Source: Nocardia vinacea
GTDB taxonomy: Bacteria > Actinomycetota > Actinomycetes > Mycobacteriales > Mycobacteriaceae
Direction of reading: 5' to 3'
Length of the DNA stretch: 64,000 nt
Assembly (NCBI RefSeq): GCF_035920345.1
Contig: NZ_CP109149.1
Location: forward strand, 5,952,001-6,016,000
Part shown: one piece after another, positions 1-64,000 of the stretch
Layout of the letters: every line of letters starts with the position of its first letter
Position numbering within the stretch: the first letter of the stretch is position 1
Made by a program: the position numbers and the translations under genes
Notes under the pieces: model-generated
Told to the model about the DNA's origin: nothing
The model's database searches: none
The model's input: the letters and a program-made list of their open reading frames with translations, nothing else

Positions 1-3000
1 CGGAGCCGAGCACCTCGCGCTGCCACAGCGCGTAGTCCGCGTACTGCACCGGCAGCGCGGACCAGGCGGGCGACTCCCACGAGGTGCGCGCCGCGTACGC
101 CACCATGACGTCACGCGCCAGCGGCCCCATCGACCAACCGTCGGCCGAAATATGGTGCACCACCATGCCGAGTACGAACTCGGACTCGCTGATCTCGAAA
201 AGCCTTGCGTGCAAAGGCACTTCGTCGGTGACGTCGAAGGCCATGGAGGCCAGGTCGATCAGATGCTCGACCAGTGTCTCCTCGGTGACCCGGTACGGAG
301 TCAGGTCGGGCACGATCTGCGCCGCGTCGAGCACGACCTGAACCGGACCGCTCTTGGTCTCCGGGAAAACGGTGCGCAGCGATTCGTGCCGGTCGATCAC
401 GTCGATGACCGCGACCTGCAGTGCGGCGACATCGAGATCACCGGAGAGCCGGATCGCGACCGGAATGTTGTTGACCGCCGAGGCGGTATCGAAGCGGTTC
501 AGGAACCACATGCGCTGCTGCGCGAGCGACAGCGGCACCTCCTCCGGGCGCTCCCGGGGGACCAGCGCACTGCGGGCGCCGGCACCGGCATGCGACTCCA
601 CCCGGGCCGCCAGCGCGGCCACGGTGGACGCCTCGAACACCATCCGCACCGGCACCCGGGTATCGAGTGCGGTGCCGATGCGCGAGGCCACCTGGGTGGC
701 GATCAGCGAGTTGCCGCCGAGGTCGAAGAAGTCGTCGTCCACGCCGACGCGGGGCAGGTCGAGCACCTCGCCGAAGATCTGGGCGACGATCTCCTCGATG
801 GGCGTACTCGGCGCACGGAAGGTGTGCACCTCGAAGACCGGCTTGGGCAGGGCGCGCCGATCGAGCTTGCCGTTCGCATTGAGCGGCATGGCCTCCAGCG
901 TCACGAAGGCCGCGGGCACCATGTAGGTGGGCACCATGGCGGACAGATGCGTGCGCAGCGCGGTATCGAATCCCGCCTCCGGCTCGGCCTCGGTCGGCAC
1001 CACATAGGCGACCAATTGGTCGCCGAGCCGGCTGTCGGAACGGACCAGCGCGACCGCCTGCGCCACCGCGGGATGGGCGCGCAAAGCGGATTCGATCTCG
1101 CCGAGCTCGATCCGGACACCGCGCAGTTTCACCTGGAAGTCGGTGCGACCGCTGTAGACGATCTGTCCCGCGGCATCGCGGGTCACCAGGTCACCGGTGC
1201 GGTACATGCGAGAACCGCTGGGGCCGAACGGATTCGCGACGAAGCGGTCGGCCGTCATATCCGGCCGGGTGAGATAGCCGCGCGCCAGCTGGGCGCCCGA
1301 CAGATAGAGCTCACCCGCGACACCCGGCGGCACCGGGTGCAGCCGCGCGTCGAGCACATAGGCCTGGGTGTTCCAGACCGGCGCACCGATCGGCACCGCG
1401 CCGCGCACCACCTCGCCGACGACCGCGTGAGTGGCGTTGACGGTGAATTCGGTTGGGCCGTAAAGGTTTATCAGCGTGATGTCGGGGCGGCCGAGCTTGC
1501 GGAACGCCTCCACCGCCTCGCCGGTGAACGCCTCACCACCGACCAGCAGCATGCGCACCGAGCTCAGTGCCGCCGCATCGACGGTGCCGGCGAATACGGT
1601 CAGCAGCGACGGCACGAACGAGGTCACGGTGACCTGTTCGGCGGCGATGACCTCGGTCAGATATTGGGTGTCGCGGTACCCGTCGTGGGTGGCGATCACG
1701 GTCCGGCCACCGGTCAGCAAGGGCGCCAACGGCTCCCACACCGACGCGTCGAAGGTGGCCGGGGTCTTGTACAGCGCGACGTCGTCGGCGCCGATCCCGA
1801 ATTCGCTGATGAGCCAGCGCATCTGGTGCACCAGCGCGGCATGCGACACCCCGACGCCCTTCGGGCGACCGGTGGAGCCCGAGGTGAAGATCGCGTATGC
1901 CAAATGCTCCGGGCGCAACGGCGAGACGCGCTCGGCATCGGTCACCGGGGCATCGGAGATCCCGGACAGATCGAGCTCGTCGACAACCAGCGACTCCAGG
2001 CCCTCCGGCGCGAACCGGTCCCGCGACGTGGTCAGCACATAGGCCGGCGCGGCGGTATCGAGCACATGGGCGATGCGTTCGGCAGGCTGATCGAGATCGA
2101 GCGGCACATAGGTGCCACCGGCCTCGAGCACCGCGTAGATCGCGACCATCAGGTCGAGCGAACGCCGCATACCGAGCGCGACCGGGACATCCGGACCGAC
2201 GCCCGCCTGGATCAGCCAGCGCGCGAGCGCGTGCACCCGAGACCCGAACTCCGCATAGGTCAGCGTCGCGGAGCGACTCGATGAGGGGTGGTGGTCGGGC
2301 GACGGGTGGGCCAGCGACGCACCGACCGCCGGGGTGAAGCCGTCGACGGAACGGTCGACTACGGCGATGGCGTCCGGTGTCGCGGCCACCTGGCGGGTGA
2401 ACAGATCGCTCACCGTCTCGGCCGCCTCGAGCTCACGCGGCGCGCCGTGCCAGCCGTCGCGTGCCAGCTCGACCTCGCGCTCGTCGAGCAGATCGATATC
2501 GCCGACGATCGCCGCCGGATCCGCGGTAACGCCGTGCAGAATCCGCACCAGTCGATCGGCGAACGACGAGACGGTCGCCTCGTCGAACAGATCGGTGGCG
2601 TAGGAGACGACCACCGAAACGCCCGCGGGCTCCCCCTGGTTGCCGCGCTGTTCGGTCAGCGTCCAGAGCAGATCGAATTTGGCGATGTGGACTTCGAGTT
2701 CCGCCGCGGACACCGACAGTCCGGGCAGTTCCAGTGTGCCGTGCGACATCTCCTGGAACGACAGCATCACCTGGAACAGCGGATGCCGCGCCTGCGAGCG
2801 GGTCGGGTTGACCACCTCGACGAGACGTTCGAACGGAACGTCGCTGTATGCGAACGCCGCGAGATCGACTTCCCTGGTGCGCGTGAGGAATTCGGTGAAC
2901 GAGTGTCCCGGATCGACCTCCGAGCGCAGCACGAGCGTATTGACGAACATGCCGATCAGGTCGTCGAGGGCCTGTTCGCCACGTCCGGCGACCGGGGTGC

Positions 3001-6000
3001 CGATGGCGATATCGGTGGTGCCGGAGAGCCGGGCCAGCAGCAGCGCGAGCGCGGCGTGCAGCACCATGAACGGGGTCGCGCCCTCGGCGCGGGCCAGTGC
3101 ACTCAGCCGGGTGTGCAGTTCGGCATCGAGATCGAAAGCGAACTGCGCGCCGCGGAAGCTCTGCACCGGCGGACGCTGCCGATCGGTGGGCAGATCCAGC
3201 TGATCCGGCAGTCCGGCCAGCGCATCCCGCCAGTAGGCGATCTCGCGGGCGGCCATGGACTCGGAATCGCTTTCGGCGCCGAGCAATTCGCGCTGCCACA
3301 GGGTGTAGTCGCGGTACTGCACCGGCAGCGGTGCCCAGGCGGGCGCTTCCCCGGCCGCACGGGCGAGATACGCGGTCGTGACGTCGCGCGCGAGCGGCCC
3401 GAACGAGAAGCCGTCCGCCGCGATGTGGTGCACGACGAAGGCGAGCGCGTACTCGGGCGTGTCATCCGAGGACGCACCGATGATCTGATAAAGGCGCACC
3501 CGAATGGGCAGCTCGGTCGAGACATCGAAGCCGGCGGAGGCGAATTCGGTGAGCACGTCGAGCAGCTCGGACGCCTCGAGTGGCTGCACGTCGACACCGA
3601 GGTCGACCTCTTCGATCGGCAGCACCTGCTGATAGGCGCCGTCGCCCGAGTTGGGGAAGATGGTGCGCAGCGATTCCTGGCGAGTCAGCACATCGGTGAG
3701 CGCGGCCCGCATCGCGTCGAAATCGACGCGACCGCCCAACCGCACCACGAACGGCAGGTTGTAGGTCGGCACCGTGGAGTCGAACTGGTTGATGAACCAC
3801 ATCCGCTGCTGCGCCAGCGACAGCGGCACCCGCTCGGGCAGTTGCTGGGCCACCAGGGCCGGGCGTGGCCGCTCGGTGGGCGGCGCCGATTCGGCGCGGG
3901 CGGCCAGACCGGCCACGGTCGGGGTCTCGAACAGCGCACGCACGCCGATCCGGGTGCCGAACGCCGCGCCGATCCGCGCCACCACCTGGGTGGCGACCAG
4001 CGAGTTGCCACCCAGATCGAAGAAGTTGTCATCGATGCCGACGCGTTCCTGGCTGAGCACATCGGCGAAGATCGCCGCCACGATCTGCTCGGCCGGGGTA
4101 CGCGGCGCCCGGAATCCGGCCGCGTCCACGCTGAACACCGGCTCCGGCAGAGCCTTTCGATCCAGCTTGCCGGAGGTATTGAGCGGGAACGCGTCCAGCA
4201 CCATGATCGCCGCGGGCACCATGTAGCTCGGCAGCTTTTCCGCGACGAACCGGGTGAGTTCGATCGGTTCGATCGACTGGCCCGGCGCGGGCACGACATA
4301 GGCGACCAACTGCTGACCGGTCGCGGTATCGACCACCAGCACGGCGGCCTGGCTGACCACCGGATGGGCGAGCAGATCGGTTTCGATCTCACCGAGTTCG
4401 ATGCGCTGACCGCGGAATTTCACCTGGAAGTCGGTGCGGCCGATGTATTCCAGAGTGCCCGCGACATTCCAGCGCACCAGGTCACCGGTGCGGTACATGC
4501 GCTCGCCGTTGCTGCCGAACGGGTTGGCGACGAACCGATCCGAGGTCAGGTCGGGGCGACCGCGGTAACCGCGCGCCAGCTGACGTCCACCCAGGTACAA
4601 CTCACCCGGTGCGCCGACCGCCGCTGGGCGCAGCCGCGAATCCAGTACGTAGACCTGGACATTCCATTCCGGAATACCGATCGGCACCGTGACGGTGTCA
4701 GCGGAAGTGGCCTCCCAGTAGGTGACCGAAACCGCAGCCTCGGTGGGACCGTACAGGTTGTGCAGACCGGCCGAGGTGATCGCGCGGAAACCCGCGGCGG
4801 TCTCCGGCGGCAGCGCCTCACCGATAACGAAAACCGCACGCAGCGTGGCGCATTGGGCGGCGGTGGCATGGGCAACGAACACCGTCAGCATGGACGGCAC
4901 GAAGTCGGTGACGGTGACCCCGTGCCGCTCGATCATCTCGGCGACATACAGCGGATCGCGGTGCCCGTCCGGGGTCGCGACAACAAGTTTCGCGCCGACC
5001 ATCAGCGGCAGGAAGTAACCCCACAGCGATACGTCGAAGGTGGTCGCGGTCTTCTGCAGGTACACATCATCAGCAGTCAGGCGGTACTCGTCGAGCATCC
5101 ACAGCTGCTGGTTGACGATCGCATGATGGGTTACCGCAACACCTTTCGGGCGTCCGGTCGAACCCGAGGTGTAGATCACATAGGCGGTGTTGTCCGGACG
5201 CAGCGACGCGCGCCGCTCCGAATCCGCCACCGGCGCATCGTCGTACGCAGATACATCGAGGGTGTCGATTTCCACCCGGCGCACCGATTCCGGCAGCTCG
5301 AGTTCGTCACCGGAGACCGTCAGCACGCAGACCGGTGCCGCGGACTCGAGGATGTAGGCGGTGCGATCGGCCGGATGATCCGGATCGATCGGCACATACG
5401 CGCCACCGGCCTCGAGCACCGCGTGCATACCGACGACGAGATCCAGCGAACGTCGCATGCCAAGCGCGACAAGCGATTCCGGGCCGACACCGTCGGCGAT
5501 CAGGAAGCGGGCCAGACGATTGACCCGCGCACCGAACTCCGCATAGGTCAGCTGCGCGCCCTCGAAATCGAGGGCGACGTTGTCCGGGGTCAGCTGAATC
5601 TGCGCATCCAGCAGGGCCGCCAGCGTGGTTTCCGGGACGTCCTGCTCGGAGTCGTTCCACTCCGCGACGGTCAGCTCCCGCTCCGCCGCGGTGGTCAGCT
5701 CGAGGCCCCAGACCGGCGCATCCGCCTCGGCCCGCAGGAAGCGCTCGAAGAATTCCAGGAAGCGTTCGTGCTGACGATGCGTCTCCGCCTCGGAGTACAG
5801 GTTCGGGTTCGTCTCGAAGTCGATACGCGCGCGCGAACCGCCCTCGGACTGATAGAAGTTGACGCCGAGATCCTCGATGCTGCCGGTGGACAACACCACC
5901 ATGGTGCCGACCATCGAGCCCATGCTGATCTTGTCCTGGAACAGCATGATGTTGATCCAGGGGCCGAAGAACTCCCTGGTCACCACGCCGTCACCGGCCG

Positions 6001-7114
6001 CGTCGCGGCGGATGTCCTCGTGCCGGTAGCGCTGGTGCCGCAGCGCGCCGGTCACCTCGACCTGGACCTGCTTGAGCACATCGGCCACGGTGGTCTCGTG
6101 CCCGATCCGCAGCCGCAACGGCACGATATTCGACGAGACACCGCCGGAGCGGCGCATCACGGCAGTGGTCCGCGCAGTCACCGGCAGGCTCAGGATCACG
6201 TCCTCGGAACTGGTCCACTGCGCCAGATATCCGGCGAACGCGGCGAGCAGCAACCCGGCCGGCGACGAATCATGGCGCGCCACAGCCGCTTCCAGCACCG
6301 CGTTCTGCTCGTCCGAGAGCAGCACACTGCTGAGGGTGTTGATCGGCGCCGGCCCCGCGGACCGGCCCGCCAGGCTGGTGCCGTCCCCCACGCCGGCGAC
6401 CCGCTCGGCCCAGTACGTCTTGTCCGACTGGAACCGGGAACTGTCCCGGTAGGCCATCTCCTGCTCGAGGAGCGTGCGCAGGTGCGCGGCATTGGCCGGT
6501 GCGGGCTCGGTGCCGTTCAACAGGGCGGTGTACCAGTCGGCGACCCTGGAAAGGTTGGTCACCGCGCCGAAGCCGTCCAGCACGATGTGGTGCGCGCGCA
6601 GATACAGGTACCAGTGGTGATCGCCCACCTGCAGGCCCGCGAAGCGCAGCAGCCGATCCTCGAGCAGGTTCAGCGGGGCGCTGTACTCGGCGCGCATCCA
6701 CGCCATGGCGGCGGCCTCGGGATCGGCCTCATCGCGGAAGTCGACGTAGTAGACCTTGTCCCGGTCCGGAATCGTGTAGTCGATCCACTGATACGGCTGG
6801 CCGTCGATCTCGGTGATGCACAGCATGCCGGAGCCGCGCTCCTGCCCGGAGCTGATCAGCGCCTCGCGCAGGACCTTCAGGTCGAGGTCGCCGTGCAGGT
6901 CGACGTACTGCGCGATGTTGATCGGCACCTGCGGGTCGACGTGCTGTGCGTACCAGATACCCAGCTGCGCCGGGGACAACGGGAACGGCTCACTCGACTC
7001 CCTCGAAGCAGCGTGCGCCCGTTCGCCACTAGTTTCGCCGTTTCCGCCGAAATCCAGCCGGTCCAACCGTAACCTCGCTTCCGGAACACCACACGAGCGC
7101 TCCCCGATGAACAC
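1..7114 (-). CDS. Non-ribosomal peptide synthetase, N-terminal part (C-A-T-C-A-T-C..., partial)
   Basis: The 5' part of a multimodular NRPS that continues past the left edge. Reading the minus strand, the first condensation domain covers about 7000-5710 (active site HHIVLDG near 6590). Adenylation domain 1 covers about 5690-4150 (A4 FDVSLWGYF, A10 TSGKLDRKALP). A carrier domain with GGNSL lies near 4005-4035. The second C domain is about 3850-2600 (HHIAADG near 3420), A2 about 2480-850 (FDASVWEPL, NANGKLDRRALP), the second carrier about 740-630, and a third C domain starts near 545 and shows HHISADG near 150. Pocket residues aligned by eye are DVWDFILVS (A1) and DAWSLGLVN (A2); I cannot assign substrates. 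The first C domain differs from the others (LSPAQLGIWYAQHVD) and resembles the first C of EntF/DhbF-type synthetases, suggesting an acyl or aryl cap. The start is uncertain: GTG 7114 is used, but GTG 7132 and TTG 7066 (with a weak AGCGAGG) are possible. Confidence 0.93.
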   Translation of the reverse strand, partial: MFIGERSCGVPEARLRLDRLDFGGNGETSGERAHAASRESSEPFPLSPAQLGIWYAQHVDPQVPINIAQYVDLHGDLDLKVLREALISSGQERGSGMLCITEIDGQPYQWIDYTIPDRDKVYYVDFRDEADPEAAAMAWMRAEYSAPLNLLEDRLLRFAGLQVGDHHWYLYLRAHHIVLDGFGAVTNLSRVADWYTALLNGTEPAPANAAHLRTLLEQEMAYRDSSRFQSDKTYWAERVAGVGDGTSLAGRSAGPAPINTLSSVLLSDEQNAVLEAAVARHDSSPAGLLLAAFAGYLAQWTSSEDVILSLPVTARTTAVMRRSGGVSSNIVPLRLRIGHETTVADVLKQVQVEVTGALRHQRYRHEDIRRDAAGDGVVTREFFGPWINIMLFQDKISMGSMVGTMVVLSTGSIEDLGVNFYQSEGGSRARIDFETNPNLYSEAETHRQHERFLEFFERFLRAEADAPVWGLELTTAAERELTVAEWNDSEQDVPETTLAALLDAQIQLTPDNVALDFEGAQLTYAEFGARVNRLARFLIADGVGPESLVALGMRRSLDLVVGMHAVLEAGGAYVPIDPDHPADRTAYILESAAPVCVLTVSGDELELPESVRRVEIDTLDVSAYDDAPVADSERRASLRPDNTAYVIYTSGSTGRPKGVAVTHHAIVNQQLWMLDEYRLTADDVYLQKTATTFDVSLWGYFLPLMVGAKLVVATPDGHRDPLYVAEMIERHGVTVTDFVPSMLTVFVAHATAAQCATLRAVFVIGEALPPETAAGFRAITSAGLHNLYGPTEAAVSVTYWEATSADTVTVPIGIPEWNVQVYVLDSRLRPAAVGAPGELYLGGRQLARGYRGRPDLTSDRFVANPFGSNGERMYRTGDLVRWNVAGTLEYIGRTDFQVKFRGQRIELGEIETDLLAHPVVSQAAVLVVDTATGQQLVAYVVPAPGQSIEPIELTRFVAEKLPSYMVPAAIMVLDAFPLNTSGKLDRKALPEPVFSVDAAGFRAPRTPAEQIVAAIFADVLSQERVGIDDNFFDLGGNSLVATQVVARIGAAFGTRIGVRALFETPTVAGLAARAESAPPTERPRPALVAQQLPERVPLSLAQQRMWFINQFDSTVPTYNLPFVVRLGGRVDFDAMRAALTDVLTRQESLRTIFPNSGDGAYQQVLPIEEVDLGVDVQPLEASELLDVLTEFASAGFDVSTELPIRVRLYQIIGASSDDTPEYALAFVVHHIAADGFSFGPLARDVTTAYLARAAGEAPAWAPLPVQYRDYTLWQRELLGAESDSESMAAREIAYWRDALAGLPDQLDLPTDRQRPPVQSFRGAQFAFDLDAELHTRLSALARAEGATPFMVLHAALALLLARLSGTTDIAIGTPVAGRGEQALDDLIGMFVNTLVLRSEVDPGHSFTEFLTRTREVDLAAFAYSDVPFERLVEVVNPTRSQARHPLFQVMLSFQEMSHGTLELPGLSVSAAELEVHIAKFDLLWTLTEQRGNQGEPAGVSVVVSYATDLFDEATVSSFADRLVRILHGVTADPAAIVGDIDLLDEREVELARDGWHGAPRELEAAETVSDLFTRQVAATPDAIAVVDRSVDGFTPAVGASLAHPSPDHHPSSSRSATLTYAEFGSRVHALARWLIQAGVGPDVPVALGMRRSLDLMVAIYAVLEAGGTYVPLDLDQPAERIAHVLDTAAPAYVLTTSRDRFAPEGLESLVVDELDLSGISDAPVTDAERVSPLRPEHLAYAIFTSGSTGRPKGVGVSHAALVHQMRWLISEFGIGADDVALYKTPATFDASVWEPLAPLLTGGRTVIATHDGYRDTQYLTEVIAAEQVTVTSFVPSLLTVFAGTVDAAALSSVRMLLVGGEAFTGEAVEAFRKLGRPDITLINLYGPTEFTVNATHAVVGEVVRGAVPIGAPVWNTQAYVLDARLHPVPPGVAGELYLSGAQLARGYLTRPDMTADRFVANPFGPSGSRMYRTGDLVTRDAAGQIVYSGRTDFQVKLRGVRIELGEIESALRAHPAVAQAVALVRSDSRLGDQLVAYVVPTEAEPEAGFDTALRTHLSAMVPTYMVPAAFVTLEAMPLNANGKLDRRALPKPVFEVHTFRAPSTPIEEIVAQIFGEVLDLPRVGVDDDFFDLGGNSLIATQVASRIGTALDTRVPVRMVFEASTVAALAARVESHAGAGARSALVPRERPEEVPLSLAQQRMWFLNRFDTASAVNNIPVAIRLSGDLDVAALQVAVIDVIDRHESLRTVFPETKSGPVQVVLDAAQIVPDLTPYRVTEETLVEHLIDLASMAFDVTDEVPLHARLFEISESEFVLGMVVHHISADGWSMGPLARDVMVAYAARTSWESPAWSALPVQYADYALWQREVLGS
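2261..2314. repeat. 54-bp intragenic repeat, copy 1 (inside NRPS A domain)
   Basis: This 54-bp stretch matches 58842-58895 at 51 of 54 positions by eye. On the minus strand it encodes an in-frame insert containing SLAHPSPDHHPS followed by an Arg/Ser-rich turn, just before the TLTYAEF motif of the A domain. The other A domains in the window, such as A1 of this gene, run straight into T-Y-x-E-F/L and lack the insert. Confidence 0.8.
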
Positions 7115-7402
7115 CGGGACGCCGACGCGCACCTATATCAGCGTGGCGCCTGTGTTCCCGCGTTCAGTTCTCATCAATCAAGCAAAAATGTTCATTGGCA
7201 CTATCTGCCCGTCAGGCCGGGCTTGTTACATGGGCGCGACCCTGCCCGCCACCCACCGACCGGCTTCGCCGGGAAGTTCAATGCAGATCACCGAAACAAT
7301 CTACCGTCGCCCTCGCCAGCCGACCAATCAGCTCCCATAGCCGAGAAACATCAGCCCAGGCAGGGGGGTCATCGCAAGTTTGCTGGATGGCTGTCACCGA
7401 TC

Positions 7403-8167
7403 TCACACTGCTTGCGAAGGTGAATGTCGGTCGCGAGCCGGGTCGTAGAGATGGGACTGGGTACAGGACAGATTCGGGGTGAGGGCGCGGCCGACGAGAA
7501 TGACGGCGGCTTGGCGCAGACCCGCGGATTCGACCTGGTCGACGATATCGGTGAGGGTGCCGCGCAGGACCAGTTGGTCCGGTTGGCTGGCTCGGTAGAC
7601 CACGGCGGTCGGGCAGTCGGCGCCGTAAGCCGGGATCAGCTCGGCTGCCAGTGGGCGGATTCGGGTGATGGCCAGATGCAGCACCAGCGTGGCCTGTGTC
7701 CGGGCGAAGTTCGCGAGGGCCTCGGACTCGGGCATGGCGGTAGAACGAGCCTGGGTGCGGGTGAGGACCACCGATTGGACGACTTCGGGGACGGTCAACT
7801 CGGTGCCGAGCAGCGCCGCCGCGGCGGCGTAGGCGGGGACGCCGGGGGTGATGTCCCACGGCACGTCCGCGGCGTCGAGACGGCGGGTTTGTTCGGTGAG
7901 GGCCGAATATATGGAGGGGTCGCCCGAGCAGAGGCGCGCGACATCCTTACCGGCGCGGTGCGCGCGCACCAGGTGCTCGGTGATCTGGTCGATGTCCAGG
8001 TATTGGGTGTCGACCAGTTCGGTATCGGGGGCACAGTGCGCGAGCACCTCGGGGTCGAGGTAGGTACCCGCGTAGAGGCAGACCGGGGCGCTGCGCAGCA
8101 GCTCGACCGCGCGGACGGTCAGCAGGTCCGCGGCGCCCGGCCCGGCCCCGATGAAGTGCACGGTCAT
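7403..8167 (-). CDS. cobM: Precorrin-4 C(11)-methyltransferase
   Basis: A 254-residue SAM-dependent uroporphyrinogen/precorrin methylase of the CobM/CbiF type, which methylates C-11 of precorrin-4 in aerobic cobalamin synthesis. The N-terminal VHFIGAGPGAADLLTVRA is the family's first SAM-binding loop, followed by LYAGTYLDPEVL, VARLCSGDPSIYSALTEQ and the DITPGVPAYAAAAALLG block; all are typical of CobM. It is full length. No other cob gene lies in the window. It is read in the same direction as the flavin-binding gene at 8184-8609, with a 16-bp gap, but no functional link is evident. The 270 bp between this stop and the NRPS start hold no gene that I can support. Confidence 0.92.
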   Translation of the reverse strand: MTVHFIGAGPGAADLLTVRAVELLRSAPVCLYAGTYLDPEVLAHCAPDTELVDTQYLDIDQITEHLVRAHRAGKDVARLCSGDPSIYSALTEQTRRLDAADVPWDITPGVPAYAAAAALLGTELTVPEVVQSVVLTRTQARSTAMPESEALANFARTQATLVLHLAITRIRPLAAELIPAYGADCPTAVVYRASQPDQLVLRGTLTDIVDQVESAGLRQAAVILVGRALTPNLSCTQSHLYDPARDRHSPSQAV

Positions 8168-8183
8168 GCGGGTGAGTCTAGGG

Positions 8184-8609
8184 CTAGGCCGTCGCGTCGA
8201 AGTGGGCGATCACCTTGGACGGGTGCACCCGGACCACCAGTTCGCCCGGGACGCCATTGCGCTTGCCGAATTCCTCGGCCCGGTCCGCGCCCATATAGCG
8301 GCCGCCGATCTCGGTGGCGGTGCGCAGGAGTTCGTCGGGATCCTCGGACAGGGTCACGGTGCCCTGGATCTGAATCGAGGAGTACGGCGCTTCCTCGAGG
8401 TCGACCACCACCGCAATGCGCGGATCGCGAGCGAAGGCCCTCCCCTTGGCCGTGGCCTTGCCGGTATTGAACACCAGCTCGTCCCCCTCCAGAACAAACC
8501 ACACCGGGCTGACCACCGGTCGACCGTCGGCGGCCACGAATGCCACCTTTCCGGTTCGCTTGGCGTGGGTCAGAAAGTCGCGCACTTTGGGATCCGAAAG
8601 TGATGCCAT
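8184..8609 (-). CDS. PPOX-class (F420-type) flavin-binding oxidoreductase
   Basis: A 141-residue split-barrel protein of the pyridoxamine 5'-phosphate oxidase-like superfamily, the actinobacterial group that often binds coenzyme F420 (Rv1155-like). Visible features are the N-terminal LSDPKVRDFLTHAKRTGKVAFVAADGRPVVSPVWFVLEGDELVFNT block, the GKATAKGRAFARDPRIAVVVDLEE segment and the IQIQGTVTL strand, in the expected order. Length is normal for the family. The physiological substrate cannot be deduced. The gene starts with ATG at 8609 and ends 16 bp before cobM. Confidence 0.85.
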   Translation of the reverse strand: MASLSDPKVRDFLTHAKRTGKVAFVAADGRPVVSPVWFVLEGDELVFNTGKATAKGRAFARDPRIAVVVDLEEAPYSSIQIQGTVTLSEDPDELLRTATEIGGRYMGADRAEEFGKRNGVPGELVVRVHPSKVIAHFDATA

Positions 8610-8737
8610 CCCCCAACCCTAAAACCCTCCGCGGAATCCAAGCACCTCCCACACCCGGCTGGACAGATGATCACGTGGAAACTATGGCGGCATCGCCCGA
8701 GAAGCCCCCGCCACCAGTTCCACTTGATCTTGATCGC

Positions 8738-9355
8738 TCAGAAGGTGCCTTGTTCACGGGCGCGGGCGACGGCCGAGGTGCGGGAGCGAACGCCAAGCTT
8801 GGCGTAGATGTGCACGAGGTGGGATTTGACGGTGGTTTCGCTGAGGAAGAGTGCCTTGGCGATCTCCCGGTTCGAACTGCCGTCGGCCACCAGGCGCAGC
8901 ACCTCGATTTCGCGCGGACTCAGGGTGGTATCGGCGCGGCGCACGCGGATCATCAGCTTGGATGCCACCGCAGGCGACAGCACGCTCTCCCCCGCGGCCG
9001 CCGAGCGCACCGCCACGAGCAGTTCCATCGGTGGGGTGTCCTTGAGGATGTAGCCGCAGGCTCCGGCCTCTATAGCGCTGAGAATGTCAGCGTCGGTGTC
9101 GTAGTTGGTGACCACCAGGACATTGGGCGGCTGAGCGAGCGCACGCAATTCGGCCGTCGCGTCGACGCCGGAGCGGCCCGGGCCGAAGCTGAGATCCATC
9201 AGCACCAGGTCGACCGGGGTGGTGGTACAGAAGGCGACGGCGGCCTCAGCGGTCGGTGCGTCTCCGACGACTGTGATGTCGTCATTGCTTTCCAGTAGTG
9301 CGCGCAGGCCCGCGCGCACGATGGCGTGATCGTCGACCAGGAGTAGGCGAATCAT
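8738..9355 (-). CDS. NarL/LuxR-family response regulator
   Basis: A 205-residue two-domain response regulator. The receiver domain (1-120) has the acidic pair D8-D9, phospho-acceptor D54 in VLMDLSFG, and K105 in GYILKDTPP. The LuxR-type helix-turn-helix (about 140-200) carries LSPREIEVLRLVADGSSNRE and LSETTVKSHLVHIYAKLGV. Its ATG overlaps the kinase stop codon (ATGA, 9352-9355), so the pair is translationally coupled and is the cognate effector of the upstream kinase. The divergent ABC transporter at 10964-12767 is a plausible target, as in many actinobacterial kinase/regulator/ABC sets, but no operator was identified. Confidence 0.95.
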   Translation of the reverse strand: MIRLLLVDDHAIVRAGLRALLESNDDITVVGDAPTAEAAVAFCTTTPVDLVLMDLSFGPGRSGVDATAELRALAQPPNVLVVTNYDTDADILSAIEAGACGYILKDTPPMELLVAVRSAAAGESVLSPAVASKLMIRVRRADTTLSPREIEVLRLVADGSSNREIAKALFLSETTVKSHLVHIYAKLGVRSRTSAVARAREQGTF

Positions 9356-10833
9356 TGACCGCCCTCCTGATTCGTTGCCTTCGGTATGCCCTGGGCGGAT
9401 TCGGCTGGCCGCGAACTGGCATGTGCTGCGGCCGCCCCGGGATCGTTCGGCTTCGTCGAGCTCTGCGCCACCGCAGGCAGGTCGGGGTCGTCCGGCGCAG
9501 ACGCGGAATCCGCCGCACGCTGCGCCAACGCGGGCAGGTCGGGAGCGTTCGGCATGGGCTCGGAATCCGCCGCGTTCGTTTCCGTCGCGGACAGGCCCGA
9601 ATCGGCCGCGGGCAGGTTCGAATCAGCCGCAGACAAGCCGGATTCCGCTGCGCGCAGGCCGGAATCGACTGCGCCGGAACCGGGCTCCAGCGGAAACATG
9701 ACGGTGACCGCGGTGTGGCCAGGCTCGGACTCGACCGCCATTGTGCCGCCCTGCTGTTCGACGCGACCGCGCATGGCGGCCAGACCGAAGGTGCCCGTTG
9801 GCGGGCGGTCAAGCACCGACGGATCGATGCCCATGCCGTCGTCGACCACGTCGAGGTACACATCGGTATCGGAGTACGTCAGGGTCAACCGCATCCGGCT
9901 CGCGTCCGCATGGCGCACCACGTTCGAGATCGCCCCCTGCGCGATCCGAACCAGTGCCGCCTCGACGGGCATCGGCAGGCGCTCCGGCGTGCCCTCGACG
10001 ACCATCTGGGTGAGCAGTCCCGGAGCCTCGGCGCGTTGACAGATGCGCTCGAGCGCCTGCGCGAGGCTCTGCCCCTCCAGGGCGGCCGGTGTCAATTCCG
10101 CTATCAGCCTGCGGGTTTCGGCCAGATTCTCCGCCGCCGTCTCGCGAGCCAGCTTAATCTGTTGCAGCGCAGGGTGATTCGGCGCTGACTGTTCCGCGGC
10201 GTGCAGCAGCAGCTGAATGCTGCTCAACCCCTGCGCGACGGTGTCGTGGATCTCCTGCGCCAACCGTTCACGCTCGGCCAGTTTGCCCGCGGTGCGCTCC
10301 TGTTCCGCGAGAGTCGCTCGGGTACTGAGCAATTCGTCGATCAGGCGCTGACGTTCGGCGGATTCGCGGAACATCGCCTCGTAGCCCAGCCCGATCCCCA
10401 CCGCGACGGCCGCGCCGATAATCGGACCGATCGCACCCGCCACCGACCAGCCGCGATGCATCCCGAAACCGATCACCGCAACCGCCGTGGCCGCACCGAC
10501 CGCGAGCAGACTCCACGGCCGTGGCAGCAGGTGCAGGTAGAGGAAGAAAACACCGAATGCGAGGTATCCGGCATCGGGTGCGAGCACCACGAGGCCGAGC
10601 CACAGCACCGTAAGCGCCGCCAACCAGATGCGGACGCCCGCCGGGCGGCGACCGACCAACGCACCGGCGAAGTACACGACCAGGAATGCCGCGGTCAGTG
10701 TGACGACGCCGAGCGGATGTCCGGCGCCCGGCAGCAGTGCGCGCACCGCGACCACCACGGCCAGCGTCGTCACCAGCACATGCAGCCCCAACCGCAGCGC
10801 GGTGAAGACAGGCGTGAACGGCGACGAATGCAC
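9352..10833 (-). CDS. Membrane sensor histidine kinase (HisKA_3 type) with repeat-rich tail
   Basis: A 493-residue sensor kinase. The first ~160 residues are strongly hydrophobic with several membrane helices and a short cytoplasmic link. The dimerisation/phospho-acceptor helix reads AERERLAQEIHDTVAQGLSS with the conserved HD pair, typical of NarL-type kinases. The ATPase domain shows QGAISNVVRHADASR (N box), VVDDGMGIDP (G1) and GTFGLAAMRGRVEQQGG (G2). After the ATPase domain, near residue 390, comes a ~100-residue Ala/Asp/Ser/Pro-rich extension containing four heptads of the form A-x-[DE]-S-x-L-x and a repeated DLPA[LV]AQ. Family members normally end shortly after the ATPase domain, so the tail is an addition of unknown role. 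It is encoded first in a coupled pair with the response regulator. Confidence 0.93.
   Translation of the reverse strand: MHSSPFTPVFTALRLGLHVLVTTLAVVVAVRALLPGAGHPLGVVTLTAAFLVVYFAGALVGRRPAGVRIWLAALTVLWLGLVVLAPDAGYLAFGVFFLYLHLLPRPWSLLAVGAATAVAVIGFGMHRGWSVAGAIGPIIGAAVAVGIGLGYEAMFRESAERQRLIDELLSTRATLAEQERTAGKLAERERLAQEIHDTVAQGLSSIQLLLHAAEQSAPNHPALQQIKLARETAAENLAETRRLIAELTPAALEGQSLAQALERICQRAEAPGLLTQMVVEGTPERLPMPVEAALVRIAQGAISNVVRHADASRMRLTLTYSDTDVYLDVVDDGMGIDPSVLDRPPTGTFGLAAMRGRVEQQGGTMAVESEPGHTAVTVMFPLEPGSGAVDSGLRAAESGLSAADSNLPAADSGLSATETNAADSEPMPNAPDLPALAQRAADSASAPDDPDLPAVAQSSTKPNDPGAAAAHASSRPAESAQGIPKATNQEGGQ
9589..9672 (-). repeat. Four tandem 21-bp units encoding heptads in the kinase tail
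   Basis: Within the 3' end of the histidine kinase gene, four 21-bp units encode AVDSGLR, AAESGLS, AADSNLP and AADSGLS. A degenerate fifth unit (ATETNAADS) follows. The DNA units are similar but not identical, consistent with old slippage or duplication. Confidence 0.75.
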
Positions 10834-10963
10834 TTAGCCAGCTTATGTGCGGCTATCCGGGCGGCATCCATCGAAAGGCGTAAAACACCGACCAACCTTC
10901 GATCGGGATGCATTCCTCCGCGTGCGCGATGGCATGGGAGCCGGCGCACGGCAGGGTGATGGC

Positions 10964-12022
10964 ATGTTCGTCGCACTCCGGGATCTGCGGGCCGCACGCG
11001 GCCGTTTTCTGCTCATCACGCTGGTCGTCACCCTGGTGGCGCTGCTGGTGAGTTTCCTCAGCGGTCTCACCGCCGGACTCGCGCACCAGAACATCTCGGC
11101 CATCGAAGCGATCCACGCCGATGCCCTTGTCTTCGCCGATAACGGCGCGGCCCCTTCCTTCGACGCCTCCGCACTGACCGAGCAGCAGGTCGAGACCTGG
11201 CAGGCGGCTGCGGGCTCCGTGGATCCGATCGGCATCAGCCGGACGGAGGGCGCGGTGTCGGGTCCGGGTGCGACCAAACCCGCCCAGGTCGCGCTGTTCG
11301 GCACTACCGGAACCGCATTTGGCAACCGCGTCGCAACCGATTCCGGCACCGTCGTGCTCAGCACCGGCGCGGCCAAGGCCCTCGATGCCATCGTCGCTGA
11401 CACCGTCACACTCGGCACGGGTACCTTCCGGGTGGCCGCCGTCCAGGGCGACGACTGGTACAGCCACACCCCAGTCGTCTGGATGACGCCCACCGACTGG
11501 CAATCGGTGAGTCCACGCGGCGGCACCGCCACGGTGCTCGCGGTATCCGGCATCCCGAATACCGCCTCCGTCAACGCATCTGCGCATACGACCTCGACCA
11601 GCGTCTCCGGATCGCTGTCGGCATTGAGTTCCTACAAGGCCGAAAACGGTTCGCTGACGCTGATGACCGTGCTGCTGTTCGCCATCTCGGCCTTGGTGAT
11701 CGGCGCGTTCTTCACTGTGTGGACGGTGCAGCGCATGCCCGATATCGCGACCTTGAAGGCGCTCGGTGCGACATCCGGCGCACTGGTCCGCGACGCCCTT
11801 GCCCAAGCGACAATTGTGCTGACCGCGGGCGTCGCGGTCGGACTCGGAATCACCGTAGCCGCAGCAACATTCATGGGTGACGCGCCGCCCTTCGTGCTCA
11901 GCCTCTCGACAACCCTGTTCCCCGCAGCGGCCCTGATCGTCCTCGGTCTGCTCGGCGCGGCCTTCGCCCTGCGCTTCCTGTTCACCACCGACCCGCTGAC
12001 CGCGCTCGGTTCGGCCCGCTGA
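10964..12022 (+). CDS. ABC transporter permease, FtsX/MacB type
   Basis: A 352-residue permease if started at ATG 10964 (MFVALRDLRAARGRFLL), which follows a GCAGGG sequence. An in-frame upstream extension to 10847 is possible but lacks membrane character. One N-terminal membrane helix (LLITLVVTLVALLVSFLSG) is followed by a ~220-residue extracytoplasmic region, then three C-terminal helices around LMTVLLFAISALVIGAFFTVW, ATIVLTAGVAVGLGITVAA and FPAAALIVLGLLGAAFALRFL. This 1+3 layout is the FtsX/MacB permease fold. It is followed 16 bp later by its ATPase and is divergent from the two-component system. It probably exports or extracts a hydrophobic or antimicrobial compound; the substrate is unknown. 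Confidence 0.88.
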   Translation: MFVALRDLRAARGRFLLITLVVTLVALLVSFLSGLTAGLAHQNISAIEAIHADALVFADNGAAPSFDASALTEQQVETWQAAAGSVDPIGISRTEGAVSGPGATKPAQVALFGTTGTAFGNRVATDSGTVVLSTGAAKALDAIVADTVTLGTGTFRVAAVQGDDWYSHTPVVWMTPTDWQSVSPRGGTATVLAVSGIPNTASVNASAHTTSTSVSGSLSALSSYKAENGSLTLMTVLLFAISALVIGAFFTVWTVQRMPDIATLKALGATSGALVRDALAQATIVLTAGVAVGLGITVAAATFMGDAPPFVLSLSTTLFPAAALIVLGLLGAAFALRFLFTTDPLTALGSAR

Positions 12023-12038
12023 TTATTCGGAGCTCCGC

Positions 12039-12767
12039 ATGACCATCGCGACCATGATGAAAACCGCTCTCACCGTACGCGAAACAACCCTCACCTACCC
12101 GGACGGCGCGGGTCGCCTCACCGCACTGAACCAGGTGAACCTGCACGTTACCGGCGGCACCATCGCCGCAATCACCGGCCCCTCCGGCTCCGGAAAATCC
12201 AGCCTGCTCGCCGTAGTCTCCACCCTGATCCGCCCCGACTCCGGTCGGATAACGCTCGAAACTTCCAACGGCACAGTCGATCTCACCACCCTCACACGCC
12301 GCGAAGCCGCCGCCGTGCGCCGCTCGTCCATCGGCATCGTCTTCCAGCAGCCGAACCTGATCCCCGCCTTGACCGCCGTCGAACAACTAGAAGCCATGTC
12401 CCACCTCGGCCAGCGCCTGTTCACCTCCCCCACCCGACGCCGCGAAACCCGGACCAAGGCAATGGAATTACTCGACGCCGTCGGCCTCGCCGACCAACAC
12501 GCCAAACGCCCCGCCCAACTCTCCGGCGGCCAACGCCAACGCGTCAACATAGCCCGCGCCCTGATGAACGATCCGGCCCTCCTGGTCATCGACGAACCAA
12601 CCAGCGCCCTCGACACCGAACGCGGCACCGCCATAATCGAACTGATCGTCACCATGGCCCGCACCCACGAGGCCGCCACCCTCCTGGTAACCCACGACCA
12701 CACCCACCTCCATCAAATGAACGCCGTCTACCGCATGATCGACGGCACCCTCACCCCGATCCTCTGA
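12039..12767 (+). CDS. ABC transporter ATP-binding protein (LolD/MacB type)
   Basis: A 242-residue ATPase that pairs with the preceding permease. Walker A is GPSGSGKSS, the Q-loop region is GIVFQQPNLIPALTAVEQ, the signature is LSGGQRQRVNIARAL, Walker B is LLVIDEPTSALD, and the switch histidine is in LLVTHDHTH. It starts at ATG 12039; a second in-frame ATG-ATG lies at 12054-12059. The gene ends 144 bp before the convergent LysR gene. I see no clear terminator in that gap. Confidence 0.93.
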   Translation: MTIATMMKTALTVRETTLTYPDGAGRLTALNQVNLHVTGGTIAAITGPSGSGKSSLLAVVSTLIRPDSGRITLETSNGTVDLTTLTRREAAAVRRSSIGIVFQQPNLIPALTAVEQLEAMSHLGQRLFTSPTRRRETRTKAMELLDAVGLADQHAKRPAQLSGGQRQRVNIARALMNDPALLVIDEPTSALDTERGTAIIELIVTMARTHEAATLLVTHDHTHLHQMNAVYRMIDGTLTPIL

Positions 12768-12911
12768 ACTCGACATATGGCTCGAGCAAGCCGCGTTCGC
12801 CGCCGCCGACGATCTCTTGCCGAAATAGCTGTAATCCTGATCATCCCGCAGTCGTTGACGACATCTCACCGAGTAACTCTTACCAACTGTCTTGATCAGC
12901 GTCGGCGTTTC

Positions 12912-13841
12912 TCATGAAGGACCCGGTAAACCGAGCAGAACGTTCCGCTGGTCCCGCACCCGAACCTGAATCGCATCGACGACCGCCGCCACCTCCGGCC
13001 TGCGCAATGTCTCGGTGCGAGTGACGAGCCAATAGGTGAGCCGAACGGAGACTTCCTTCCGAAGCACTCGGATCAGGTCGTCGTGACGATCGGCCATAAA
13101 GCAGGGCAGTAAGCCGAGGCCCGCCGCCGCCCGGGTCGCTTCGACGTGCACGAAAACATTGGTGGAAGTTACCGATTCACGCATCGCAGGCGCGAAACTG
13201 GAGGCCAGGTCCAAGTCATCCACCTGCAGCATGGAATCGATGAAGTAGACCAACGAATGACGCGCGAGATCCCCTATCGCCGTCGGTGTTCCGTGTTCAC
13301 GGAGATAGTCGCGCGAACCGTAGAGCCCGAGACAATAATCGGCCAATCGAATTGCCCTGGCGCGGTGCACTTGCGGCTCACCCACCACCACTTCGATATC
13401 CAGACCCGAACGCTGCTGGGACGCGCGACGGGTCGCCGCCACGATCTCGACGGCGATCTTCGGATGCCGCCGCTGCACCTCGGCGGCGGCCGGTGCGGCC
13501 ATATAGGCACTGAATCCGTCGGTCGCCGAAATCCGAACCACCCCCTCCAGTACCCGCATGCCATCGGCACCGGTAGCCAGCGACTTGACCGCGGATTCCA
13601 CCGCCTCCGCCGCCGCCAACGCCTCCCGCCCGAGATCGGTCAGCTCCCAACCACCGGTCACCCGAGTGAGCACCCGCCCGCCCAGCGTCTGCTCCAGTGC
13701 GGCAATGCGGCGCGAGATGGTGGTGTGGTTGATCCCGAGCTCCTCGGCGGCCGAAACGAAGCGCCCGGAGCGCCCGACGGCGAGCAGAACCAGCAGATCA
13801 TCCGCGCTGGGGCGGTTGGGGCCCGAGGCAGGCGGACTCAT
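12912..13841 (-). CDS. LysR-family transcriptional regulator
   Basis: A 309-residue LysR regulator when started at ATG 13841 (MSPPASGPNRPSADDLLVLL). The ORF extends to ATG 13901, but the upstream 20 residues are not LysR-like and 13841 gives the usual N-terminus. The helix-turn-helix is SAAEELGINHTTISRRIAALEQ at about residues 30-52, and the effector-binding domain follows to residue ~300. It is divergent from the MHS-type transporter at 13983, the standard arrangement for a LysR activator and its target, so it probably controls the transporter plus 3-hydroxybutyrate dehydrogenase pair. A palindrome sits directly upstream of its start. Confidence 0.9.
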   Translation of the reverse strand: MSPPASGPNRPSADDLLVLLAVGRSGRFVSAAEELGINHTTISRRIAALEQTLGGRVLTRVTGGWELTDLGREALAAAEAVESAVKSLATGADGMRVLEGVVRISATDGFSAYMAAPAAAEVQRRHPKIAVEIVAATRRASQQRSGLDIEVVVGEPQVHRARAIRLADYCLGLYGSRDYLREHGTPTAIGDLARHSLVYFIDSMLQVDDLDLASSFAPAMRESVTSTNVFVHVEATRAAAGLGLLPCFMADRHDDLIRVLRKEVSVRLTYWLVTRTETLRRPEVAAVVDAIQVRVRDQRNVLLGLPGPS

Positions 13842-13842
13842 T

Positions 13843-13858
13843 TCTGCATTCTTGCAGA
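13843..13858. promoter_or_regulatory. Candidate LysR operator palindrome
   Basis: TCTGCATTCTTGCAGA is a perfect 6-4-6 inverted repeat immediately upstream of the preferred LysR start and 125 bp before the transporter ATG. Its position and the LysR-typical T-N11-A spacing make it a candidate binding site for autoregulation and control of the divergent promoter. If the longer LysR start were used it would be intragenic. Confidence 0.5.
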
Positions 13859-13982
13859 CACGCACTGCACAACTGGTCATTGCGGCCGAAGATATGTGCA
13901 CGAATACTCGTTCTGACCACGAAATGTGGGGGCCGTCACATCTTGTTGCCAGATATGGCCCCGGTCATGAAGGAGATGTTCG

Positions 13983-15392
13983 ATGAGCGTGCGCGATGCA
14001 ATGCGGCCGACGGGAAACGATCCCGGCGGGATACCGGCCGGACTGAGGCGGGTGGTGGCCGCGTCCATGGCCGGCACCGTGGTCGAGTGGTACGAGTTCT
14101 TCCTCTACGGCACGGCCGCGACGCTCGTCTTCAGCAAGGTGTTCTTCGCCAAGGGCACCAGCGATCTCGACGCGATCCTCGCCGCCTTCATCACCTACGC
14201 CGTCGGCTTCGCCGCACGTCCGTTGGGCGGCGTCGTCTTCGGACATTTCGGTGACAAATACGGCCGCAAGAAGCTACTGCAGTTCAGTCTGGTGCTGGTC
14301 GGTGCCGCGACCTTCCTCATGGGCTGTCTGCCGACCTTCGCCCAAATCGGTTATTGGGCACCGACATTGCTGGTGGTCCTGCGATTCATCCAGGGTTTCG
14401 CGGTCGGCGGCGAATGGGGTGGCGCGGTACTGCTCGTGGCCGAACACAGTCCGAACTCCAGGCGCGGATTCTGGGCGAGCTGGCCACAGGCCGGGGTGCC
14501 GGTGGGAAATATGTTGGCGACGGTCGCTTTGCTGGCATTGACCTCGACGCTGTCCGACGCCGCCTTCCTGAGCTGGGGTTGGCGCGTGGCATTCTGGTTG
14601 TCTGCGGTGGTCGTGCTGGTCGGGTACTACATCCGCACCAAGGTCACCGACGCACCCATTTTCGTTGCGGCACAGCAGGAAATCGAACAGATCAAGTCCG
14701 ATTCGCTCAGTGTCGTCGAGGTGCTGCGGCGCTACCCGCGCGGCGTATTCACCGCCATGGGGCTGCGATTCGGCGAGAATATCCTCTACTACCTGGTGGT
14801 CACCTTCACCATCACCTATCTCAAGGTGCAGGTGCATGTCGACACCAAGGTCATCCTCTGGTGGCTGCTGGCCGCACATGCCGTGCACTTCTTCATGATT
14901 CCGTTGGCGGGCAATCTCTCCGATCGTTTCGGCAGACGGCCGGTGTATCTGGTCGGCGCGCTCACTGCGGGCACCTGGGGCTTCTTCGCTTTCCCGATGA
15001 TGGACAGCGGCCACAACGCGATCATTATGTCCGCGATCATTATCGGCCTGGTATTCCATGCCTTCATGTATGCGGGCCAGCCCGCGATCATGGCCGAGAT
15101 GTTCCCCACCCGGATGCGGTATTCCGGTGTCTCCCTCGGTTATCAGGTCACCTCGATCGTGGCCGGATCGCTCGCCCCGATCATCGCCGTGCGCTTGCTC
15201 AATACCTACAAGTCCGCGGTCCCGATCGCCCTGTATTTGGCTGCGGCCGCGGCGATTACCGCGATCGCCGTCCTGTTCGCCCGCGAAACGAAGGGCATAA
15301 CCCTGGAGAGCATCGACACCGCCGACGCGGAAACCCTTGCCGCACAGAGCCCGGCAGCGCGAGCCGAAACCCTACGAGTGGAGCTCACATGA
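13983..15392 (+). CDS. MFS transporter, metabolite:H+ symporter (MHS) family
   Basis: A 469-residue, 12-helix transporter of the ProP/ShiA/KgtP (metabolite:H+ symporter) type. The N-terminus has AGTVVEWYEFFLYGTAATLVF, and the loop motif GGVVFGHFGDKYGRKKLL is the sugar-porter/MHS signature between helices 2 and 3. FIQGFAVGGEWGGAVLLVAE is the family's fourth-helix motif, and the second half repeats the loop as GNLSDRFGRRPVYLVG. An AAGGAG ribosome-binding site precedes ATG 13983. Downstream, coupled through a small linker ORF, is 3-hydroxybutyrate dehydrogenase, so uptake of 3-hydroxybutyrate or a related small acid is the best inference. MHS members also carry dicarboxylates, shikimate and betaines, so substrate is not proven. 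Confidence 0.9.
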   Translation: MSVRDAMRPTGNDPGGIPAGLRRVVAASMAGTVVEWYEFFLYGTAATLVFSKVFFAKGTSDLDAILAAFITYAVGFAARPLGGVVFGHFGDKYGRKKLLQFSLVLVGAATFLMGCLPTFAQIGYWAPTLLVVLRFIQGFAVGGEWGGAVLLVAEHSPNSRRGFWASWPQAGVPVGNMLATVALLALTSTLSDAAFLSWGWRVAFWLSAVVVLVGYYIRTKVTDAPIFVAAQQEIEQIKSDSLSVVEVLRRYPRGVFTAMGLRFGENILYYLVVTFTITYLKVQVHVDTKVILWWLLAAHAVHFFMIPLAGNLSDRFGRRPVYLVGALTAGTWGFFAFPMMDSGHNAIIMSAIIIGLVFHAFMYAGQPAIMAEMFPTRMRYSGVSLGYQVTSIVAGSLAPIIAVRLLNTYKSAVPIALYLAAAAAITAIAVLFARETKGITLESIDTADAETLAAQSPAARAETLRVELT

Positions 15393-15502
15393 GCGAGCGC
15401 AGCGAGCGAACAAAAGGGACAGCCGAGCGCAGCGAGCGAACGACAGGCACAGCCGAGCGCTCGGTCATGACGGAACCGAGCGCCGGCGAGGTGCAGTCAT
15501 GA
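15389..15502 (+). CDS. 37-codon bridging ORF, Ser-Glu-Arg repeat peptide
   Basis: A short ORF that begins at an ATG overlapping the transporter stop (ATGA, 15389-15392) and ends at a TGA overlapping the start of 3-hydroxybutyrate dehydrogenase (ATGA, 15499-15502). It encodes MSERSERTKGTAERS... with three related Glu-Arg-Ser units and ends ...TEPSAGEVQS. The underlying DNA contains two copies of a ~30-bp unit built on GAGCGCAGCGAGCGAAC. No domain is recognisable. It could simply carry ribosomes from one gene to the next, or be repeat DNA that happens to be open. A second ORF with the same design lies at 22055-22135. Whether a stable peptide is made is unknown. Confidence 0.5.
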   Translation: MSERSERTKGTAERSERTTGTAERSVMTEPSAGEVQS

Positions 15503-16245
15503 GTGACCTGAACGGACGTTCCGCCCTGATCACCGGCGGCGCCAGCGGTATCGGCGCTGCCTGCGCCAGAGAGCTCGCGGCACGCGGCGCCACCGTCACC
15601 ATCGCCGATATCGACGACGTGGGCGCGAAGGCACTTGCGAGCGAGGTAAATGGAAAGGCTTGGGCCGTCGACCTTCTCGACATCCACGCATTGGAACAAC
15701 TCACCTTGGATGTGGACATCCTGGTGAACAACGCCGGTGTACAGAGCATCAACCCGATCGAAGACTTCCCGCCGGAGCGATTCCGGAACCTGATGGCCCT
15801 CATGGTCGAAGCGCCGTTCCTGCTCATCCGCGCGGCACTGCCGCAGATGTATCGGCGGGGCTTCGGCCGGATCATCAATCTGTCCTCGGTGCACGGATTG
15901 CGCGCGTCCGAATACAAGGTCGCGTATGTGACGGCCAAGCACGCACTCGAGGGCCTGTCCAAGGTGACCGCGCTCGAGGGCGGTCGCCACGGTGTCACGA
16001 GCAATTGCGTCAGTCCCGGCTATGTCCGAACGCCGCTGGTGGACAAGCAGATTGCCGATCAGGCCAAGGCGCACGGCATCGACGAGCAGGAGGTGCTGGA
16101 GCGGGTGCTGCTCACCGAGAGCGCGATCAAGCGCCTCGTGGAGCCGGAAGAGGTTGCGTCACTGGTGGGTTGGCTCGCCTCGCCGAATGCGGGCATGGTC
16201 ACCGGCGCGTCCTACACCATGGACGGCGGCTGGACCGCGCGGTGA
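15499..16245 (+). CDS. 3-hydroxybutyrate dehydrogenase (SDR family)
   Basis: A 248-residue classical short-chain dehydrogenase. The NAD-binding motif is ITGGASGIGAACA, followed by NNAGVQ, the catalytic serine in INLSSVHGLRAS and the YVTAK catalytic Tyr/Lys pair. The segments HVNAGVQ-like VNNAGVQSINPIEDFP, SPGYVRTPLVDKQI and the C-terminal GASYTMDGGWTAR match bacterial D-3-hydroxybutyrate dehydrogenases, which oxidise (R)-3-hydroxybutyrate to acetoacetate with NAD+. ATG 15499 overlaps the stop of the preceding linker ORF. Together with the transporter upstream and acetoacetate-CoA ligase at 23460, it completes a 3-hydroxybutyrate to acetoacetyl-CoA route. A strong hairpin lies 14 bp after the stop. 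Confidence 0.88.
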   Translation: MSDLNGRSALITGGASGIGAACARELAARGATVTIADIDDVGAKALASEVNGKAWAVDLLDIHALEQLTLDVDILVNNAGVQSINPIEDFPPERFRNLMALMVEAPFLLIRAALPQMYRRGFGRIINLSSVHGLRASEYKVAYVTAKHALEGLSKVTALEGGRHGVTSNCVSPGYVRTPLVDKQIADQAKAHGIDEQEVLERVLLTESAIKRLVEPEEVASLVGWLASPNAGMVTGASYTMDGGWTAR

Positions 16246-16258
16246 TGCTGTATCTTTG

Positions 16259-16277
16259 GCCGCGCCTTCGGCGCGGC
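16259..16277 (+). terminator. Hairpin terminator after 3-hydroxybutyrate dehydrogenase
   Basis: GCCGCGCC-TTC-GGCGCGGC is a perfect 8-bp stem with a 3-nt loop, starting 14 bp downstream of the dehydrogenase stop. No T tract follows, which is usual for actinobacterial hairpin terminators. Confidence 0.6.
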
Positions 16278-16280
16278 GTG

Positions 16281-16373
16281 TTCGCGGCCCCCGGGTGTCT
16301 CGCGTCCGAGCCGTCGAGACTCGCGCCTGCGGCGCATGCGCTTCGACGACTCGGACGCGAGACGGGCCGCGAA
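16281..16373. repeat. Long palindromic intergenic repeat
   Basis: Two inverted arms form a long imperfect stem. TTCGCGGCCC (16281-16290) pairs with GGGCCGCGAA (16364-16373), and the 21-bp segment 16297-16317 pairs with 16343-16363 with one mismatch. A 6-nt bulge lies on the left side and the loop is about 25 nt. The whole 16246-16570 interval has no gene that I can support. The right arm and its flank (16338-16401) recur as an imperfect direct repeat at 16476-16538. Confidence 0.75.
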
Positions 16374-16538
16374 CGGGTCACTCGTAAGACTCGCTCCGTT
16401 GCGGTCACCGATGGCGGATCGCTCGGCCACCGATGCACACGCGCCGGATGGTCAAGTCCCGCGACTGCTGCACACGCGCTTCGACGACTCGGACGCGAGA
16501 CGGGCCGCGAACGGTCGCTCGTAAGACTCGCTCCGTTG
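16338..16538. repeat. Pair of ~64-bp imperfect direct repeats
   Basis: The segment 16338-16401 recurs at 16476-16538 with one deletion and one or two substitutions, separated by 74 bp. The unit runs from GCGCTTCGACGACTCGG through CGTAAGACTCGCTCCGTTG. The first copy supplies the right arm of the palindrome at 16281-16373. The left arm is missing from the second copy. Confidence 0.75.
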
Positions 16539-16570
16539 GGGCTGGCAGAGGCTTGAGAAGCGGCGGGCGA

Positions 16571-17179
16571 TCAACCCAGCGCAGCCTGAGTCATTGCGGA
16601 CAGCGCCATTCGACGCAGTATCGGCCGGGCCCGGGTGGCGGTGGCATCGGTCGCGCTGTGCGGCGTGGAGTTCATCAGGCCGAAGCCCGCGTGGGCCTGC
16701 ACCCGTGCGGTCTCCTCCGGCAGTTCCGGATGCAACTCCCGCAGCACCGCCACCCAGATCTCGACGTACTGACGCTGGGTGCGCCGCAGTTCGCGCCTGG
16801 GCCCGACCGGCACGTTCTCGAGGTCGCGGTCCTGGATCCGGATGAGTTCGGGCTCGCCGAGCGCGAAGTCCAGATGGAAATCGACCAGCCCGTCCAGCGC
16901 CTCCCGCGCCGACCCGGTCCGCGCCACCACCGCTTTCCCACCGGCGAGCAGCCGCTGACTGACCCCGATGAGCAGTTCGACCAGCAGTGCCTCCTTATTC
17001 GGGAAGTGCCGGTAGACCGCCGGGCCGCTGATCCCGACGGCCGCGCCGAGGTCGTCCAGGCGCATGCCGAGGAACCCACGATCGGCGATGAGCCGGGCAC
17101 CCGCATCCAGCAGCTGCGCCCTACGCTGCAGCTTCAGTTGTTCCCTGCGGGTGGGCGCGACGGGGTCGGTGCTGGTCAC
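16571..17179 (-). CDS. TetR/AcrR-family regulator of the acyl-CoA carboxylase operon
   Basis: A 202-residue TetR regulator. GTG 17179 is chosen because AAAGGAG precedes it at normal spacing; a further GTG at 17197 has no such site. The DNA-binding domain (about 10-60) contains [23 protein letters not shown], the TetR recognition-helix signature. It is divergent from accD1, and the same gene order (TetR next to accD1-accA1-fadE19) occurs in M. tuberculosis around Rv2506-Rv2498c, so it is probably the local repressor, responding to an acyl-CoA or free acid. The intergenic region holds two palindromes that fit TetR operators. Confidence 0.9.
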
Positions 17180-17210
17180 ACGCGCTCCTTTCAGCACACC
17201 TGGACATCTC

Positions 17211-17228
17211 GGTTAATCAACATTAACC
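17211..17228. promoter_or_regulatory. Palindromic operator candidate 1 (TetR/accD1 divergent region)
   Basis: GGTTAATCAACATTAACC is a perfect 7-4-7 inverted repeat in the 93-bp gap between the divergent TetR gene and accD1. It is the kind of AT-rich palindrome expected for a TetR dimer and overlaps the likely divergent promoters. Confidence 0.55.
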
Positions 17229-17234
17229 TGAATT

Positions 17235-17256
17235 CCAGTTATCGGCGACTAACTGG
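17235..17256. promoter_or_regulatory. Palindromic operator candidate 2 (TetR/accD1 divergent region)
   Basis: CCAGTTA (17235-17241) and TAACTGG (17250-17256) form a perfect 7-bp inverted repeat with an 8-bp spacer, 6 bp after the first palindrome and 16 bp before the accD1 ATG. Two closely spaced sites suggest cooperative binding or separate control of the two promoters. Confidence 0.5.
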
Positions 17257-17272
17257 ATGGCAGGACGGCGTG

Positions 17273-18862
<1,590 letters not shown>

Positions 18863-18867
18863 GCGCG

Positions 18868-20897
<2,030 letters not shown>

Positions 20898-20901
<4 letters not shown>

Positions 20902-22058
20902 GTGATTTTCTGTCCACCGGCACACTGCCCGAGGACTATCGCGACCTGGCACTGACCGTGCGCGATTTTGCCAAGTCGGTGGTCGCCCCGGTAGCCGCCG
21001 AACACGATGCGAACCATACGTTTCCGTACGAGGTCGTCGCGGGCATGGCCGATATGGGTCTGTTCGGCCTGCCGTTCCCGGAGGAGTACGGCGGTATGGG
21101 CGGAGACTACTTCGCGCTGTGCCTGGCGCTGGAGGAGCTCGGCAAGGTCGATCAAAGTGTGGCGATCACCCTGGAGGCCGGTGTCTCGCTGGGCGCCATG
21201 CCCATCTACCGCTTCGGCAACGATAAGCAGAAGCAGGAATGGCTGCCGCAGTTGACAAGTGGCCGCAATCTCGCCGCCTTCGGCCTCACCGAACCCGGTG
21301 CGGGCAGCGATGCGGGCGGCACCAGGACCACCGCGGTCGCCGACAGCGGCGAATGGGTCATCAATGGCAGCAAGCAGTTCATCACCAACTCCGGCACCGA
21401 TATCACCAAACTGGTGACGGTGACCGCGGTGACGGGACAGTCGGGCGGTAAGAAGGAGATCTCGACCATCCTCGTACCCACCGACACCCCCGGCTTCGTG
21501 GCCGAACCCGCCTACAACAAGGTCGGCTGGAATGCCTCGGATACGCATCCGCTGAGCTTCACCGACGTCCGGGTGCCGGAGGAGAATCTGCTCGGCGAGC
21601 GCGGTCGCGGCTACGCCAACTTCCTGCGCATTCTCGACGAGGGCCGCATCGCCATCGCGGCGCTGTCGGTGGGAGCGGCTCAGGGCTGTGTCGACGAGAG
21701 CGTGCGCTACGCCAAGGAGCGCGAGGCCTTCGGCCAGGCCATCGGCCGTAACCAGGCCATCGCCTTCAAGATCGCCCGCATGGAGGCGCGCGCCCACACC
21801 GCGCGTACCGCGTACTACGACGCCGCCGCACTCATGCTGGCGGGTAAACCTTTCAAGAAGGAAGCCTCCATCGCGAAGCTGGTGGCCAGCGAGGCGGCCA
21901 TGGACAACTCCCGCGACGCCACTCAGATCTTCGGCGGCTACGGCTTCATGAACGAATACGCTGTGGCCAGGCACTATCGCGACAGCAAGATCCTGGAGAT
22001 CGGCGAGGGCACAACTGAGGTGCAGTTGATGCTGATCGGACGGGAACTGGGCCTGTGA
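20898..22058 (+). CDS. fadE19: Acyl-CoA dehydrogenase (FadE19-like)
   Basis: A 386-residue FAD-dependent acyl-CoA dehydrogenase that makes an alpha,beta-enoyl-CoA. Family signatures are [42 protein letters not shown], and [20 protein letters not shown]. The C-terminal [10 protein letters not shown] places a glutamate (E370) at the position used as base by most members. The alternative helix-G glutamate used by true isovaleryl-CoA dehydrogenases is a glycine here (LDEGR), so the preferred substrate may be another short or branched acyl-CoA. Gene order matches M. tuberculosis fadE19 next to accA1. The start overlaps accA1 by 4 bp. Confidence 0.92.
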
Positions 22059-22135
22059 CCGAGCGAAGCGAGGGAACCATCAGCACAGCACCAACGGTCG
22101 CAGCGGAGCCGAGCGCCAGCGAGGCGGAGCTGTGA
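22055..22135 (+). CDS. 26-codon bridging ORF, Ser-Glu-Arg type
   Basis: A GTG overlapping the dehydrogenase stop (GTGA, 22055-22058) opens a 26-codon frame whose TGA overlaps the GTG of the MaoC gene (GTGA, 22132-22135). The product begins [12 protein letters not shown] and ends AEPSASEAEL. Both its position and its sequence pattern (M-[S/T]-E-R-S-E near the start, E-P-S-A-x-E near the end) mirror the linker ORF at 15389-15502. No domain is recognisable. It may be a coupling device or merely open repeat DNA. Confidence 0.5.
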   Translation: MTERSEGTISTAPTVAAEPSASEAEL

Positions 22136-22620
22136 CCGAGACAGACGCTCCACGCCGCGTGGTGCAGCGCGGCCTGTGGTTCGAGGAGTTCGAGACCGAT
22201 GTGGTGTACGAGCACCGGCCGGGCCGGACCATCACCGAGGCCGATAACGTCCTGTTCACCACGCTGACCATGAACACCCAGGCGCTGCACCTGGACGCCG
22301 CCTTCAGCGAACAGTTGCCGCCGTTCCACCAGCGCCTGGTGAATTCGATGTTCACCCTGTCCACGCTGATCGGCCTCTCGGTCGCGCAGCTGACCCAGGG
22401 CACGATCGTCGCCAACCTGGGCTTCTCCGAGGTCGCCTTCCCGAAGCCGCTGTTCCACGGCGACACCATGTATGCCGAGACGGTGGTCACCGATAAGCGC
22501 GAATCCAGGAGCCGTCCGGGCGAGGGCATCCTCACCTTCGCGCACACCGCGCGCAACCAGCATGGCGATATCGTGGCGACGGCGGTACGAAAGACATTGG
22601 TACGCAAGGAGCCCGCATGA
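22132..22620 (+). CDS. MaoC-like hot-dog hydratase (Rv2499c-like)
   Basis: A 162-residue MaoC-type hydratase domain protein. The hot-dog catalytic segment is visible as RTITEADNVLFTTLTMNTQALHLD, with the conserved Asp and His, followed by LVNSMFTLSTLIGLSVAQL and FPKPLFHGDTMYAETVV. Such proteins hydrate trans-2-enoyl-CoAs to (R)-3-hydroxyacyl-CoAs. In this position, as for M. tuberculosis Rv2499c beside the CitE-like Rv2498c, it could hydrate the carboxylated enoyl-CoA made by the carboxylase. The start is GTG 22132, overlapping the bridging ORF, and its stop overlaps the lyase start (ATGA). Confidence 0.88.
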   Translation: MTETDAPRRVVQRGLWFEEFETDVVYEHRPGRTITEADNVLFTTLTMNTQALHLDAAFSEQLPPFHQRLVNSMFTLSTLIGLSVAQLTQGTIVANLGFSEVAFPKPLFHGDTMYAETVVTDKRESRSRPGEGILTFAHTARNQHGDIVATAVRKTLVRKEPA

Positions 22621-23429
22621 GTTGGCAATTGCCCGGACCGGCCTGGTTGTTCTGCCCCGCCGACCGCCCCGAACGCTTCGAAAAGGCCGCCGCGGCAGCC
22701 GATGTGGTGATCATCGATCTCGAGGACGGGGTCGCGGCCGGCGATAAAGCGGCCGCGCGCAAGGCGCTCGTCGAGACCCCGCTGGATCCCGAGACCACCG
22801 TGGTGCGGATCAATGCCGTCGGCACCGACGAGCACGAGCCCGATCTCGCGGCATTGGCGCGGACCGAATATCGGCGGATCATGCTGCCGAAGGCCGAATC
22901 CGCCGAACAGCTCGGCTCCCTCACCGACTATGAGGTGATCGCGCTGATCGAATCGCCGCTCGGCGCCATGGCGGTCGGGCGAGCGGTATTGGCGCGCAAC
23001 GCGATCGGGGTCATGTGGGGTGCGGAAGATCTGGTCGCCGGGCTCGGCGGCAATTCCAGTCGGCATGCCGATGGCAGCTATCGCGATGTGGCACGCCATG
23101 TTCGGTCGACCACCCTGCTGGCGGCCAAGGCGTACGGCAAGTTCGCGCTCGACTCGGTGTATCTGAACATCCGCGACCTCGACGGGCTGCGCGCCGAAGC
23201 AGTGGACGCGGTCGCGAGCGGCTTCGACGCCAAGGTGGCGATCCATCCGAGCCAGGTGCCGGTCATCCGGGCCGCCTACGCGCCGTCTAATGACGAAATC
23301 GATTGGGCTCGAAGGGTACTCGACGAAGTACCGAACCATAGGGGAGTCTTCGCATTCGAAGGCCGCATGGTCGATGCCCCGGTGCTGCGGCATGCCGAGC
23401 AGATCGTGCGGCGCGCGAACCACACCTGA
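22617..23429 (+). CDS. CitE-like beta-hydroxyacyl-CoA lyase
   Basis: A 270-residue HpcH/HpaI-CitE family TIM-barrel lyase. Landmarks are VVIIDLEDGVAAGDKAAAR (metal region), VVRINAVGTDEHEPDL, IMLPKAES, VIALIESPLGAM (glutamate metal ligand), GVMWGAEDLVAGLGG (Asp metal ligand) and KVAIHPSQVPVI. The closest known relative by context is M. tuberculosis Rv2498c, reported as a bifunctional (R)-3-hydroxy-3-methylglutaryl-CoA and (S)-citramalyl-CoA lyase in leucine and itaconate breakdown. Here it would yield acetyl-CoA and acetoacetate, feeding the ligase gene that follows 30 bp later. Specificity is inferred from locus order. Confidence 0.88.
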   Translation: MSWQLPGPAWLFCPADRPERFEKAAAAADVVIIDLEDGVAAGDKAAARKALVETPLDPETTVVRINAVGTDEHEPDLAALARTEYRRIMLPKAESAEQLGSLTDYEVIALIESPLGAMAVGRAVLARNAIGVMWGAEDLVAGLGGNSSRHADGSYRDVARHVRSTTLLAAKAYGKFALDSVYLNIRDLDGLRAEAVDAVASGFDAKVAIHPSQVPVIRAAYAPSNDEIDWARRVLDEVPNHRGVFAFEGRMVDAPVLRHAEQIVRRANHT

Positions 23430-23459
23430 TTCCCGAAGACTCAGCCAGGAGGTAATGCG

Positions 23460-25400
23460 GTGCAACCACAATGGGTGCCGACCGAATCAGATATCGCGGA
23501 GGCGCGCATCACCGACTTCGCCGGATTCGTGGCTGCGCGCACCGGACAGTCCGCGCCGGATTACCGGTCGCTGTGGCAGTGGTCGGTCGACGATCTGCCC
23601 GGCTTCTGGGGTGCGCTGTGGGATTACTTCGAACTCGGCCCGATCGCGGGCGAGGTGCTGGCAAGCGCTGAAATGCCGGGCGCGCAGTGGTTTCCAGGTA
23701 CCCGGCTGAACTATGTCGATCAGGTCGTACGGCAGTTCCGCACCGATCGACCCGCCATCATCGCAGTCGCCGAGGACACTCCGGTGCGCGAGGTGTCCTG
23801 GAGCGAATTGATCGACAGCACCGCGGCATTCGCGCGCACACTGCGCTCGCTCGGCGTGCAGCCGGGTGATCGGGTGGCCGGGTACCTGCCGAATATTCCG
23901 GAGTCGGTGATCGCCTTTCTGGCCACCGCGAGCATCGGTGCGGTGTGGAGCGCCTGCGGTCAGGACTATTCGCCCAAAGCGGCGCTGGACCGGCTGGGCC
24001 AGCTCGAACCCACCGTGCTGATCACCGCAGACGGCTACCGGTTCGGCGGTAAGACGCATGACAAGCGCGACGATATCGCGGCATTGCGGGCCGGACTCGA
24101 CACCGTGCAGACGACGGTCGCGGTATCCCAGCTCGGGCTGCCGGTACCGGACGCACTGGCCTGGACCGAGGCGGCCGCCAATACCGAGGCCGTTGTCATC
24201 GAAACCGAGACGGTCGATTTCGACCATCCGCTGTGGATCGTCTTCTCCTCCGGCACCACCGGACTGCCCAAGGGCATCGTGCACGGGCACGGTGGCGTCG
24301 TGCTGGAACATCTCAAAGCCGTTGCACTGCAGGCAGATATCGGCCCGGAGGACACCTTCTTCTGGTATACCAGCCCGAGTTGGATGATGTGGAACTTCCA
24401 GGTCGCCGGACTGCTGGTCGGTGCGACTATTGTCTGCTACGACGGCAGTCCCACCTATCCGACCCCGGATACGCTGTGGCACATCGCTTCTCAGGTCGGC
24501 GCGACCGTGCTCGGCACCAGTCCGGGCTACGTGCTCGCCTGCATCAAGGCGGGGGCGGTACCGCGCACCGACCACGACCTCACCGCACTGCGACAGGTCG
24601 GCATCACCGGTTCGTCATTGCCGCCCGCATCGGCGGTGTGGTTGGGCGAGAATGTCGGTGACCACGTCCAAGTCGCCTCGATCAGCGGCGGAACGGATGT
24701 GGTCTCTGCCTTTATCGGCGGTGCGCGGACCGTACCGACCTGGCCGGGTGAGCTTTCCGCGCCCTATCTGGGTGTCGCACTGGAGGCCTTCGACGCAGAC
24801 GGTAAGCCGGTTCGCGACGAGGTCGGCGAACTCGTCATCACCAAGCCGATGCCGTCCATGCCGGTGCGCTTTTGGAACGATCCGGACGGAATCCGTTTCC
24901 ACGACGCGTATTTCGACATGTTCCCCGGCATCTGGCGGCACGGCGACTGGATCACCATCACCGAACGCAACAGCATCGTGGTGCACGGCCGCTCCGACTC
25001 CACCCTCAATCGGCACGGCATCCGCATGGGTAGCGCCGACATCTACCAATCCGTCGAGCGCCTCCCCGAAATCACCGAGGCCCTCGTCATCGGCGCCGAA
25101 CAATCCGACGGCGGCTACTGGATGCCCCTCTTCGTCACCCTCACCCCCGGAACCGACCTCACCGACGACCTGAAAACCCGCATCAACACCACCATCCGCA
25201 CCGAGGTCTCCCCCCGCCACGTCCCCGACGAAATCATCGTCGCCCCCGGGATTCCGCACACCCGCACCGGCAAGAAGCTCGAGGTACCGATCAAGAAGCT
25301 CTTCCAGGGCGCCGACCCCACCCGCGTCGTCGAACGCAGTGCCGTGGACAATCCCGAACTCCTCGACTGGTACGCCAACGTCCGCCCAGCCCAGAACTGA
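23460..25400 (+). CDS. Acetoacetate-CoA ligase
   Basis: A 646-residue ATP-dependent acyl-CoA synthetase of the acetoacetyl-CoA synthetase class. Evidence: the N-terminal motif LWQWSVDDLPGFWGALWDYFELG, the AMP-binding loop IVFSSGTTGLPKGIVHGHGG, the family-specific YTSPSWMMWNFQVAGLLVGAT, SGGTDVVSAFIGG, and the C-terminal GRSDSTLNRHGIRMG and PHTRTGKKLEVPIKKL (catalytic lysine region). It converts acetoacetate, ATP and CoA to acetoacetyl-CoA. GTG 23460 is preceded by AGGAGGT at ideal spacing, the strongest ribosome-binding site in this cluster. It connects both the 3-hydroxybutyrate and the carboxylase pathways to central metabolism. Confidence 0.93.
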   Translation: MQPQWVPTESDIAEARITDFAGFVAARTGQSAPDYRSLWQWSVDDLPGFWGALWDYFELGPIAGEVLASAEMPGAQWFPGTRLNYVDQVVRQFRTDRPAIIAVAEDTPVREVSWSELIDSTAAFARTLRSLGVQPGDRVAGYLPNIPESVIAFLATASIGAVWSACGQDYSPKAALDRLGQLEPTVLITADGYRFGGKTHDKRDDIAALRAGLDTVQTTVAVSQLGLPVPDALAWTEAAANTEAVVIETETVDFDHPLWIVFSSGTTGLPKGIVHGHGGVVLEHLKAVALQADIGPEDTFFWYTSPSWMMWNFQVAGLLVGATIVCYDGSPTYPTPDTLWHIASQVGATVLGTSPGYVLACIKAGAVPRTDHDLTALRQVGITGSSLPPASAVWLGENVGDHVQVASISGGTDVVSAFIGGARTVPTWPGELSAPYLGVALEAFDADGKPVRDEVGELVITKPMPSMPVRFWNDPDGIRFHDAYFDMFPGIWRHGDWITITERNSIVVHGRSDSTLNRHGIRMGSADIYQSVERLPEITEALVIGAEQSDGGYWMPLFVTLTPGTDLTDDLKTRINTTIRTEVSPRHVPDEIIVAPGIPHTRTGKKLEVPIKKLFQGADPTRVVERSAVDNPELLDWYANVRPAQN

Positions 25401-25496
25401 ACCAGCAGGCACGCCACCTGTCGGCTCGTCTTCCGCGCCAACCTCGTGATGGCACTCACCGTCGAATGGCTCGAGCGAGTGGAAGACACGTCCTAG

Positions 25497-27170
25497 GTGG
25501 CTGGTGTTTTTCGTGCGGTGACGGCCCGGCTCGAGCAGAATGATCGGGTGACGTTGGGGCAGTCGCCGAGGCAGGCGGATTTGTTGCGGTCGACCGCGAA
25601 CTTCTGCGAGGGTCGTGTGGCGGAGGGCTCGATTTACGGTGTACTGCACCGTGATTGCTTCCAGTTGTTCCCGGATGAGATGTTCGCCGACCTGTTCACC
25701 GATGTCGGGCGGCGTTCGGTGCCGCCGATGATCGTGGCGGTGGTGATGGTGCTGCAACGCATCGAGGGGCTCTCGGATCGGGAAGCGGTGGAACGGTTCG
25801 CGTTCGATGCCCGCTGGAAATACGCCGCCGGTGGCTTGGATTTCGACTATCCGGGATTCGTGCACACGGTGCTGGTTGACATGCGGGCCCGGCTGGCCCG
25901 CTCGCAGCGGCCCAACCGCATCTTCGACGCCGTGCTGGAGGTGGCGCGCCAGGCTGGTTTGGTGGGTCGTAAACGGGTGCTGGACTCGACCCCGCTCTAT
26001 GACGCGGTCGCCACGATGGACACCATCACCTTGATCCGGTCGGCGATCCGTGGCCTGCTCGCGGCCGTCGGCGCCGAACTGGCTGCGGCATTGCGGGCGG
26101 CGATCACCAGCGACGACGACTACACAGGCACTGCGAAACCCATGATCGACTGGGACGACGAGACCGCTCGTGAGCAGTTGATCGATTCCCGTGCCCGTGA
26201 CGGGTCGGCGATGCTGACGCTGCTGGACGGGCTCGATCTCGACGAGCGTGTCGGCAAGGCCGCACAACTGCTGGCGACCGTGCTCGGCCAGGACATCACC
26301 ACCGATGACGACGGGAACTTCCGGATCGTGCGCGGCACGGCAGCCGACCGGGTGATCTCGACCGTTGATCCCGAGACCCGCCACGGGCACAAGACCAGCG
26401 CCCGCGGATTCGACGGCTACAAAGGCCATATCGCCGTCGACCCCGATAGCGAGATCATCACCGCCACCACTGTCACCCCCGGCAACAGCAGCGACGCCGA
26501 CGCCGCCACCGGCCTGCTCGCCGACATACTGCCCTCCGAAGCCGAAGCCGAAGCCGAAGCCGAAGCCGAAGCCGAAGCCGAAGCCGAAGCCGAAGAGGGT
26601 GGGGTGGTGGTTTTCGGTGATGCCGCATACGGGGCGGGAGGGTTGCTGAAACGGTTGGACGACAACGGGATTGGCAACCAGATCAAGGTGCAGCCGTCGC
26701 CGTCGGTGAAAGGGCATTTCTCCAAGGACCGGTTCAGCATCGACCTGGACCACCGCACGGTGACCTGCCCGGCTGGAGTCACCGCGACGATCGCGGCCCG
26801 CACCGGCCGCCACACCGGCGCCGCCTACTTCGGTGCCGCCTGCACCGGGTGCCCGCTGCGCGCGCAGTGCACAACGGCGGCCGGCGGGCGCACGATTACC
26901 GTCGGAGCCCACGAAAAATACCTGGCCACCGCCCGCGCCCGGCAGCTGAACCCGGCCTGGAAGGCCGCCTACCGCGCGACCCGCCCCAAGGTGGAACGCA
27001 AAATCGGGCACCTGATGCGCCGCCGCCACGGCGGACGCCGCCCTCGTCTGCGTGGACAAGCCAAGATCAGTGCCGACTTCGGGCTGCTCGCCGCCGCGCA
27101 CAACCTCGCCCGCCTCGCCGTCCTCGGGATCGGCTACAGCACCAGCGGATGGACCACAGCCGCCGCCTGA
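25497..27170 (+). CDS. IS1182-family DDE transposase
   Basis: A transposase of up to 557 residues. The N-terminal domain (SIYGVLHRDCFQLFPDEMFADLF, PMIVAVVMVLQRIEGLSDREAVERFAFDARWKYAAG) is typical of IS1182/IS5-like enzymes. The catalytic core contains VLDSTPLYDAVA, the later HKTSARGFDGYKGHIAVDPDSEIITATTVTPGN block, VVVFGDAAYG, and a C-terminal zinc-like CTGCPLRAQC followed by RPKVERKIGHLMRRRHGGRR with the E. The first GTG (25497) lies in the terminal inverted repeat, so the real start may be GTG 25518 or 25548. An expanded Ala-Glu repeat interrupts the segment just before VVVFGDAAYG; the frame stays open, so function may be retained. Confidence 0.93.
   Translation: MAGVFRAVTARLEQNDRVTLGQSPRQADLLRSTANFCEGRVAEGSIYGVLHRDCFQLFPDEMFADLFTDVGRRSVPPMIVAVVMVLQRIEGLSDREAVERFAFDARWKYAAGGLDFDYPGFVHTVLVDMRARLARSQRPNRIFDAVLEVARQAGLVGRKRVLDSTPLYDAVATMDTITLIRSAIRGLLAAVGAELAAALRAAITSDDDYTGTAKPMIDWDDETAREQLIDSRARDGSAMLTLLDGLDLDERVGKAAQLLATVLGQDITTDDDGNFRIVRGTAADRVISTVDPETRHGHKTSARGFDGYKGHIAVDPDSEIITATTVTPGNSSDADAATGLLADILPSEAEAEAEAEAEAEAEAEAEEGGVVVFGDAAYGAGGLLKRLDDNGIGNQIKVQPSPSVKGHFSKDRFSIDLDHRTVTCPAGVTATIAARTGRHTGAAYFGAACTGCPLRAQCTTAAGGRTITVGAHEKYLATARARQLNPAWKAAYRATRPKVERKIGHLMRRRHGGRRPRLRGQAKISADFGLLAAAHNLARLAVLGIGYSTSGWTTAAA
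26541..26594 (+). repeat. (GCCGAA)9 hexanucleotide microsatellite in the transposase
   Basis: Nine perfect tandem copies of GCCGAA, preceded by a TCCGAA variant, encode an alternating Ala-Glu run in the catalytic region. Six-base units keep the frame whatever the copy number, so length may vary between copies or strains without breaking the gene. Confidence 0.92.
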
Positions 27171-27323
27171 CATTCCGGGCGCACCACAGACAAAGCCCAA
27201 ATCACCACGGACACAGCCTGATACGACAATCCTGGCACAGTCACCGCCAGCCGCCGTCAACCAACCACGACATACCAGCCCGGCGGCATCACCGCGCCGA
27301 CAGGCGCGTTCGACACCAGCCAC

Positions 27324-28565
27324 CTAGTGGCCGAAAAGGATGACCCGCATGAGGTGCGCGACTCGCTGCTGCGAGCACAGCGGGTTTTCCGGTCCGAGCC
27401 ACTGACCGAGGTCGACCACCAGTGCCAGGGCGGCGTGCACCAGCACCCGCGCCTCGGCCGCGGAGAGCTCCGGCCGGACTCCGATGAGCAGCTTGGCCCA
27501 CTCTTCTACGTTGAGCCGCTGGATATTTCGCAGTACGGTGCGATCCTCCGGCGGCACATTGCTGATCTCCGCGTAGTACACGAAGGTCAGCTCGCGCTCG
27601 GCGAACGAGCCCTGCACGTACAGCTCGATCAGGGTGCCGAGTGCCTGTTCCGGGGTATCCGATGCGGCGATGGCGGGTCCGATGGCCGCCGAAACCCGGT
27701 CCGCCGCACGGCGAAAAGCGGCCGCGAGCAGGTCGCCCTTGCCGCGGTAGAAGCGGTACACCGCTGACGAGGCGGGCAGGCCCGCGGCATTGGCGATATC
27801 CTCCACGCTCACATTGGGATACCCGTGCTCATGAAAAAGCTCAATGGCCCGCGCCAACAACAGCTCGTGTTTGAAGGTGAGCGGAACCTCCTTCGCGCCA
27901 GGGGATTCGGTGTCAGCGCCAGGCGCGGGCAGATCACATGCGGTCACCGTATGACAGGCCGACCGCAGCAGTGCCGCCAGCGCGCGCACCGGCACCGCGA
28001 CATGATGGTCGGAGATGCTGCCGATCACGCTCATCGCAGCGGCCGAGAGCACCGTCCGATCCCCGTCGGGCAGCTCGGGTCGAGTCTCGGCCAGCAATTC
28101 GCGGGCCACCGCATCAGTGGTGATCAGGTGATCGATGAGGATCTGGCGATCGGGATCATCCAGATACCGGTTCTGCCAACGCAGCAGTGCGGCGCTGCGC
28201 CGATTCGCGATGGAGGCCGCGATGAGGGCATCGAGGATGTGGTCGAGGCGTTCGGCGGCGGGCCGGTCACGCAGTTGTTCGGGCAGGCGCACGGCCTCGG
28301 TGCTCAGCCCGGCCAACCGCAGCGCTTCCTCGCGGAACAGGGCGTATTTGCTCGGATAGTGCCGATACAGTGCGGTAGAGCTGATATCGAGGCGCGAGGC
28401 AATGTCCTCCATGCTCACGCCGTGGTAACCGAATGCGCCGAAGGCCTCCGCGGAGGCGGCGGCGATCTGCGCCCGTCGGTTGCGCGGGCGGCGGCGCACC
28501 TCACGCGATCGCGCGGTGCGGCCTGCGGTCGCGTCCTCCGGTGCGCGACGATCCTCGGCATCCAT
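27324..28565 (-). CDS. Double-TetR-domain regulator, Mce3R-like (paralogue 1)
   Basis: A 413-residue protein made of two TetR units in one chain. Unit 1 has its DNA-binding helices at about residues 30-80 (GYHGVSMEDIASRLDISSTALYRHYPSKYALFREE). Unit 2 begins near 230 with ARAIELFHEHGYPNVSVEDIANAAGLPASSAVYRFYRGKGDLLAAAFRR. Each is followed by a helical ligand-binding region. This tandem layout and the length are those of Mce3R of M. tuberculosis, a repressor of an mce operon and lipid genes, so control of lipid uptake or breakdown is a reasonable inference given the mce operon nearby. Its TAG stop lies in the CTAG target duplicated by the adjacent insertion sequence. Confidence 0.9.
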   Translation of the reverse strand: MDAEDRRAPEDATAGRTARSREVRRRPRNRRAQIAAASAEAFGAFGYHGVSMEDIASRLDISSTALYRHYPSKYALFREEALRLAGLSTEAVRLPEQLRDRPAAERLDHILDALIAASIANRRSAALLRWQNRYLDDPDRQILIDHLITTDAVARELLAETRPELPDGDRTVLSAAAMSVIGSISDHHVAVPVRALAALLRSACHTVTACDLPAPGADTESPGAKEVPLTFKHELLLARAIELFHEHGYPNVSVEDIANAAGLPASSAVYRFYRGKGDLLAAAFRRAADRVSAAIGPAIAASDTPEQALGTLIELYVQGSFAERELTFVYYAEISNVPPEDRTVLRNIQRLNVEEWAKLLIGVRPELSAAEARVLVHAALALVVDLGQWLGPENPLCSQQRVAHLMRVILFGH

Positions 28566-28745
28566 CCCGCGATGTTAGCCCAACCGGACGCTTGCTCGAT
28601 GTCTCTTCCCAGGGCTGAAATCGTATTGAATGGACGATCACAAAAGCGCGGTATTACATGGAGTGCCTATGCTCAACCTGCATAGAATTGTCACTAACAT
28701 ACTCAGAACGGCGACGGGCGGCGTATCGAAGCGGAAGGGCGCGGA

Positions 28746-30035
28746 CTAGGAGCGGGCCGGGCGGCCGAACAGGACCAGCTGCATGAGCAATCGAACTCGA
28801 GCCGGGGAGGCGATCGGTTCGACACCGAAGTTGCGCCCCAGATCCACCACCAACGCGAAGGCCGCGTGGATCAGGAAGCGGGCCTCGGCGGGTGAAAGCT
28901 CCGGTCGCACATCACGCAGCAGCCGCGCCCACTCTTCGACGCTGAGCCGCTGGATATTTCGCAGCACGGTGCGCTCGTCGCTCGGAACATGCTGGAACTC
29001 TGTGTAATACACGAAGGTCAGCGCGCGTTCGGAGAACGAACCCTCGACGTACTGTTCGATCAGTGTGGTGAGTGCCGCTTCCGAGTCAGCCGCCGCTGCC
29101 ACCGCGGGGCCGATCGCACCGGAAACCCGGTCGGCGGCCCGTCTGAACGCGGCCGCGAGCAGATCGCTCTTGCCCCGATAGAACCGGTACACCGCCGAGG
29201 CAGCGGAAAGCCCTGCGGCAGTGGCGATTTCCTCGACGCTGACATTCGGATAGCCACGATCGTGGAAGAGTTCGACGGCCTTGCGCAGCAACAGCTCATG
29301 TTTGAACGAATCCGGAATCTCGACTGCCACCGGCAGTTCGGCATCCGCTTCCAGCGCGGGCAGCTCGGCGGGCACAATTGACCAGCAGGCCGAACTCAAC
29401 AGCCGGGCAAGGGATTTCGCGGGCAGACTGGCATGGTGATCGGCGATACTGGTGATCGCGCTCAGCAAGGCGGCGCGCAGCACTCGCAGCTCGTCCTCCG
29501 CGAGTTCCGGTCGCAATGCGGCCAATTGCACACCGATCGCGCCGACGACGGCGAGCTGTTGGTCGGTCAGGACCGTCAGATCCTCCGGTTCGAGATAGCG
29601 ACCCTCCCAGCGCACCAGGGTGACGGTCGGCCGATTCTCGATTGTGACGCCGATGAGGGCGTCGAGCACCTGGCGCAGCCGCCGCTCCGGCGTCCAGGGT
29701 TTACCCACCCCGCCGACTCCGTCGGCTGCCATCCCCCGGTCCGCCGCGGCCTCCGGCAGCTCGACCGATTCCGTCATGGCCCGGCCCACCCGCAGCAATT
29801 CCTCGCGGAACAGCGCGTACTTGCTCGGATAGTGCCGATACAGTGCCGCCGAACTGATCCCGAGCCCGGACGCGATGTCCTCCATGCTCACGCCGTGATA
29901 GCCCAGCGCACCGAACGCGGCCGCCGAGGCCGCCGCGATCTGGGCCCGCCGATTCTTCGGCCTGCGCCGAATCTCCCGCGGTGCCGAGTCGCCGCTGACC
30001 GCCTTGCGCGCCGTACGGCGATTGTCGACACTCAT
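28746..30035 (-). CDS. Double-TetR-domain regulator, Mce3R-like (paralogue 2)
   Basis: A 429-residue tandem TetR protein closely similar to its neighbour over the whole length, for example RRRPKNRRAQIAAASAAAFG and the second-domain AVYRFYRGKSDLLAAAFRR. ATG 30035 is chosen because it gives an N-terminus matching the paralogue; an ATG 11 codons upstream (30068) is possible. It differs by a ~15-residue Gly/Ala insert after the first domain (around VGGVGKPWTPERR). Both genes lie on the same strand with a 180-bp gap, which is enough for a separate promoter. They arose by duplication and may recognise related operators, possibly regulating each other. Confidence 0.9.
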   Translation of the reverse strand: MSVDNRRTARKAVSGDSAPREIRRRPKNRRAQIAAASAAAFGALGYHGVSMEDIASGLGISSAALYRHYPSKYALFREELLRVGRAMTESVELPEAAADRGMAADGVGGVGKPWTPERRLRQVLDALIGVTIENRPTVTLVRWEGRYLEPEDLTVLTDQQLAVVGAIGVQLAALRPELAEDELRVLRAALLSAITSIADHHASLPAKSLARLLSSACWSIVPAELPALEADAELPVAVEIPDSFKHELLLRKAVELFHDRGYPNVSVEEIATAAGLSAASAVYRFYRGKSDLLAAAFRRAADRVSGAIGPAVAAAADSEAALTTLIEQYVEGSFSERALTFVYYTEFQHVPSDERTVLRNIQRLSVEEWARLLRDVRPELSPAEARFLIHAAFALVVDLGRNFGVEPIASPARVRLLMQLVLFGRPARS

Positions 30036-30135
30036 GCGGCCATGGTATCGACCCTCGGACCGCCCCAACTGTCTAGGTCGGTCTGATTTGCCCAGGTGGG
30101 AGCATCCGGCTCCATTTCGGGGTCAGCGCCTGCGT

Positions 30136-30576
30136 TCAGGCGGACTCGTCGGGCGCGTTTGTATCGAAGGTGGCCAACCCCAACGACTTCCACCCATCGA
30201 GAAGGCGTTTGTCGCCGGATGCGACGACTAGATCGGTGTCCTCCAATTGTTCGGCGCTAGCACAGTGGACGGCGTCGTACCCGCGCAGCGCGAGGCGGAC
30301 GGCGAGTTCGGCCGCCCGCCGGGCCAATGCCTCATCCACCTCGATGATCTCGAGCTGTGGCCAAAGCTGGTCGAGCAGCCGTCGGCACGCTGCATACGCG
30401 TTAGCGTTGAGGCGCTCCATACGATGTGCCTGCGCGAGTGCCGCCGCTGTCTCGATATAGAGCAGTCTGCTCGATACCACGGCGTCAGCGTCATCCCAGA
30501 ATCGGCGACATGCTTCGCTGCTAGGCTCGCTGACCAGCAACGGTACAAAGGCCGATGTATCGAGGTAGCCGATCAC
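30136..30576 (-). CDS. vapC: VapC-type PIN-domain ribonuclease toxin
   Basis: A 146-residue PIN-domain protein, a Mg-dependent RNase. The acidic active-site residues are all present: D6 in MIGYLDTSAF, E42 in LLYIETAAAL, D101 in RGYDAVHCASA and D122 in SGDKRLLDG. The length is usual for VapC. It begins with GTG overlapping the antitoxin stop (GTGA), the standard coupled antitoxin-toxin order. The cleaved RNA target cannot be predicted. Confidence 0.92.
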   Translation of the reverse strand: MIGYLDTSAFVPLLVSEPSSEACRRFWDDADAVVSSRLLYIETAAALAQAHRMERLNANAYAACRRLLDQLWPQLEIIEVDEALARRAAELAVRLALRGYDAVHCASAEQLEDTDLVVASGDKRLLDGWKSLGLATFDTNAPDESA

Positions 30577-30827
30577 CGGCGCTGTTCTTCGATGAGCTCG
30601 GTGACCATGCCCTCCGCACGAATCGGCTCGGGCGCGGGCTGCTTTTTCTTACGGGCGGGCTGCACACGCCCTTCGGCGCGCAGTTGTTCCAGCCGCGTCG
30701 GTCGCCCGACGGGCACGATGCGGGCGACCGGTCGCCCATGGTCTGTGACGGTCACCGTGTGCCCGGACCGCACATCAGCCAGATGGCGACTGAGGTTATC
30801 GCGCAGTTCCCGAATGCCGACGTCCAC
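30573..30827 (-). CDS. vapB: VapB-type (Phd/YefM fold) antitoxin
   Basis: An 84-residue antitoxin when started at GTG 30827, which has AGGGAG upstream. ATG 30842 would add five residues but lacks a ribosome-binding site and would overlap the operator. The N-terminal VGIRELRDNLSRHLADVRSGHTVTVTDHGRPVARIVPVG is the Phd/YefM DNA-binding fold. The Lys/Arg/Pro-rich tail ending MVTELIEEQRR is likely the toxin-neutralising segment. It sits directly before the toxin and presumably represses its own operon. Confidence 0.88.
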   Translation of the reverse strand: MDVGIRELRDNLSRHLADVRSGHTVTVTDHGRPVARIVPVGRPTRLEQLRAEGRVQPARKKKQPAPEPIRAEGMVTELIEEQRR

Positions 30828-30840
30828 GCAGCTCTCCCTC

Positions 30841-30862
30841 ATATGGCTATTATTTTCCATAT
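30841..30862. promoter_or_regulatory. Candidate vapBC operator/promoter
   Basis: ATATGG (30841-30846) and CCATAT (30857-30862) form an inverted repeat around a 10-bp AT-rich spacer, starting 14 bp upstream of the antitoxin GTG. This is a marked AT island in G+C-rich DNA, consistent with a promoter bound by the VapB-VapC complex. Confidence 0.55.
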
Positions 30863-30916
30863 AATTGTAGCCACTTTCAGCGGTTTTGCTGTGCAGCACC
30901 CCCAGACATACCTGGG

Positions 30917-31606
30917 CTACGACCGTGGCGGCGTGGCGAGCGGTGAGTTCACCTTGTTGATCAGCCAGCGACCGTCCACCTTCTCCAGCCGCATAACCAT
31001 GGACAACTGACCCGGCGCCGGCTTGCCCTGGGTGCCCATGCTGGTGATGGTTTGGCCGATTACCACGATTGCTTCGGCTGAGTTGGTGTCGCCGGACTTG
31101 ATCGCGCACTGCACGTCGTTGGCCTTCGAGACCACCTCGCCCTGGGTGAGGACGTCGCGCAGTTCCTTGCTGGTGCTGTCGAATTGCTTCTTCCAGTCTC
31201 CGGTGGCGCCGTCGAGGACTGCGGCGAAGTATTTGTCGAGGTTCTTGGCGTCGTAGTCGGCGAGTACGGGTGCGTATTGGCAGGCGGCGAGGCGGGCATC
31301 CTCGTGGGCGGTGACTATGGCCTTGTTGTCCTTGTTCTGGAGGTAGTAGAACACCGTGGAGGCGACTGCGGCGGCGAGCAGTAGTGCGGCGGCGGCGCGG
31401 AAGGCGATCGCGGTGCGGCTGTTGGGCGTGCGGAGGAATGCAAACCGTTCGGCTGCAGGCACTTTCGAACCCACATCTGGCGTGGCGTCAACATTCGACG
31501 CAACATCCGTGTCGATATCCTTACCGAGCGAGACGGTAGCCTCCGGCACATCGGCCTGCGCATTGTCGATCTCGTTGTCGGCTGTGTCGATGGTTCGCTC
31601 GCTCAT
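30917..31606 (-). CDS. Mce-associated membrane protein
   Basis: A 229-residue protein of the Mce-associated (Mas) type found at the end of mce operons. A ~60-residue acidic, probably cytoplasmic N-terminus precedes one membrane helix (AAALLLAAAVASTVFYYLQ), then an external alpha/beta domain. That domain ends VMRLEKVDGRWLINKVNSP, a pattern typical of Mce-associated proteins. It starts 12 bp after the last mce gene and is the final gene of the operon. Proteins of this group are thought to stabilise or assist the lipid importer. The 310 bp between its stop and vapB hold only the vapBC operator. Confidence 0.88.
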   Translation of the reverse strand: MSERTIDTADNEIDNAQADVPEATVSLGKDIDTDVASNVDATPDVGSKVPAAERFAFLRTPNSRTAIAFRAAAALLLAAAVASTVFYYLQNKDNKAIVTAHEDARLAACQYAPVLADYDAKNLDKYFAAVLDGATGDWKKQFDSTSKELRDVLTQGEVVSKANDVQCAIKSGDTNSAEAIVVIGQTITSMGTQGKPAPGQLSMVMRLEKVDGRWLINKVNSPLATPPRS

Positions 31607-31618
31607 AGCTTCTCGTTC

Positions 31619-32797
31619 CTATCTGCCGGGTGCGGGGCGGGAGAGTTCATTGCCGGTGACGCCGGGCGGCGGGCCGGAACCGTTATCCGGCATATTCGGC
31701 CGTGGCGCATTCGCCGAACCACGCACCTGCAGTGCGGGGTTGGTGGTGATGCAGTAGTTGTAGAGCCGCACCCTGGTATCGACGGTCTTGTCGGTCGGCA
31801 CCACGGGGATCGTGTCGTAGTCACAGGTCGGACGCGGCCACGGATCGACCATCGTGTTGAAGGCGTTGTCGTGTGCCGGAATTCCGATGGCCTCCGAACC
31901 CGCGCGCAGTGCCGGGAACAGCGCTTCGATCGCTGGTTGACGCAACTTGGCCGCCTTGGTGATGGCGACGAAGTTGGTGATCAGATTGGTCATCGGGTCC
32001 TGCGTGTCGTGCACGATGCCGCCGAGGGTGGCCAATTGGCCGGGGCCGAGTTCGAGGAATTTGCGCACTTCCTGATCGGCCGCGGTCAATTGCTGGAACA
32101 GTGTGCTCGAGCCGGTGGTCAGCGTGGTCAGATCGGGTTGGGCGTGGGTGGTGGTTTCGGCGATCACCTGCAGGTTCTCGATGAGTCGCTGGGTTTGCGG
32201 GAGCAGATCGGTCAGTCCGGACATGGCCCGGCTGATTCCGGCGACCATATTGCGCAACCGATCCGGACCACCGGCCAGCGCCTTGTCGAGTTCATCGATG
32301 ATCACATTGAGTCGCGCCGGATTCATCCCGCCGATCAGCCCGCTCATATTCGTGAGCACCGACTGCACCGTCACCGGTGTGCTCGTCGCCGACCGATCGA
32401 CGATCGAGCCGTCGGACAGATACGGTCCACTGTCGGAGTCGGGGCGGAAGTCCAGGTACTGCTCCCCCGCCGCCGAGAGCCTGCCGACGGCGACGGTGCC
32501 GCCCACCGGAATCCTTGCGGTGTCATTGATTTCGGCGATAGCGGCAACGCCGTCACCGGATACACGAACGTCGAGTACTTTGCCGACCCGACTGCCGCGG
32601 AAGGTGACGTCATTGTTCGGCGCGAGTCCGCCGGAGCTCTTCAGCTCGACCCGGACCCGGTAGCTGCTCGGCAGCGGATTGATCCGCAGCACGGCCGCAC
32701 CGAGATAGGACATGCCGAGAATCAGCACGACGATCAGCCCGATATTGGCCACTGCGATCCGATGTCGAACCAGCCAGTGCCACAGCGGAATATTCAT
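31619..32797 (-). CDS. mceF: MCE-domain protein, sixth of the operon (MceF position)
   Basis: A 392-residue MCE protein when started at ATG 32797 (MNIPLWHWLVRHRIAVANIG), which overlaps the preceding stop (ATGA). One N-terminal membrane helix (IGLIVVLILGMSYLGAAVL) is followed by the MCE domain (RVRVELKSSGGLAPNNDVTFRGSRVGKVLDV) and a long helical region predicted to form the lipid-conducting needle. The C-terminus is Pro/Asn/Gly-rich. Six different MCE subunits normally build one hexameric periplasmic channel in this group of bacteria. Confidence 0.92.
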   Translation of the reverse strand: MNIPLWHWLVRHRIAVANIGLIVVLILGMSYLGAAVLRINPLPSSYRVRVELKSSGGLAPNNDVTFRGSRVGKVLDVRVSGDGVAAIAEINDTARIPVGGTVAVGRLSAAGEQYLDFRPDSDSGPYLSDGSIVDRSATSTPVTVQSVLTNMSGLIGGMNPARLNVIIDELDKALAGGPDRLRNMVAGISRAMSGLTDLLPQTQRLIENLQVIAETTTHAQPDLTTLTTGSSTLFQQLTAADQEVRKFLELGPGQLATLGGIVHDTQDPMTNLITNFVAITKAAKLRQPAIEALFPALRAGSEAIGIPAHDNAFNTMVDPWPRPTCDYDTIPVVPTDKTVDTRVRLYNYCITTNPALQVRGSANAPRPNMPDNGSGPPPGVTGNELSRPAPGR

Positions 32798-33873
32798 CGC
32801 CCACCACCCTGCAGCCGCCCGATGACCTTCTGGATCACCTCGGCCAGACTGCCGATGAATGCGGGTACATCGCCGACTTCCGGCCAACGGCTGCCCTTCG
32901 GATCGGTGAGCGCACCGATATCGAGATAGGAAACCGTGGCGGCGACCGCGAGCACCGGCCCGTCATAGCTGGCCATGACATCGGGATAGATGGCGTGCAG
33001 CCCGTCCAGCGTCCCCGCCAGGTTATCGCCCATTTGGGTGAATCCGGACATCAGCCGCTGGATACTGTCGAACAGGCTCAGGAACTCCGGGCCCGTGGTG
33101 TCGGTGAAATCACCGAGCGCGGACATGGTGACCGAGACCTTGGCGACGAGTTCGGCGATACTCCTGTTGTTTTCGGCGACCAGTCCGATCAGCGGTGGGA
33201 ATGTATCCGCAGCCGCACCCAATTCTGCCTTGCGCCTGGCCAATTCGCCGGTGAGCACGTTCAGTCCGGAGAGCACACTGTCGACGTCGGCGGTGCGTGC
33301 GTTGAGTGCCGCGAGCACATCGGTCATTTCGGTGATCAGATGTGCGAGCTGTGGTGCGCGGCCGGCGAACATCGAATTCATCTCGGTGGTTATCCGAGCC
33401 ACCTGATTGAGTCCACCGCCGTTGAGCAGCATGGAGATCGACATCATCAACTGTTCGACCGACGCGCCGGTGCCGGTATGGTCGGGCGCGATGGTGTCGC
33501 CGGGACGCAGCATTTCGGCGCTCTGCTGCTTGGCGGGCAGGTTCATCGCGACGAACATGTCACCGAGCGGAGTGGCCTGGCGCAGTTCGGCGGTGGTGCC
33601 GCGGGGCAGCTGAATATCCTGCCGGATCTGCATTTCCACATCGGCGAGGAAATTGATGGTGCTGATCTTGGAGACCATGCCGATATCGGTGCCGCCGATC
33701 TTCACGTGTGCATTCGCGGGTAGGTTGAGCGCATCCTTGAAAACGGCGTGCAACTCATAACCCGGCCCGCCGATGCCCGGCTTCGGCAGCGGCACGTTGT
33801 CGACCGTCACGGCACACCCCGCTGAGGAGACGACAACCATCGCCGCGACGAAAGCCGAACGCGCCGCCCTCAT
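32794..33873 (-). CDS. mceE: MCE-domain lipoprotein (MceE position)
   Basis: A 359-residue MCE protein with a lipoprotein signal, FVAAMVVVSSAGC, where Cys-20 is the lipidation site. The MCE domain follows (YELHAVFKDALNLPANAHVKIGGTDIGMVSKI), then a long helical domain. It overlaps the genes on both sides by 4 bp. The fifth MCE gene of canonical operons (LprK/MceE) is the lipoprotein, so the position agrees with the known layout. Confidence 0.93.
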   Translation of the reverse strand: MRAARSAFVAAMVVVSSAGCAVTVDNVPLPKPGIGGPGYELHAVFKDALNLPANAHVKIGGTDIGMVSKISTINFLADVEMQIRQDIQLPRGTTAELRQATPLGDMFVAMNLPAKQQSAEMLRPGDTIAPDHTGTGASVEQLMMSISMLLNGGGLNQVARITTEMNSMFAGRAPQLAHLITEMTDVLAALNARTADVDSVLSGLNVLTGELARRKAELGAAADTFPPLIGLVAENNRSIAELVAKVSVTMSALGDFTDTTGPEFLSLFDSIQRLMSGFTQMGDNLAGTLDGLHAIYPDVMASYDGPVLAVAATVSYLDIGALTDPKGSRWPEVGDVPAFIGSLAEVIQKVIGRLQGGGR

Positions 33874-34970
33874 TTGGTGATCCCGAGCAGTGCGGCGGTC
33901 AACCCGAAGTCGGGGCCGAAGTCCTGGATCTTCCCGGTGCGGCAGCCGTCGAGACGCAGCTGGATTCGCTCACAGAACAGCGAAAGCGCCGCACCGTCCA
34001 GCACCGCTTTGTCCAGCAGACCGTGTAGGCGCAGCGCCCGGTTCTCACGGCTCACGGCATTCGAGAAGTTCTCGAAGAAGAGCGGCGTCACATCGGTGAC
34101 TTCGGTGAGCCCGCGCGCATTGGCCCGCATCTGCGCGGTCAATGTCGTGAATCGGGTGAGCGCACCGAGCAGTTGTTCGCGATTCTGGCCGACCACGGTC
34201 GAGGTATTGGCGACGAAGTCGTTGAGCTGGGTGATCACCGCCTGCAAACCTGGCGCCTGCTGCCCCATCAGTTGCACGAGTTCGGTGAGCCGACCGCTGA
34301 AATCCCTTACCGTCTGGTCGTTCTGGGCGATGATCTCGGTGATCTCATTGAGTTTGACGATGGTATTGGAGATCTGGTCACCATTGGCGAGGGTGACCTC
34401 GAATGCGGAGGACAGATCGTCCAGCGTTTCGCGCAGCTTGTCGCCATTGCCGTTCAGCAGCGGAAACAACACCCGGCTCGCCATCGGTCCGGTTTCGTTG
34501 TCACCCTTCAAGGCCGCGCCGAGTTGATCGAAGGTTTCGAGAATGCGGTCGAGTTCGACCGGGGTACGGGTCCGGGCGAGCGGGATGTGCTGGCCGTCGG
34601 TCAGCACCGGACCATTGCCCTCGTATGCCGGGGCAAGTTCCACATGCCGATTGGTGATCAGCTGTGGTGAAACCAGCGCCGCCATGGCGTCGGCCGGAAT
34701 GCGCACGCCCTTATCGATGGACATGGTGACTTCGACGTAACTGCCCTTGGGGGTCACGGTATCGACCCGGCCGACCGGAACACCGAGCACCGCAACGTCA
34801 TTGCCCGCATAAAGACCGGCGACATTCTCGAAATCGGCACTGATCTGCAGATGTTCGCCGAGATACTGATCGGGAAGCGCGGTGAGGCTGCCGGGTAGCA
34901 GCGAACAACCGGTCGCCACCGTTACAGCGAGGCCGAGCACCGTCGATTTCAGCAAGGTACCCATCGTCAT
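33870..34970 (-). CDS. mceD: MCE-domain protein with lipobox (MceD position)
   Basis: A 366-residue MCE protein. ATG 34970 is chosen because it overlaps the preceding stop (TGATG). The N-terminus MTMGTLLKSTVLGLAVTVATGCSLL reads as a lipoprotein signal with a lipobox ending in Cys, which is unusual for the fourth subunit. The MCE domain follows (LQISADFENVAGLYAGNDVAVLGVPVGRVDTV), then a helical domain ending CERIQLRLDGCR. Without an exact signal prediction, the lipobox call is moderately confident; the MCE assignment is firm. Confidence 0.9.
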   Translation of the reverse strand: MTMGTLLKSTVLGLAVTVATGCSLLPGSLTALPDQYLGEHLQISADFENVAGLYAGNDVAVLGVPVGRVDTVTPKGSYVEVTMSIDKGVRIPADAMAALVSPQLITNRHVELAPAYEGNGPVLTDGQHIPLARTRTPVELDRILETFDQLGAALKGDNETGPMASRVLFPLLNGNGDKLRETLDDLSSAFEVTLANGDQISNTIVKLNEITEIIAQNDQTVRDFSGRLTELVQLMGQQAPGLQAVITQLNDFVANTSTVVGQNREQLLGALTRFTTLTAQMRANARGLTEVTDVTPLFFENFSNAVSRENRALRLHGLLDKAVLDGAALSLFCERIQLRLDGCRTGKIQDFGPDFGLTAALLGITK

Positions 34971-35974
34971 CAATTGCACCCCTGTACGGCTTGGGCGAAG
35001 CACAGCCAGTTGTCCGGGAACACCCATGGCGCCCACACATCGCCGTACGGGCCGTTGCCGAGGGCGTTGTTGAACTGCCGCAATGCGACCGGCATGATCT
35101 CGTAGAGCGAATCGAGGTTGTCCCGGTTCTTTTCCAGGCCCTCGGACATGGTGTTCAGATTCTGGATGAGCGGACCGAGCTGATCCTGGTTCTCCAAGCC
35201 CATGTCCTGCAGCAGCCGCGACAGGCTCGCGACATTGTCGAGCAATTGCTCGAGCAGGTTCTGCCGCAATGCGACGGCATTGCCGATGGCCTCGCCGCGG
35301 GTCAGTAGCAGCAGCACGCTATTGCGGTTGTCGGAGGCCAGCTCGGACACCTGATCCATGCTCTTCAGGAGTGTGTCCACCTCGTCGCGGCGATCATTGA
35401 TCACCTTGGCCAGCGCGCCGATGCTGTTCAGCGCCTCGACGGTGAGCTGCGGAGAGTCACCCATCTGCCGGCTGAGCACATCCAGTGACTGCCGCAGTTT
35501 CGCCGGATCCAGGCGTTCGATGCGCTCGAAGGACGACTTGTAGTTCGGATCCCGGATGACCTTGCCGAGGTTGTAGGGCACCGAGGTCTGCTTCAGCGGA
35601 ATTCGATTGTCCGGCAGTCCTTTTCCAGTACCAGGCACCAACTCGACGTGCAGCTTGCCGAGGATGGTTGTCATCTTGATGGCGGCCGAGGCGTCCGGAC
35701 CGAGTCGAAGATCCTTGCGCACCTTCAGATCCACGACGACCTTCGCGCCATCGAGTCGCACGGCACTCACCGAGCCGACCTCGATACCGGAGACATCCAC
35801 CGATGCTCCCGATCGCAGTCCCGCTGCCTGCGCGAATTCGGCATGAATCGTCTTATCACCGAGATGCGCCTGCGATAACGCACTCGAGCCGACCAGCAGC
35901 ACGACGACCGAACCCGCCGCGAGCAGTCCTAGCCACAACAAGCGATTGCGCACCCGACCCACCAATGCCGTCAT
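34970..35974 (-). CDS. mceC: MCE-domain protein (MceC position)
   Basis: A 334-residue MCE protein started at ATG 35974, which overlaps the previous stop (ATGA). Its N-terminal membrane helix is LLWLGLLAAGSVVVLLVGSSAL and its MCE domain is IHAEFAQAAGLRSGASVDVSGIEVGSVSAVRL. The helical part contains IKMTTILGKLHVELVPG, the conserved pore-facing MCE motif. The C-terminus ends with a Cys-containing WLCFAQAVQGCN, common in this subfamily. Part of the coupled mce operon. Confidence 0.92.
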   Translation of the reverse strand: MTALVGRVRNRLLWLGLLAAGSVVVLLVGSSALSQAHLGDKTIHAEFAQAAGLRSGASVDVSGIEVGSVSAVRLDGAKVVVDLKVRKDLRLGPDASAAIKMTTILGKLHVELVPGTGKGLPDNRIPLKQTSVPYNLGKVIRDPNYKSSFERIERLDPAKLRQSLDVLSRQMGDSPQLTVEALNSIGALAKVINDRRDEVDTLLKSMDQVSELASDNRNSVLLLLTRGEAIGNAVALRQNLLEQLLDNVASLSRLLQDMGLENQDQLGPLIQNLNTMSEGLEKNRDNLDSLYEIMPVALRQFNNALGNGPYGDVWAPWVFPDNWLCFAQAVQGCN

Positions 35975-36993
35975 CGGCAGACCTCCGAATGAGAATTGCC
36001 GCCCACCTGCGAGAACAGCCCGGGTGGCAGCAGCACGCCCCACAGCGAGACGTCCAGCGAGCAGATGTAGGCGTTGGCGTATGCGCCGTAGCTGGTGAAC
36101 CGGGCGAGGCCATTGAGGACGGTCGGCAGCTCGACCGCCGCCTGATCCAAGGACGCGCCGTTGAGGATCAGCAGCGCGACACCGCTGGTCGCATCGTTCT
36201 GTGCCCGAGCCAGATTCGGTTTCACCTGATTGATCAGAGCCGCCAGCGAATCGGTGGATTTCGCCACCGTATCGACCGACGACTTCAGCGATTCGCCCTG
36301 TGCGTAGAGCGATTCCACCAGCGAACGGGCCTGCGTGATCAGGGTTTCCAATTCGCCGCTGCGATTGGCCAGGCCCGCGATCACACTGCTGAGATTGCCG
36401 ATGACATCGCCGAGAATTTTGTCGCGCTGACCGAAGGTGCCCGCCAGTTCGGCGGCCTGGGTGATCAGCGCACTGAGCGAGACATTGTTGCCTTGCAGGG
36501 CCTGAATCAAGGTCTCCGACAGCGAATTGACCTGATCAGGTTGCAGCACGCTGAATAGGGGTTCGAATCCCGACAGTAGCGATGACACATCGAACGACGG
36601 TTCGGTGCGTTCGACGGGAATCGCGGATCCGGCAGTCAGCACGGCGCCCTCGTCCTTGCCCGGAACCAACGCGATATAGCGTTGGCCGATCAAATTCTGG
36701 TAGCGCACAAGGGCTTTCGTCGTCGTGGACAGCCGCTGATTGTTCTGGATACGGAAGTCCACGCGCGCCTTGTAGTCGCCGTCGAAATCGATAGCGTCGA
36801 CCCGCCCGACCCGCACGCCCGCCATCCGGATGTCATCGCCGACGCGCAGTCCGAGCACATCGGTGAAAGTGGCCGAGTACGAGTCGGTGTCGCCGGTTAC
36901 CGAACGCTGCAGCGTCGACCAGATCGTGTACGTCAACAGCACCGCGACCACGGCGAACAGACTGAATCCGGCTAACGATTTCCCTGATTTCAT
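35971..36993 (-). CDS. mceB: MCE-domain protein (MceB position)
   Basis: A 340-residue MCE protein when started at ATG 36993 (MKSGKSLAGFSLFAVVAVLL), 4 bp after the mceA stop; ATG 37011 is an in-frame alternative overlapping mceA. It has one N-terminal membrane helix, then YSATFTDVLGLRVGDDIRMAGVRVGRVDAI (MCE domain) and TTTKALVRYQNLIGQRYIALVPG. The C-terminus carries ICSLDVSLWGVLLPPG, seen in other MceB proteins. Confidence 0.92.
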   Translation of the reverse strand: MKSGKSLAGFSLFAVVAVLLTYTIWSTLQRSVTGDTDSYSATFTDVLGLRVGDDIRMAGVRVGRVDAIDFDGDYKARVDFRIQNNQRLSTTTKALVRYQNLIGQRYIALVPGKDEGAVLTAGSAIPVERTEPSFDVSSLLSGFEPLFSVLQPDQVNSLSETLIQALQGNNVSLSALITQAAELAGTFGQRDKILGDVIGNLSSVIAGLANRSGELETLITQARSLVESLYAQGESLKSSVDTVAKSTDSLAALINQVKPNLARAQNDATSGVALLILNGASLDQAAVELPTVLNGLARFTSYGAYANAYICSLDVSLWGVLLPPGLFSQVGGNSHSEVCR

Positions 36994-36997
36994 GTAC

Positions 36998-38413
36998 TCA
37001 CCGCCCTTCATCCGGCGCGGTGTCGTACACAGTTACCGAACCACCGGCCAGTACCGGAGCCAAGAGCAGATACTGCGCGGTGGTCGGTCGCCCGCCGACG
37101 ATCGCGGCGGCGGCATCGAGTCCACGCAGATCCGAATTCGGCTGGGCGGGTTGATCCGTCGCAGCGGCTGGCGCGGTGATGCCCGGAATCGTCGGCAGCC
37201 CCGGAATCGTCGGCAGCCCCGGAATACTCGGCAGCCCGGGAATACTCGGCAGCCCCTGCGCCGGAGCATTGGGCGCCGGTCCCGCGGCTGCCAACCGTTG
37301 CGGCAGCAGCTGCGGCGGAAACTCCTGCGGCGGTGCGACATCCGGCACCGAACTGCCCCCACACCGCGGACCGGCCATGGTGCCGTAGCGCGGACAGTCC
37401 TTGGCCGTGTACTGCTGGAACGGCGTGAAGCTGACATCCATCTTCCACACCATCTGCCGGCTGGGTCCGAATCCGAAGGTCGTGCGCACTCGTTGCAGCG
37501 CGGCATTGAAGTTGGCGGCGGTATCCGGGATGGCCTGCGGATCCCTGGCCAGACCACCGAACAGGCCGTCGAGTCCGACGACCAAATCCTTCCCGGCGTC
37601 CGGATTCCGTGCGAAAAGTGAATTGACCGAGTCGACCGCGCCGCTGGCATTGGTAAGCAGTGCGACGAGGTTGTCGCGCCGCTCGGTGAGCGTGCGTGCG
37701 GTGGTCACCGAATCCGACAGCACACCGACCAGCTCCGGCGCCGAAACGCTCAGTGCCGTCACGGCCCGGCCGAGGTTGCCGAGCAGATCGCCGATACCGG
37801 GAGTCGCGTGCACCTGGGTGAGCCAGGTATCGAGGCGTTCGATGGTGGAACCCGGCACCCGCGCGGCGGGATCGAGTGCGTCGGCGAGGGTTGCGAGCAC
37901 CCGGCCCAGCTTCTCCGGCTGGATATGGTCGAGCACATCGCGCAGCACACTGAGCGTGGTCTGTAACTGCACGGTGCCTTCGCTGGTGTCCTCGGGAATT
38001 CGGGCCCCCGCCCGCAGGGTTTCGGTGGCGTGCCCGTTGTCGACGAGTTCGATGGCGGTCACGCCGAAGATATTGTTGGGGATCACCCGCGCCGTGACAT
38101 TCGCCGGAATCGTGCCCGCCACAGCCGGTTTCAGATCGAGCGCGGCGTCTTGACGTTCACCCTTCGCGACTACCTCGACACCAGTCACCGAACCGACGAC
38201 CATGCCACGGAACTTCACATCGGCATGGGTCGGCAGCCCGTCACCGGTGCTGGTGAGCACGGCGACAACCGAGACCTTGTCCTGGAAATAGCCGGTGTAG
38301 CGCAGGCCGAGCAGGTACAGCAGCAACGCCGCCGCCGTGACCATGGCAATTCCGGCCAGGGTGAGCTGACGTGCGGTGGGTCCGCGCCCACTTGGATCGA
38401 GCAGCATCGCCAC
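36998..38413 (-). CDS. mceA: MCE-domain protein with proline-rich tail (MceA position)
   Basis: A 471-residue MCE protein, the first of six. It starts at GTG 38413 directly after the yrbEB stop, or at ATG 38407. The membrane helix is TLAGIAMVTAAALLLYLLGL. The MCE domain is VSVVAVLTSTGDGLPTHADVKFRGMVVGSVTG. After the helical region, a Pro/Ala/Gly-rich segment includes four tandem copies of a six-residue PGLP[ST]I unit, encoded by 18-bp repeats near 37180-37255. The extension is likely disordered and may reach across the periplasm. Other MceA proteins have shorter tails, to my knowledge. Confidence 0.92.
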   Translation of the reverse strand: MAMLLDPSGRGPTARQLTLAGIAMVTAAALLLYLLGLRYTGYFQDKVSVVAVLTSTGDGLPTHADVKFRGMVVGSVTGVEVVAKGERQDAALDLKPAVAGTIPANVTARVIPNNIFGVTAIELVDNGHATETLRAGARIPEDTSEGTVQLQTTLSVLRDVLDHIQPEKLGRVLATLADALDPAARVPGSTIERLDTWLTQVHATPGIGDLLGNLGRAVTALSVSAPELVGVLSDSVTTARTLTERRDNLVALLTNASGAVDSVNSLFARNPDAGKDLVVGLDGLFGGLARDPQAIPDTAANFNAALQRVRTTFGFGPSRQMVWKMDVSFTPFQQYTAKDCPRYGTMAGPRCGGSSVPDVAPPQEFPPQLLPQRLAAAGPAPNAPAQGLPSIPGLPSIPGLPTIPGLPTIPGITAPAAATDQPAQPNSDLRGLDAAAAIVGGRPTTAQYLLLAPVLAGGSVTVYDTAPDEGR

Positions 38414-39277
38414 CTACCCCGAAATCCGGAATCCGGGGTCGATGCCCCAGATCGCAAGGGTCAGAAACAGATTCACGAACACCATGACGACGATCACCAT
38501 CTTGATCGCGCGCCCGGCCGCGTGGCCGACACCTTCCGGACCTCCGGTGGCGATATAGCCGTAGTAGCACTGGATGAAGGTCGAAATGAGTACGAACACC
38601 ACGACTTTGACGACCGAGAAGAAGACATCGATACCGTTGAGGAACTGGAAGAAGTAGTGGTCGTAGGTCCCGGCGGAGGTGCCGCCGAGGAACAGCACGG
38701 ACAGCTTCGTCATCAGATACGCGACGGCGAGGCCGACGCTGTAGAGCGGGACGATGGTCAGTGTCGCGGCGATCATCCGCGTGGTCACCAGATACGGAAG
38801 TGGCCGGATGGCAATGGATTCCAGCGCATCGATCTCCTCGGAGATCCGCATCGCACCCAGCTGCGCGGTGAATCGGCAGCCCGCCTGGATGGCGAAGGCC
38901 AAAGTCGCAAGGATCGGGCCGATCTCACGCGTCGTAGCGAAACCGGAGATCGCGCCGGTCAGCGGATTCATAGTCAGCAGATTCAGCGCGGTGTAGGACT
39001 CCATGCCGACGGTGATCCCGCCGAATCCGCACAGGATGATGACCACACCGACCGTGCCGCCGCCGACAATTAGTGAACCATTGCCCCAGCCGACATCGGC
39101 GGTCAGCCGCAGCACTTCCTTGCGATAGTGCCTGAGCACGAACGGAATTGCCGCCACCGCCTGGCAGAAGGTGATCGCCTGGTGGCCGAGTCGCCGGTTG
39201 GCCTGGACCGGCACGCTCGCGATCGCAGAGACCGCGCGAAATGGCTTCAGTGCGGGCGGGGTGTATCGGGTGCCCAT
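38414..39277 (-). CDS. yrbEB: YrbE-type ABC permease, second subunit
   Basis: A 287-residue MlaE/YrbE-family permease with five or six membrane helices. Family features are AVAAIPFVLRHYRKEVLRL near the N-terminus, FGGITVGMESYTALN, TTREIGPILATLAFAIQAGCRFTAQLGAMRISEEIDALESIAI (the conserved permease signature including the E-I-D-A-L motif) and GVGHAAGRAIKMVIVVMVFVN. It pairs with yrbEA in the inner membrane. The ATPase that powers such importers is normally encoded elsewhere, and none is in this operon. It starts at 39277, one base after the yrbEA stop. Confidence 0.93.
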   Translation of the reverse strand: MGTRYTPPALKPFRAVSAIASVPVQANRRLGHQAITFCQAVAAIPFVLRHYRKEVLRLTADVGWGNGSLIVGGGTVGVVIILCGFGGITVGMESYTALNLLTMNPLTGAISGFATTREIGPILATLAFAIQAGCRFTAQLGAMRISEEIDALESIAIRPLPYLVTTRMIAATLTIVPLYSVGLAVAYLMTKLSVLFLGGTSAGTYDHYFFQFLNGIDVFFSVVKVVVFVLISTFIQCYYGYIATGGPEGVGHAAGRAIKMVIVVMVFVNLFLTLAIWGIDPGFRISG

Positions 39278-39278
39278 C

Positions 39279-40139
39279 TCAGATCACCTTCGCCGGGAAG
39301 AGCGTGTTGTAGATCTGGGTGATGATGATGTTGGTCGCGAACAGCATCAGCGCCGAATTGACCACCGCCGCGTTCACCGAGTTGGCGACCCCACCTGGAC
39401 CGCCCTTGGTATGCAGTCCGATGTCGCAGGCGATGATTGCGGTCAGCGCCCCGAAGATGGCCGCCTTGACCAGTGCGATCACCAGATCGTTCGCCACCGC
39501 GAAGGAGGCGAAGGTGCTGATGAACGAACCAGCCGTGCCGCCCTGGGCGTACACGTTGAACATATAGCCGGTGGCGAAGCCGACGAACACCACGAATCCG
39601 CACAGCAGAATGCTGACCAGGATCGCTGCCAGCAGTCGCGGCGCGACCAGTCGGCGCACCGGATCGACGCCCATCACCATCATCGCGTCGATCTCCTCAC
39701 GAATGGTGCGGGAGCCGAGGTCCGCGCAGATGGCCGAACCGACCGCGCCCGCGATCATCAGCGAAGTGACCAGCGGTGCGCCCTGCCTAATGATGCCGAG
39801 ACCACTGACCGCGCCGATAAAGGTCGTCGCACCAACCTGATTCACTAGCGCACCGACCTGGATCGACACGACAACGGCGACCGGAATCGCGACGAATACG
39901 GTCGGTGCGGCGGAAACGCTCGCCATGAACGCGCACTGCTTGATGAACTCGTGGAATGGGAAGCGGCGCACGAGCATTGCGCGCAGCATCTCGATGAAGG
40001 CATCGCGCATGAGCCGAACCTGGCGCCCCAAGGTCTCCAGCGACCGCTGCGGATGCCGTTGCCACAGGCCCTTCAGATCCTCGACTGCCCGCTCTAGATC
40101 CGTTGGCTCAGTGAGTCTTTCGGTGAGTCGAGTGCTCAT
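39279..40139 (-). CDS. yrbEA: YrbE-type ABC permease, first subunit
   Basis: A 286-residue MlaE/YrbE permease started at ATG 40139, which overlaps the stop of the upstream small membrane protein (ATGA). The permease signature is GAPLVTSLMIAGAVGSAICADLGSRTIREEIDAMMVMGV. Membrane segments include VFVAIPVAVVVSIQVGAL, ILVSILLCGFVVFVGFATGY and the C-terminal ALMLFATNIIITQIYNTLFPAKVI. It forms the membrane core of the Mce lipid importer with yrbEB. Confidence 0.93.
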   Translation of the reverse strand: MSTRLTERLTEPTDLERAVEDLKGLWQRHPQRSLETLGRQVRLMRDAFIEMLRAMLVRRFPFHEFIKQCAFMASVSAAPTVFVAIPVAVVVSIQVGALVNQVGATTFIGAVSGLGIIRQGAPLVTSLMIAGAVGSAICADLGSRTIREEIDAMMVMGVDPVRRLVAPRLLAAILVSILLCGFVVFVGFATGYMFNVYAQGGTAGSFISTFASFAVANDLVIALVKAAIFGALTAIIACDIGLHTKGGPGGVANSVNAAVVNSALMLFATNIIITQIYNTLFPAKVI

Positions 40140-40324
40140 GCCGACTCGCTGAGTTGATGCTGAAGCAAGACTAGGAGATAGCCGACCACGGCTATACCGG
40201 CGACGACAGTGCTGAGTACGGCGAGCCAGAGCCCGAACCGCAGCACCGGATTGACTTTCATACGCCCCCCGAGGATCTTGACGCCGATCACCAAGATGTC
40301 GATGAGCCAAACCAAGATCATCAT
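40136..40324 (-). CDS. Small two-helix membrane protein at head of mce operon (B)
   Basis: A 62-residue hydrophobic protein, starting at ATG 40324 inside a TGATG overlap with the previous small gene and ending in ATGA overlap with yrbEA. Two predicted helices are visible: MMILVWLIDILVIGVKILG and a C-terminal one around LWLAVLSTVVAGIAVVGYLL. A short basic/polar link (GGRMKVNPVLRFG) separates them. I do not recognise a family. Coupling to yrbEA implies similar production levels and suggests a subunit or assembly factor of the Mce importer. Confidence 0.75.
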   Translation of the reverse strand: MMILVWLIDILVIGVKILGGRMKVNPVLRFGLWLAVLSTVVAGIAVVGYLLVLLQHQLSESA

Positions 40325-40548
40325 CAGGTCATGCACACATTCGAGAAGGTGAGCACCGGCCAGCACACGATCGAGCCGAGGAAGGATATGACCACGTCGA
40401 TGCCGTGCATGCGGTGCAGATGGCTGGTGTGGGTCAGCGTCCAGATGAGGCCCACGAGCCCGTAGGGAATGGCGAGAATGATGATGGTGCCGAGGAATTC
40501 GGAGACCTTCATCTCGTAGCTGAATATTCGATCCAGCTTCTTGAGCAT
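40324..40548 (-). CDS. Small two-helix membrane protein at head of mce operon (A)
   Basis: A 74-residue protein, starting at ATG 40548 (MLKKLDRIFSYEMKVSEFLG), with AAAGGA somewhat distant upstream. One helix is GTIIILAIPYGLVGLIWTL; a His-rich loop (THTSHLHRMHG) follows; the second helix is VVISFLGSIVCWPVLTF. It is the first gene of the mce operon and overlaps the next small gene by one base (TGATG). I do not recognise a family. The His-rich loop is unusual for such a small protein and might bind a metal. Confidence 0.72.
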   Translation of the reverse strand: MLKKLDRIFSYEMKVSEFLGTIIILAIPYGLVGLIWTLTHTSHLHRMHGIDVVISFLGSIVCWPVLTFSNVCMT

Positions 40549-40897
40549 GCGCCTGTGTCCTTTCCCCCGCCGCCTGAGCAGCACAGCCGAACACACGCCG
40601 GGGGCGAGGCATCGCTGCGGCGCGAGTGCGGCCGATCACGCTGCGATCGGTCGGGTATGGGTGCGTATGTTACGCATGATTCCGTCGACTGCGGAAGAAC
40701 TTTCGAAAACTTAGGTCTAGTGAGTTCGATAGGGAACCCAGTACAAACAGCTACACTTGGTTCTCGATGCAGAGAATCTCTAGTAACATAATGGGAGGTT
40801 CGGCCAACTCGGTGTCAGTGGCGGCAGGAGATTCCGATGACGAGCACGCAGCTTCCACGGCATTCCAAGTGGCCGCCCCGCCACTTCGAGCCAAGAC
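40549..40897. other. Intergenic region with likely mce promoter
   Basis: This 349-bp stretch lies between the 3' end of the epimerase gene and the first mce-operon gene, both on the minus strand. It is less G+C-rich than its surroundings, particularly 40690-40800, consistent with a promoter. It contains the perfect palindrome TGCGTA-TGT-TACGCA at 40662-40676, 114 bp upstream of the first mce-operon start, and TTTCGAAA at 40701-40708. I see no convincing coding sequence. Confidence 0.55.
40662..40676. promoter_or_regulatory. Candidate operator upstream of the mce operon
   Basis: TGCGTATGTTACGCA is a perfect 6-3-6 inverted repeat in the presumed control region of the mce operon. The nearby double-TetR regulators are possible binders, but nothing in the sequence proves it. 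Confidence 0.4.
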
Positions 40898-41791
40898 CTA
40901 GCGCGAGTCGGCGTGCCACATCTGGCCCACGATTGCCTCGATCTCGGAATACCTTGGGACCCAACATAATTGTTTCATCGCCTTGGCGGGATGGCCGACC
41001 AGCGAATTCGGCTCCGGCACCGCTGGGCGATGAGTGAGCGCCATACGTCGTCCCAATACCTTTTCGACAGCGGCAACTACCTGGCGGACGCTCGTGCCCC
41101 GACCGCTACCGATGACGTACCGCTCGGTCACGCCCGGCGGTGGCAGGTGTTCGAGCCCGGCCACGAACGCATTCGCGGCATCGGCCACGTGCACATAGTC
41201 ACGGACCGTCGTGCCGTCGCCGTTGACCTCCAACGGTTCATTTCGTGCCGCAGCGCTGAGTACCCTCGGGATGAGTCGGGTGGGGTCCGGATCGCGACCG
41301 CCCGCCACATTCAACAGCCGAAGAACGACAGCGGCGGCGGCGCGGGCTTCGACAGCCTTTTCAGCCGCCAACTTGCTGCTTGCGTAGGGGTGAGGCGGGT
41401 TATCGGGCAGATCCTCGGTGATCGGCCGACCGCCCACATCGCCGTAGATCGCGCCGGTCGAGGCGAATACGAGCCGCGGCACCTCGGCGGTCGCCATGGC
41501 ATCGAGCAGGGCGATGGTCCCGACCGTGTTGACCCCGAAGTACCGGAGGGGGTCGGCCATCGACTCCCGCACCCGGGTCAGCCCGGCCAGATGACACACC
41601 ACGTCTACGCCGTCGACAGCCCGACGAAGCGTGATGGGGTCGAGCAAGTCGGCAACGCGAACCTCGTTGGCATGCACGATGTTCGGTCGCTCCGCGCGCA
41701 CCATTGCGACCGCATCGTGCCCGGCCTCCGCCAAGGCAGAAACGACAGCTCTGCCGAGGTAACCCGCCGCTCCCGTGACAAGTACGCGCAC
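40898..41791 (-). CDS. NAD-dependent epimerase/dehydratase (GalE-like extended SDR)
   Basis: A 297-residue extended short-chain dehydrogenase. The nucleotide-binding motif is VLVTGAAGYLGRAVV, followed by DVVCHLAGLTRV, the catalytic ASTGAIYGD region and YASSK with the Tyr/Lys pair. RDYVHVADAANAFVAGLEH and the NGDGTTVRDYVHV segment are characteristic of sugar-nucleotide epimerases. Length is a little short of typical UDP-glucose 4-epimerases. The substrate is unknown; neighbours do not form a sugar pathway. Confidence 0.85.
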   Translation of the reverse strand: MRVLVTGAAGYLGRAVVSALAEAGHDAVAMVRAERPNIVHANEVRVADLLDPITLRRAVDGVDVVCHLAGLTRVRESMADPLRYFGVNTVGTIALLDAMATAEVPRLVFASTGAIYGDVGGRPITEDLPDNPPHPYASSKLAAEKAVEARAAAAVVLRLLNVAGGRDPDPTRLIPRVLSAAARNEPLEVNGDGTTVRDYVHVADAANAFVAGLEHLPPPGVTERYVIGSGRGTSVRQVVAAVEKVLGRRMALTHRPAVPEPNSLVGHPAKAMKQLCWVPRYSEIEAIVGQMWHADSR

Positions 41792-41820
41792 GGTACGAGC
41801 CTATGGAAAGTCGTGGTCGG

Positions 41821-43593
41821 CTACCGGATCGGGTAGCGGCGGTCGATGAGGTCGAACATATTGGGTTGGCCTGCTTTGTAGAGTTCGCGGTCGATTAGTT
41901 TGAGTGGCTCCCAGAGGGGCATGGTGTACCGGGGTGTGACGGTGGCCAGTCCGGCCGACGAGCCGGAGGCGTGCAGGATGGCGTTGGCGGCGAGGCGGCC
42001 GCCTTCGTTCGCGCCCTCCATGCAGGCGACATTCATTCCGGTCTTGATCCAGTCGCCCGCGAGGAAGAGGTTATCGATCGCGGTGGCGGCGCCGGGGCGG
42101 TCGGACCATGAGCCGGGGTTCTGGATGAAAATGGCGTCGTCGTAGGCGATTTCGGACGTGCCCGCGTCGGTGAGGGCCGGGTCGATCATCCAGGAGTGCA
42201 ACATATCGTCGGCGAGCTGGATTTCGCCGTCGTCATTGACGTGCGCCTTGATCTGCGCCCAGGTTTCGCGGGCGATCTCCTCGGGGCTGCACTGTTTGGC
42301 GGTCTTGCGGTTGAAGGTGCCCGGCTCCTCCCATTCGGAAATGATGGCGGACAACACATCCTGGACACTGCCGTCGCCATAGGTGGTCAATGGCCGTCGC
42401 CAGAACTGGGCCTCGCTGATCGAGGTCAGGCCCCATGGCGCGTCGTTGTAGCCGACGTGGCCGTTGGCCAGGTCGACACGTTTGCGCAGGAAGAATTGGA
42501 TGCCGACCATCCAGGCGGCCTGCAGGTTGCGGATGCGCTCGAGATTCGGATCGGCCGCCGCCATATCGTCGGTGAGTACGTCGGGGAACTTGTCGAGCGG
42601 GATTGCGGAGAGGTAGAAGTCGGCCTCCACCCGGTGACGCGCGCCGCCCTGGTCGGTGACAGTGGCCGAGGTGAGGTGCGCGCCATCGCTGTCGAAGCCC
42701 GAAAGGCGCTGGCCGAGTTCGAAAGTCACGCCGATCGAGCGCAGATAGTCGATCCACGGATTGATCCACGCCTCGCTGGTCGGGCCGTTGAGCACGCGGT
42801 CATTGCCCTTGCCGTCGCTGTCGTTGTTGAGGTTCAGCACCGACCACACGTACTCCTCACCGACCAGCCCGATCGAATGTGCGCTGCAGTTACCGGATTT
42901 GGTGGCGACGAGTTCACGGATGAAGCCGTCGCCGAGGAAGCGGTTGTATTCCGGGGACGAGTTGTCCAGGCGCGCGAAATCGGTCCAGGTCATCCGCTCC
43001 CACTGCCCCAACTTGCGCTCGGTGCTGCTGGAGACGTAGACGGCCAAGCGCTCCGCGGCGAAGACCGCTTCGTGCAGCGGCAGCCGGAACAGCGATTCGA
43101 AGACCGATGCGACGGAGTCGACGAATCCCTTGGGAGTCATCGGGAATTGCGAGAACGGAAGCGGGAACGGCAGGGGGACGGTGAGATTGCGCCGGTCCAT
43201 GCCCGCGATCATGGCCGCATTGAGTCGGACCAGGTTGTCCCACACGCCGTTCGCATTGCCGGGGAAGGGGATTCGGCGCAGCGTATCGGGCAGATTGTGA
43301 TAGAAGCCGAAGAAGCTGCGGAATCCGTGTTCGCCGGGTAGTTCGTCGGCGTAGATGCTGCGGGTCTTGCCACCGAAAGCACCGAGCTTCTCGTACACCG
43401 TGACCGCGAAACCGCGTTCGGCTAGTTCGTGCGCGGCGGTCAGACCCGCCGGACCCGCACCGAAGATCGCCACGGACCGGCCCGGCTGAGCGCCCGCCCT
43501 ACCGCCGGTGGGTGCCAATGTCATGGCGGCGGCGACACCACCCGCCATGGCGGCGTTCCTCATGAATGTTCGTCGCGACTGCTTGGTCCGCAT
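41821..43593 (-). CDS. Tat-exported FAD-dependent oxidoreductase (phytoene desaturase-like)
   Basis: A 590-residue flavoprotein. ATG 43593 is chosen because GGGAGA precedes it and it gives a clean twin-arginine signal, MRTKQSRRTFMRNAAMAG, followed by a hydrophobic stretch and an AGA cleavage region. The FAD-binding motif is VAIFGAGPAGLTAAHELAERG, and KTRSIYADELPGEHGFRSFFGFYHNLPDTLRRI follows, as in hydroxysqualene dehydroxylase and phytoene desaturase-like proteins. The C-terminal FAD segment is NLFLAGDWIKTGMNVACMEGANEGGRLAANAI. It therefore probably acts outside the membrane after folding with FAD in the cytoplasm. Substrate unknown; a polyprenoid or sterol-like lipid is a reasonable guess. 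Confidence 0.87.
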   Translation of the reverse strand: MRTKQSRRTFMRNAAMAGGVAAAMTLAPTGGRAGAQPGRSVAIFGAGPAGLTAAHELAERGFAVTVYEKLGAFGGKTRSIYADELPGEHGFRSFFGFYHNLPDTLRRIPFPGNANGVWDNLVRLNAAMIAGMDRRNLTVPLPFPLPFSQFPMTPKGFVDSVASVFESLFRLPLHEAVFAAERLAVYVSSSTERKLGQWERMTWTDFARLDNSSPEYNRFLGDGFIRELVATKSGNCSAHSIGLVGEEYVWSVLNLNNDSDGKGNDRVLNGPTSEAWINPWIDYLRSIGVTFELGQRLSGFDSDGAHLTSATVTDQGGARHRVEADFYLSAIPLDKFPDVLTDDMAAADPNLERIRNLQAAWMVGIQFFLRKRVDLANGHVGYNDAPWGLTSISEAQFWRRPLTTYGDGSVQDVLSAIISEWEEPGTFNRKTAKQCSPEEIARETWAQIKAHVNDDGEIQLADDMLHSWMIDPALTDAGTSEIAYDDAIFIQNPGSWSDRPGAATAIDNLFLAGDWIKTGMNVACMEGANEGGRLAANAILHASGSSAGLATVTPRYTMPLWEPLKLIDRELYKAGQPNMFDLIDRRYPIR

Positions 43594-43882
43594 GCTGAAT
43601 CTCCCGACCATCCGGCCTGCCACGTCCATGTGAGCCGCGCACAGGCGCCTGCGATGTCGCAAGATGTTACTGACTATTCTGTGGTTGTGTGACGATTTTC
43701 GGCGATGCAGAGCGGAGCAAATCATCCTCGGCTATTCCATGATCACCCGTTCACGGCAGTCGCCCCGCCGCCATGATGTTGCTAGCAATTCTCCCGATTG
43801 ACATAGAGCGCGCGAGAGTATGGTGGTCATAACGGGCATGGCTTTCGGCTAACACCGCACATGAGCCGCTACGAGTCAAGGC
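43594..43882. other. Divergent intergenic region
   Basis: Together with the promoter that follows, this forms a 326-bp region between the divergent FAD oxidoreductase and the CMD-fold protein. It is comparatively AT-rich around 43670-43830. An upstream in-frame extension of the oxidoreductase to 43725 is open but would put the Tat signal internally, so I treat it as non-coding. No further element was identified. Confidence 0.5.
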
Positions 43883-43913
43883 TTGCGTTGGAGCACACTC
43901 CAACTTTTAGAGT
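43883..43913 (+). promoter_or_regulatory. MerR-type promoter with long spacer and operator
   Basis: TTGCGT (-35, 43883-43888) and TAGAGT (-10, 43908-43913) are separated by 19 bp, the lengthened spacing activated by MerR-family regulators. Filling the spacer is GTTGGAGCACACTCCAAC (43887-43904), a perfect 7-4-7 palindrome of the kind bound by MerR-type regulators of the NmlR/AdhR group. The -10 ends 6 bp before the ATG, so transcription probably starts at or next to the start codon (leaderless). Confidence 0.65.
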
Positions 43914-43919
43914 TCGGGC

Positions 43920-44726
43920 ATGACCAACACACAGGCCTCTACCAGCGATGATCGTTTCGAGCGCGGACTGGAACTGCTTCGGCAGGTCGGTGGGCAGGAG
44001 CGGCCCGCGGTGCTGGACAGTCTCGCGGATATCGCACCGGACCTGGGGCGGCTGACCGTCGAATTCGGGTATGGCGACATTCTTTCGCGGCCGGGGCTGA
44101 CGTTGCGGCAGCGGCAGTTGGCGACGGTGTCGGCGCTGGCTGCGATGGGAAATGCCGCGCCGCAGTTGCGGTTCCACATCGACGGGGCGCTGAATGTGGG
44201 GTGCACACGGGAGGAAATCGTGGAGACGCTGATCCATGTCAGCGTGTACGCGAGGTTCCCTGCCGCACTGAACGGGCTGGGGGCGGCGCGCGAAGTGTTC
44301 GACGCCCGTACCGATCTCCCGGCACCGGTCGAATCGGCACCGGCACCGACGGGTGACCGGTTCGAGCGCGGGAGCGCCAAACTCGCCGAGATCGACGGGC
44401 ACGCAGGCGAACAGGTCATCGCATCGCTGCGCGATATCGCACCGGATCTGGGGCGCTACATCATCGAGTACAGCTTCGGCGATATCTACTCGCGGCCCGG
44501 TCTGGACCTGAAGACCCGTGAGATGGTCACCGTCGCCATGTGCACCGCGCTCGGCACGGCGGCGCCGCAACTGGGCGTGCACATCCACGGTCTGCTGAAT
44601 GTCGGCGGCACCGAGACCGAAGTCGTCGAAATCATCACGCAGATGGCGGGTTACGCCGGATTCCCGGCCGCACTCAACGGAATCACAGTGGCACGTGCGG
44701 TTTTCGCGGAGCGCCCGGGCGACTGA
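43920..44726 (+). CDS. Tandem carboxymuconolactone decarboxylase (CMD)-fold protein
   Basis: A 268-residue protein made of two CMD domains, residues about 8-130 and 145-265, joined by a Pro/Ala-rich linker. The halves are clearly duplicates: DRFERGLELL / DRFERGSAKL, IAPDLGRLTVEFGYGDILSRPGL / IAPDLGRYIIEYSFGDIYSRPGL, FHIDGALNVGCTREEIVE / VHIHGLLNVGGTETEVVE. The second half has His-x-His in VHIHG; the first has FHID. No Cys-x-x-Cys peroxidase motif is present, so an AhpD-type peroxidase is unlikely. Single-domain relatives include gamma-carboxymuconolactone decarboxylase and stress-related proteins. The MerR-type promoter suggests induction by electrophiles or aldehydes. No Shine-Dalgarno sequence is seen, in keeping with a leaderless transcript. 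Confidence 0.9.
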   Translation: MTNTQASTSDDRFERGLELLRQVGGQERPAVLDSLADIAPDLGRLTVEFGYGDILSRPGLTLRQRQLATVSALAAMGNAAPQLRFHIDGALNVGCTREEIVETLIHVSVYARFPAALNGLGAAREVFDARTDLPAPVESAPAPTGDRFERGSAKLAEIDGHAGEQVIASLRDIAPDLGRYIIEYSFGDIYSRPGLDLKTREMVTVAMCTALGTAAPQLGVHIHGLLNVGGTETEVVEIITQMAGYAGFPAALNGITVARAVFAERPGD

Positions 44727-44799
44727 CGCGCCCTCAGTTGGAAGGTTCCGGCAGCAAACCATCGACGCCGGTAACGGTCGTCCCCCAAGGCCTGCCCAT

Positions 44800-44837
44800 C
44801 CCGGTGCGGCACTTCTGCGGATAAGCGCCGCACCGGG
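44800..44837. terminator. Strong hairpin between CMD gene and the next minus-strand ORF
   Basis: CCCGGTGCGGC (44800-44810) and GCCGCACCGGG (44827-44837) form a perfect 11-bp stem with a 16-nt loop, 73 bp after the CMD stop. It lies between converging genes and could serve both strands. Confidence 0.6.
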
Positions 44838-44857
44838 ACCCCCATCAGGGCAGCGGG

Positions 44858-45046
44858 TTACCTCTCGGCAGTGCGCCGGAAGCAGTGCGCGGAGGCGGCC
44901 AGATATTGGCGGCAGCGGGCGCCGTGTCCAGCATGAACGGAGAGGATGAAACGGGCCCGGTCATAACTGAGACCCACCGGCTCTTGATTGCAGTCACGGC
45001 TCTGCACGAGCCACAATTCCCGTATGTCCGAATGCAAAACGTCCAT
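44858..45046 (-). CDS. Hypothetical small protein
   Basis: A 62-residue ORF from ATG 45046 with a strong ribosome-binding site (GGAGGTG, 5 bp before the start). The product begins MDVLHSDIRELWLVQSRDC and has a basic, Cys/His-containing C-terminal half (HAGHGARCRQYLAASAHCF). I do not recognise a family. It is divergent from the HTH regulator that follows. The good start signal, more than the sequence, supports it being real. Confidence 0.5.
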   Translation of the reverse strand: MDVLHSDIRELWLVQSRDCNQEPVGLSYDRARFILSVHAGHGARCRQYLAASAHCFRRTAER

Positions 45047-45306
45047 TGTTCACCTCCACCGAAGAGATAAGTGCACCCGGCACCGGCAGCGCCACCGGAG
45101 CCCGCCGTCTACGCTGCGGATCGGAACAGCGTTGGGACCGTGCGTCGGGTTCCGGAGAGCCGGCACCCCCGAAAGGGTTTGGGGTACAAACCCGGTGCCG
45201 GGTACCGCTTCAGCGTGCACGTTGCGATTCGGTGGATAACAGAGCCGAATGCGATAAATGCGAGTACTTTCCGATTGAATCAGCCTGGTACGAGGGAGCG
45301 GGACCT

Positions 45307-46647
45307 ATGGTTGAGGTCGACTGGACCGGCGAAGACGTACTCGCTCTTCGCGTGGCGATGAAGCGAAGTCGCTATGAGTTCGCACGCCTGGTGGGCGTCA
45401 CCCCGCGCACCGTGATCTTGTGGGAGAACGGCCGGACAACCCGGATGCATGCCGCAAGCAGGCGTTTGCTCGATCGAGTGCTATCGGAGGCCGACTCGGT
45501 CGTCGTCGCGCGATTCGAGCGCGCGATCGCGAGCCCGACAGCGGCCCGCGATACCGAAGAGACGAGCCCGGCGCTCGATCGGAAACAGCTCGGTAGGGAC
45601 ATCGGGCTCGACAAGGAAGTCGAGGATGACGACGTGAGAAGGCGATTGCTATTGGCCTGCATCGGTGCGGGCCTGGCCGGTCAGGCGGCCGATATGGTCG
45701 CGAGCGAACCGGAGAAGATGCTCGCCACCCTGGATGCGGGCTCGATGAGCGAACGGCGGCTCGGCCTGCTCGAGCAATCCGTCGAGGCCCTCGGCGCCCG
45801 CGTCGTGCAGGTGCCGCCGCACGAGTTGCTGCATGCCACGCTCGATCAATTCCGCGCGGTCCGTGGCTGTCTCGCGGAACGGCAGGCGACCCATCATCAA
45901 ATCCGACTGGTCCGTACGGCCGGACGTCTGGCAAATGTCGTCGGCGAAATTCTGTTCAATGAGGGACATTTCGGCCAGGCTCGATTGTGGTACACCACTG
46001 CAATTCACGCCGCCCAGGACATCGGCGACCGCTATTCCGAGGACATCGCACTCGCCGGATTGTCGTATTTACCAACCTATAGCGATAATCCGAAGGAAGT
46101 TTTGAACCTGCTCAGCCCGCGCCTCGAAGAAAATCCGGGCAAAGGTCCGGCGGCGGCCTGGTTGTGGGGAATGGCGGCCCGGGCGCACGCCAGCCTCGGC
46201 AATTCCGACGGCTTCGCCCGCTGCATCTCGAGATCGGAGCAGGCGCTGGAAAATGTTCCCGCGGAACAACTCTCGATCGGCATCTTTTCCTTCCGCCCGG
46301 AGAAGCTCGCCTTCTATCAGGCCATCGGCTATTCCCGACTGGGCCGCACCGAGCAGACCGCCCTGGCATCCGAGCGAGCTATCGGGCTCTACGACCCGAG
46401 CGAGACCATGGAACCCGCACTGGTCCGGTTCGAACACGCCACCGCGTTGCTGGCCTCGGGCGAGGTGGACGAGGCCTGCGCGGTGGCGACCCGCGCGATC
46501 ACCAATGGCCACACCTACGTCGGCCTCACCGTCACCAAGCGCGCGAAACAATTCGATGCCGCGCTGTCGGGTTTCCGGGGTCGCGCCGTCGCCGATTGGC
46601 GCGAGCAGGCTCGGATGATCGTCGATACTCCGCGCACCCGGGCATGA
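45307..46647 (+). CDS. Large HTH transcriptional regulator with TPR-like C-terminus
   Basis: A 446-residue regulator started at ATG 45307, preceded by GGAGCGGG; the frame is open to 45046 but the upstream residues look non-coding. The N-terminal helix-turn-helix (about residues 12-60) is LRVAMKRSRYEFARLVGVTPRTVILWENG, an XRE-type fold. The remaining ~370 residues are helical with repeat character (for example LVRTAGRLANVVGEILFNEGHFGQARLWYTTAIHAAQDIGDRYSEDIALAGLSYL), as in actinobacterial regulators with TPR-like domains that control development or secondary metabolism. It converges on the MbtH/NRPS operon, so regulation of that cluster is possible but not shown. The 260 bp upstream of its start hold no other gene. 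Confidence 0.82.
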   Translation: MVEVDWTGEDVLALRVAMKRSRYEFARLVGVTPRTVILWENGRTTRMHAASRRLLDRVLSEADSVVVARFERAIASPTAARDTEETSPALDRKQLGRDIGLDKEVEDDDVRRRLLLACIGAGLAGQAADMVASEPEKMLATLDAGSMSERRLGLLEQSVEALGARVVQVPPHELLHATLDQFRAVRGCLAERQATHHQIRLVRTAGRLANVVGEILFNEGHFGQARLWYTTAIHAAQDIGDRYSEDIALAGLSYLPTYSDNPKEVLNLLSPRLEENPGKGPAAAWLWGMAARAHASLGNSDGFARCISRSEQALENVPAEQLSIGIFSFRPEKLAFYQAIGYSRLGRTEQTALASERAIGLYDPSETMEPALVRFEHATALLASGEVDEACAVATRAITNGHTYVGLTVTKRAKQFDAALSGFRGRAVADWREQARMIVDTPRTRA

Positions 46648-46650
46648 GGG

Positions 46651-46701
46651 GGTAGGGCGCACCGGTCGGCAGGGGGGATGTGCGAACCGGCGCACCCTAC
46701 C
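46651..46701. terminator. Convergent hairpin between HTH regulator and mbtH
   Basis: GGTAGGGCGCACCGGT (46651-46666) pairs with ACCGGCGCACCCTACC (46686-46701) with two mismatches, around a ~19-nt loop. It occupies nearly the whole 57-bp gap between the convergent stops and probably ends transcription from both sides. Confidence 0.65.
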
Positions 46702-46704
46702 TAT

Positions 46705-46923
46705 TCAGTTGGCCTCGGGCTGCATCGCGGTAATGAGTGAATTGGGACGCATATCCCGCCAGTGGGATTCGACGTACTTCAGGCAGGAGCGACGCGCGGC
46801 CGCGCCGTAGGCGATGGTCCAGCCGCCGGGAACGGCGGCGAAGATCGGCCACAGGGAGTGCTGTCCTTCGGCATTGGTCAGGACGTAGAACTGGGCGTCA
46901 TCGTCGTCGAACGGGTTGGTCAT
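46705..46923 (-). CDS. mbtH: MbtH-like NRPS activator protein
   Basis: A 72-residue MbtH-like protein, which binds NRPS adenylation domains and is needed for their folding or activity. The signature is complete: NPFDDDDAQFYVLTNAEGQHSLWP, PGGWTIAYG, and CLKYVESHWRDMRPNSL with the conserved tryptophans. ATG 46923 follows the NRPS stop by 26 bp and has AGGAAGG upstream. It is the last gene of the NRPS operon and very likely serves both synthetases in the window. Confidence 0.96.
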   Translation of the reverse strand: MTNPFDDDDAQFYVLTNAEGQHSLWPIFAAVPGGWTIAYGAAARRSCLKYVESHWRDMRPNSLITAMQPEAN

Positions 46924-46949
46924 CTGGTCGGCCTTCCTGGTGGGAGAGT

Positions 46950-49900
46950 TCAGGCCCGGTCGGCGTGAGCCAAGACATTGGTCAGGACGTGGCCGATGCG
47001 GCCGAGGGCGGATTCGGAGGTCATGCGCCAGTGCGTGGCCTGGACGGCGTGGTTGTGCACGGTGCCGTCGACGGCGTCGGACCAACTGGCCGCGCCGGTG
47101 GCCCCGGTGGGGTCGTCGAGTGCGGCGGTGAAATAGACGAGATTGCCCTTATAGGGCCGAGGGCGGTAGCGGGTGATGAGCTCCAGGGAGTGCGTGCCCG
47201 CGTCGAGGAGCCGGCCGAGCCGATCGAATCCGAAGGATGCGAACGGTTCCGGAAGTTCGGCGATGCGCCGGGCGAGTCGGGTGCGATCGAGTTCGGTATC
47301 GGTGTCGTCGGCCTGTTCGCCGAGCAGCCCGCCGAGCAGATCGGCCACCGGTACCGTCGCCGTCTCGTCCACCGTGATGTGCAGCGGACTGTCCATCATG
47401 GCCAGCAGCGCGACATGTTGGCCCTGGTCCTGTAATTGGTTCGCGACGGCGTGTGCGAGTACACCGCCGAGCGACCAGCCGAGCAGGTGGTAGGGGCCGT
47501 CGGGCTGTACCGCGCGGATTTCGCGGACGTAGTGTCCGGCCCAGTTCTCGATGGAATCCGGCAGTGCCGCCGCCGAATTCAGTACCGGGGACTGGATGCC
47601 GTAGATGCCGCGCTCCGGATCGATATGTGCGGCCAGACCCGCGAACGACCAGGCGACACCGCCGACCGGGTGGATGCAGAACAGCGGTTCGCGAGAACCT
47701 CCGGGGCGCAATGGCAATAGGACATCGAAGGCGGCTTGCACGTCGACGCGGCCGCGGCCGGAGCGGTGCAGTTCCAGTTGCGTGATCAGGTTCGCGGGTG
47801 TCGGCGCGGCAAACAGCCATACCACCGGGATCTGTTCGGCGAGTGCGGTACTCAGCTGGGTTGCCAGTCGCGTGGCCAGGAGTGAATTGCCGCCGCGTTC
47901 GAAGAAGTTGTCGTCCATGCCGATTCGCTCGACCTCCAGCGACTCGGCGAAGACGGCGCAGACCAGCAGCTCCAGCTGTGTTTCCGGAGCCCGGAATTCT
48001 CGGATGTCCAACTCGGGCTCGGGTAGTGCGGTCCGGTCGACTTTGCCGTTGGCGTTGAGCGGCAGGGCATTCAGCTGGATCAGCACGGTCGGAACCATGT
48101 AGCTCGGCAGGGTTTCGGTCAGCGCGGATTTCAGCGCGTTCGGATCGATCGGCTCGGTGGCGGTGAAATACCCGACCAGCAGGTCACCGCGATGAGCGAT
48201 CACGACGGCCTCGGCGACCGTCGGACGTGAGCGCAGCGCGTGCTCGATTTCGGCGAGTTCGATGCGGTAGCCGCGTACCTTCACCTGGAAGTCGCGGCGC
48301 TCCACATATTCGAGGTTGCCGTCCGCACCCCAGCGGACCATATCGCCGGTTCGATACATCCGGGTGCCGGGTGCGCCGAATGGGTTGGCCACGAACCGTT
48401 CCGCGCTCAGGTCGGGTCTGCCGTGATAGCCGCGGGCCAGCTGCGCGCCGCCCAGGTACAGCTCACCGGTCACGCCCGTCGGCACCGGGTGCAGCCGGTC
48501 GTCGAGTACGTAGACCCGGTTTCCGGATTCCGGTGTGCCGATGGGGACGACCGTCTGGCGGATACCGGCGCCGGTGCGGAACCGGGTCACCGAGACGGCT
48601 GCCTCGGTGGGGCCGTACAGGTTATCGATCCTGGCGGCGGTGCGAGCCCCGATCCGGTCGACGGTCGCGACGGGCAGTGCCTCGCCGATGACGAGCAGTC
48701 GACGCAGCGATCTCGGCAGTCGCTGATCGCCGCCGACGTCTAGCATGGCCAGCAGCGATGGCACCAGCGTCACCGTGGTGACCGAGGCGCGTCGGATCAG
48801 ATCCAGCACGCTCGCCGGCTCACGTTGTGCGCCTTGTGGTGCCAGTACCACTCGGGCACCGGTACGCATGGCCCACCAGAACTCCCAGACCGAGAGATCG
48901 AAGGCCGCCGAGGTCATCAGGAGCGTGGCGTCGTCCGGCTCGAGCACGTATTCCATTTGCAGCCAATCCAATTGGTGTGCGACTGCGACATGGGGGACGG
49001 CGACGCCCTTCGGCGTTCCGGTCGATCCCGAGGTGAAGATGACGTAGGCGGTATGCGCGGAAGTCAGCGCCGACAGCCGCTCTTCAGCACGAATCGGTCC
49101 GCTGTCGAGCACACCGGCGGCAACCGAGATATCCAGCACCACATCGTGATCCGCCACCGACTCCGGCAGCATCGGCTGCTCGGCCGAGGTCAGCACCAAG
49201 GCCGGATCGGCGGCGGCGAGTACGCTCGTGGTCCGGTCGAGCGGGTGGGTCGGATCGAGCGGGACATACGCGCCGCCCGCGGTCACCACCGCGTACATTG
49301 CGACCAGCAGGTCGACACTGCGCGGAATGGCCAGGGCCACCAGCGATTCCGGGCCGACGCCGCGACCGATGAGCGCGCGGGCGAGTCTGTTCACCCGCGA
49401 GGCGAACTGGCCGTAGGTGACCGTTACTTCGTCATCGACAATCGCCACCGCATCGGGCGTCTCGACGACCTGTGCCTCGAAGGCGGCGATGAGGGTGGCG
49501 GGAGTGAATTCGTGTTCGGTCCGATTCCAGGACACCAGCATCCGGTCGCGTTCGGCGGTGTCGAGTAGCGCCAGATCTCCGACCGGCAGCCGCGGTTCGG
49601 CGCAGATCGCGGCCAGCAGGCGTTGCAGTCGTCCGGCGAAACCGGCGACCGTGGCTTCGTCGAACAGCGCGGTGGCATAGGTGATCGATGCGGCCATGCC
49701 TGCCGCATTTCCATCCGGGCCGTAGCGGTCGGTGACGACCAGATGCAGGTCGAATTGCGATACTTCGGAGTCGAAATCGACTGCGATGGCGGTCAATCCG
49801 TCCAGTGCGAATTTCGCTTCGGCCTGGTTGTGGAAGGAGAAGCCGACCTGGAACAGCGGATGCCGCGCGGTCGAGCGCTCCGGATTCAGCACCTCGACCA

Positions 49901-52900
49901 GCCGCTCGAACGGTACGTCGGCATTGGAGAAGGCGGCGACATCCGCGGCGCGTACCCGATCCAGGAGTTCAGTGAAGCCAGTAGCCGCGTCCACCTGGGT
50001 ACGGAGCACGAGCGTATTGACGAACATGCCGACCACATCGTCGAGTTCGGCCGCACCACGGCCCGCGACGGGGGTACCGACCGCGATATCGGCGGTGCCG
50101 GACAGGCGGGCCAGCAGTACCGCGAAGGCGGCGTGCAGGACCATGAACAGTGTCGCGCCGGTGTTGCGGCCCAAATCCGCCAATCTCGCCTGCATGTCGG
50201 CGTCGATGGTGAAATCGACATGTCGCCCGCGGGTGGAGACGATGGCGGGTCGGGGGCGGTCGGTGGGGAGGGTGAGTTGTGCGGGCAGTCCGGTGAGGGT
50301 TTCGGTCCAGAAGCGGAGTTGCTGGGAGATCAGCGAATCCGGATCGCTTTCGCTGCCGAGCAGATCCCGTTGCCAGCGGCTGTAATCCGCGTATTGCACC
50401 GGCAGTGGCGGCCATTCCGGTGGCATGCCGTGCTTACGCGCGGCGTAGGCGGTCATTACGTCACGTGCTAGCGGTACCAATGACGAGCCGTCCGCGGCGA
50501 TGTGGTGTACGACCACGACCAGCACGTGCTCACCGAGAGCTGTCGGGCCCGCCACCGGCCGGAATAGCCTGGTGCGCAACGGCACCGAGTCGGTGACATC
50601 GAATCCCCCGCCGACGAAATCCGCGACCGCGGAGGTCAGATCGTCGACGGGCACCGGAATTGCGGCCAGCACCGGCGCTCCCGCATCGGCCATCGGCAAA
50701 ACAACCTGTACCGGGCCGCTTTCGTGCTGCGGGTATACGGTGCGCAGAACTTCGTGGCGTTCGACCACGTCGGTGATGGCCGCATTGAGTGCGGTGATAT
50801 CGAGGCCACCGGTGAGTCGCACGGCCAGTGGGATGTTGTAGGCGGTGGACTGGCGGTCGAGGCGGTTGAGGAACCACATGCGCTGCTGTGCCAGCGAAAG
50901 CGAGATCGGACCGGTGTCGATGCGCCGGGTCAGTGCCGGACGTGCACGCATCGCAGTGGTGTCGAGAGCGGCGGCCAAGGCCGATACGGTCGAGTTCTCG
51001 AAGACAAGTCGCACGCCGACCGAGGTGTCCGATCGAGCACCCAGTCGTGCGGCCAATTGTGTCGCGGTCAGCGAGTTTCCACCGACGGCGAAGAAGTCGT
51101 CATCGCGACCGACCGCTGCCAAGCCGAGCACCTCGGCGAAGACCTCGGCCACGATCCGCTCGGCGGCCGTCTCCGGTGCGCGGAAGGTCGCGGTACGCAA
51201 CTCGGGTGCGGGCAGTGCCTTGCGGTCCAGCTTGCCGACCGGGGTCAGCGGGATCTCGTCGAGGACCATGATGGCGGCGGGCACCATATAGGCGGCCAGC
51301 GATTGTGCGGCGAAGGCGGTGAGCTGCGCGGTGTCGATCGCTCGGTCCGCTACCACATACGCGACCAGCGAAACTGAACCTGCGGCATCGGTGTGTCCGA
51401 TCGTCACCGCGAATTCGACGCTCTCATGGGCCGAGAGCACCGCGTCGATCTCACCGAGTTCGATGCGCAGACCGCGCACCTTCACCTGATGGTCGACACG
51501 TCCGACGTACTGGATAGCGCCGGATGTGGTCCAGCGCACCAGATCACCTGTCCGGTACAGCCGCCCGCCCGCTGGACCGTAGGGATCGGCGACAAAACGA
51601 TCCGCCGTAAGTCCCGGCCGCGCGTGATATCCGCGAGCCAGACCCGGCCCGCGCAAGTACAGTTCGCCGGTCACCCCATCCGGGACGGGTTGCAATCGAG
51701 TATCGAGCACCACCGCGGACATGCCGTGAATGGTGGTGCCCAGATCGAATTCGCCGGGCCGCAGCGGTGCGCTGATATTGGTGATGATCGTGGTCTCGGT
51801 CGGACCGTAGGTGTTGTGGAACGCACGCCCAGTTCCCCAGCGTCGCACCATATCGGGGCCGTACGATTCGCCGCCGACGGTCAGGTGGGTGAGTTCCGGG
51901 AGTTCGTCGGGATCCAGTGTTCGCAGCACCGCCGGGGTGATGAAGGCATGGGTCACCCGTTGATCCCGGACGAACGCGGTCAACTCCGAGCCGCCGTAAA
52001 CACCGGCGGGAGCGATCACCAGTGCGGCGGCAGCGGGCAGGGCCAGCAAGAGTTCGAGCATGGAGGCGTCGAAACTGGGCGATGCCACGTGCAGGACGCG
52101 GGATGTCGCGGTGACCTGGTAGCGATCCCGCTGTGCACGCGCCACTCCCGCGAGGCCGCCGTGGGTGGCGAGTACGCCCTTGGGGGTGCCGGTCGACCCC
52201 GAGGTGTAGATCATCCACGCGGGATTGGCCACGCGCACCGGACGGATCAGCTCATCGGGAGCAAGGGGTGCCGCGCTCGAATGCCGCATGCGGGCCGCCG
52301 TAGCCGGTGCGTCGAGTACCAGCCATTCGGTGGTGCCGGGCAGCGCCGGGCGGCATGCGGTGAGTGTAAGGCCCACGGTGGCACCGGAATCCGACAGCAT
52401 GTGTGCGATTCGATCTGCCGGATACGTCGGGTCGACGGGGACGAAGGCCGCACCGGTCTTGGCCACCGCCCAGACCGCGAGCATGGATTCGGCGGAGCGC
52501 GGGATGGCCACGGCGACGAAGTCCTCGGCGCCGATGCCGTGTCCGATCAGCATCCTGGCCAGGCGGGACGAGTGTTCGTCCAGTGCACGATAGGTCAGCT
52601 CACGGTCGTTCGAAATCAGCGCGAGGGCATCGGGATTCATGGCGACCGCTGCGGCGATCAGTTCGGCGAGGGTATGCGGCGGCACAGGTTCATCGCCCCG
52701 CCTGGCCAGCAGTTCGGTGCGTTCGGCCGGAGTGAGGACATCGATGGTGCCGATCGGCGCGGACGGATTCGCGGTGAGTGCGCCGAGGACCCGACCGAAC
52801 CTTCGGAGCAGTCCGGTGGCGGTCGCAGCTTCGAAAAGGTCTGTCGCGTAGTCGAGTTCGATTGCCAGGTGACCCTCGGCGTCGAGTTCCGCCGCGACGG

Positions 52901-55900
52901 TGAACTGGAGATCGAAGCGCGCCACCGGTTCATCGAATTCGACGGCCGCCAGTTCCAGGCCCGGCAGTGTGAGTTCCTCCGTGCCGGTATTCAGATAGCT
53001 CAGCGCCACGGTGAACAGCGGATGCTTGGACTGCGAGCGCTCGATGCCGAGTTCATCGACGACGCGCTCGAACGGCACGGTCGCATGGGCGAACGCGGCC
53101 AGATCGTTTGTTCTGGTCTGGTCGAGCAGATCGGTGAACGAACGGGACGGGTCCGGATATGTGCGCAGCACCAGGATGTTCACGAACATGCCGACCAGGT
53201 CGTCCAGCGCCGCCGCGCCGCGGCCCGCGACCGGGGTGCCGATGGCGATATCGCTCGAGCCCGAGAGCCGAGCCAGCAACACGGCAAGTCCGGCATGCAC
53301 CACCATGAAGGGGGTTGCGTTGTGACGCGCGGCAAGTTCGTGGATGCGGGCGCCGACACCACCGCCGATGCGGGCACGCACCGTGCCGCCACGCTTTGAC
53401 GCGACAGCTGGGCGTGGCCGATCGGTGGGCAATGCCAGTTCTTCCGGCAGATCCCGCAGCGCTTCGGTCCAGTAGGTGAGTTGTTCGGCTGCTACCGAAT
53501 CCAGCTCGGCCGTCTGCCAGAGCGCGTAATCGGCGTACTGTGCGGCGAGTTCCGGCCAGACCGGGGTGCCGCCGACAACTCGGGACAGGTAGGCCGACAA
53601 CAGGTCTCGCAGCAGTGGGCCCATCGAATAGCCGTCCGCCGCGATGTGGTGCAGCACGGCGACGAGCACATGGCTGGTCGCGTGCTCCCGCAGCAGTATC
53701 GCGCGCACCGGCACCTCGGCGGTGATATCGAAGCCAGTGCCGAGGAAATCGGCGATGCGCCCGTCCACCGAGCCGGCGGTCTCGACGACGAGGGATACCG
53801 GTGCCGGTTCGGCGGGCAGGATCACCTGGTGTCCGATCCCGTCCACATCGGCCGGGTATACCGTGCGCAGTGCCTCGTGGCGGGTGATCACATCCGTGAA
53901 CGCGGCACACAGCGCAGCCTGGTCCAACTCGCCGCCGATGCGTACCGCGACCGGGATATTGTGGACGGCCGAGTCCGGGTCCAGCCGGTTGAGGAACCAC
54001 ATGCCGCGCTGTACCGGTGCGAGCGGAATGCGCTCGGGGCGTGGCCCGGCGATCAGTGGTACGACCTGGTCACGTGCTAGAGCGGCCAGGCGTGCCGCGA
54101 AGGCGTGCACGGTTGGTGCCTCGAACAGCAATCGCACGGGCACGCGACCGAGCCGGGCCAGAACCCGGGTGGCGATGAGTGAGTTGCCGCCGAGGTCGAA
54201 GAAGTTGTCGTCGGCACCGATCGGCGACCGCGCGAGTACCGCCTCGAATGCCTCGGCCACCAACCGTTCGGCCGGGGTGACCGGCGCACGGTAGGCGACG
54301 CTGTCGAATACCGGCTCCGGCAGCGCCTTTCGGTCCAATTTGCCGGAGGTGTTGAGTGGGAAGGCGGCCAGTACAACGATCGCCGATGGGACCATGTACG
54401 ACGGCAACGCATCCACCGCGGCCGCCAGAACTGCCGTGCGCACATCTTGTGCATCACCCACCACATAGCCGACGAGCCGGTCGGCGACCACGCCGGCTGC
54501 GGCCTGTGAAACACCGGGCACCGTCGCGAGTACGGCCTCGATCTCGCCGAGCTCGATGCGCTGGCCGCGGAACTTCACCTGGAAGTCGGTGCGGCCCAGG
54601 TATACGAGTTCAGGGGTGAGGCCACTCGTGTCCCAGCGCACCAGGTCGCCGGTCCGATACATGCGTTCGCCCGCAGGTCCGAATGGGTTCGCTACGAACC
54701 GGTCCGCCGTCAGATCGGGCCTGCCGTGATAGCCGCGGGCGAGTTGGGTGCCCGCGAGATACAACTCCCCCGCGACCCTGGGCAGCGTCGGTCGTAGCCG
54801 GGAATCCAGCACGTACACGCGGCTGTTCCATTCCGGATTGCCGATCGGCATGACGGTGCGGTCGATTTCACCGGTGACGTCGCGGTAGGTGATGCTCACC
54901 GCGGCCTCGGTCGGGCCGTACAGGTTGTGCAGGCGCGCGGAACTCACCGCGCCGAAGGTTCGGACGGTCTCGGCGGGCAGTGCTTCGCCGATGACGAATA
55001 CCGTGCGCAATGTGCCGAGATCGGCAGCGGTTTCGACATGTCTCGCGAACTCGGTCAACATCGATGGCACGAAATCGGTGACGGTCACGCCATATTCGGC
55101 GATTACGTCGGCGAGGTAGCCGGGATCGCGGTGGCCGTCCGGGGCAGCCAGCACCAGCGTTGCGCCGATGCGCAGCGGCAGGAAGTACCCCCACAGTGAG
55201 ACATCGAAGGTGGTCGCCGTCTTCTGTAGGTATACGTCTTCGGCGGTCAGCTGGTACTCGGACTGCATCCACGTCATCTGGTTGACGATCGCGGCGTGGG
55301 AAATGCTGACGCCCTTGGGTTTTCCGGTCGAACCCGAGGTGAAGATCACGTAGGCAGGGTTCTGCGGGTGAATCGGTGCGGTCCGCTCGCTCACCGCGAT
55401 CGGGTCATCGGCGTAGCCGTCCAGCGCAACGGTATCGACACACACTGTCGCCCCGTCATATCCGAAGTCCTGACGATCCCCCTCGGTGGTGAGCAGTGCA
55501 ATAGGTGCCGCGGTGTCGATGATGTGCACGATGCGCTGGGCCGGATGATCCGGGTCGATCGGGACATAGGCGCCGCCCGCCTTGAGCACCGCGTACATGG
55601 CGACCACCAGATCGGGCGAACGCCGAATAGCCAATGCCACCAATGACTCCGGGCCGACGCCGGTCGCAATCAGATGTCGGGCCAGTTGGTTGGACCTGCC
55701 GTCCAGTTCGCCGTAGGTCATGGTGGTTTTGTCGAAGACCAAGGCAATATCGTCCGGCGTCGCGGCCGCCTGCTGCTCGAATTCGTCGAGCAGCATTTCC
55801 GCGACGAATGCGGTGTGCGCGGAGTCGTTCCACGCGGTCACCACTCGTTCCAGCTCACTGGTATCGAACAGATCGATATCGCCGACCACCTGTTCCGGAT

Positions 55901-58900
55901 GGTCGATCACCGCGCCGAGCAGGCGGATGAAGCGTGCGCCGATCGTCGCGATGGTCGACTCGTCGAAGAGGTCGGTCGCGTAGGTGAAGCGAAGCGCGTC
56001 GTCGCCGACGGTCAGTTGCAGATCGAATCGTGTTGTCTCGTAGTCGATCTCGTATTCGGCGACAGTGACGCCCGCCAGCTCCACCGCTACGTGAGCGAGA
56101 TTCTGGAAGAACAGCGCGACCTGGAACAGCGGATGCCGTGCCTCGGACCGCGGCGGATCCAACACCTCGACCAGCCGCTCGAACGGCACATCGGCATTGG
56201 CGAAGGCATCCAGGTCACCATCGCGGACCCGACGCAGTACGGCGGCGAAGGAGTCCGAGCCCGCCACCTCGGTGCGCAGCACCAGTGTGTTGACGAACAT
56301 GCCGACGAGGTCGTCGAGGGCGGCGGCACCGCGGCCCGCGATCGGCGCGCCGATGGCGATGTCATCCATGCCGGAAAGTCGCGCGAGCAACGTGGCCAGC
56401 GCGGCATGGACGACCATGAACGGGCTGACGTCGTATCGTCCGGCAAGGGCGGCTATGCCGTCGCGGATCGCGGCATCGAGCCCGATGGTGGCGCTCGCGG
56501 CGGCGTGACCGGCAATGGCGGGACGCGGCCGATCCGAGGGCAGATCGAGCTGAGCGGGCAACCCGCCGAGTACGCCGCTCCAGTAGCGCAGTTGCTGTGC
56601 GGCCACCGATTCCGGATCGCCCTCGACTCCGAGGATCTCGCGTTGCCAGAGGGCGTAATCCGCGTACTGCACACGCAGGTCCGTCCATGTCGGTGCGGTG
56701 CCGGTGGCGCGTGCCGCGTATGCGGTCGTGATATCGCGGGCCAGCGGCGCCATCGAGAAGCCGTCCGCCGCAATGTGATGCACCACGAGAGCGAATAGGT
56801 GCTCGCGATCCGACAGGGTGGCCAGGCCGATGCGCAGCGGTACTTCAGTTGTGACATCGAAAGGTGTGGCAACCAGGTCCACCAGTGCCGACGGATCCAG
56901 CTCGACGATTTCGGGCACGTGCGTCGCATCCAGAATCCGCTGGAAACCGGTGCCATCGACATCCGGGTATATGGTGCGCAGGGTTTCATGCCGGGCGACG
57001 ACATCGGCCAGCGCGGCGGCGAGCGCATCGGTGTCGAGATCTCCGGTGAGGCGGATCGCAACCGGAATATTGTTCACCGTCTCGCCGGGATCGAATCGGT
57101 TGAGGAACCACATCCGCTGCTGTGCGGGCGAGAGCGGAATCAGGTCGGGGCGCGGGCGCGCGGTGAGCTTCGGACGAGCGCCGGTGCCGGTGCGCAGGGC
57201 GGCGCGGGTGGCTATTCCGGCAACGGTAGGTGCCTCGAACACCATCCGCGCAGGGACTTCGGCATCCAGCGCGGTACCCAGCCGGGCGGCCAACTGGGTG
57301 GCGATCAGTGAATTGCCACCGAGTGCGAAGAAGTTGTCGTCGGCGCCGATTCGCTCGATGCCGAGCAGTTCGCTCATGATCCCGGCGACGGTCTGTTCGG
57401 TCTCGGTCGCGGGAGCTCGGTAGGTGGCGGTCTCGAATACGGGAGCGGGCAGCGCGGCGCGATCGAGCTTGCCGGAGGTATTGAGCGGGAAAGCATCGAG
57501 CACGACGAAGGCCGACGGCACCATATAGGCGGGCAGTGCGACGTCCAATTCCGCGCGCACGTCGTCGATATCGACTGCCAGGTCTGCCACCAGGTAGGCG
57601 ACCAACTGATCGCCGAGCCGCTCGTCGCTACGCACCACGACGACGGCCTGATCGACGACATCCAGTGCGGTGAGCGCGGATTCGATCTCGCCGAGTTCGA
57701 TGCGCAACCCACGCAGCTTCACCTGGAAGTCGGTGCGGCCCAGGTACTCCAGCTCGCCGTTCGCAGTCCACCGGACCAGGTCACCGGTGCGATACATCCG
57801 CTCCCCCACGCCGCCATGGGGATTCGCGACGAAACGTTCAGCGGTCAGCTGCGGCCGACGTACATAGCCGAGCGCCAACTGCTCACCCGCGAGGTACAAC
57901 TCACCGGGTACACCCACCGGCACCAGCCGCATCCGTGCATCCAGCACCAGCAATCGGGTGTTGAATACCGGCTTGCCGATCGGCACCGACTCCGCGTCGG
58001 CATCGGTCACCTCGTGGAAGGTGACATCGACCGCTGCCTCGGTCGGCCCGTACAGATTGTGCACGCGGGCACCGGTCAGCTCACGGGCCCGCTGCGCGGT
58101 CGGTGCGGGCAGCGCCTCACCTGAGGCGAACAGCGCTCGCAGCGTGACGCATTCGCGCGCACGTGGTTCCGCCAGATATACCGCGAGCATCGACGGCACG
58201 AAATGCACGACGGTGATTCCTTCATCGCTGATCAACCGCGCAAGATAAGCCGGATCCCGATGACCGTCGGGCCGCGCGACCACCAGTCGCGCGCCGATCT
58301 GCAACGGCCAGAAGAACTCCCAGACCGAGACATCGAAGGTCGCCGGTGTCTTCTGCAACACCGCATCGTCGGCATTGAGCCTGTACTCGGACTGCATCCA
58401 TGTCAGCCGGTTGACGATCGCGGCATGCGATACCGCGACGCCCTTCGGACGGCCGGTCGAGCCGGAGGTGAAGATTACGTATGCGGGGTGGTCCGGCAAC
58501 AGCACGCCGAGCCGATCCATCGTGGTCAGCGGCGCGGGTGAATATCTCGTCAGTTCGAGACGATCGATCCTGACCTGGCGTGCCGCAACCGTTTCCAGAT
58601 CAACACCCGAGGTCAGCACCCACACCGGGCGCGCTGTCTCGAGCACATATGCGATCCGGTCGGCCGGATGGTCGGGATCGAGCGGCAGGTACGCGCCACC
58701 GGCGACCGTGACCGCGTACATGCCGACCACCAAGTCGAGAGAACGCCGCATGCCGAGCGCGACAACCGAATCCGGGCCGACGCCGTGCCCGACGAGCCAT
58801 CGCGCCAGCCGATGGACCCGGCCCGCGAACTCGGAGTATGTCAGCGTCGCGTAGCGACTCGTTGAGGGGTGGTGGTCGGGTGACGGGTGGGCCAGACTTC

Positions 58901-61900
58901 GCCCCTCGAACGTCACCGCGGCCGCATCGGGTGTCCGCAGTACCTGTTCCTCGAACAGCGAAACCAGAGTCGGTGACCGGTTTATCGCGAACGAAGTGTC
59001 GTTCCATCGATTGAGCAGGGACAGCTCGTTCCTGTCCAGTAGCTCGATATCGCCGACACGTATGGCGGAATCGGCGACCACCGCCTCGAGTACGCGTACG
59101 AAGCGGGCCGCGAACGATTCGACCGTCGCCCGGTCGAATAGATCCGTCGCGTAGCGCATGACGGCACGTAGCGCGGTACCGTCGCCCTCCGCGAGTTCGA
59201 GCGCGAGGTCGAACTGGGCGACCCGATTGTCGATGGGATACGCGGCGACCTCGAGTCCGGGTAGGCGCAGCACCGTATCGTCACGGTGCTCGAAGGTGAG
59301 CAATGTCTGCACGATCGGTGAATACGCTTGCGAGCGCATCGGATTCAGCTCATCGACCAGACGCTCGAATGGCAGGTCGGCATGTGCGAAGGCCCGGACA
59401 TCGGTGGCGCGCACCCGCCCGAGCAGTTCGGCGAAGGCCGCTTCGGCCGCCACCTCGGTGCGCAATACCAGGGTGTTGACGAACATGCCGACCAGATCGT
59501 CCAGCGCCGCCTCGGCCCGGCCCGCGACGGGGGTCCCGATAGCGATATCTTCCACCCGGGCCGAGCGGGCCAGCAATACCGCGTAGGCGGCGTGCACCAC
59601 CATGAACGACGACACCCCATGCTTACGCGCCAGCTGCGCGATCGCGGCGGTCAGTTCCGAAGTGATGGCGAACTCGACCGCGGCACCGCGACCTGAGGCC
59701 ACGGCGGGACGCGGCCGATCGGCGGGCAATTCGAGCACCGGGGCGAGTCCGTCGAGTTCGGTGCGCCAATACGTGATCTGGCGGGCCAGTACGGAGTCCG
59801 GATCGTCGGCCGAGCCGAGCACTTCGTGCTGCCACAGTGTGAAGTCCGCGTACTGGACCGGCAGCGGCTGCCACCGCGGTGCCGAACCTTCGGTGCGAGC
59901 GCTGTATGCCACCATCAGATCCCGCGCCAGCGGGGCCGTTGAGACACCGTCGGCGGCGATGTGGTGCACCACCACGACGAGCACATGATCGTCGGACGCG
60001 ATCCGGAACAGCGTGGCACGCACTGGCATCCGGGTGCGCAGATCGAACCCGATTCCCGCGAAGCCGACAACCGCTGCGGCGAGGTCGGCTTCGGTGATAT
60101 CGACCCGCCGCAGCTCCAATTCGGTCGATTCGGTCACCATCTGCGCGGGACCGATACTGTCCGCAGGGAACACGGTGCGCAGCGACTCGTGCCGGGCGAC
60201 AACATCGCCCAGCGCGGCGCGCAAGGCGGATTCGTCCAATGCACCGGTCAGGCGGATGGTGATCGGAATGTTGTAGACGGCCGATTCAGGATCGAGCCGG
60301 TTCAACAGCCACATCCGAGTTTGCGCCAGCGACAACGGAATTCGCTCCGGACGATCGCGCGCCACCAGCGCAGGCCGCACGACATCGGCGTGCGTCACCC
60401 GCAGCGCCAATTCGGCCACGGTCGGCGCTCCGAAGATCTCGCGCACGGTCAGCGCGCTGCCGAAGGCCGCGTTCGCTCGTGCCACGAGGCGCATGGCCAA
60501 TAGTGAATTGCCACCGCGCGCGAAGAAATCGTCATCCGCGCCGATCCGCACGCCACCGATCAGGTCGGCTATCAGTGCCGCGAGTACCGATTCGGTGCCT
60601 TCCTGCGGTGCACGGAATTCCATTGCGCTACCGGCGACTTCGACTGCGGGAAGCGCCGCGCGATCGAGTTTGCCGACCGTGGTCAGCGGCATCTCGTCGA
60701 GCACAACCAAATGCGCGGGCACCATGTATCCAGGCAGTTGCTCACGCACCTGCGCGAGTACCGCATCCGAGGACAGCTCCGCCCCACTGATATAGCCGAC
60801 CAGGCAGTCGTAGCCGGAGGTGTCGCGCGTCGATATCACCGCGGCATTAGTCACGCCCGCCACCCCGGTCAGCGCCGACTCGATCTCCCCGAGTTCGATC
60901 CGTTGACCGCGCAACTTGATCTGGAAATCATTGCGGCCCAGATAGATCAGATCGCCGCCGCGATTCCAGCGCCCCAGATCGCCGGTGCGGTACATCAGCC
61001 GCCCGGGCACACCGAACGGATCGGCCACGAAGCGCTCGGCGGTCAGTCCGGCGCGGCCGTGGTAACCGCGGGCCAGTTGGTCGCCCGCGAGATACAGCTC
61101 GCCCGTGACACCGACCGGGACCGGCCGCAACCGTGCGTCCAGCACATAGGCGCGGGTGTTCCAGCACGGACGGCCGATGGCGACATCACGGCCGGAATCG
61201 GCGTCGGTGAATTCGTGATAGATCGCCGAGATCGCCGCCTCGGTCGGGCCGTACGCGTTGTGCACCGCGCCGCCGGCATATTCGCGAATTGCGGCGAGCA
61301 GGTCCGGGGTGAGCGCCTCACCGCCGCAGTGCAGATGGCGAAAGGAGCGCAGCGCATCACCCATGCCTTCACCGATGAGCGCCGCGAGTACCGATGGCAC
61401 GTATTCGGCGATGGTGATGCCGTGTTCGCGCAGCAGTCCGGCGAAATACGCCAGGTCGAGGTGGCCGCTCGGACGGGCAATCACCAGCGGTGCACCGACC
61501 GCGATCGGCAGGAAACACTCCCACACCGAGACATCGAAGGTGAGCGGGGCACGTTGCAGAATGCGGTCGGCGGCGGTGACGCCGTAGCGGAATTCGAGCC
61601 AGCGCAGCTGGTTCATGATGGCGCGGTGGGTGACCGCGACGCCCTTCGGTCGTCCGGTCGAGCCGGACGTGAACAGCACGTACGCCGTATTGTCGCGGCG
61701 GAGTGGCGCTCTGGCGCTCAGCTCGGCGTCGAAACCGCTCAGGTCGGCGAGATCGACAACGCGGACATCATCGAGGTCAGGCAGTTTCGCGCCGCCGACG
61801 GCCAACACCAGAGCCGGTGCGGCACTGTCGATCACCTGCGCGATTCGGTCGGCCGGATGAGTCGGATCCAACGGCAGATAAGCACCGCCCGCGCGCACGA

Positions 61901-64000
61901 TCGCGAATATGGCGACGAGCATGTCGACAGATCGCAGGGCGGCGAGTCCGACGATCGTCTCCGGACCGACGCCTGCCGAAACGAGCCAGCGCGCAAGGCG
62001 ATTCACCTTGGTTTCGAGTTCCGCGTAGGTCACCGAGGTTTCCTCGAAGATCACCGCAACGGCATCGGGTGTCGCGGCCACGCGGGCTGTCAGCAGGTCG
62101 TCGAGGGTCTCGGAAGGCAGTGGCCGCGCGGTGGCATTGCGATCCGAAAGCAGCAGTCCGCGTTCGGCCACCGACATCAACTCGACACTGCCGACGAGGG
62201 TTCGCACGTCACGCACTATGGCGCGTGCTACCCGCTCGAAACCTGCCAGGAACCCGTCAACGGTTGCCTTGTCGAAAAGGTCCAGTGCGTAGTGCAGATG
62301 CACATCGATGCCGTCGGCCGCGCCGGCGGTGTCGTAGCGGTCGGTCAGCGTCCAGTCCAGATCCAGTTGGATCGGTGCGGGCCCGATATCGAGCGCGGCA
62401 ATACTCAAACGGTGCAGTCTGAAGTCCGGCTTGGACTGGTTCTGCAATGTCATCGCCACCTGATACAGCGGCGCATGTGCCTGCGAGCGGACGGGATTCA
62501 CCACATCGACGAGCTGTTCGAAAGGCACCGCGGCGTGATCGAAGGCCGCCAGATCGGCTGTGCGGACGGTGGCCAAGAGCTCACCGAGCGTGGCATCGGC
62601 GCACACTTCGGTACGCAGCACCAACGTATTGACGAACATGCCGACGAGCTCGTCCAGGGCTTCGTCACCGCGTCCCGCGACCGGCGTACCGATGACGATG
62701 TCGTCGGTAGCGCTCAGGCGGCTCAGTAGTACCGCGAGCGCGGCGTGCAGCACCATGAACGGGGTGACCCGATGGGCGGCCGCCACATCCTGGATGCCCT
62801 GGTGCAATACCCGATCGAGACGGCCGGTAATGGCACCGCCTCGGTTCGAGGCGACCGCAGGGCGCGGCCGGTCCGTGGGCAGCGGCAATACCTCGGGAAC
62901 GCCCGCGAGCCGGCCGGTCCAGTACCGCAGCTGATGGGCCAGCAGCGAACCCTTGTCATCGGCCCGGCCCAGAGCAACGCGCTGCCAGATCGCGAAGTCC
63001 GCGTACTGCAGGGTGAGCGGACTCCACGACGGTGCGACGTCCGCACAGCGGGCCACATACGCGGTAGCCAGATCCCTGGTCAGCGGCGCAAAAGACCAGC
63101 CGTCGGCGGCGATGTGGTGCACGACGAACAGCAGTACGTACACCTGTTGGCGGGACATACTGCCGGATTCGCCGTCGTCGATTCGCAGTAGCCGGACACG
63201 CAGCGGAACTTCGGTCGTGACGTCGAATCCGGTCTGGGCGGCGGTGGCGATGAGTTCGGGTAACTCGGCCGCCGGCACCGCACGAGCGACGAGTTCCACC
63301 AACTTGGTCCCGGCGGGCAGCACCACCTGCGTTGCGGCGCCGTCGTGTTCGGGATAGATAGTGCGCAGTGTCTCGTGCTTGGCGATGACATCGGCAATCG
63401 CACGTTCCAGCGCGGGCACATTCAGCACACCCGTGAGGCGCAGCGCGAACGGGATGTTGTATCCGCCACTCGCGGAGTCGAATCGGTTCAGGAACCACAT
63501 GCGCTGCTGGGCGATCGACAGCGGAATCGGCTCATCGCGATCCTGAACCGTCAACGGCGGCAAGGCCAGAGGTGCCGCGTCCGGTTCGAAGGTGATTCGA
63601 CGCGCCAGCTCACGCACTGTCGATGCGTCGAAGATGGTGCGCACGGGTACATCCCCGCCGGTCGCCTTGGACAGCCGGGCCGCGAGTTGCGTGGCGACGA
63701 GCGAATTGCCGCCGAGGGCGAAAAAGTCGTCATCCGCACCGACCAGGTCGACACCGAGCAACGCGGTGAACGTCTCGGCGACAACGGTTTCCGCGCGGTC
63801 GCTCGGCGCGCGGAATTCGGCCGCCGCAAAAGCTGGCGCGGGCAATACCTTTCGGTCCAGCTTGCCGGAGGCGGTGACGGGAAAGCCGTCGAGGACCACA
63901 AAGGCCGACGGAACCATGTATGCGGGTAGCCGCTGAGCGAGTTCGGCTCGAACACGGTCGGTATCGAGTTCACCGTCCGCCACCAGGTAGGCGACCAGTT
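46950..64000 (-). CDS. Giant non-ribosomal peptide synthetase, C-terminal part with thioesterase (partial)
   Basis: More than 5,680 residues without a break; the 5' end lies beyond the right edge. Domains from the N-terminal side are: end of an A domain (TASGKLDRKVLP) and carrier (GGNSL near 63715). Five C-A-T modules follow, with HHIAADG near 63110, 59960, 56770, 53640 and 50505 and carriers near 60515, 57320, 54190, 51085 and 47900. A thioesterase occupies about 47720-46990, with GWSLGG near 47480 and a C-terminal His. Pocket residues aligned by eye are DVWEHGAIS, DVWHFSLVD (the standard serine code), DVWDFILVS, DALFTGTII (hydrophobic) and DLWTLILVS. No epimerisation or methylation domain is seen, and all carriers read GGNS. 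The thioesterase releases the finished peptide. The product is therefore at least a hexapeptide with one serine; other residues are unassigned. Confidence 0.96.
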   Translation of the reverse strand, partial: LVAYLVADGELDTDRVRAELAQRLPAYMVPSAFVVLDGFPVTASGKLDRKVLPAPAFAAAEFRAPSDRAETVVAETFTALLGVDLVGADDDFFALGGNSLVATQLAARLSKATGGDVPVRTIFDASTVRELARRITFEPDAAPLALPPLTVQDRDEPIPLSIAQQRMWFLNRFDSASGGYNIPFALRLTGVLNVPALERAIADVIAKHETLRTIYPEHDGAATQVVLPAGTKLVELVARAVPAAELPELIATAAQTGFDVTTEVPLRVRLLRIDDGESGSMSRQQVYVLLFVVHHIAADGWSFAPLTRDLATAYVARCADVAPSWSPLTLQYADFAIWQRVALGRADDKGSLLAHQLRYWTGRLAGVPEVLPLPTDRPRPAVASNRGGAITGRLDRVLHQGIQDVAAAHRVTPFMVLHAALAVLLSRLSATDDIVIGTPVAGRGDEALDELVGMFVNTLVLRTEVCADATLGELLATVRTADLAAFDHAAVPFEQLVDVVNPVRSQAHAPLYQVAMTLQNQSKPDFRLHRLSIAALDIGPAPIQLDLDWTLTDRYDTAGAADGIDVHLHYALDLFDKATVDGFLAGFERVARAIVRDVRTLVGSVELMSVAERGLLLSDRNATARPLPSETLDDLLTARVAATPDAVAVIFEETSVTYAELETKVNRLARWLVSAGVGPETIVGLAALRSVDMLVAIFAIVRAGGAYLPLDPTHPADRIAQVIDSAAPALVLAVGGAKLPDLDDVRVVDLADLSGFDAELSARAPLRRDNTAYVLFTSGSTGRPKGVAVTHRAIMNQLRWLEFRYGVTAADRILQRAPLTFDVSVWECFLPIAVGAPLVIARPSGHLDLAYFAGLLREHGITIAEYVPSVLAALIGEGMGDALRSFRHLHCGGEALTPDLLAAIREYAGGAVHNAYGPTEAAISAIYHEFTDADSGRDVAIGRPCWNTRAYVLDARLRPVPVGVTGELYLAGDQLARGYHGRAGLTAERFVADPFGVPGRLMYRTGDLGRWNRGGDLIYLGRNDFQIKLRGQRIELGEIESALTGVAGVTNAAVISTRDTSGYDCLVGYISGAELSSDAVLAQVREQLPGYMVPAHLVVLDEMPLTTVGKLDRAALPAVEVAGSAMEFRAPQEGTESVLAALIADLIGGVRIGADDDFFARGGNSLLAMRLVARANAAFGSALTVREIFGAPTVAELALRVTHADVVRPALVARDRPERIPLSLAQTRMWLLNRLDPESAVYNIPITIRLTGALDESALRAALGDVVARHESLRTVFPADSIGPAQMVTESTELELRRVDITEADLAAAVVGFAGIGFDLRTRMPVRATLFRIASDDHVLVVVVHHIAADGVSTAPLARDLMVAYSARTEGSAPRWQPLPVQYADFTLWQHEVLGSADDPDSVLARQITYWRTELDGLAPVLELPADRPRPAVASGRGAAVEFAITSELTAAIAQLARKHGVSSFMVVHAAYAVLLARSARVEDIAIGTPVAGRAEAALDDLVGMFVNTLVLRTEVAAEAAFAELLGRVRATDVRAFAHADLPFERLVDELNPMRSQAYSPIVQTLLTFEHRDDTVLRLPGLEVAAYPIDNRVAQFDLALELAEGDGTALRAVMRYATDLFDRATVESFAARFVRVLEAVVADSAIRVGDIELLDRNELSLLNRWNDTSFAINRSPTLVSLFEEQVLRTPDAAAVTFEGRSLAHPSPDHHPSTSRYATLTYSEFAGRVHRLARWLVGHGVGPDSVVALGMRRSLDLVVGMYAVTVAGGAYLPLDPDHPADRIAYVLETARPVWVLTSGVDLETVAARQVRIDRLELTRYSPAPLTTMDRLGVLLPDHPAYVIFTSGSTGRPKGVAVSHAAIVNRLTWMQSEYRLNADDAVLQKTPATFDVSVWEFFWPLQIGARLVVARPDGHRDPAYLARLISDEGITVVHFVPSMLAVYLAEPRARECVTLRALFASGEALPAPTAQRARELTGARVHNLYGPTEAAVDVTFHEVTDADAESVPIGKPVFNTRLLVLDARMRLVPVGVPGELYLAGEQLALGYVRRPQLTAERFVANPHGGVGERMYRTGDLVRWTANGELEYLGRTDFQVKLRGLRIELGEIESALTALDVVDQAVVVVRSDERLGDQLVAYLVADLAVDIDDVRAELDVALPAYMVPSAFVVLDAFPLNTSGKLDRAALPAPVFETATYRAPATETEQTVAGIMSELLGIERIGADDNFFALGGNSLIATQLAARLGTALDAEVPARMVFEAPTVAGIATRAALRTGTGARPKLTARPRPDLIPLSPAQQRMWFLNRFDPGETVNNIPVAIRLTGDLDTDALAAALADVVARHETLRTIYPDVDGTGFQRILDATHVPEIVELDPSALVDLVATPFDVTTEVPLRIGLATLSDREHLFALVVHHIAADGFSMAPLARDITTAYAARATGTAPTWTDLRVQYADYALWQREILGVEGDPESVAAQQLRYWSGVLGGLPAQLDLPSDRPRPAIAGHAAASATIGLDAAIRDGIAALAGRYDVSPFMVVHAALATLLARLSGMDDIAIGAPIAGRGAAALDDLVGMFVNTLVLRTEVAGSDSFAAVLRRVRDGDLDAFANADVPFERLVEVLDPPRSEARHPLFQVALFFQNLAHVAVELAGVTVAEYEIDYETTRFDLQLTVGDDALRFTYATDLFDESTIATIGARFIRLLGAVIDHPEQVVGDIDLFDTSELERVVTAWNDSAHTAFVAEMLLDEFEQQAAATPDDIALVFDKTTMTYGELDGRSNQLARHLIATGVGPESLVALAIRRSPDLVVAMYAVLKAGGAYVPIDPDHPAQRIVHIIDTAAPIALLTTEGDRQDFGYDGATVCVDTVALDGYADDPIAVSERTAPIHPQNPAYVIFTSGSTGKPKGVSISHAAIVNQMTWMQSEYQLTAEDVYLQKTATTFDVSLWGYFLPLRIGATLVLAAPDGHRDPGYLADVIAEYGVTVTDFVPSMLTEFARHVETAADLGTLRTVFVIGEALPAETVRTFGAVSSARLHNLYGPTEAAVSITYRDVTGEIDRTVMPIGNPEWNSRVYVLDSRLRPTLPRVAGELYLAGTQLARGYHGRPDLTADRFVANPFGPAGERMYRTGDLVRWDTSGLTPELVYLGRTDFQVKFRGQRIELGEIEAVLATVPGVSQAAAGVVADRLVGYVVGDAQDVRTAVLAAAVDALPSYMVPSAIVVLAAFPLNTSGKLDRKALPEPVFDSVAYRAPVTPAERLVAEAFEAVLARSPIGADDNFFDLGGNSLIATRVLARLGRVPVRLLFEAPTVHAFAARLAALARDQVVPLIAGPRPERIPLAPVQRGMWFLNRLDPDSAVHNIPVAVRIGGELDQAALCAAFTDVITRHEALRTVYPADVDGIGHQVILPAEPAPVSLVVETAGSVDGRIADFLGTGFDITAEVPVRAILLREHATSHVLVAVLHHIAADGYSMGPLLRDLLSAYLSRVVGGTPVWPELAAQYADYALWQTAELDSVAAEQLTYWTEALRDLPEELALPTDRPRPAVASKRGGTVRARIGGGVGARIHELAARHNATPFMVVHAGLAVLLARLSGSSDIAIGTPVAGRGAAALDDLVGMFVNILVLRTYPDPSRSFTDLLDQTRTNDLAAFAHATVPFERVVDELGIERSQSKHPLFTVALSYLNTGTEELTLPGLELAAVEFDEPVARFDLQFTVAAELDAEGHLAIELDYATDLFEAATATGLLRRFGRVLGALTANPSAPIGTIDVLTPAERTELLARRGDEPVPPHTLAELIAAAVAMNPDALALISNDRELTYRALDEHSSRLARMLIGHGIGAEDFVAVAIPRSAESMLAVWAVAKTGAAFVPVDPTYPADRIAHMLSDSGATVGLTLTACRPALPGTTEWLVLDAPATAARMRHSSAAPLAPDELIRPVRVANPAWMIYTSGSTGTPKGVLATHGGLAGVARAQRDRYQVTATSRVLHVASPSFDASMLELLLALPAAAALVIAPAGVYGGSELTAFVRDQRVTHAFITPAVLRTLDPDELPELTHLTVGGESYGPDMVRRWGTGRAFHNTYGPTETTIITNISAPLRPGEFDLGTTIHGMSAVVLDTRLQPVPDGVTGELYLRGPGLARGYHARPGLTADRFVADPYGPAGGRLYRTGDLVRWTTSGAIQYVGRVDHQVKVRGLRIELGEIDAVLSAHESVEFAVTIGHTDAAGSVSLVAYVVADRAIDTAQLTAFAAQSLAAYMVPAAIMVLDEIPLTPVGKLDRKALPAPELRTATFRAPETAAERIVAEVFAEVLGLAAVGRDDDFFAVGGNSLTATQLAARLGARSDTSVGVRLVFENSTVSALAAALDTTAMRARPALTRRIDTGPISLSLAQQRMWFLNRLDRQSTAYNIPLAVRLTGGLDITALNAAITDVVERHEVLRTVYPQHESGPVQVVLPMADAGAPVLAAIPVPVDDLTSAVADFVGGGFDVTDSVPLRTRLFRPVAGPTALGEHVLVVVVHHIAADGSSLVPLARDVMTAYAARKHGMPPEWPPLPVQYADYSRWQRDLLGSESDPDSLISQQLRFWTETLTGLPAQLTLPTDRPRPAIVSTRGRHVDFTIDADMQARLADLGRNTGATLFMVLHAAFAVLLARLSGTADIAVGTPVAGRGAAELDDVVGMFVNTLVLRTQVDAATGFTELLDRVRAADVAAFSNADVPFERLVEVLNPERSTARHPLFQVGFSFHNQAEAKFALDGLTAIAVDFDSEVSQFDLHLVVTDRYGPDGNAAGMAASITYATALFDEATVAGFAGRLQRLLAAICAEPRLPVGDLALLDTAERDRMLVSWNRTEHEFTPATLIAAFEAQVVETPDAVAIVDDEVTVTYGQFASRVNRLARALIGRGVGPESLVALAIPRSVDLLVAMYAVVTAGGAYVPLDPTHPLDRTTSVLAAADPALVLTSAEQPMLPESVADHDVVLDISVAAGVLDSGPIRAEERLSALTSAHTAYVIFTSGSTGTPKGVAVPHVAVAHQLDWLQMEYVLEPDDATLLMTSAAFDLSVWEFWWAMRTGARVVLAPQGAQREPASVLDLIRRASVTTVTLVPSLLAMLDVGGDQRLPRSLRRLLVIGEALPVATVDRIGARTAARIDNLYGPTEAAVSVTRFRTGAGIRQTVVPIGTPESGNRVYVLDDRLHPVPTGVTGELYLGGAQLARGYHGRPDLSAERFVANPFGAPGTRMYRTGDMVRWGADGNLEYVERRDFQVKVRGYRIELAEIEHALRSRPTVAEAVVIAHRGDLLVGYFTATEPIDPNALKSALTETLPSYMVPTVLIQLNALPLNANGKVDRTALPEPELDIREFRAPETQLELLVCAVFAESLEVERIGMDDNFFERGGNSLLATRLATQLSTALAEQIPVVWLFAAPTPANLITQLELHRSGRGRVDVQAAFDVLLPLRPGGSREPLFCIHPVGGVAWSFAGLAAHIDPERGIYGIQSPVLNSAAALPDSIENWAGHYVREIRAVQPDGPYHLLGWSLGGVLAHAVANQLQDQGQHVALLAMMDSPLHITVDETATVPVADLLGGLLGEQADDTDTELDRTRLARRIAELPEPFASFGFDRLGRLLDAGTHSLELITRYRPRPYKGNLVYFTAALDDPTGATGAASWSDAVDGTVHNHAVQATHWRMTSESALGRIGHVLTNVLAHADRA
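58842..58895. repeat. 54-bp intragenic repeat, copy 2 (inside NRPS A domain)
   Basis: Matches 2261-2314 at 51 of 54 positions. It encodes the in-frame insert SLAHPSPDHHPS plus a short Ser/Arg turn in the serine-specific A domain of the second NRPS, between the FEG and TLTYSEF motifs. Sibling A domains in the same protein lack it. Confidence 0.8.

Follow-up and report, generated by a model that had tools for sequence, protein, structure and literature searches.

A 26-codon micro-ORF between the FadE and MaoC genes of Nocardia vinacea: very probably a copy of a MIRU-like mobile relay repeat

Why would a micro-ORF of only 26 codons lie between two operon genes and share four nucleotides with each of them? 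The case was met in a stretch of 64,000 nucleotides of Nocardia vinacea (assembly GCF_035920345.1, contig NZ_CP109149.1, positions 5,952,001 to 6,016,000), called the window hereafter; all features below lie on its plus strand. The upstream gene codes for FadE, an acyl-CoA dehydrogenase (20898..22058; Pfam PF00441, PF02771 and PF02770), and the downstream gene for a MaoC-like hydratase (22132..22620; PF01575). The micro-ORF starts with GTG and occupies 22055..22135. Its first tetranucleotide, GTGA (22055..22058), holds the FadE stop and the micro-ORF start, and its last, again GTGA (22132..22135), holds the micro-ORF stop and the MaoC start. This double overlap had been described in an earlier note on the locus, and the coordinates are exact, the geometry is as described and the neighbors are identified by Pfam. 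We conclude that the micro-ORF is very probably a copy of a non-autonomous mobile relay repeat of the MIRU type that would couple the downstream gene, the two GTGA representing the left and right copies of the target tetranucleotide.

A second copy is present in the window at 15389..15502, flanked by an MFS transporter gene on one side and an SDR gene on the other. It contains an in-frame internal duplication of 30 bp: GAGCGCAGCGAGCG is found exactly at 15395 and again at 15425. The earlier note had attributed GTGA ends to this copy and had considered its terminal peptide patterns the same as those of the copy at 22055. The tetranucleotide is in fact ATGA at both ends, and the peptide ends (MSERSERT...EPSAGEVQS) are indeed alike, but similar only and not identical.

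Short open frames are frequent in GC-rich genomes, and the micro-ORF could thus be a chance frame. The host genome, a single contig of 10.36 Mb, argues strongly against this. The pattern DTGASCGAGCGNAGCGAG, derived from both window copies, matches it 79 times with at most one mismatch, compared to two matches for the reversed pattern used as control. R1, a sequence-only model of 81 positions built on 49 aligned copies, has at least 151 matches at E ≤ 1, the best at 7e-21 and the last few weak; 150 candidates were scored in this search, and 151 may be a lower bound. The element is hence a short repeat in many dispersed copies. At the level of the phylum, only 3 of 246 genomes match at E 1e-6, all from the host genus, under strict filters with 18 candidates scored (genome G072 is unmatched there although it reaches 5.5e-6 in the order search, see below), and this speaks against an artefact of composition. 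By copy counts, E-values and taxonomic restriction, the chance-frame explanation is refuted, and its remaining probability is negligible. That the two window cases belong to a recurring element and are no coincidence, as the earlier note had proposed, is supported by the same numbers.

With a profile HMM (E 0.01), 146 distinct copies were delimited in stretches fetched around most of the R1 matches, 111 of them full-length. By strict criteria, 80 of these 111 carry an open micro-ORF of 22-30 codons closing in DTGA at the 3' end of the element. With a looser start, which lets in copies that lack 9 bases, in frame, close to their 5' end, the open micro-ORF from DTGA to DTGA is kept in 98 of the 146 copies and absent in 48. 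The internal ORF, overlapping the downstream start and, if present, the upstream stop, is mostly 26-27 codons long in Nocardia copies. With a threshold of 60 codons, 77 of the 98 copies that keep the geometry are followed by an ORF, and in 56 of the 98 an upstream ORF stops at the DTGA of the micro-ORF. The downstream frame is clearly favored: among 68 non-tandem coupled copies, 100 or more codons are open in the DTG frame in 56 and in the +2 frame in 24, and for 60 or more codons the counts are 59 and 34 (the zero obtained for the +1 frame is uninformative, as the TGA itself closes that frame). On the upstream side, ORFs of 100 codons or more terminate at the TGA in 37 of 80 coupled copies; for the two other frames the counts are 7 and 14. 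A genome-wide search had been suggested in the earlier note, and its outcome is that the pattern is neither confined to the window nor mostly broken in its geometry. The preserved coupling of operon genes, also proposed there, is likewise supported by this layout, from which the coupling itself is predicted. Head-to-tail tandem arrays occur as well, with three units from 5292822, two at 6523643 and two at 7752588, among others. At six loci (L021, L048, L052, L057, L073 and L076), the frame of the element runs on into downstream frames of 231-672 codons, which thereby gain SERSER-type N-terminal extensions.

A mobile element should leave empty sites in relatives, and these were observed. The regions around FadE were compared in 80 relatives (highest FadE identity kept, 97%, in Nocardia amamiensis). 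In 73 of them, MaoC follows FadE within 3 kb, and across all 80 regions, the R1 family has no match better than E 0.1. In the seven Nocardia relatives inspected, the FadE-MaoC junction keeps a bare GTGA. The SDR gene of the other window copy was located in six of the 80 regions, all six with ATGA at the SDR start and without the element. The comparison with and without the insert, envisaged in the earlier note for strains and made here across species, therefore shows both window sites empty in relatives, with the DTGA kept.

The sister genome G009 provides a closer comparison. Eighteen of its best 30 copies are common to the host by both flanks (two of these being neighbors in one array); the other 12 are without a match among the host loci fetched. 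The L001 junction is filled in the host and empty in G009, where a GTGA is found. The same holds 5' of qcrA, where a cytochrome c gene precedes it (both assigned by Pfam), and the junction 3' of qcrA is empty in the host and filled in G009. Insertion at a start-codon DTGA that is free of the element in relatives is thus seen at the two window junctions and at the three junctions compared with G009. At the junction 5' of the L009 gene, the insert is common to host and G009; the other relatives inspected have no intact copy, and L280 has a decayed element-like stretch there. The 15389 site is also occupied in G009, with a different middle. Two pairs of orthologous filled sites (L413 vs. L005 and L426 vs. 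L022), compared by eye, are conserved in ends and flanks but differ clearly in their middles. Different middles at shared sites suggest an exchange between copies or a reinsertion.

Other inserts were noticed at such junctions. A second small repeat of Nocardia, with a motif near GCGCAGCGTAACCACGGAGGGC, seems by eye to occupy similar junctions: in L102 near 9160, and 5' of qcrA in L298, L299, L308 and L310. In L102, this repeat reads through into MaoC and its frame does not close. The FadE-MaoC junction of two Mycolicibacterium (L114 and L136, near 9160) contains tandem repeats of GAGCGGAGCGAACGATCAGG or GAGCGGGGCGAACGATCGGG, and that of a Mycolicibacter (L147, near 9150) a hairpin-like insert of ~100 bp.

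The two ends of the copies agree with each other in most cases. Of the 68 non-tandem coupled copies, 53 have the same D letter at both ends (Fisher p 4.2e-7 when the single T copy is left out); if only copies with an NC-DTGA 3' end are retained, the figure is 42 of 57 (p 3.2e-5). The 15 disagreements comprise 12 copies with G at the 5' and A at the 3' end, two of the reverse type and one T with A. This agreement fits a duplication of the target DTGA, which would take place upon insertion. At L001, the right end in the host is ATGA, and the empty site of G009 has GTGA; together with the D disagreements, this mismatch leaves a strict duplication unproven. At this junction, either the start codon may have mutated to ATG afterwards, or the element may have brought in the end. 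Part of the agreement can also be subfamily sequence: among the copies examined, five of nine that start with GTGACC finish with CTGTGA.

The signals for translation are arranged accordingly around the two ends. In the copy at 22055, a Shine-Dalgarno-like GAGG (22121..22124) precedes the MaoC start by 7 nt. The same GAGG, at -11..-8 and seven bases 5' of the downstream start, is kept in 79 of 80 coupled copies. On the other side, 5' of the micro-ORF start, a Shine-Dalgarno-like match (at least 4 of 5 letters) is found in 52 of 80 copies, compared to 18 of 80 in shuffles. Because of this excess at the target, together with the conserved GAGG, the ribosome site of the target appears to serve the micro-ORF. 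The following relay can be proposed. A mobile repeat of about 80 bp, of the MIRU type and non-autonomous, would insert in sense orientation into the DTGA of a start codon, in many cases one that the TGA stop of an upstream gene overlaps. The DTGA would afterwards flank the insert at both ends. The ribosome-binding site of the target gene would then drive translation of the micro-ORF, and the GAGG-N7-DTGA end of the element would re-initiate the ribosome at the displaced gene. Both the translation of the micro-ORF and the translational coupling are predictions from these signals.

In such a relay, the open frame and the end signals would matter, and the micro-peptide would probably not be the relevant product. 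The opposite view, that the micro-ORF encodes a functional small protein family that came to lie between operon genes by happenstance, draws on the resemblance of the peptide ends across copies and on the 5' block, where third codon positions are the most variable (0.19, 0.26 and 0.38 for the three positions), an excess driven by a CGN arginine codon. This leaves some room, with some doubt, for selection on the peptide in that block. In the 3' block, on the contrary, third positions are the least variable (0.26, 0.26 and 0.20), and 12 of 80 coupled copies have their first half in another frame, which is still open (CAG replaces the second AGC serine codon, VSERQRVN being an example). It is because of this low third-position variation and of the shifted-frame copies that the peptide is probably not the product. 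Lengths and middles of the micro-ORFs also differ among copies, neither window micro-peptide matches a Pfam family at E 0.001, and relatives have the same junction without this micro-ORF. A functional small protein is therefore very unlikely, and the relay repeat is the preferred explanation.

The middle of the element was said in the earlier note to differ between copies. This holds, although the note was unaware that the middles of the Nocardia copies have the signature of a covarying hairpin. An initial test of the best stem anywhere against mononucleotide shuffles gave a weak result (4.15 vs. 3.71, the highest of 300 shuffle means being 4.13), and it was replaced by an arm-permutation test, in which arms are shuffled between copies and which can be inflated by kinship among copies. 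In 43 dereplicated host copies, the mean central stem is 3.84 bp versus 2.77 (sd 0.15) after shuffling, with 0 of 5000 permutations reaching this value. The 18 dereplicated copies of the genus search behave similarly (4.06 vs. 3.08, 0 of 5000), and the nine of these that are unlike any host copy give a weak signal (3.89 vs. 3.16, 166 of 5000). The letters of the hairpin vary between copies, so its sequence is not conserved. In the copy at 22055, the center of the middle is ACC-AAC-GGT (22090..22098), a weak, three-pair version of the hairpin, of which many other copies have a longer form. Among 16 copies meant to represent other families, one of which (L332) belongs to the host genus, the test lends no support to covariation (2.12 vs. 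2.45), nor does it with longer loops (3.13 vs. 3.18). The covarying hairpin is accordingly claimed for the Nocardia copies only, where the arm statistics point to it.

A hairpin inside a leader-like frame may recall a regulatory RNA or attenuator, with the micro-ORF as leader peptide and the central hairpin tuning how the downstream gene is expressed. The covariation of the arms in the two Nocardia sets speaks for such a device. The copies, on the contrary, precede unrelated genes; the hairpin is weak in the copy at 22055 itself; and the arm test fails in the 16-copy set, though such copies keep the relay geometry. In addition, no Rfam family is found in the window at gathering score. An attenuator is thus unlikely.

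Presumably, an enzyme moves these elements. The repeats of the REP/RAYT system and the MITEs derived from IS200/IS605 are small, non-autonomous and hairpin-bearing, and end in tetranucleotides. The ends and the hairpin of the Nocardia element are similar to those, with the difference that its hairpin sequence is not conserved between copies. An origin as a REP-like or IS200/IS605-derived repeat, with a Y1 (HUH) transposase working on the single-stranded hairpin as the mover, would agree with the short size, the tetranucleotide ends, the central hairpin of the Nocardia copies and the lack of evident terminal inverted repeats, and the host genome has two Y1_Tnp matches. In the genus, however, Y1_Tnp is present in only 10 of 59 genomes (host included). 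Six genomes with 51-79 counted copies (G005, G008, G017, G041, G045 and G048) have none; G055, conversely, has three Y1_Tnp matches without any copy. Y1_Tnp genes do not track copy number, which leaves a Y1 transposase unsupported as the mover; this origin is rather improbable, even if such an enzyme may have acted in the past. None of the R1 matches listed, read by eye, proved to be a longer and autonomous version bearing these ends.

The distribution of the element reaches beyond the genus. R1 has matches at E 0.01 in 57 of 59 genomes of the host genus (the host itself among them); the count per genome ranges from 0 to at least 84, with 78 candidates scored in each. The order search (298 genomes, E 1e-4) gave matches in 110 genomes, spanning 25 of 76 genera, and 102 of these 110 belong to families other than that of the host. 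Within the host family, the other genera give a single weak match (G251, E 8.6e-5); the 20 other-genus genomes of this family listed among the non-matching ones have no R1 match at E 1e-4. Three other families (f15, f16 and f12) supplied the 23 loci with the best scores (L328-L351 without L332): in 22, the best copy keeps the frame from DTGA to DTGA, and in 19 of those 22 the downstream ORF has at least 60 codons. Ten of the 23 precede one same gene and probably represent one old insertion. No match was found on plasmids and phages by blastn to E 0.01 with the 81-base element as query, nor for one exact two-block pattern in the viral contigs of IMG/VR.

The best-known repeats of comparable design are the MIRUs. 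In a 2025 review (PMC12548453, citing Supply et al. 1997), they are presented as mobile repeats of mycobacteria inserting at start codons, whose internal ORF then overlaps the gene by 4 nt (-4 nt spacing) and is coupled to it; their size is given as about 40-100 bp (PMC2734929). The Nocardia element shares with them the short dispersed copies, the insertion at start codons, the internal ORF, the -4 nt overlap and the tandem arrays. The Mycobacterium copies fetched have the same double overlap as those of Nocardia. MIRU-like micro-ORFs are even found in Mycobacterium at the FadE-MaoC junction itself (near 9130-9260), with 29 codons in L141 and 19 codons in both L145 and L151; each ends in the ATGA of MaoC, and DTGA overlaps both ends. 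The FadE-MaoC site is thus occupied by different elements in different lineages.

The two groups differ in other respects. The micro-ORFs of Nocardia mostly have 26-27 codons, compared to 18 in the simplest mycobacterial copies. The covarying hairpin is a feature of the Nocardia copies; the mycobacterial MIRUs were compared by sequence and geometry alone. The HMM of the Nocardia copies gave no significant similarity on 33 mycobacterial loci, some of which lack a MIRU-like copy (best E 2.2). Two typed composites share one 11-base word, GAGCGCAGCGA, and a word of this length also arises in 8 of 3000 shuffles of bases and in 110 of 3000 shuffles of codons. On these two results, membership in the mycobacterial MIRU sequence family was rejected. 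The Nocardia element is MIRU-like in design and target and, judged by sequence comparison, forms a separate family with no detectable homology.

Small ORFs whose TGA stop lies within the RTG start of the next gene are reported as over-represented in mycobacteria (Shell et al. 2015, PMC4633059). They share with the Nocardia element a stop-start junction of the RTGA type. In comparison, the main text of that report presents small proteins opening leaderless transcripts, not a repeat family, and does not contain the term "MIRU". Among the titles and abstract openings listed from the open-access literature, none describes start-codon relay repeats outside mycobacteria.

Taken at their widest, these observations may tentatively be read as follows, a generalization we consider possible without favoring it: MIRUs could be one branch of start-codon-targeting relays spread over the order, which would share the DTGA target, spare operon genes by their own ribosome site and overlap, and be moved in trans by an enzyme. 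The Nocardia bodies would in addition be covarying hairpins, and may be exchanged at occupied sites.

Mobile DNA that lands on the start codon of an operon gene and leaves the operon apparently unbroken is a neat answer to the damage caused by transposition. As far as the literature was searched, such relays are described for mycobacteria only, and the Nocardia copies are a second family, without detectable sequence kinship to the mycobacterial MIRUs. The range of 0 to more than 80 counted copies per genome within one genus, together with the reciprocally filled and empty sites of sister genomes, offers clean material for asking what moves these elements and whether the coupling protects the host gene. 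For annotation, the finding is a warning: it is the repeat that supplies the start codons beside it and, in some frames, SERSER-type tails at the N-terminus.
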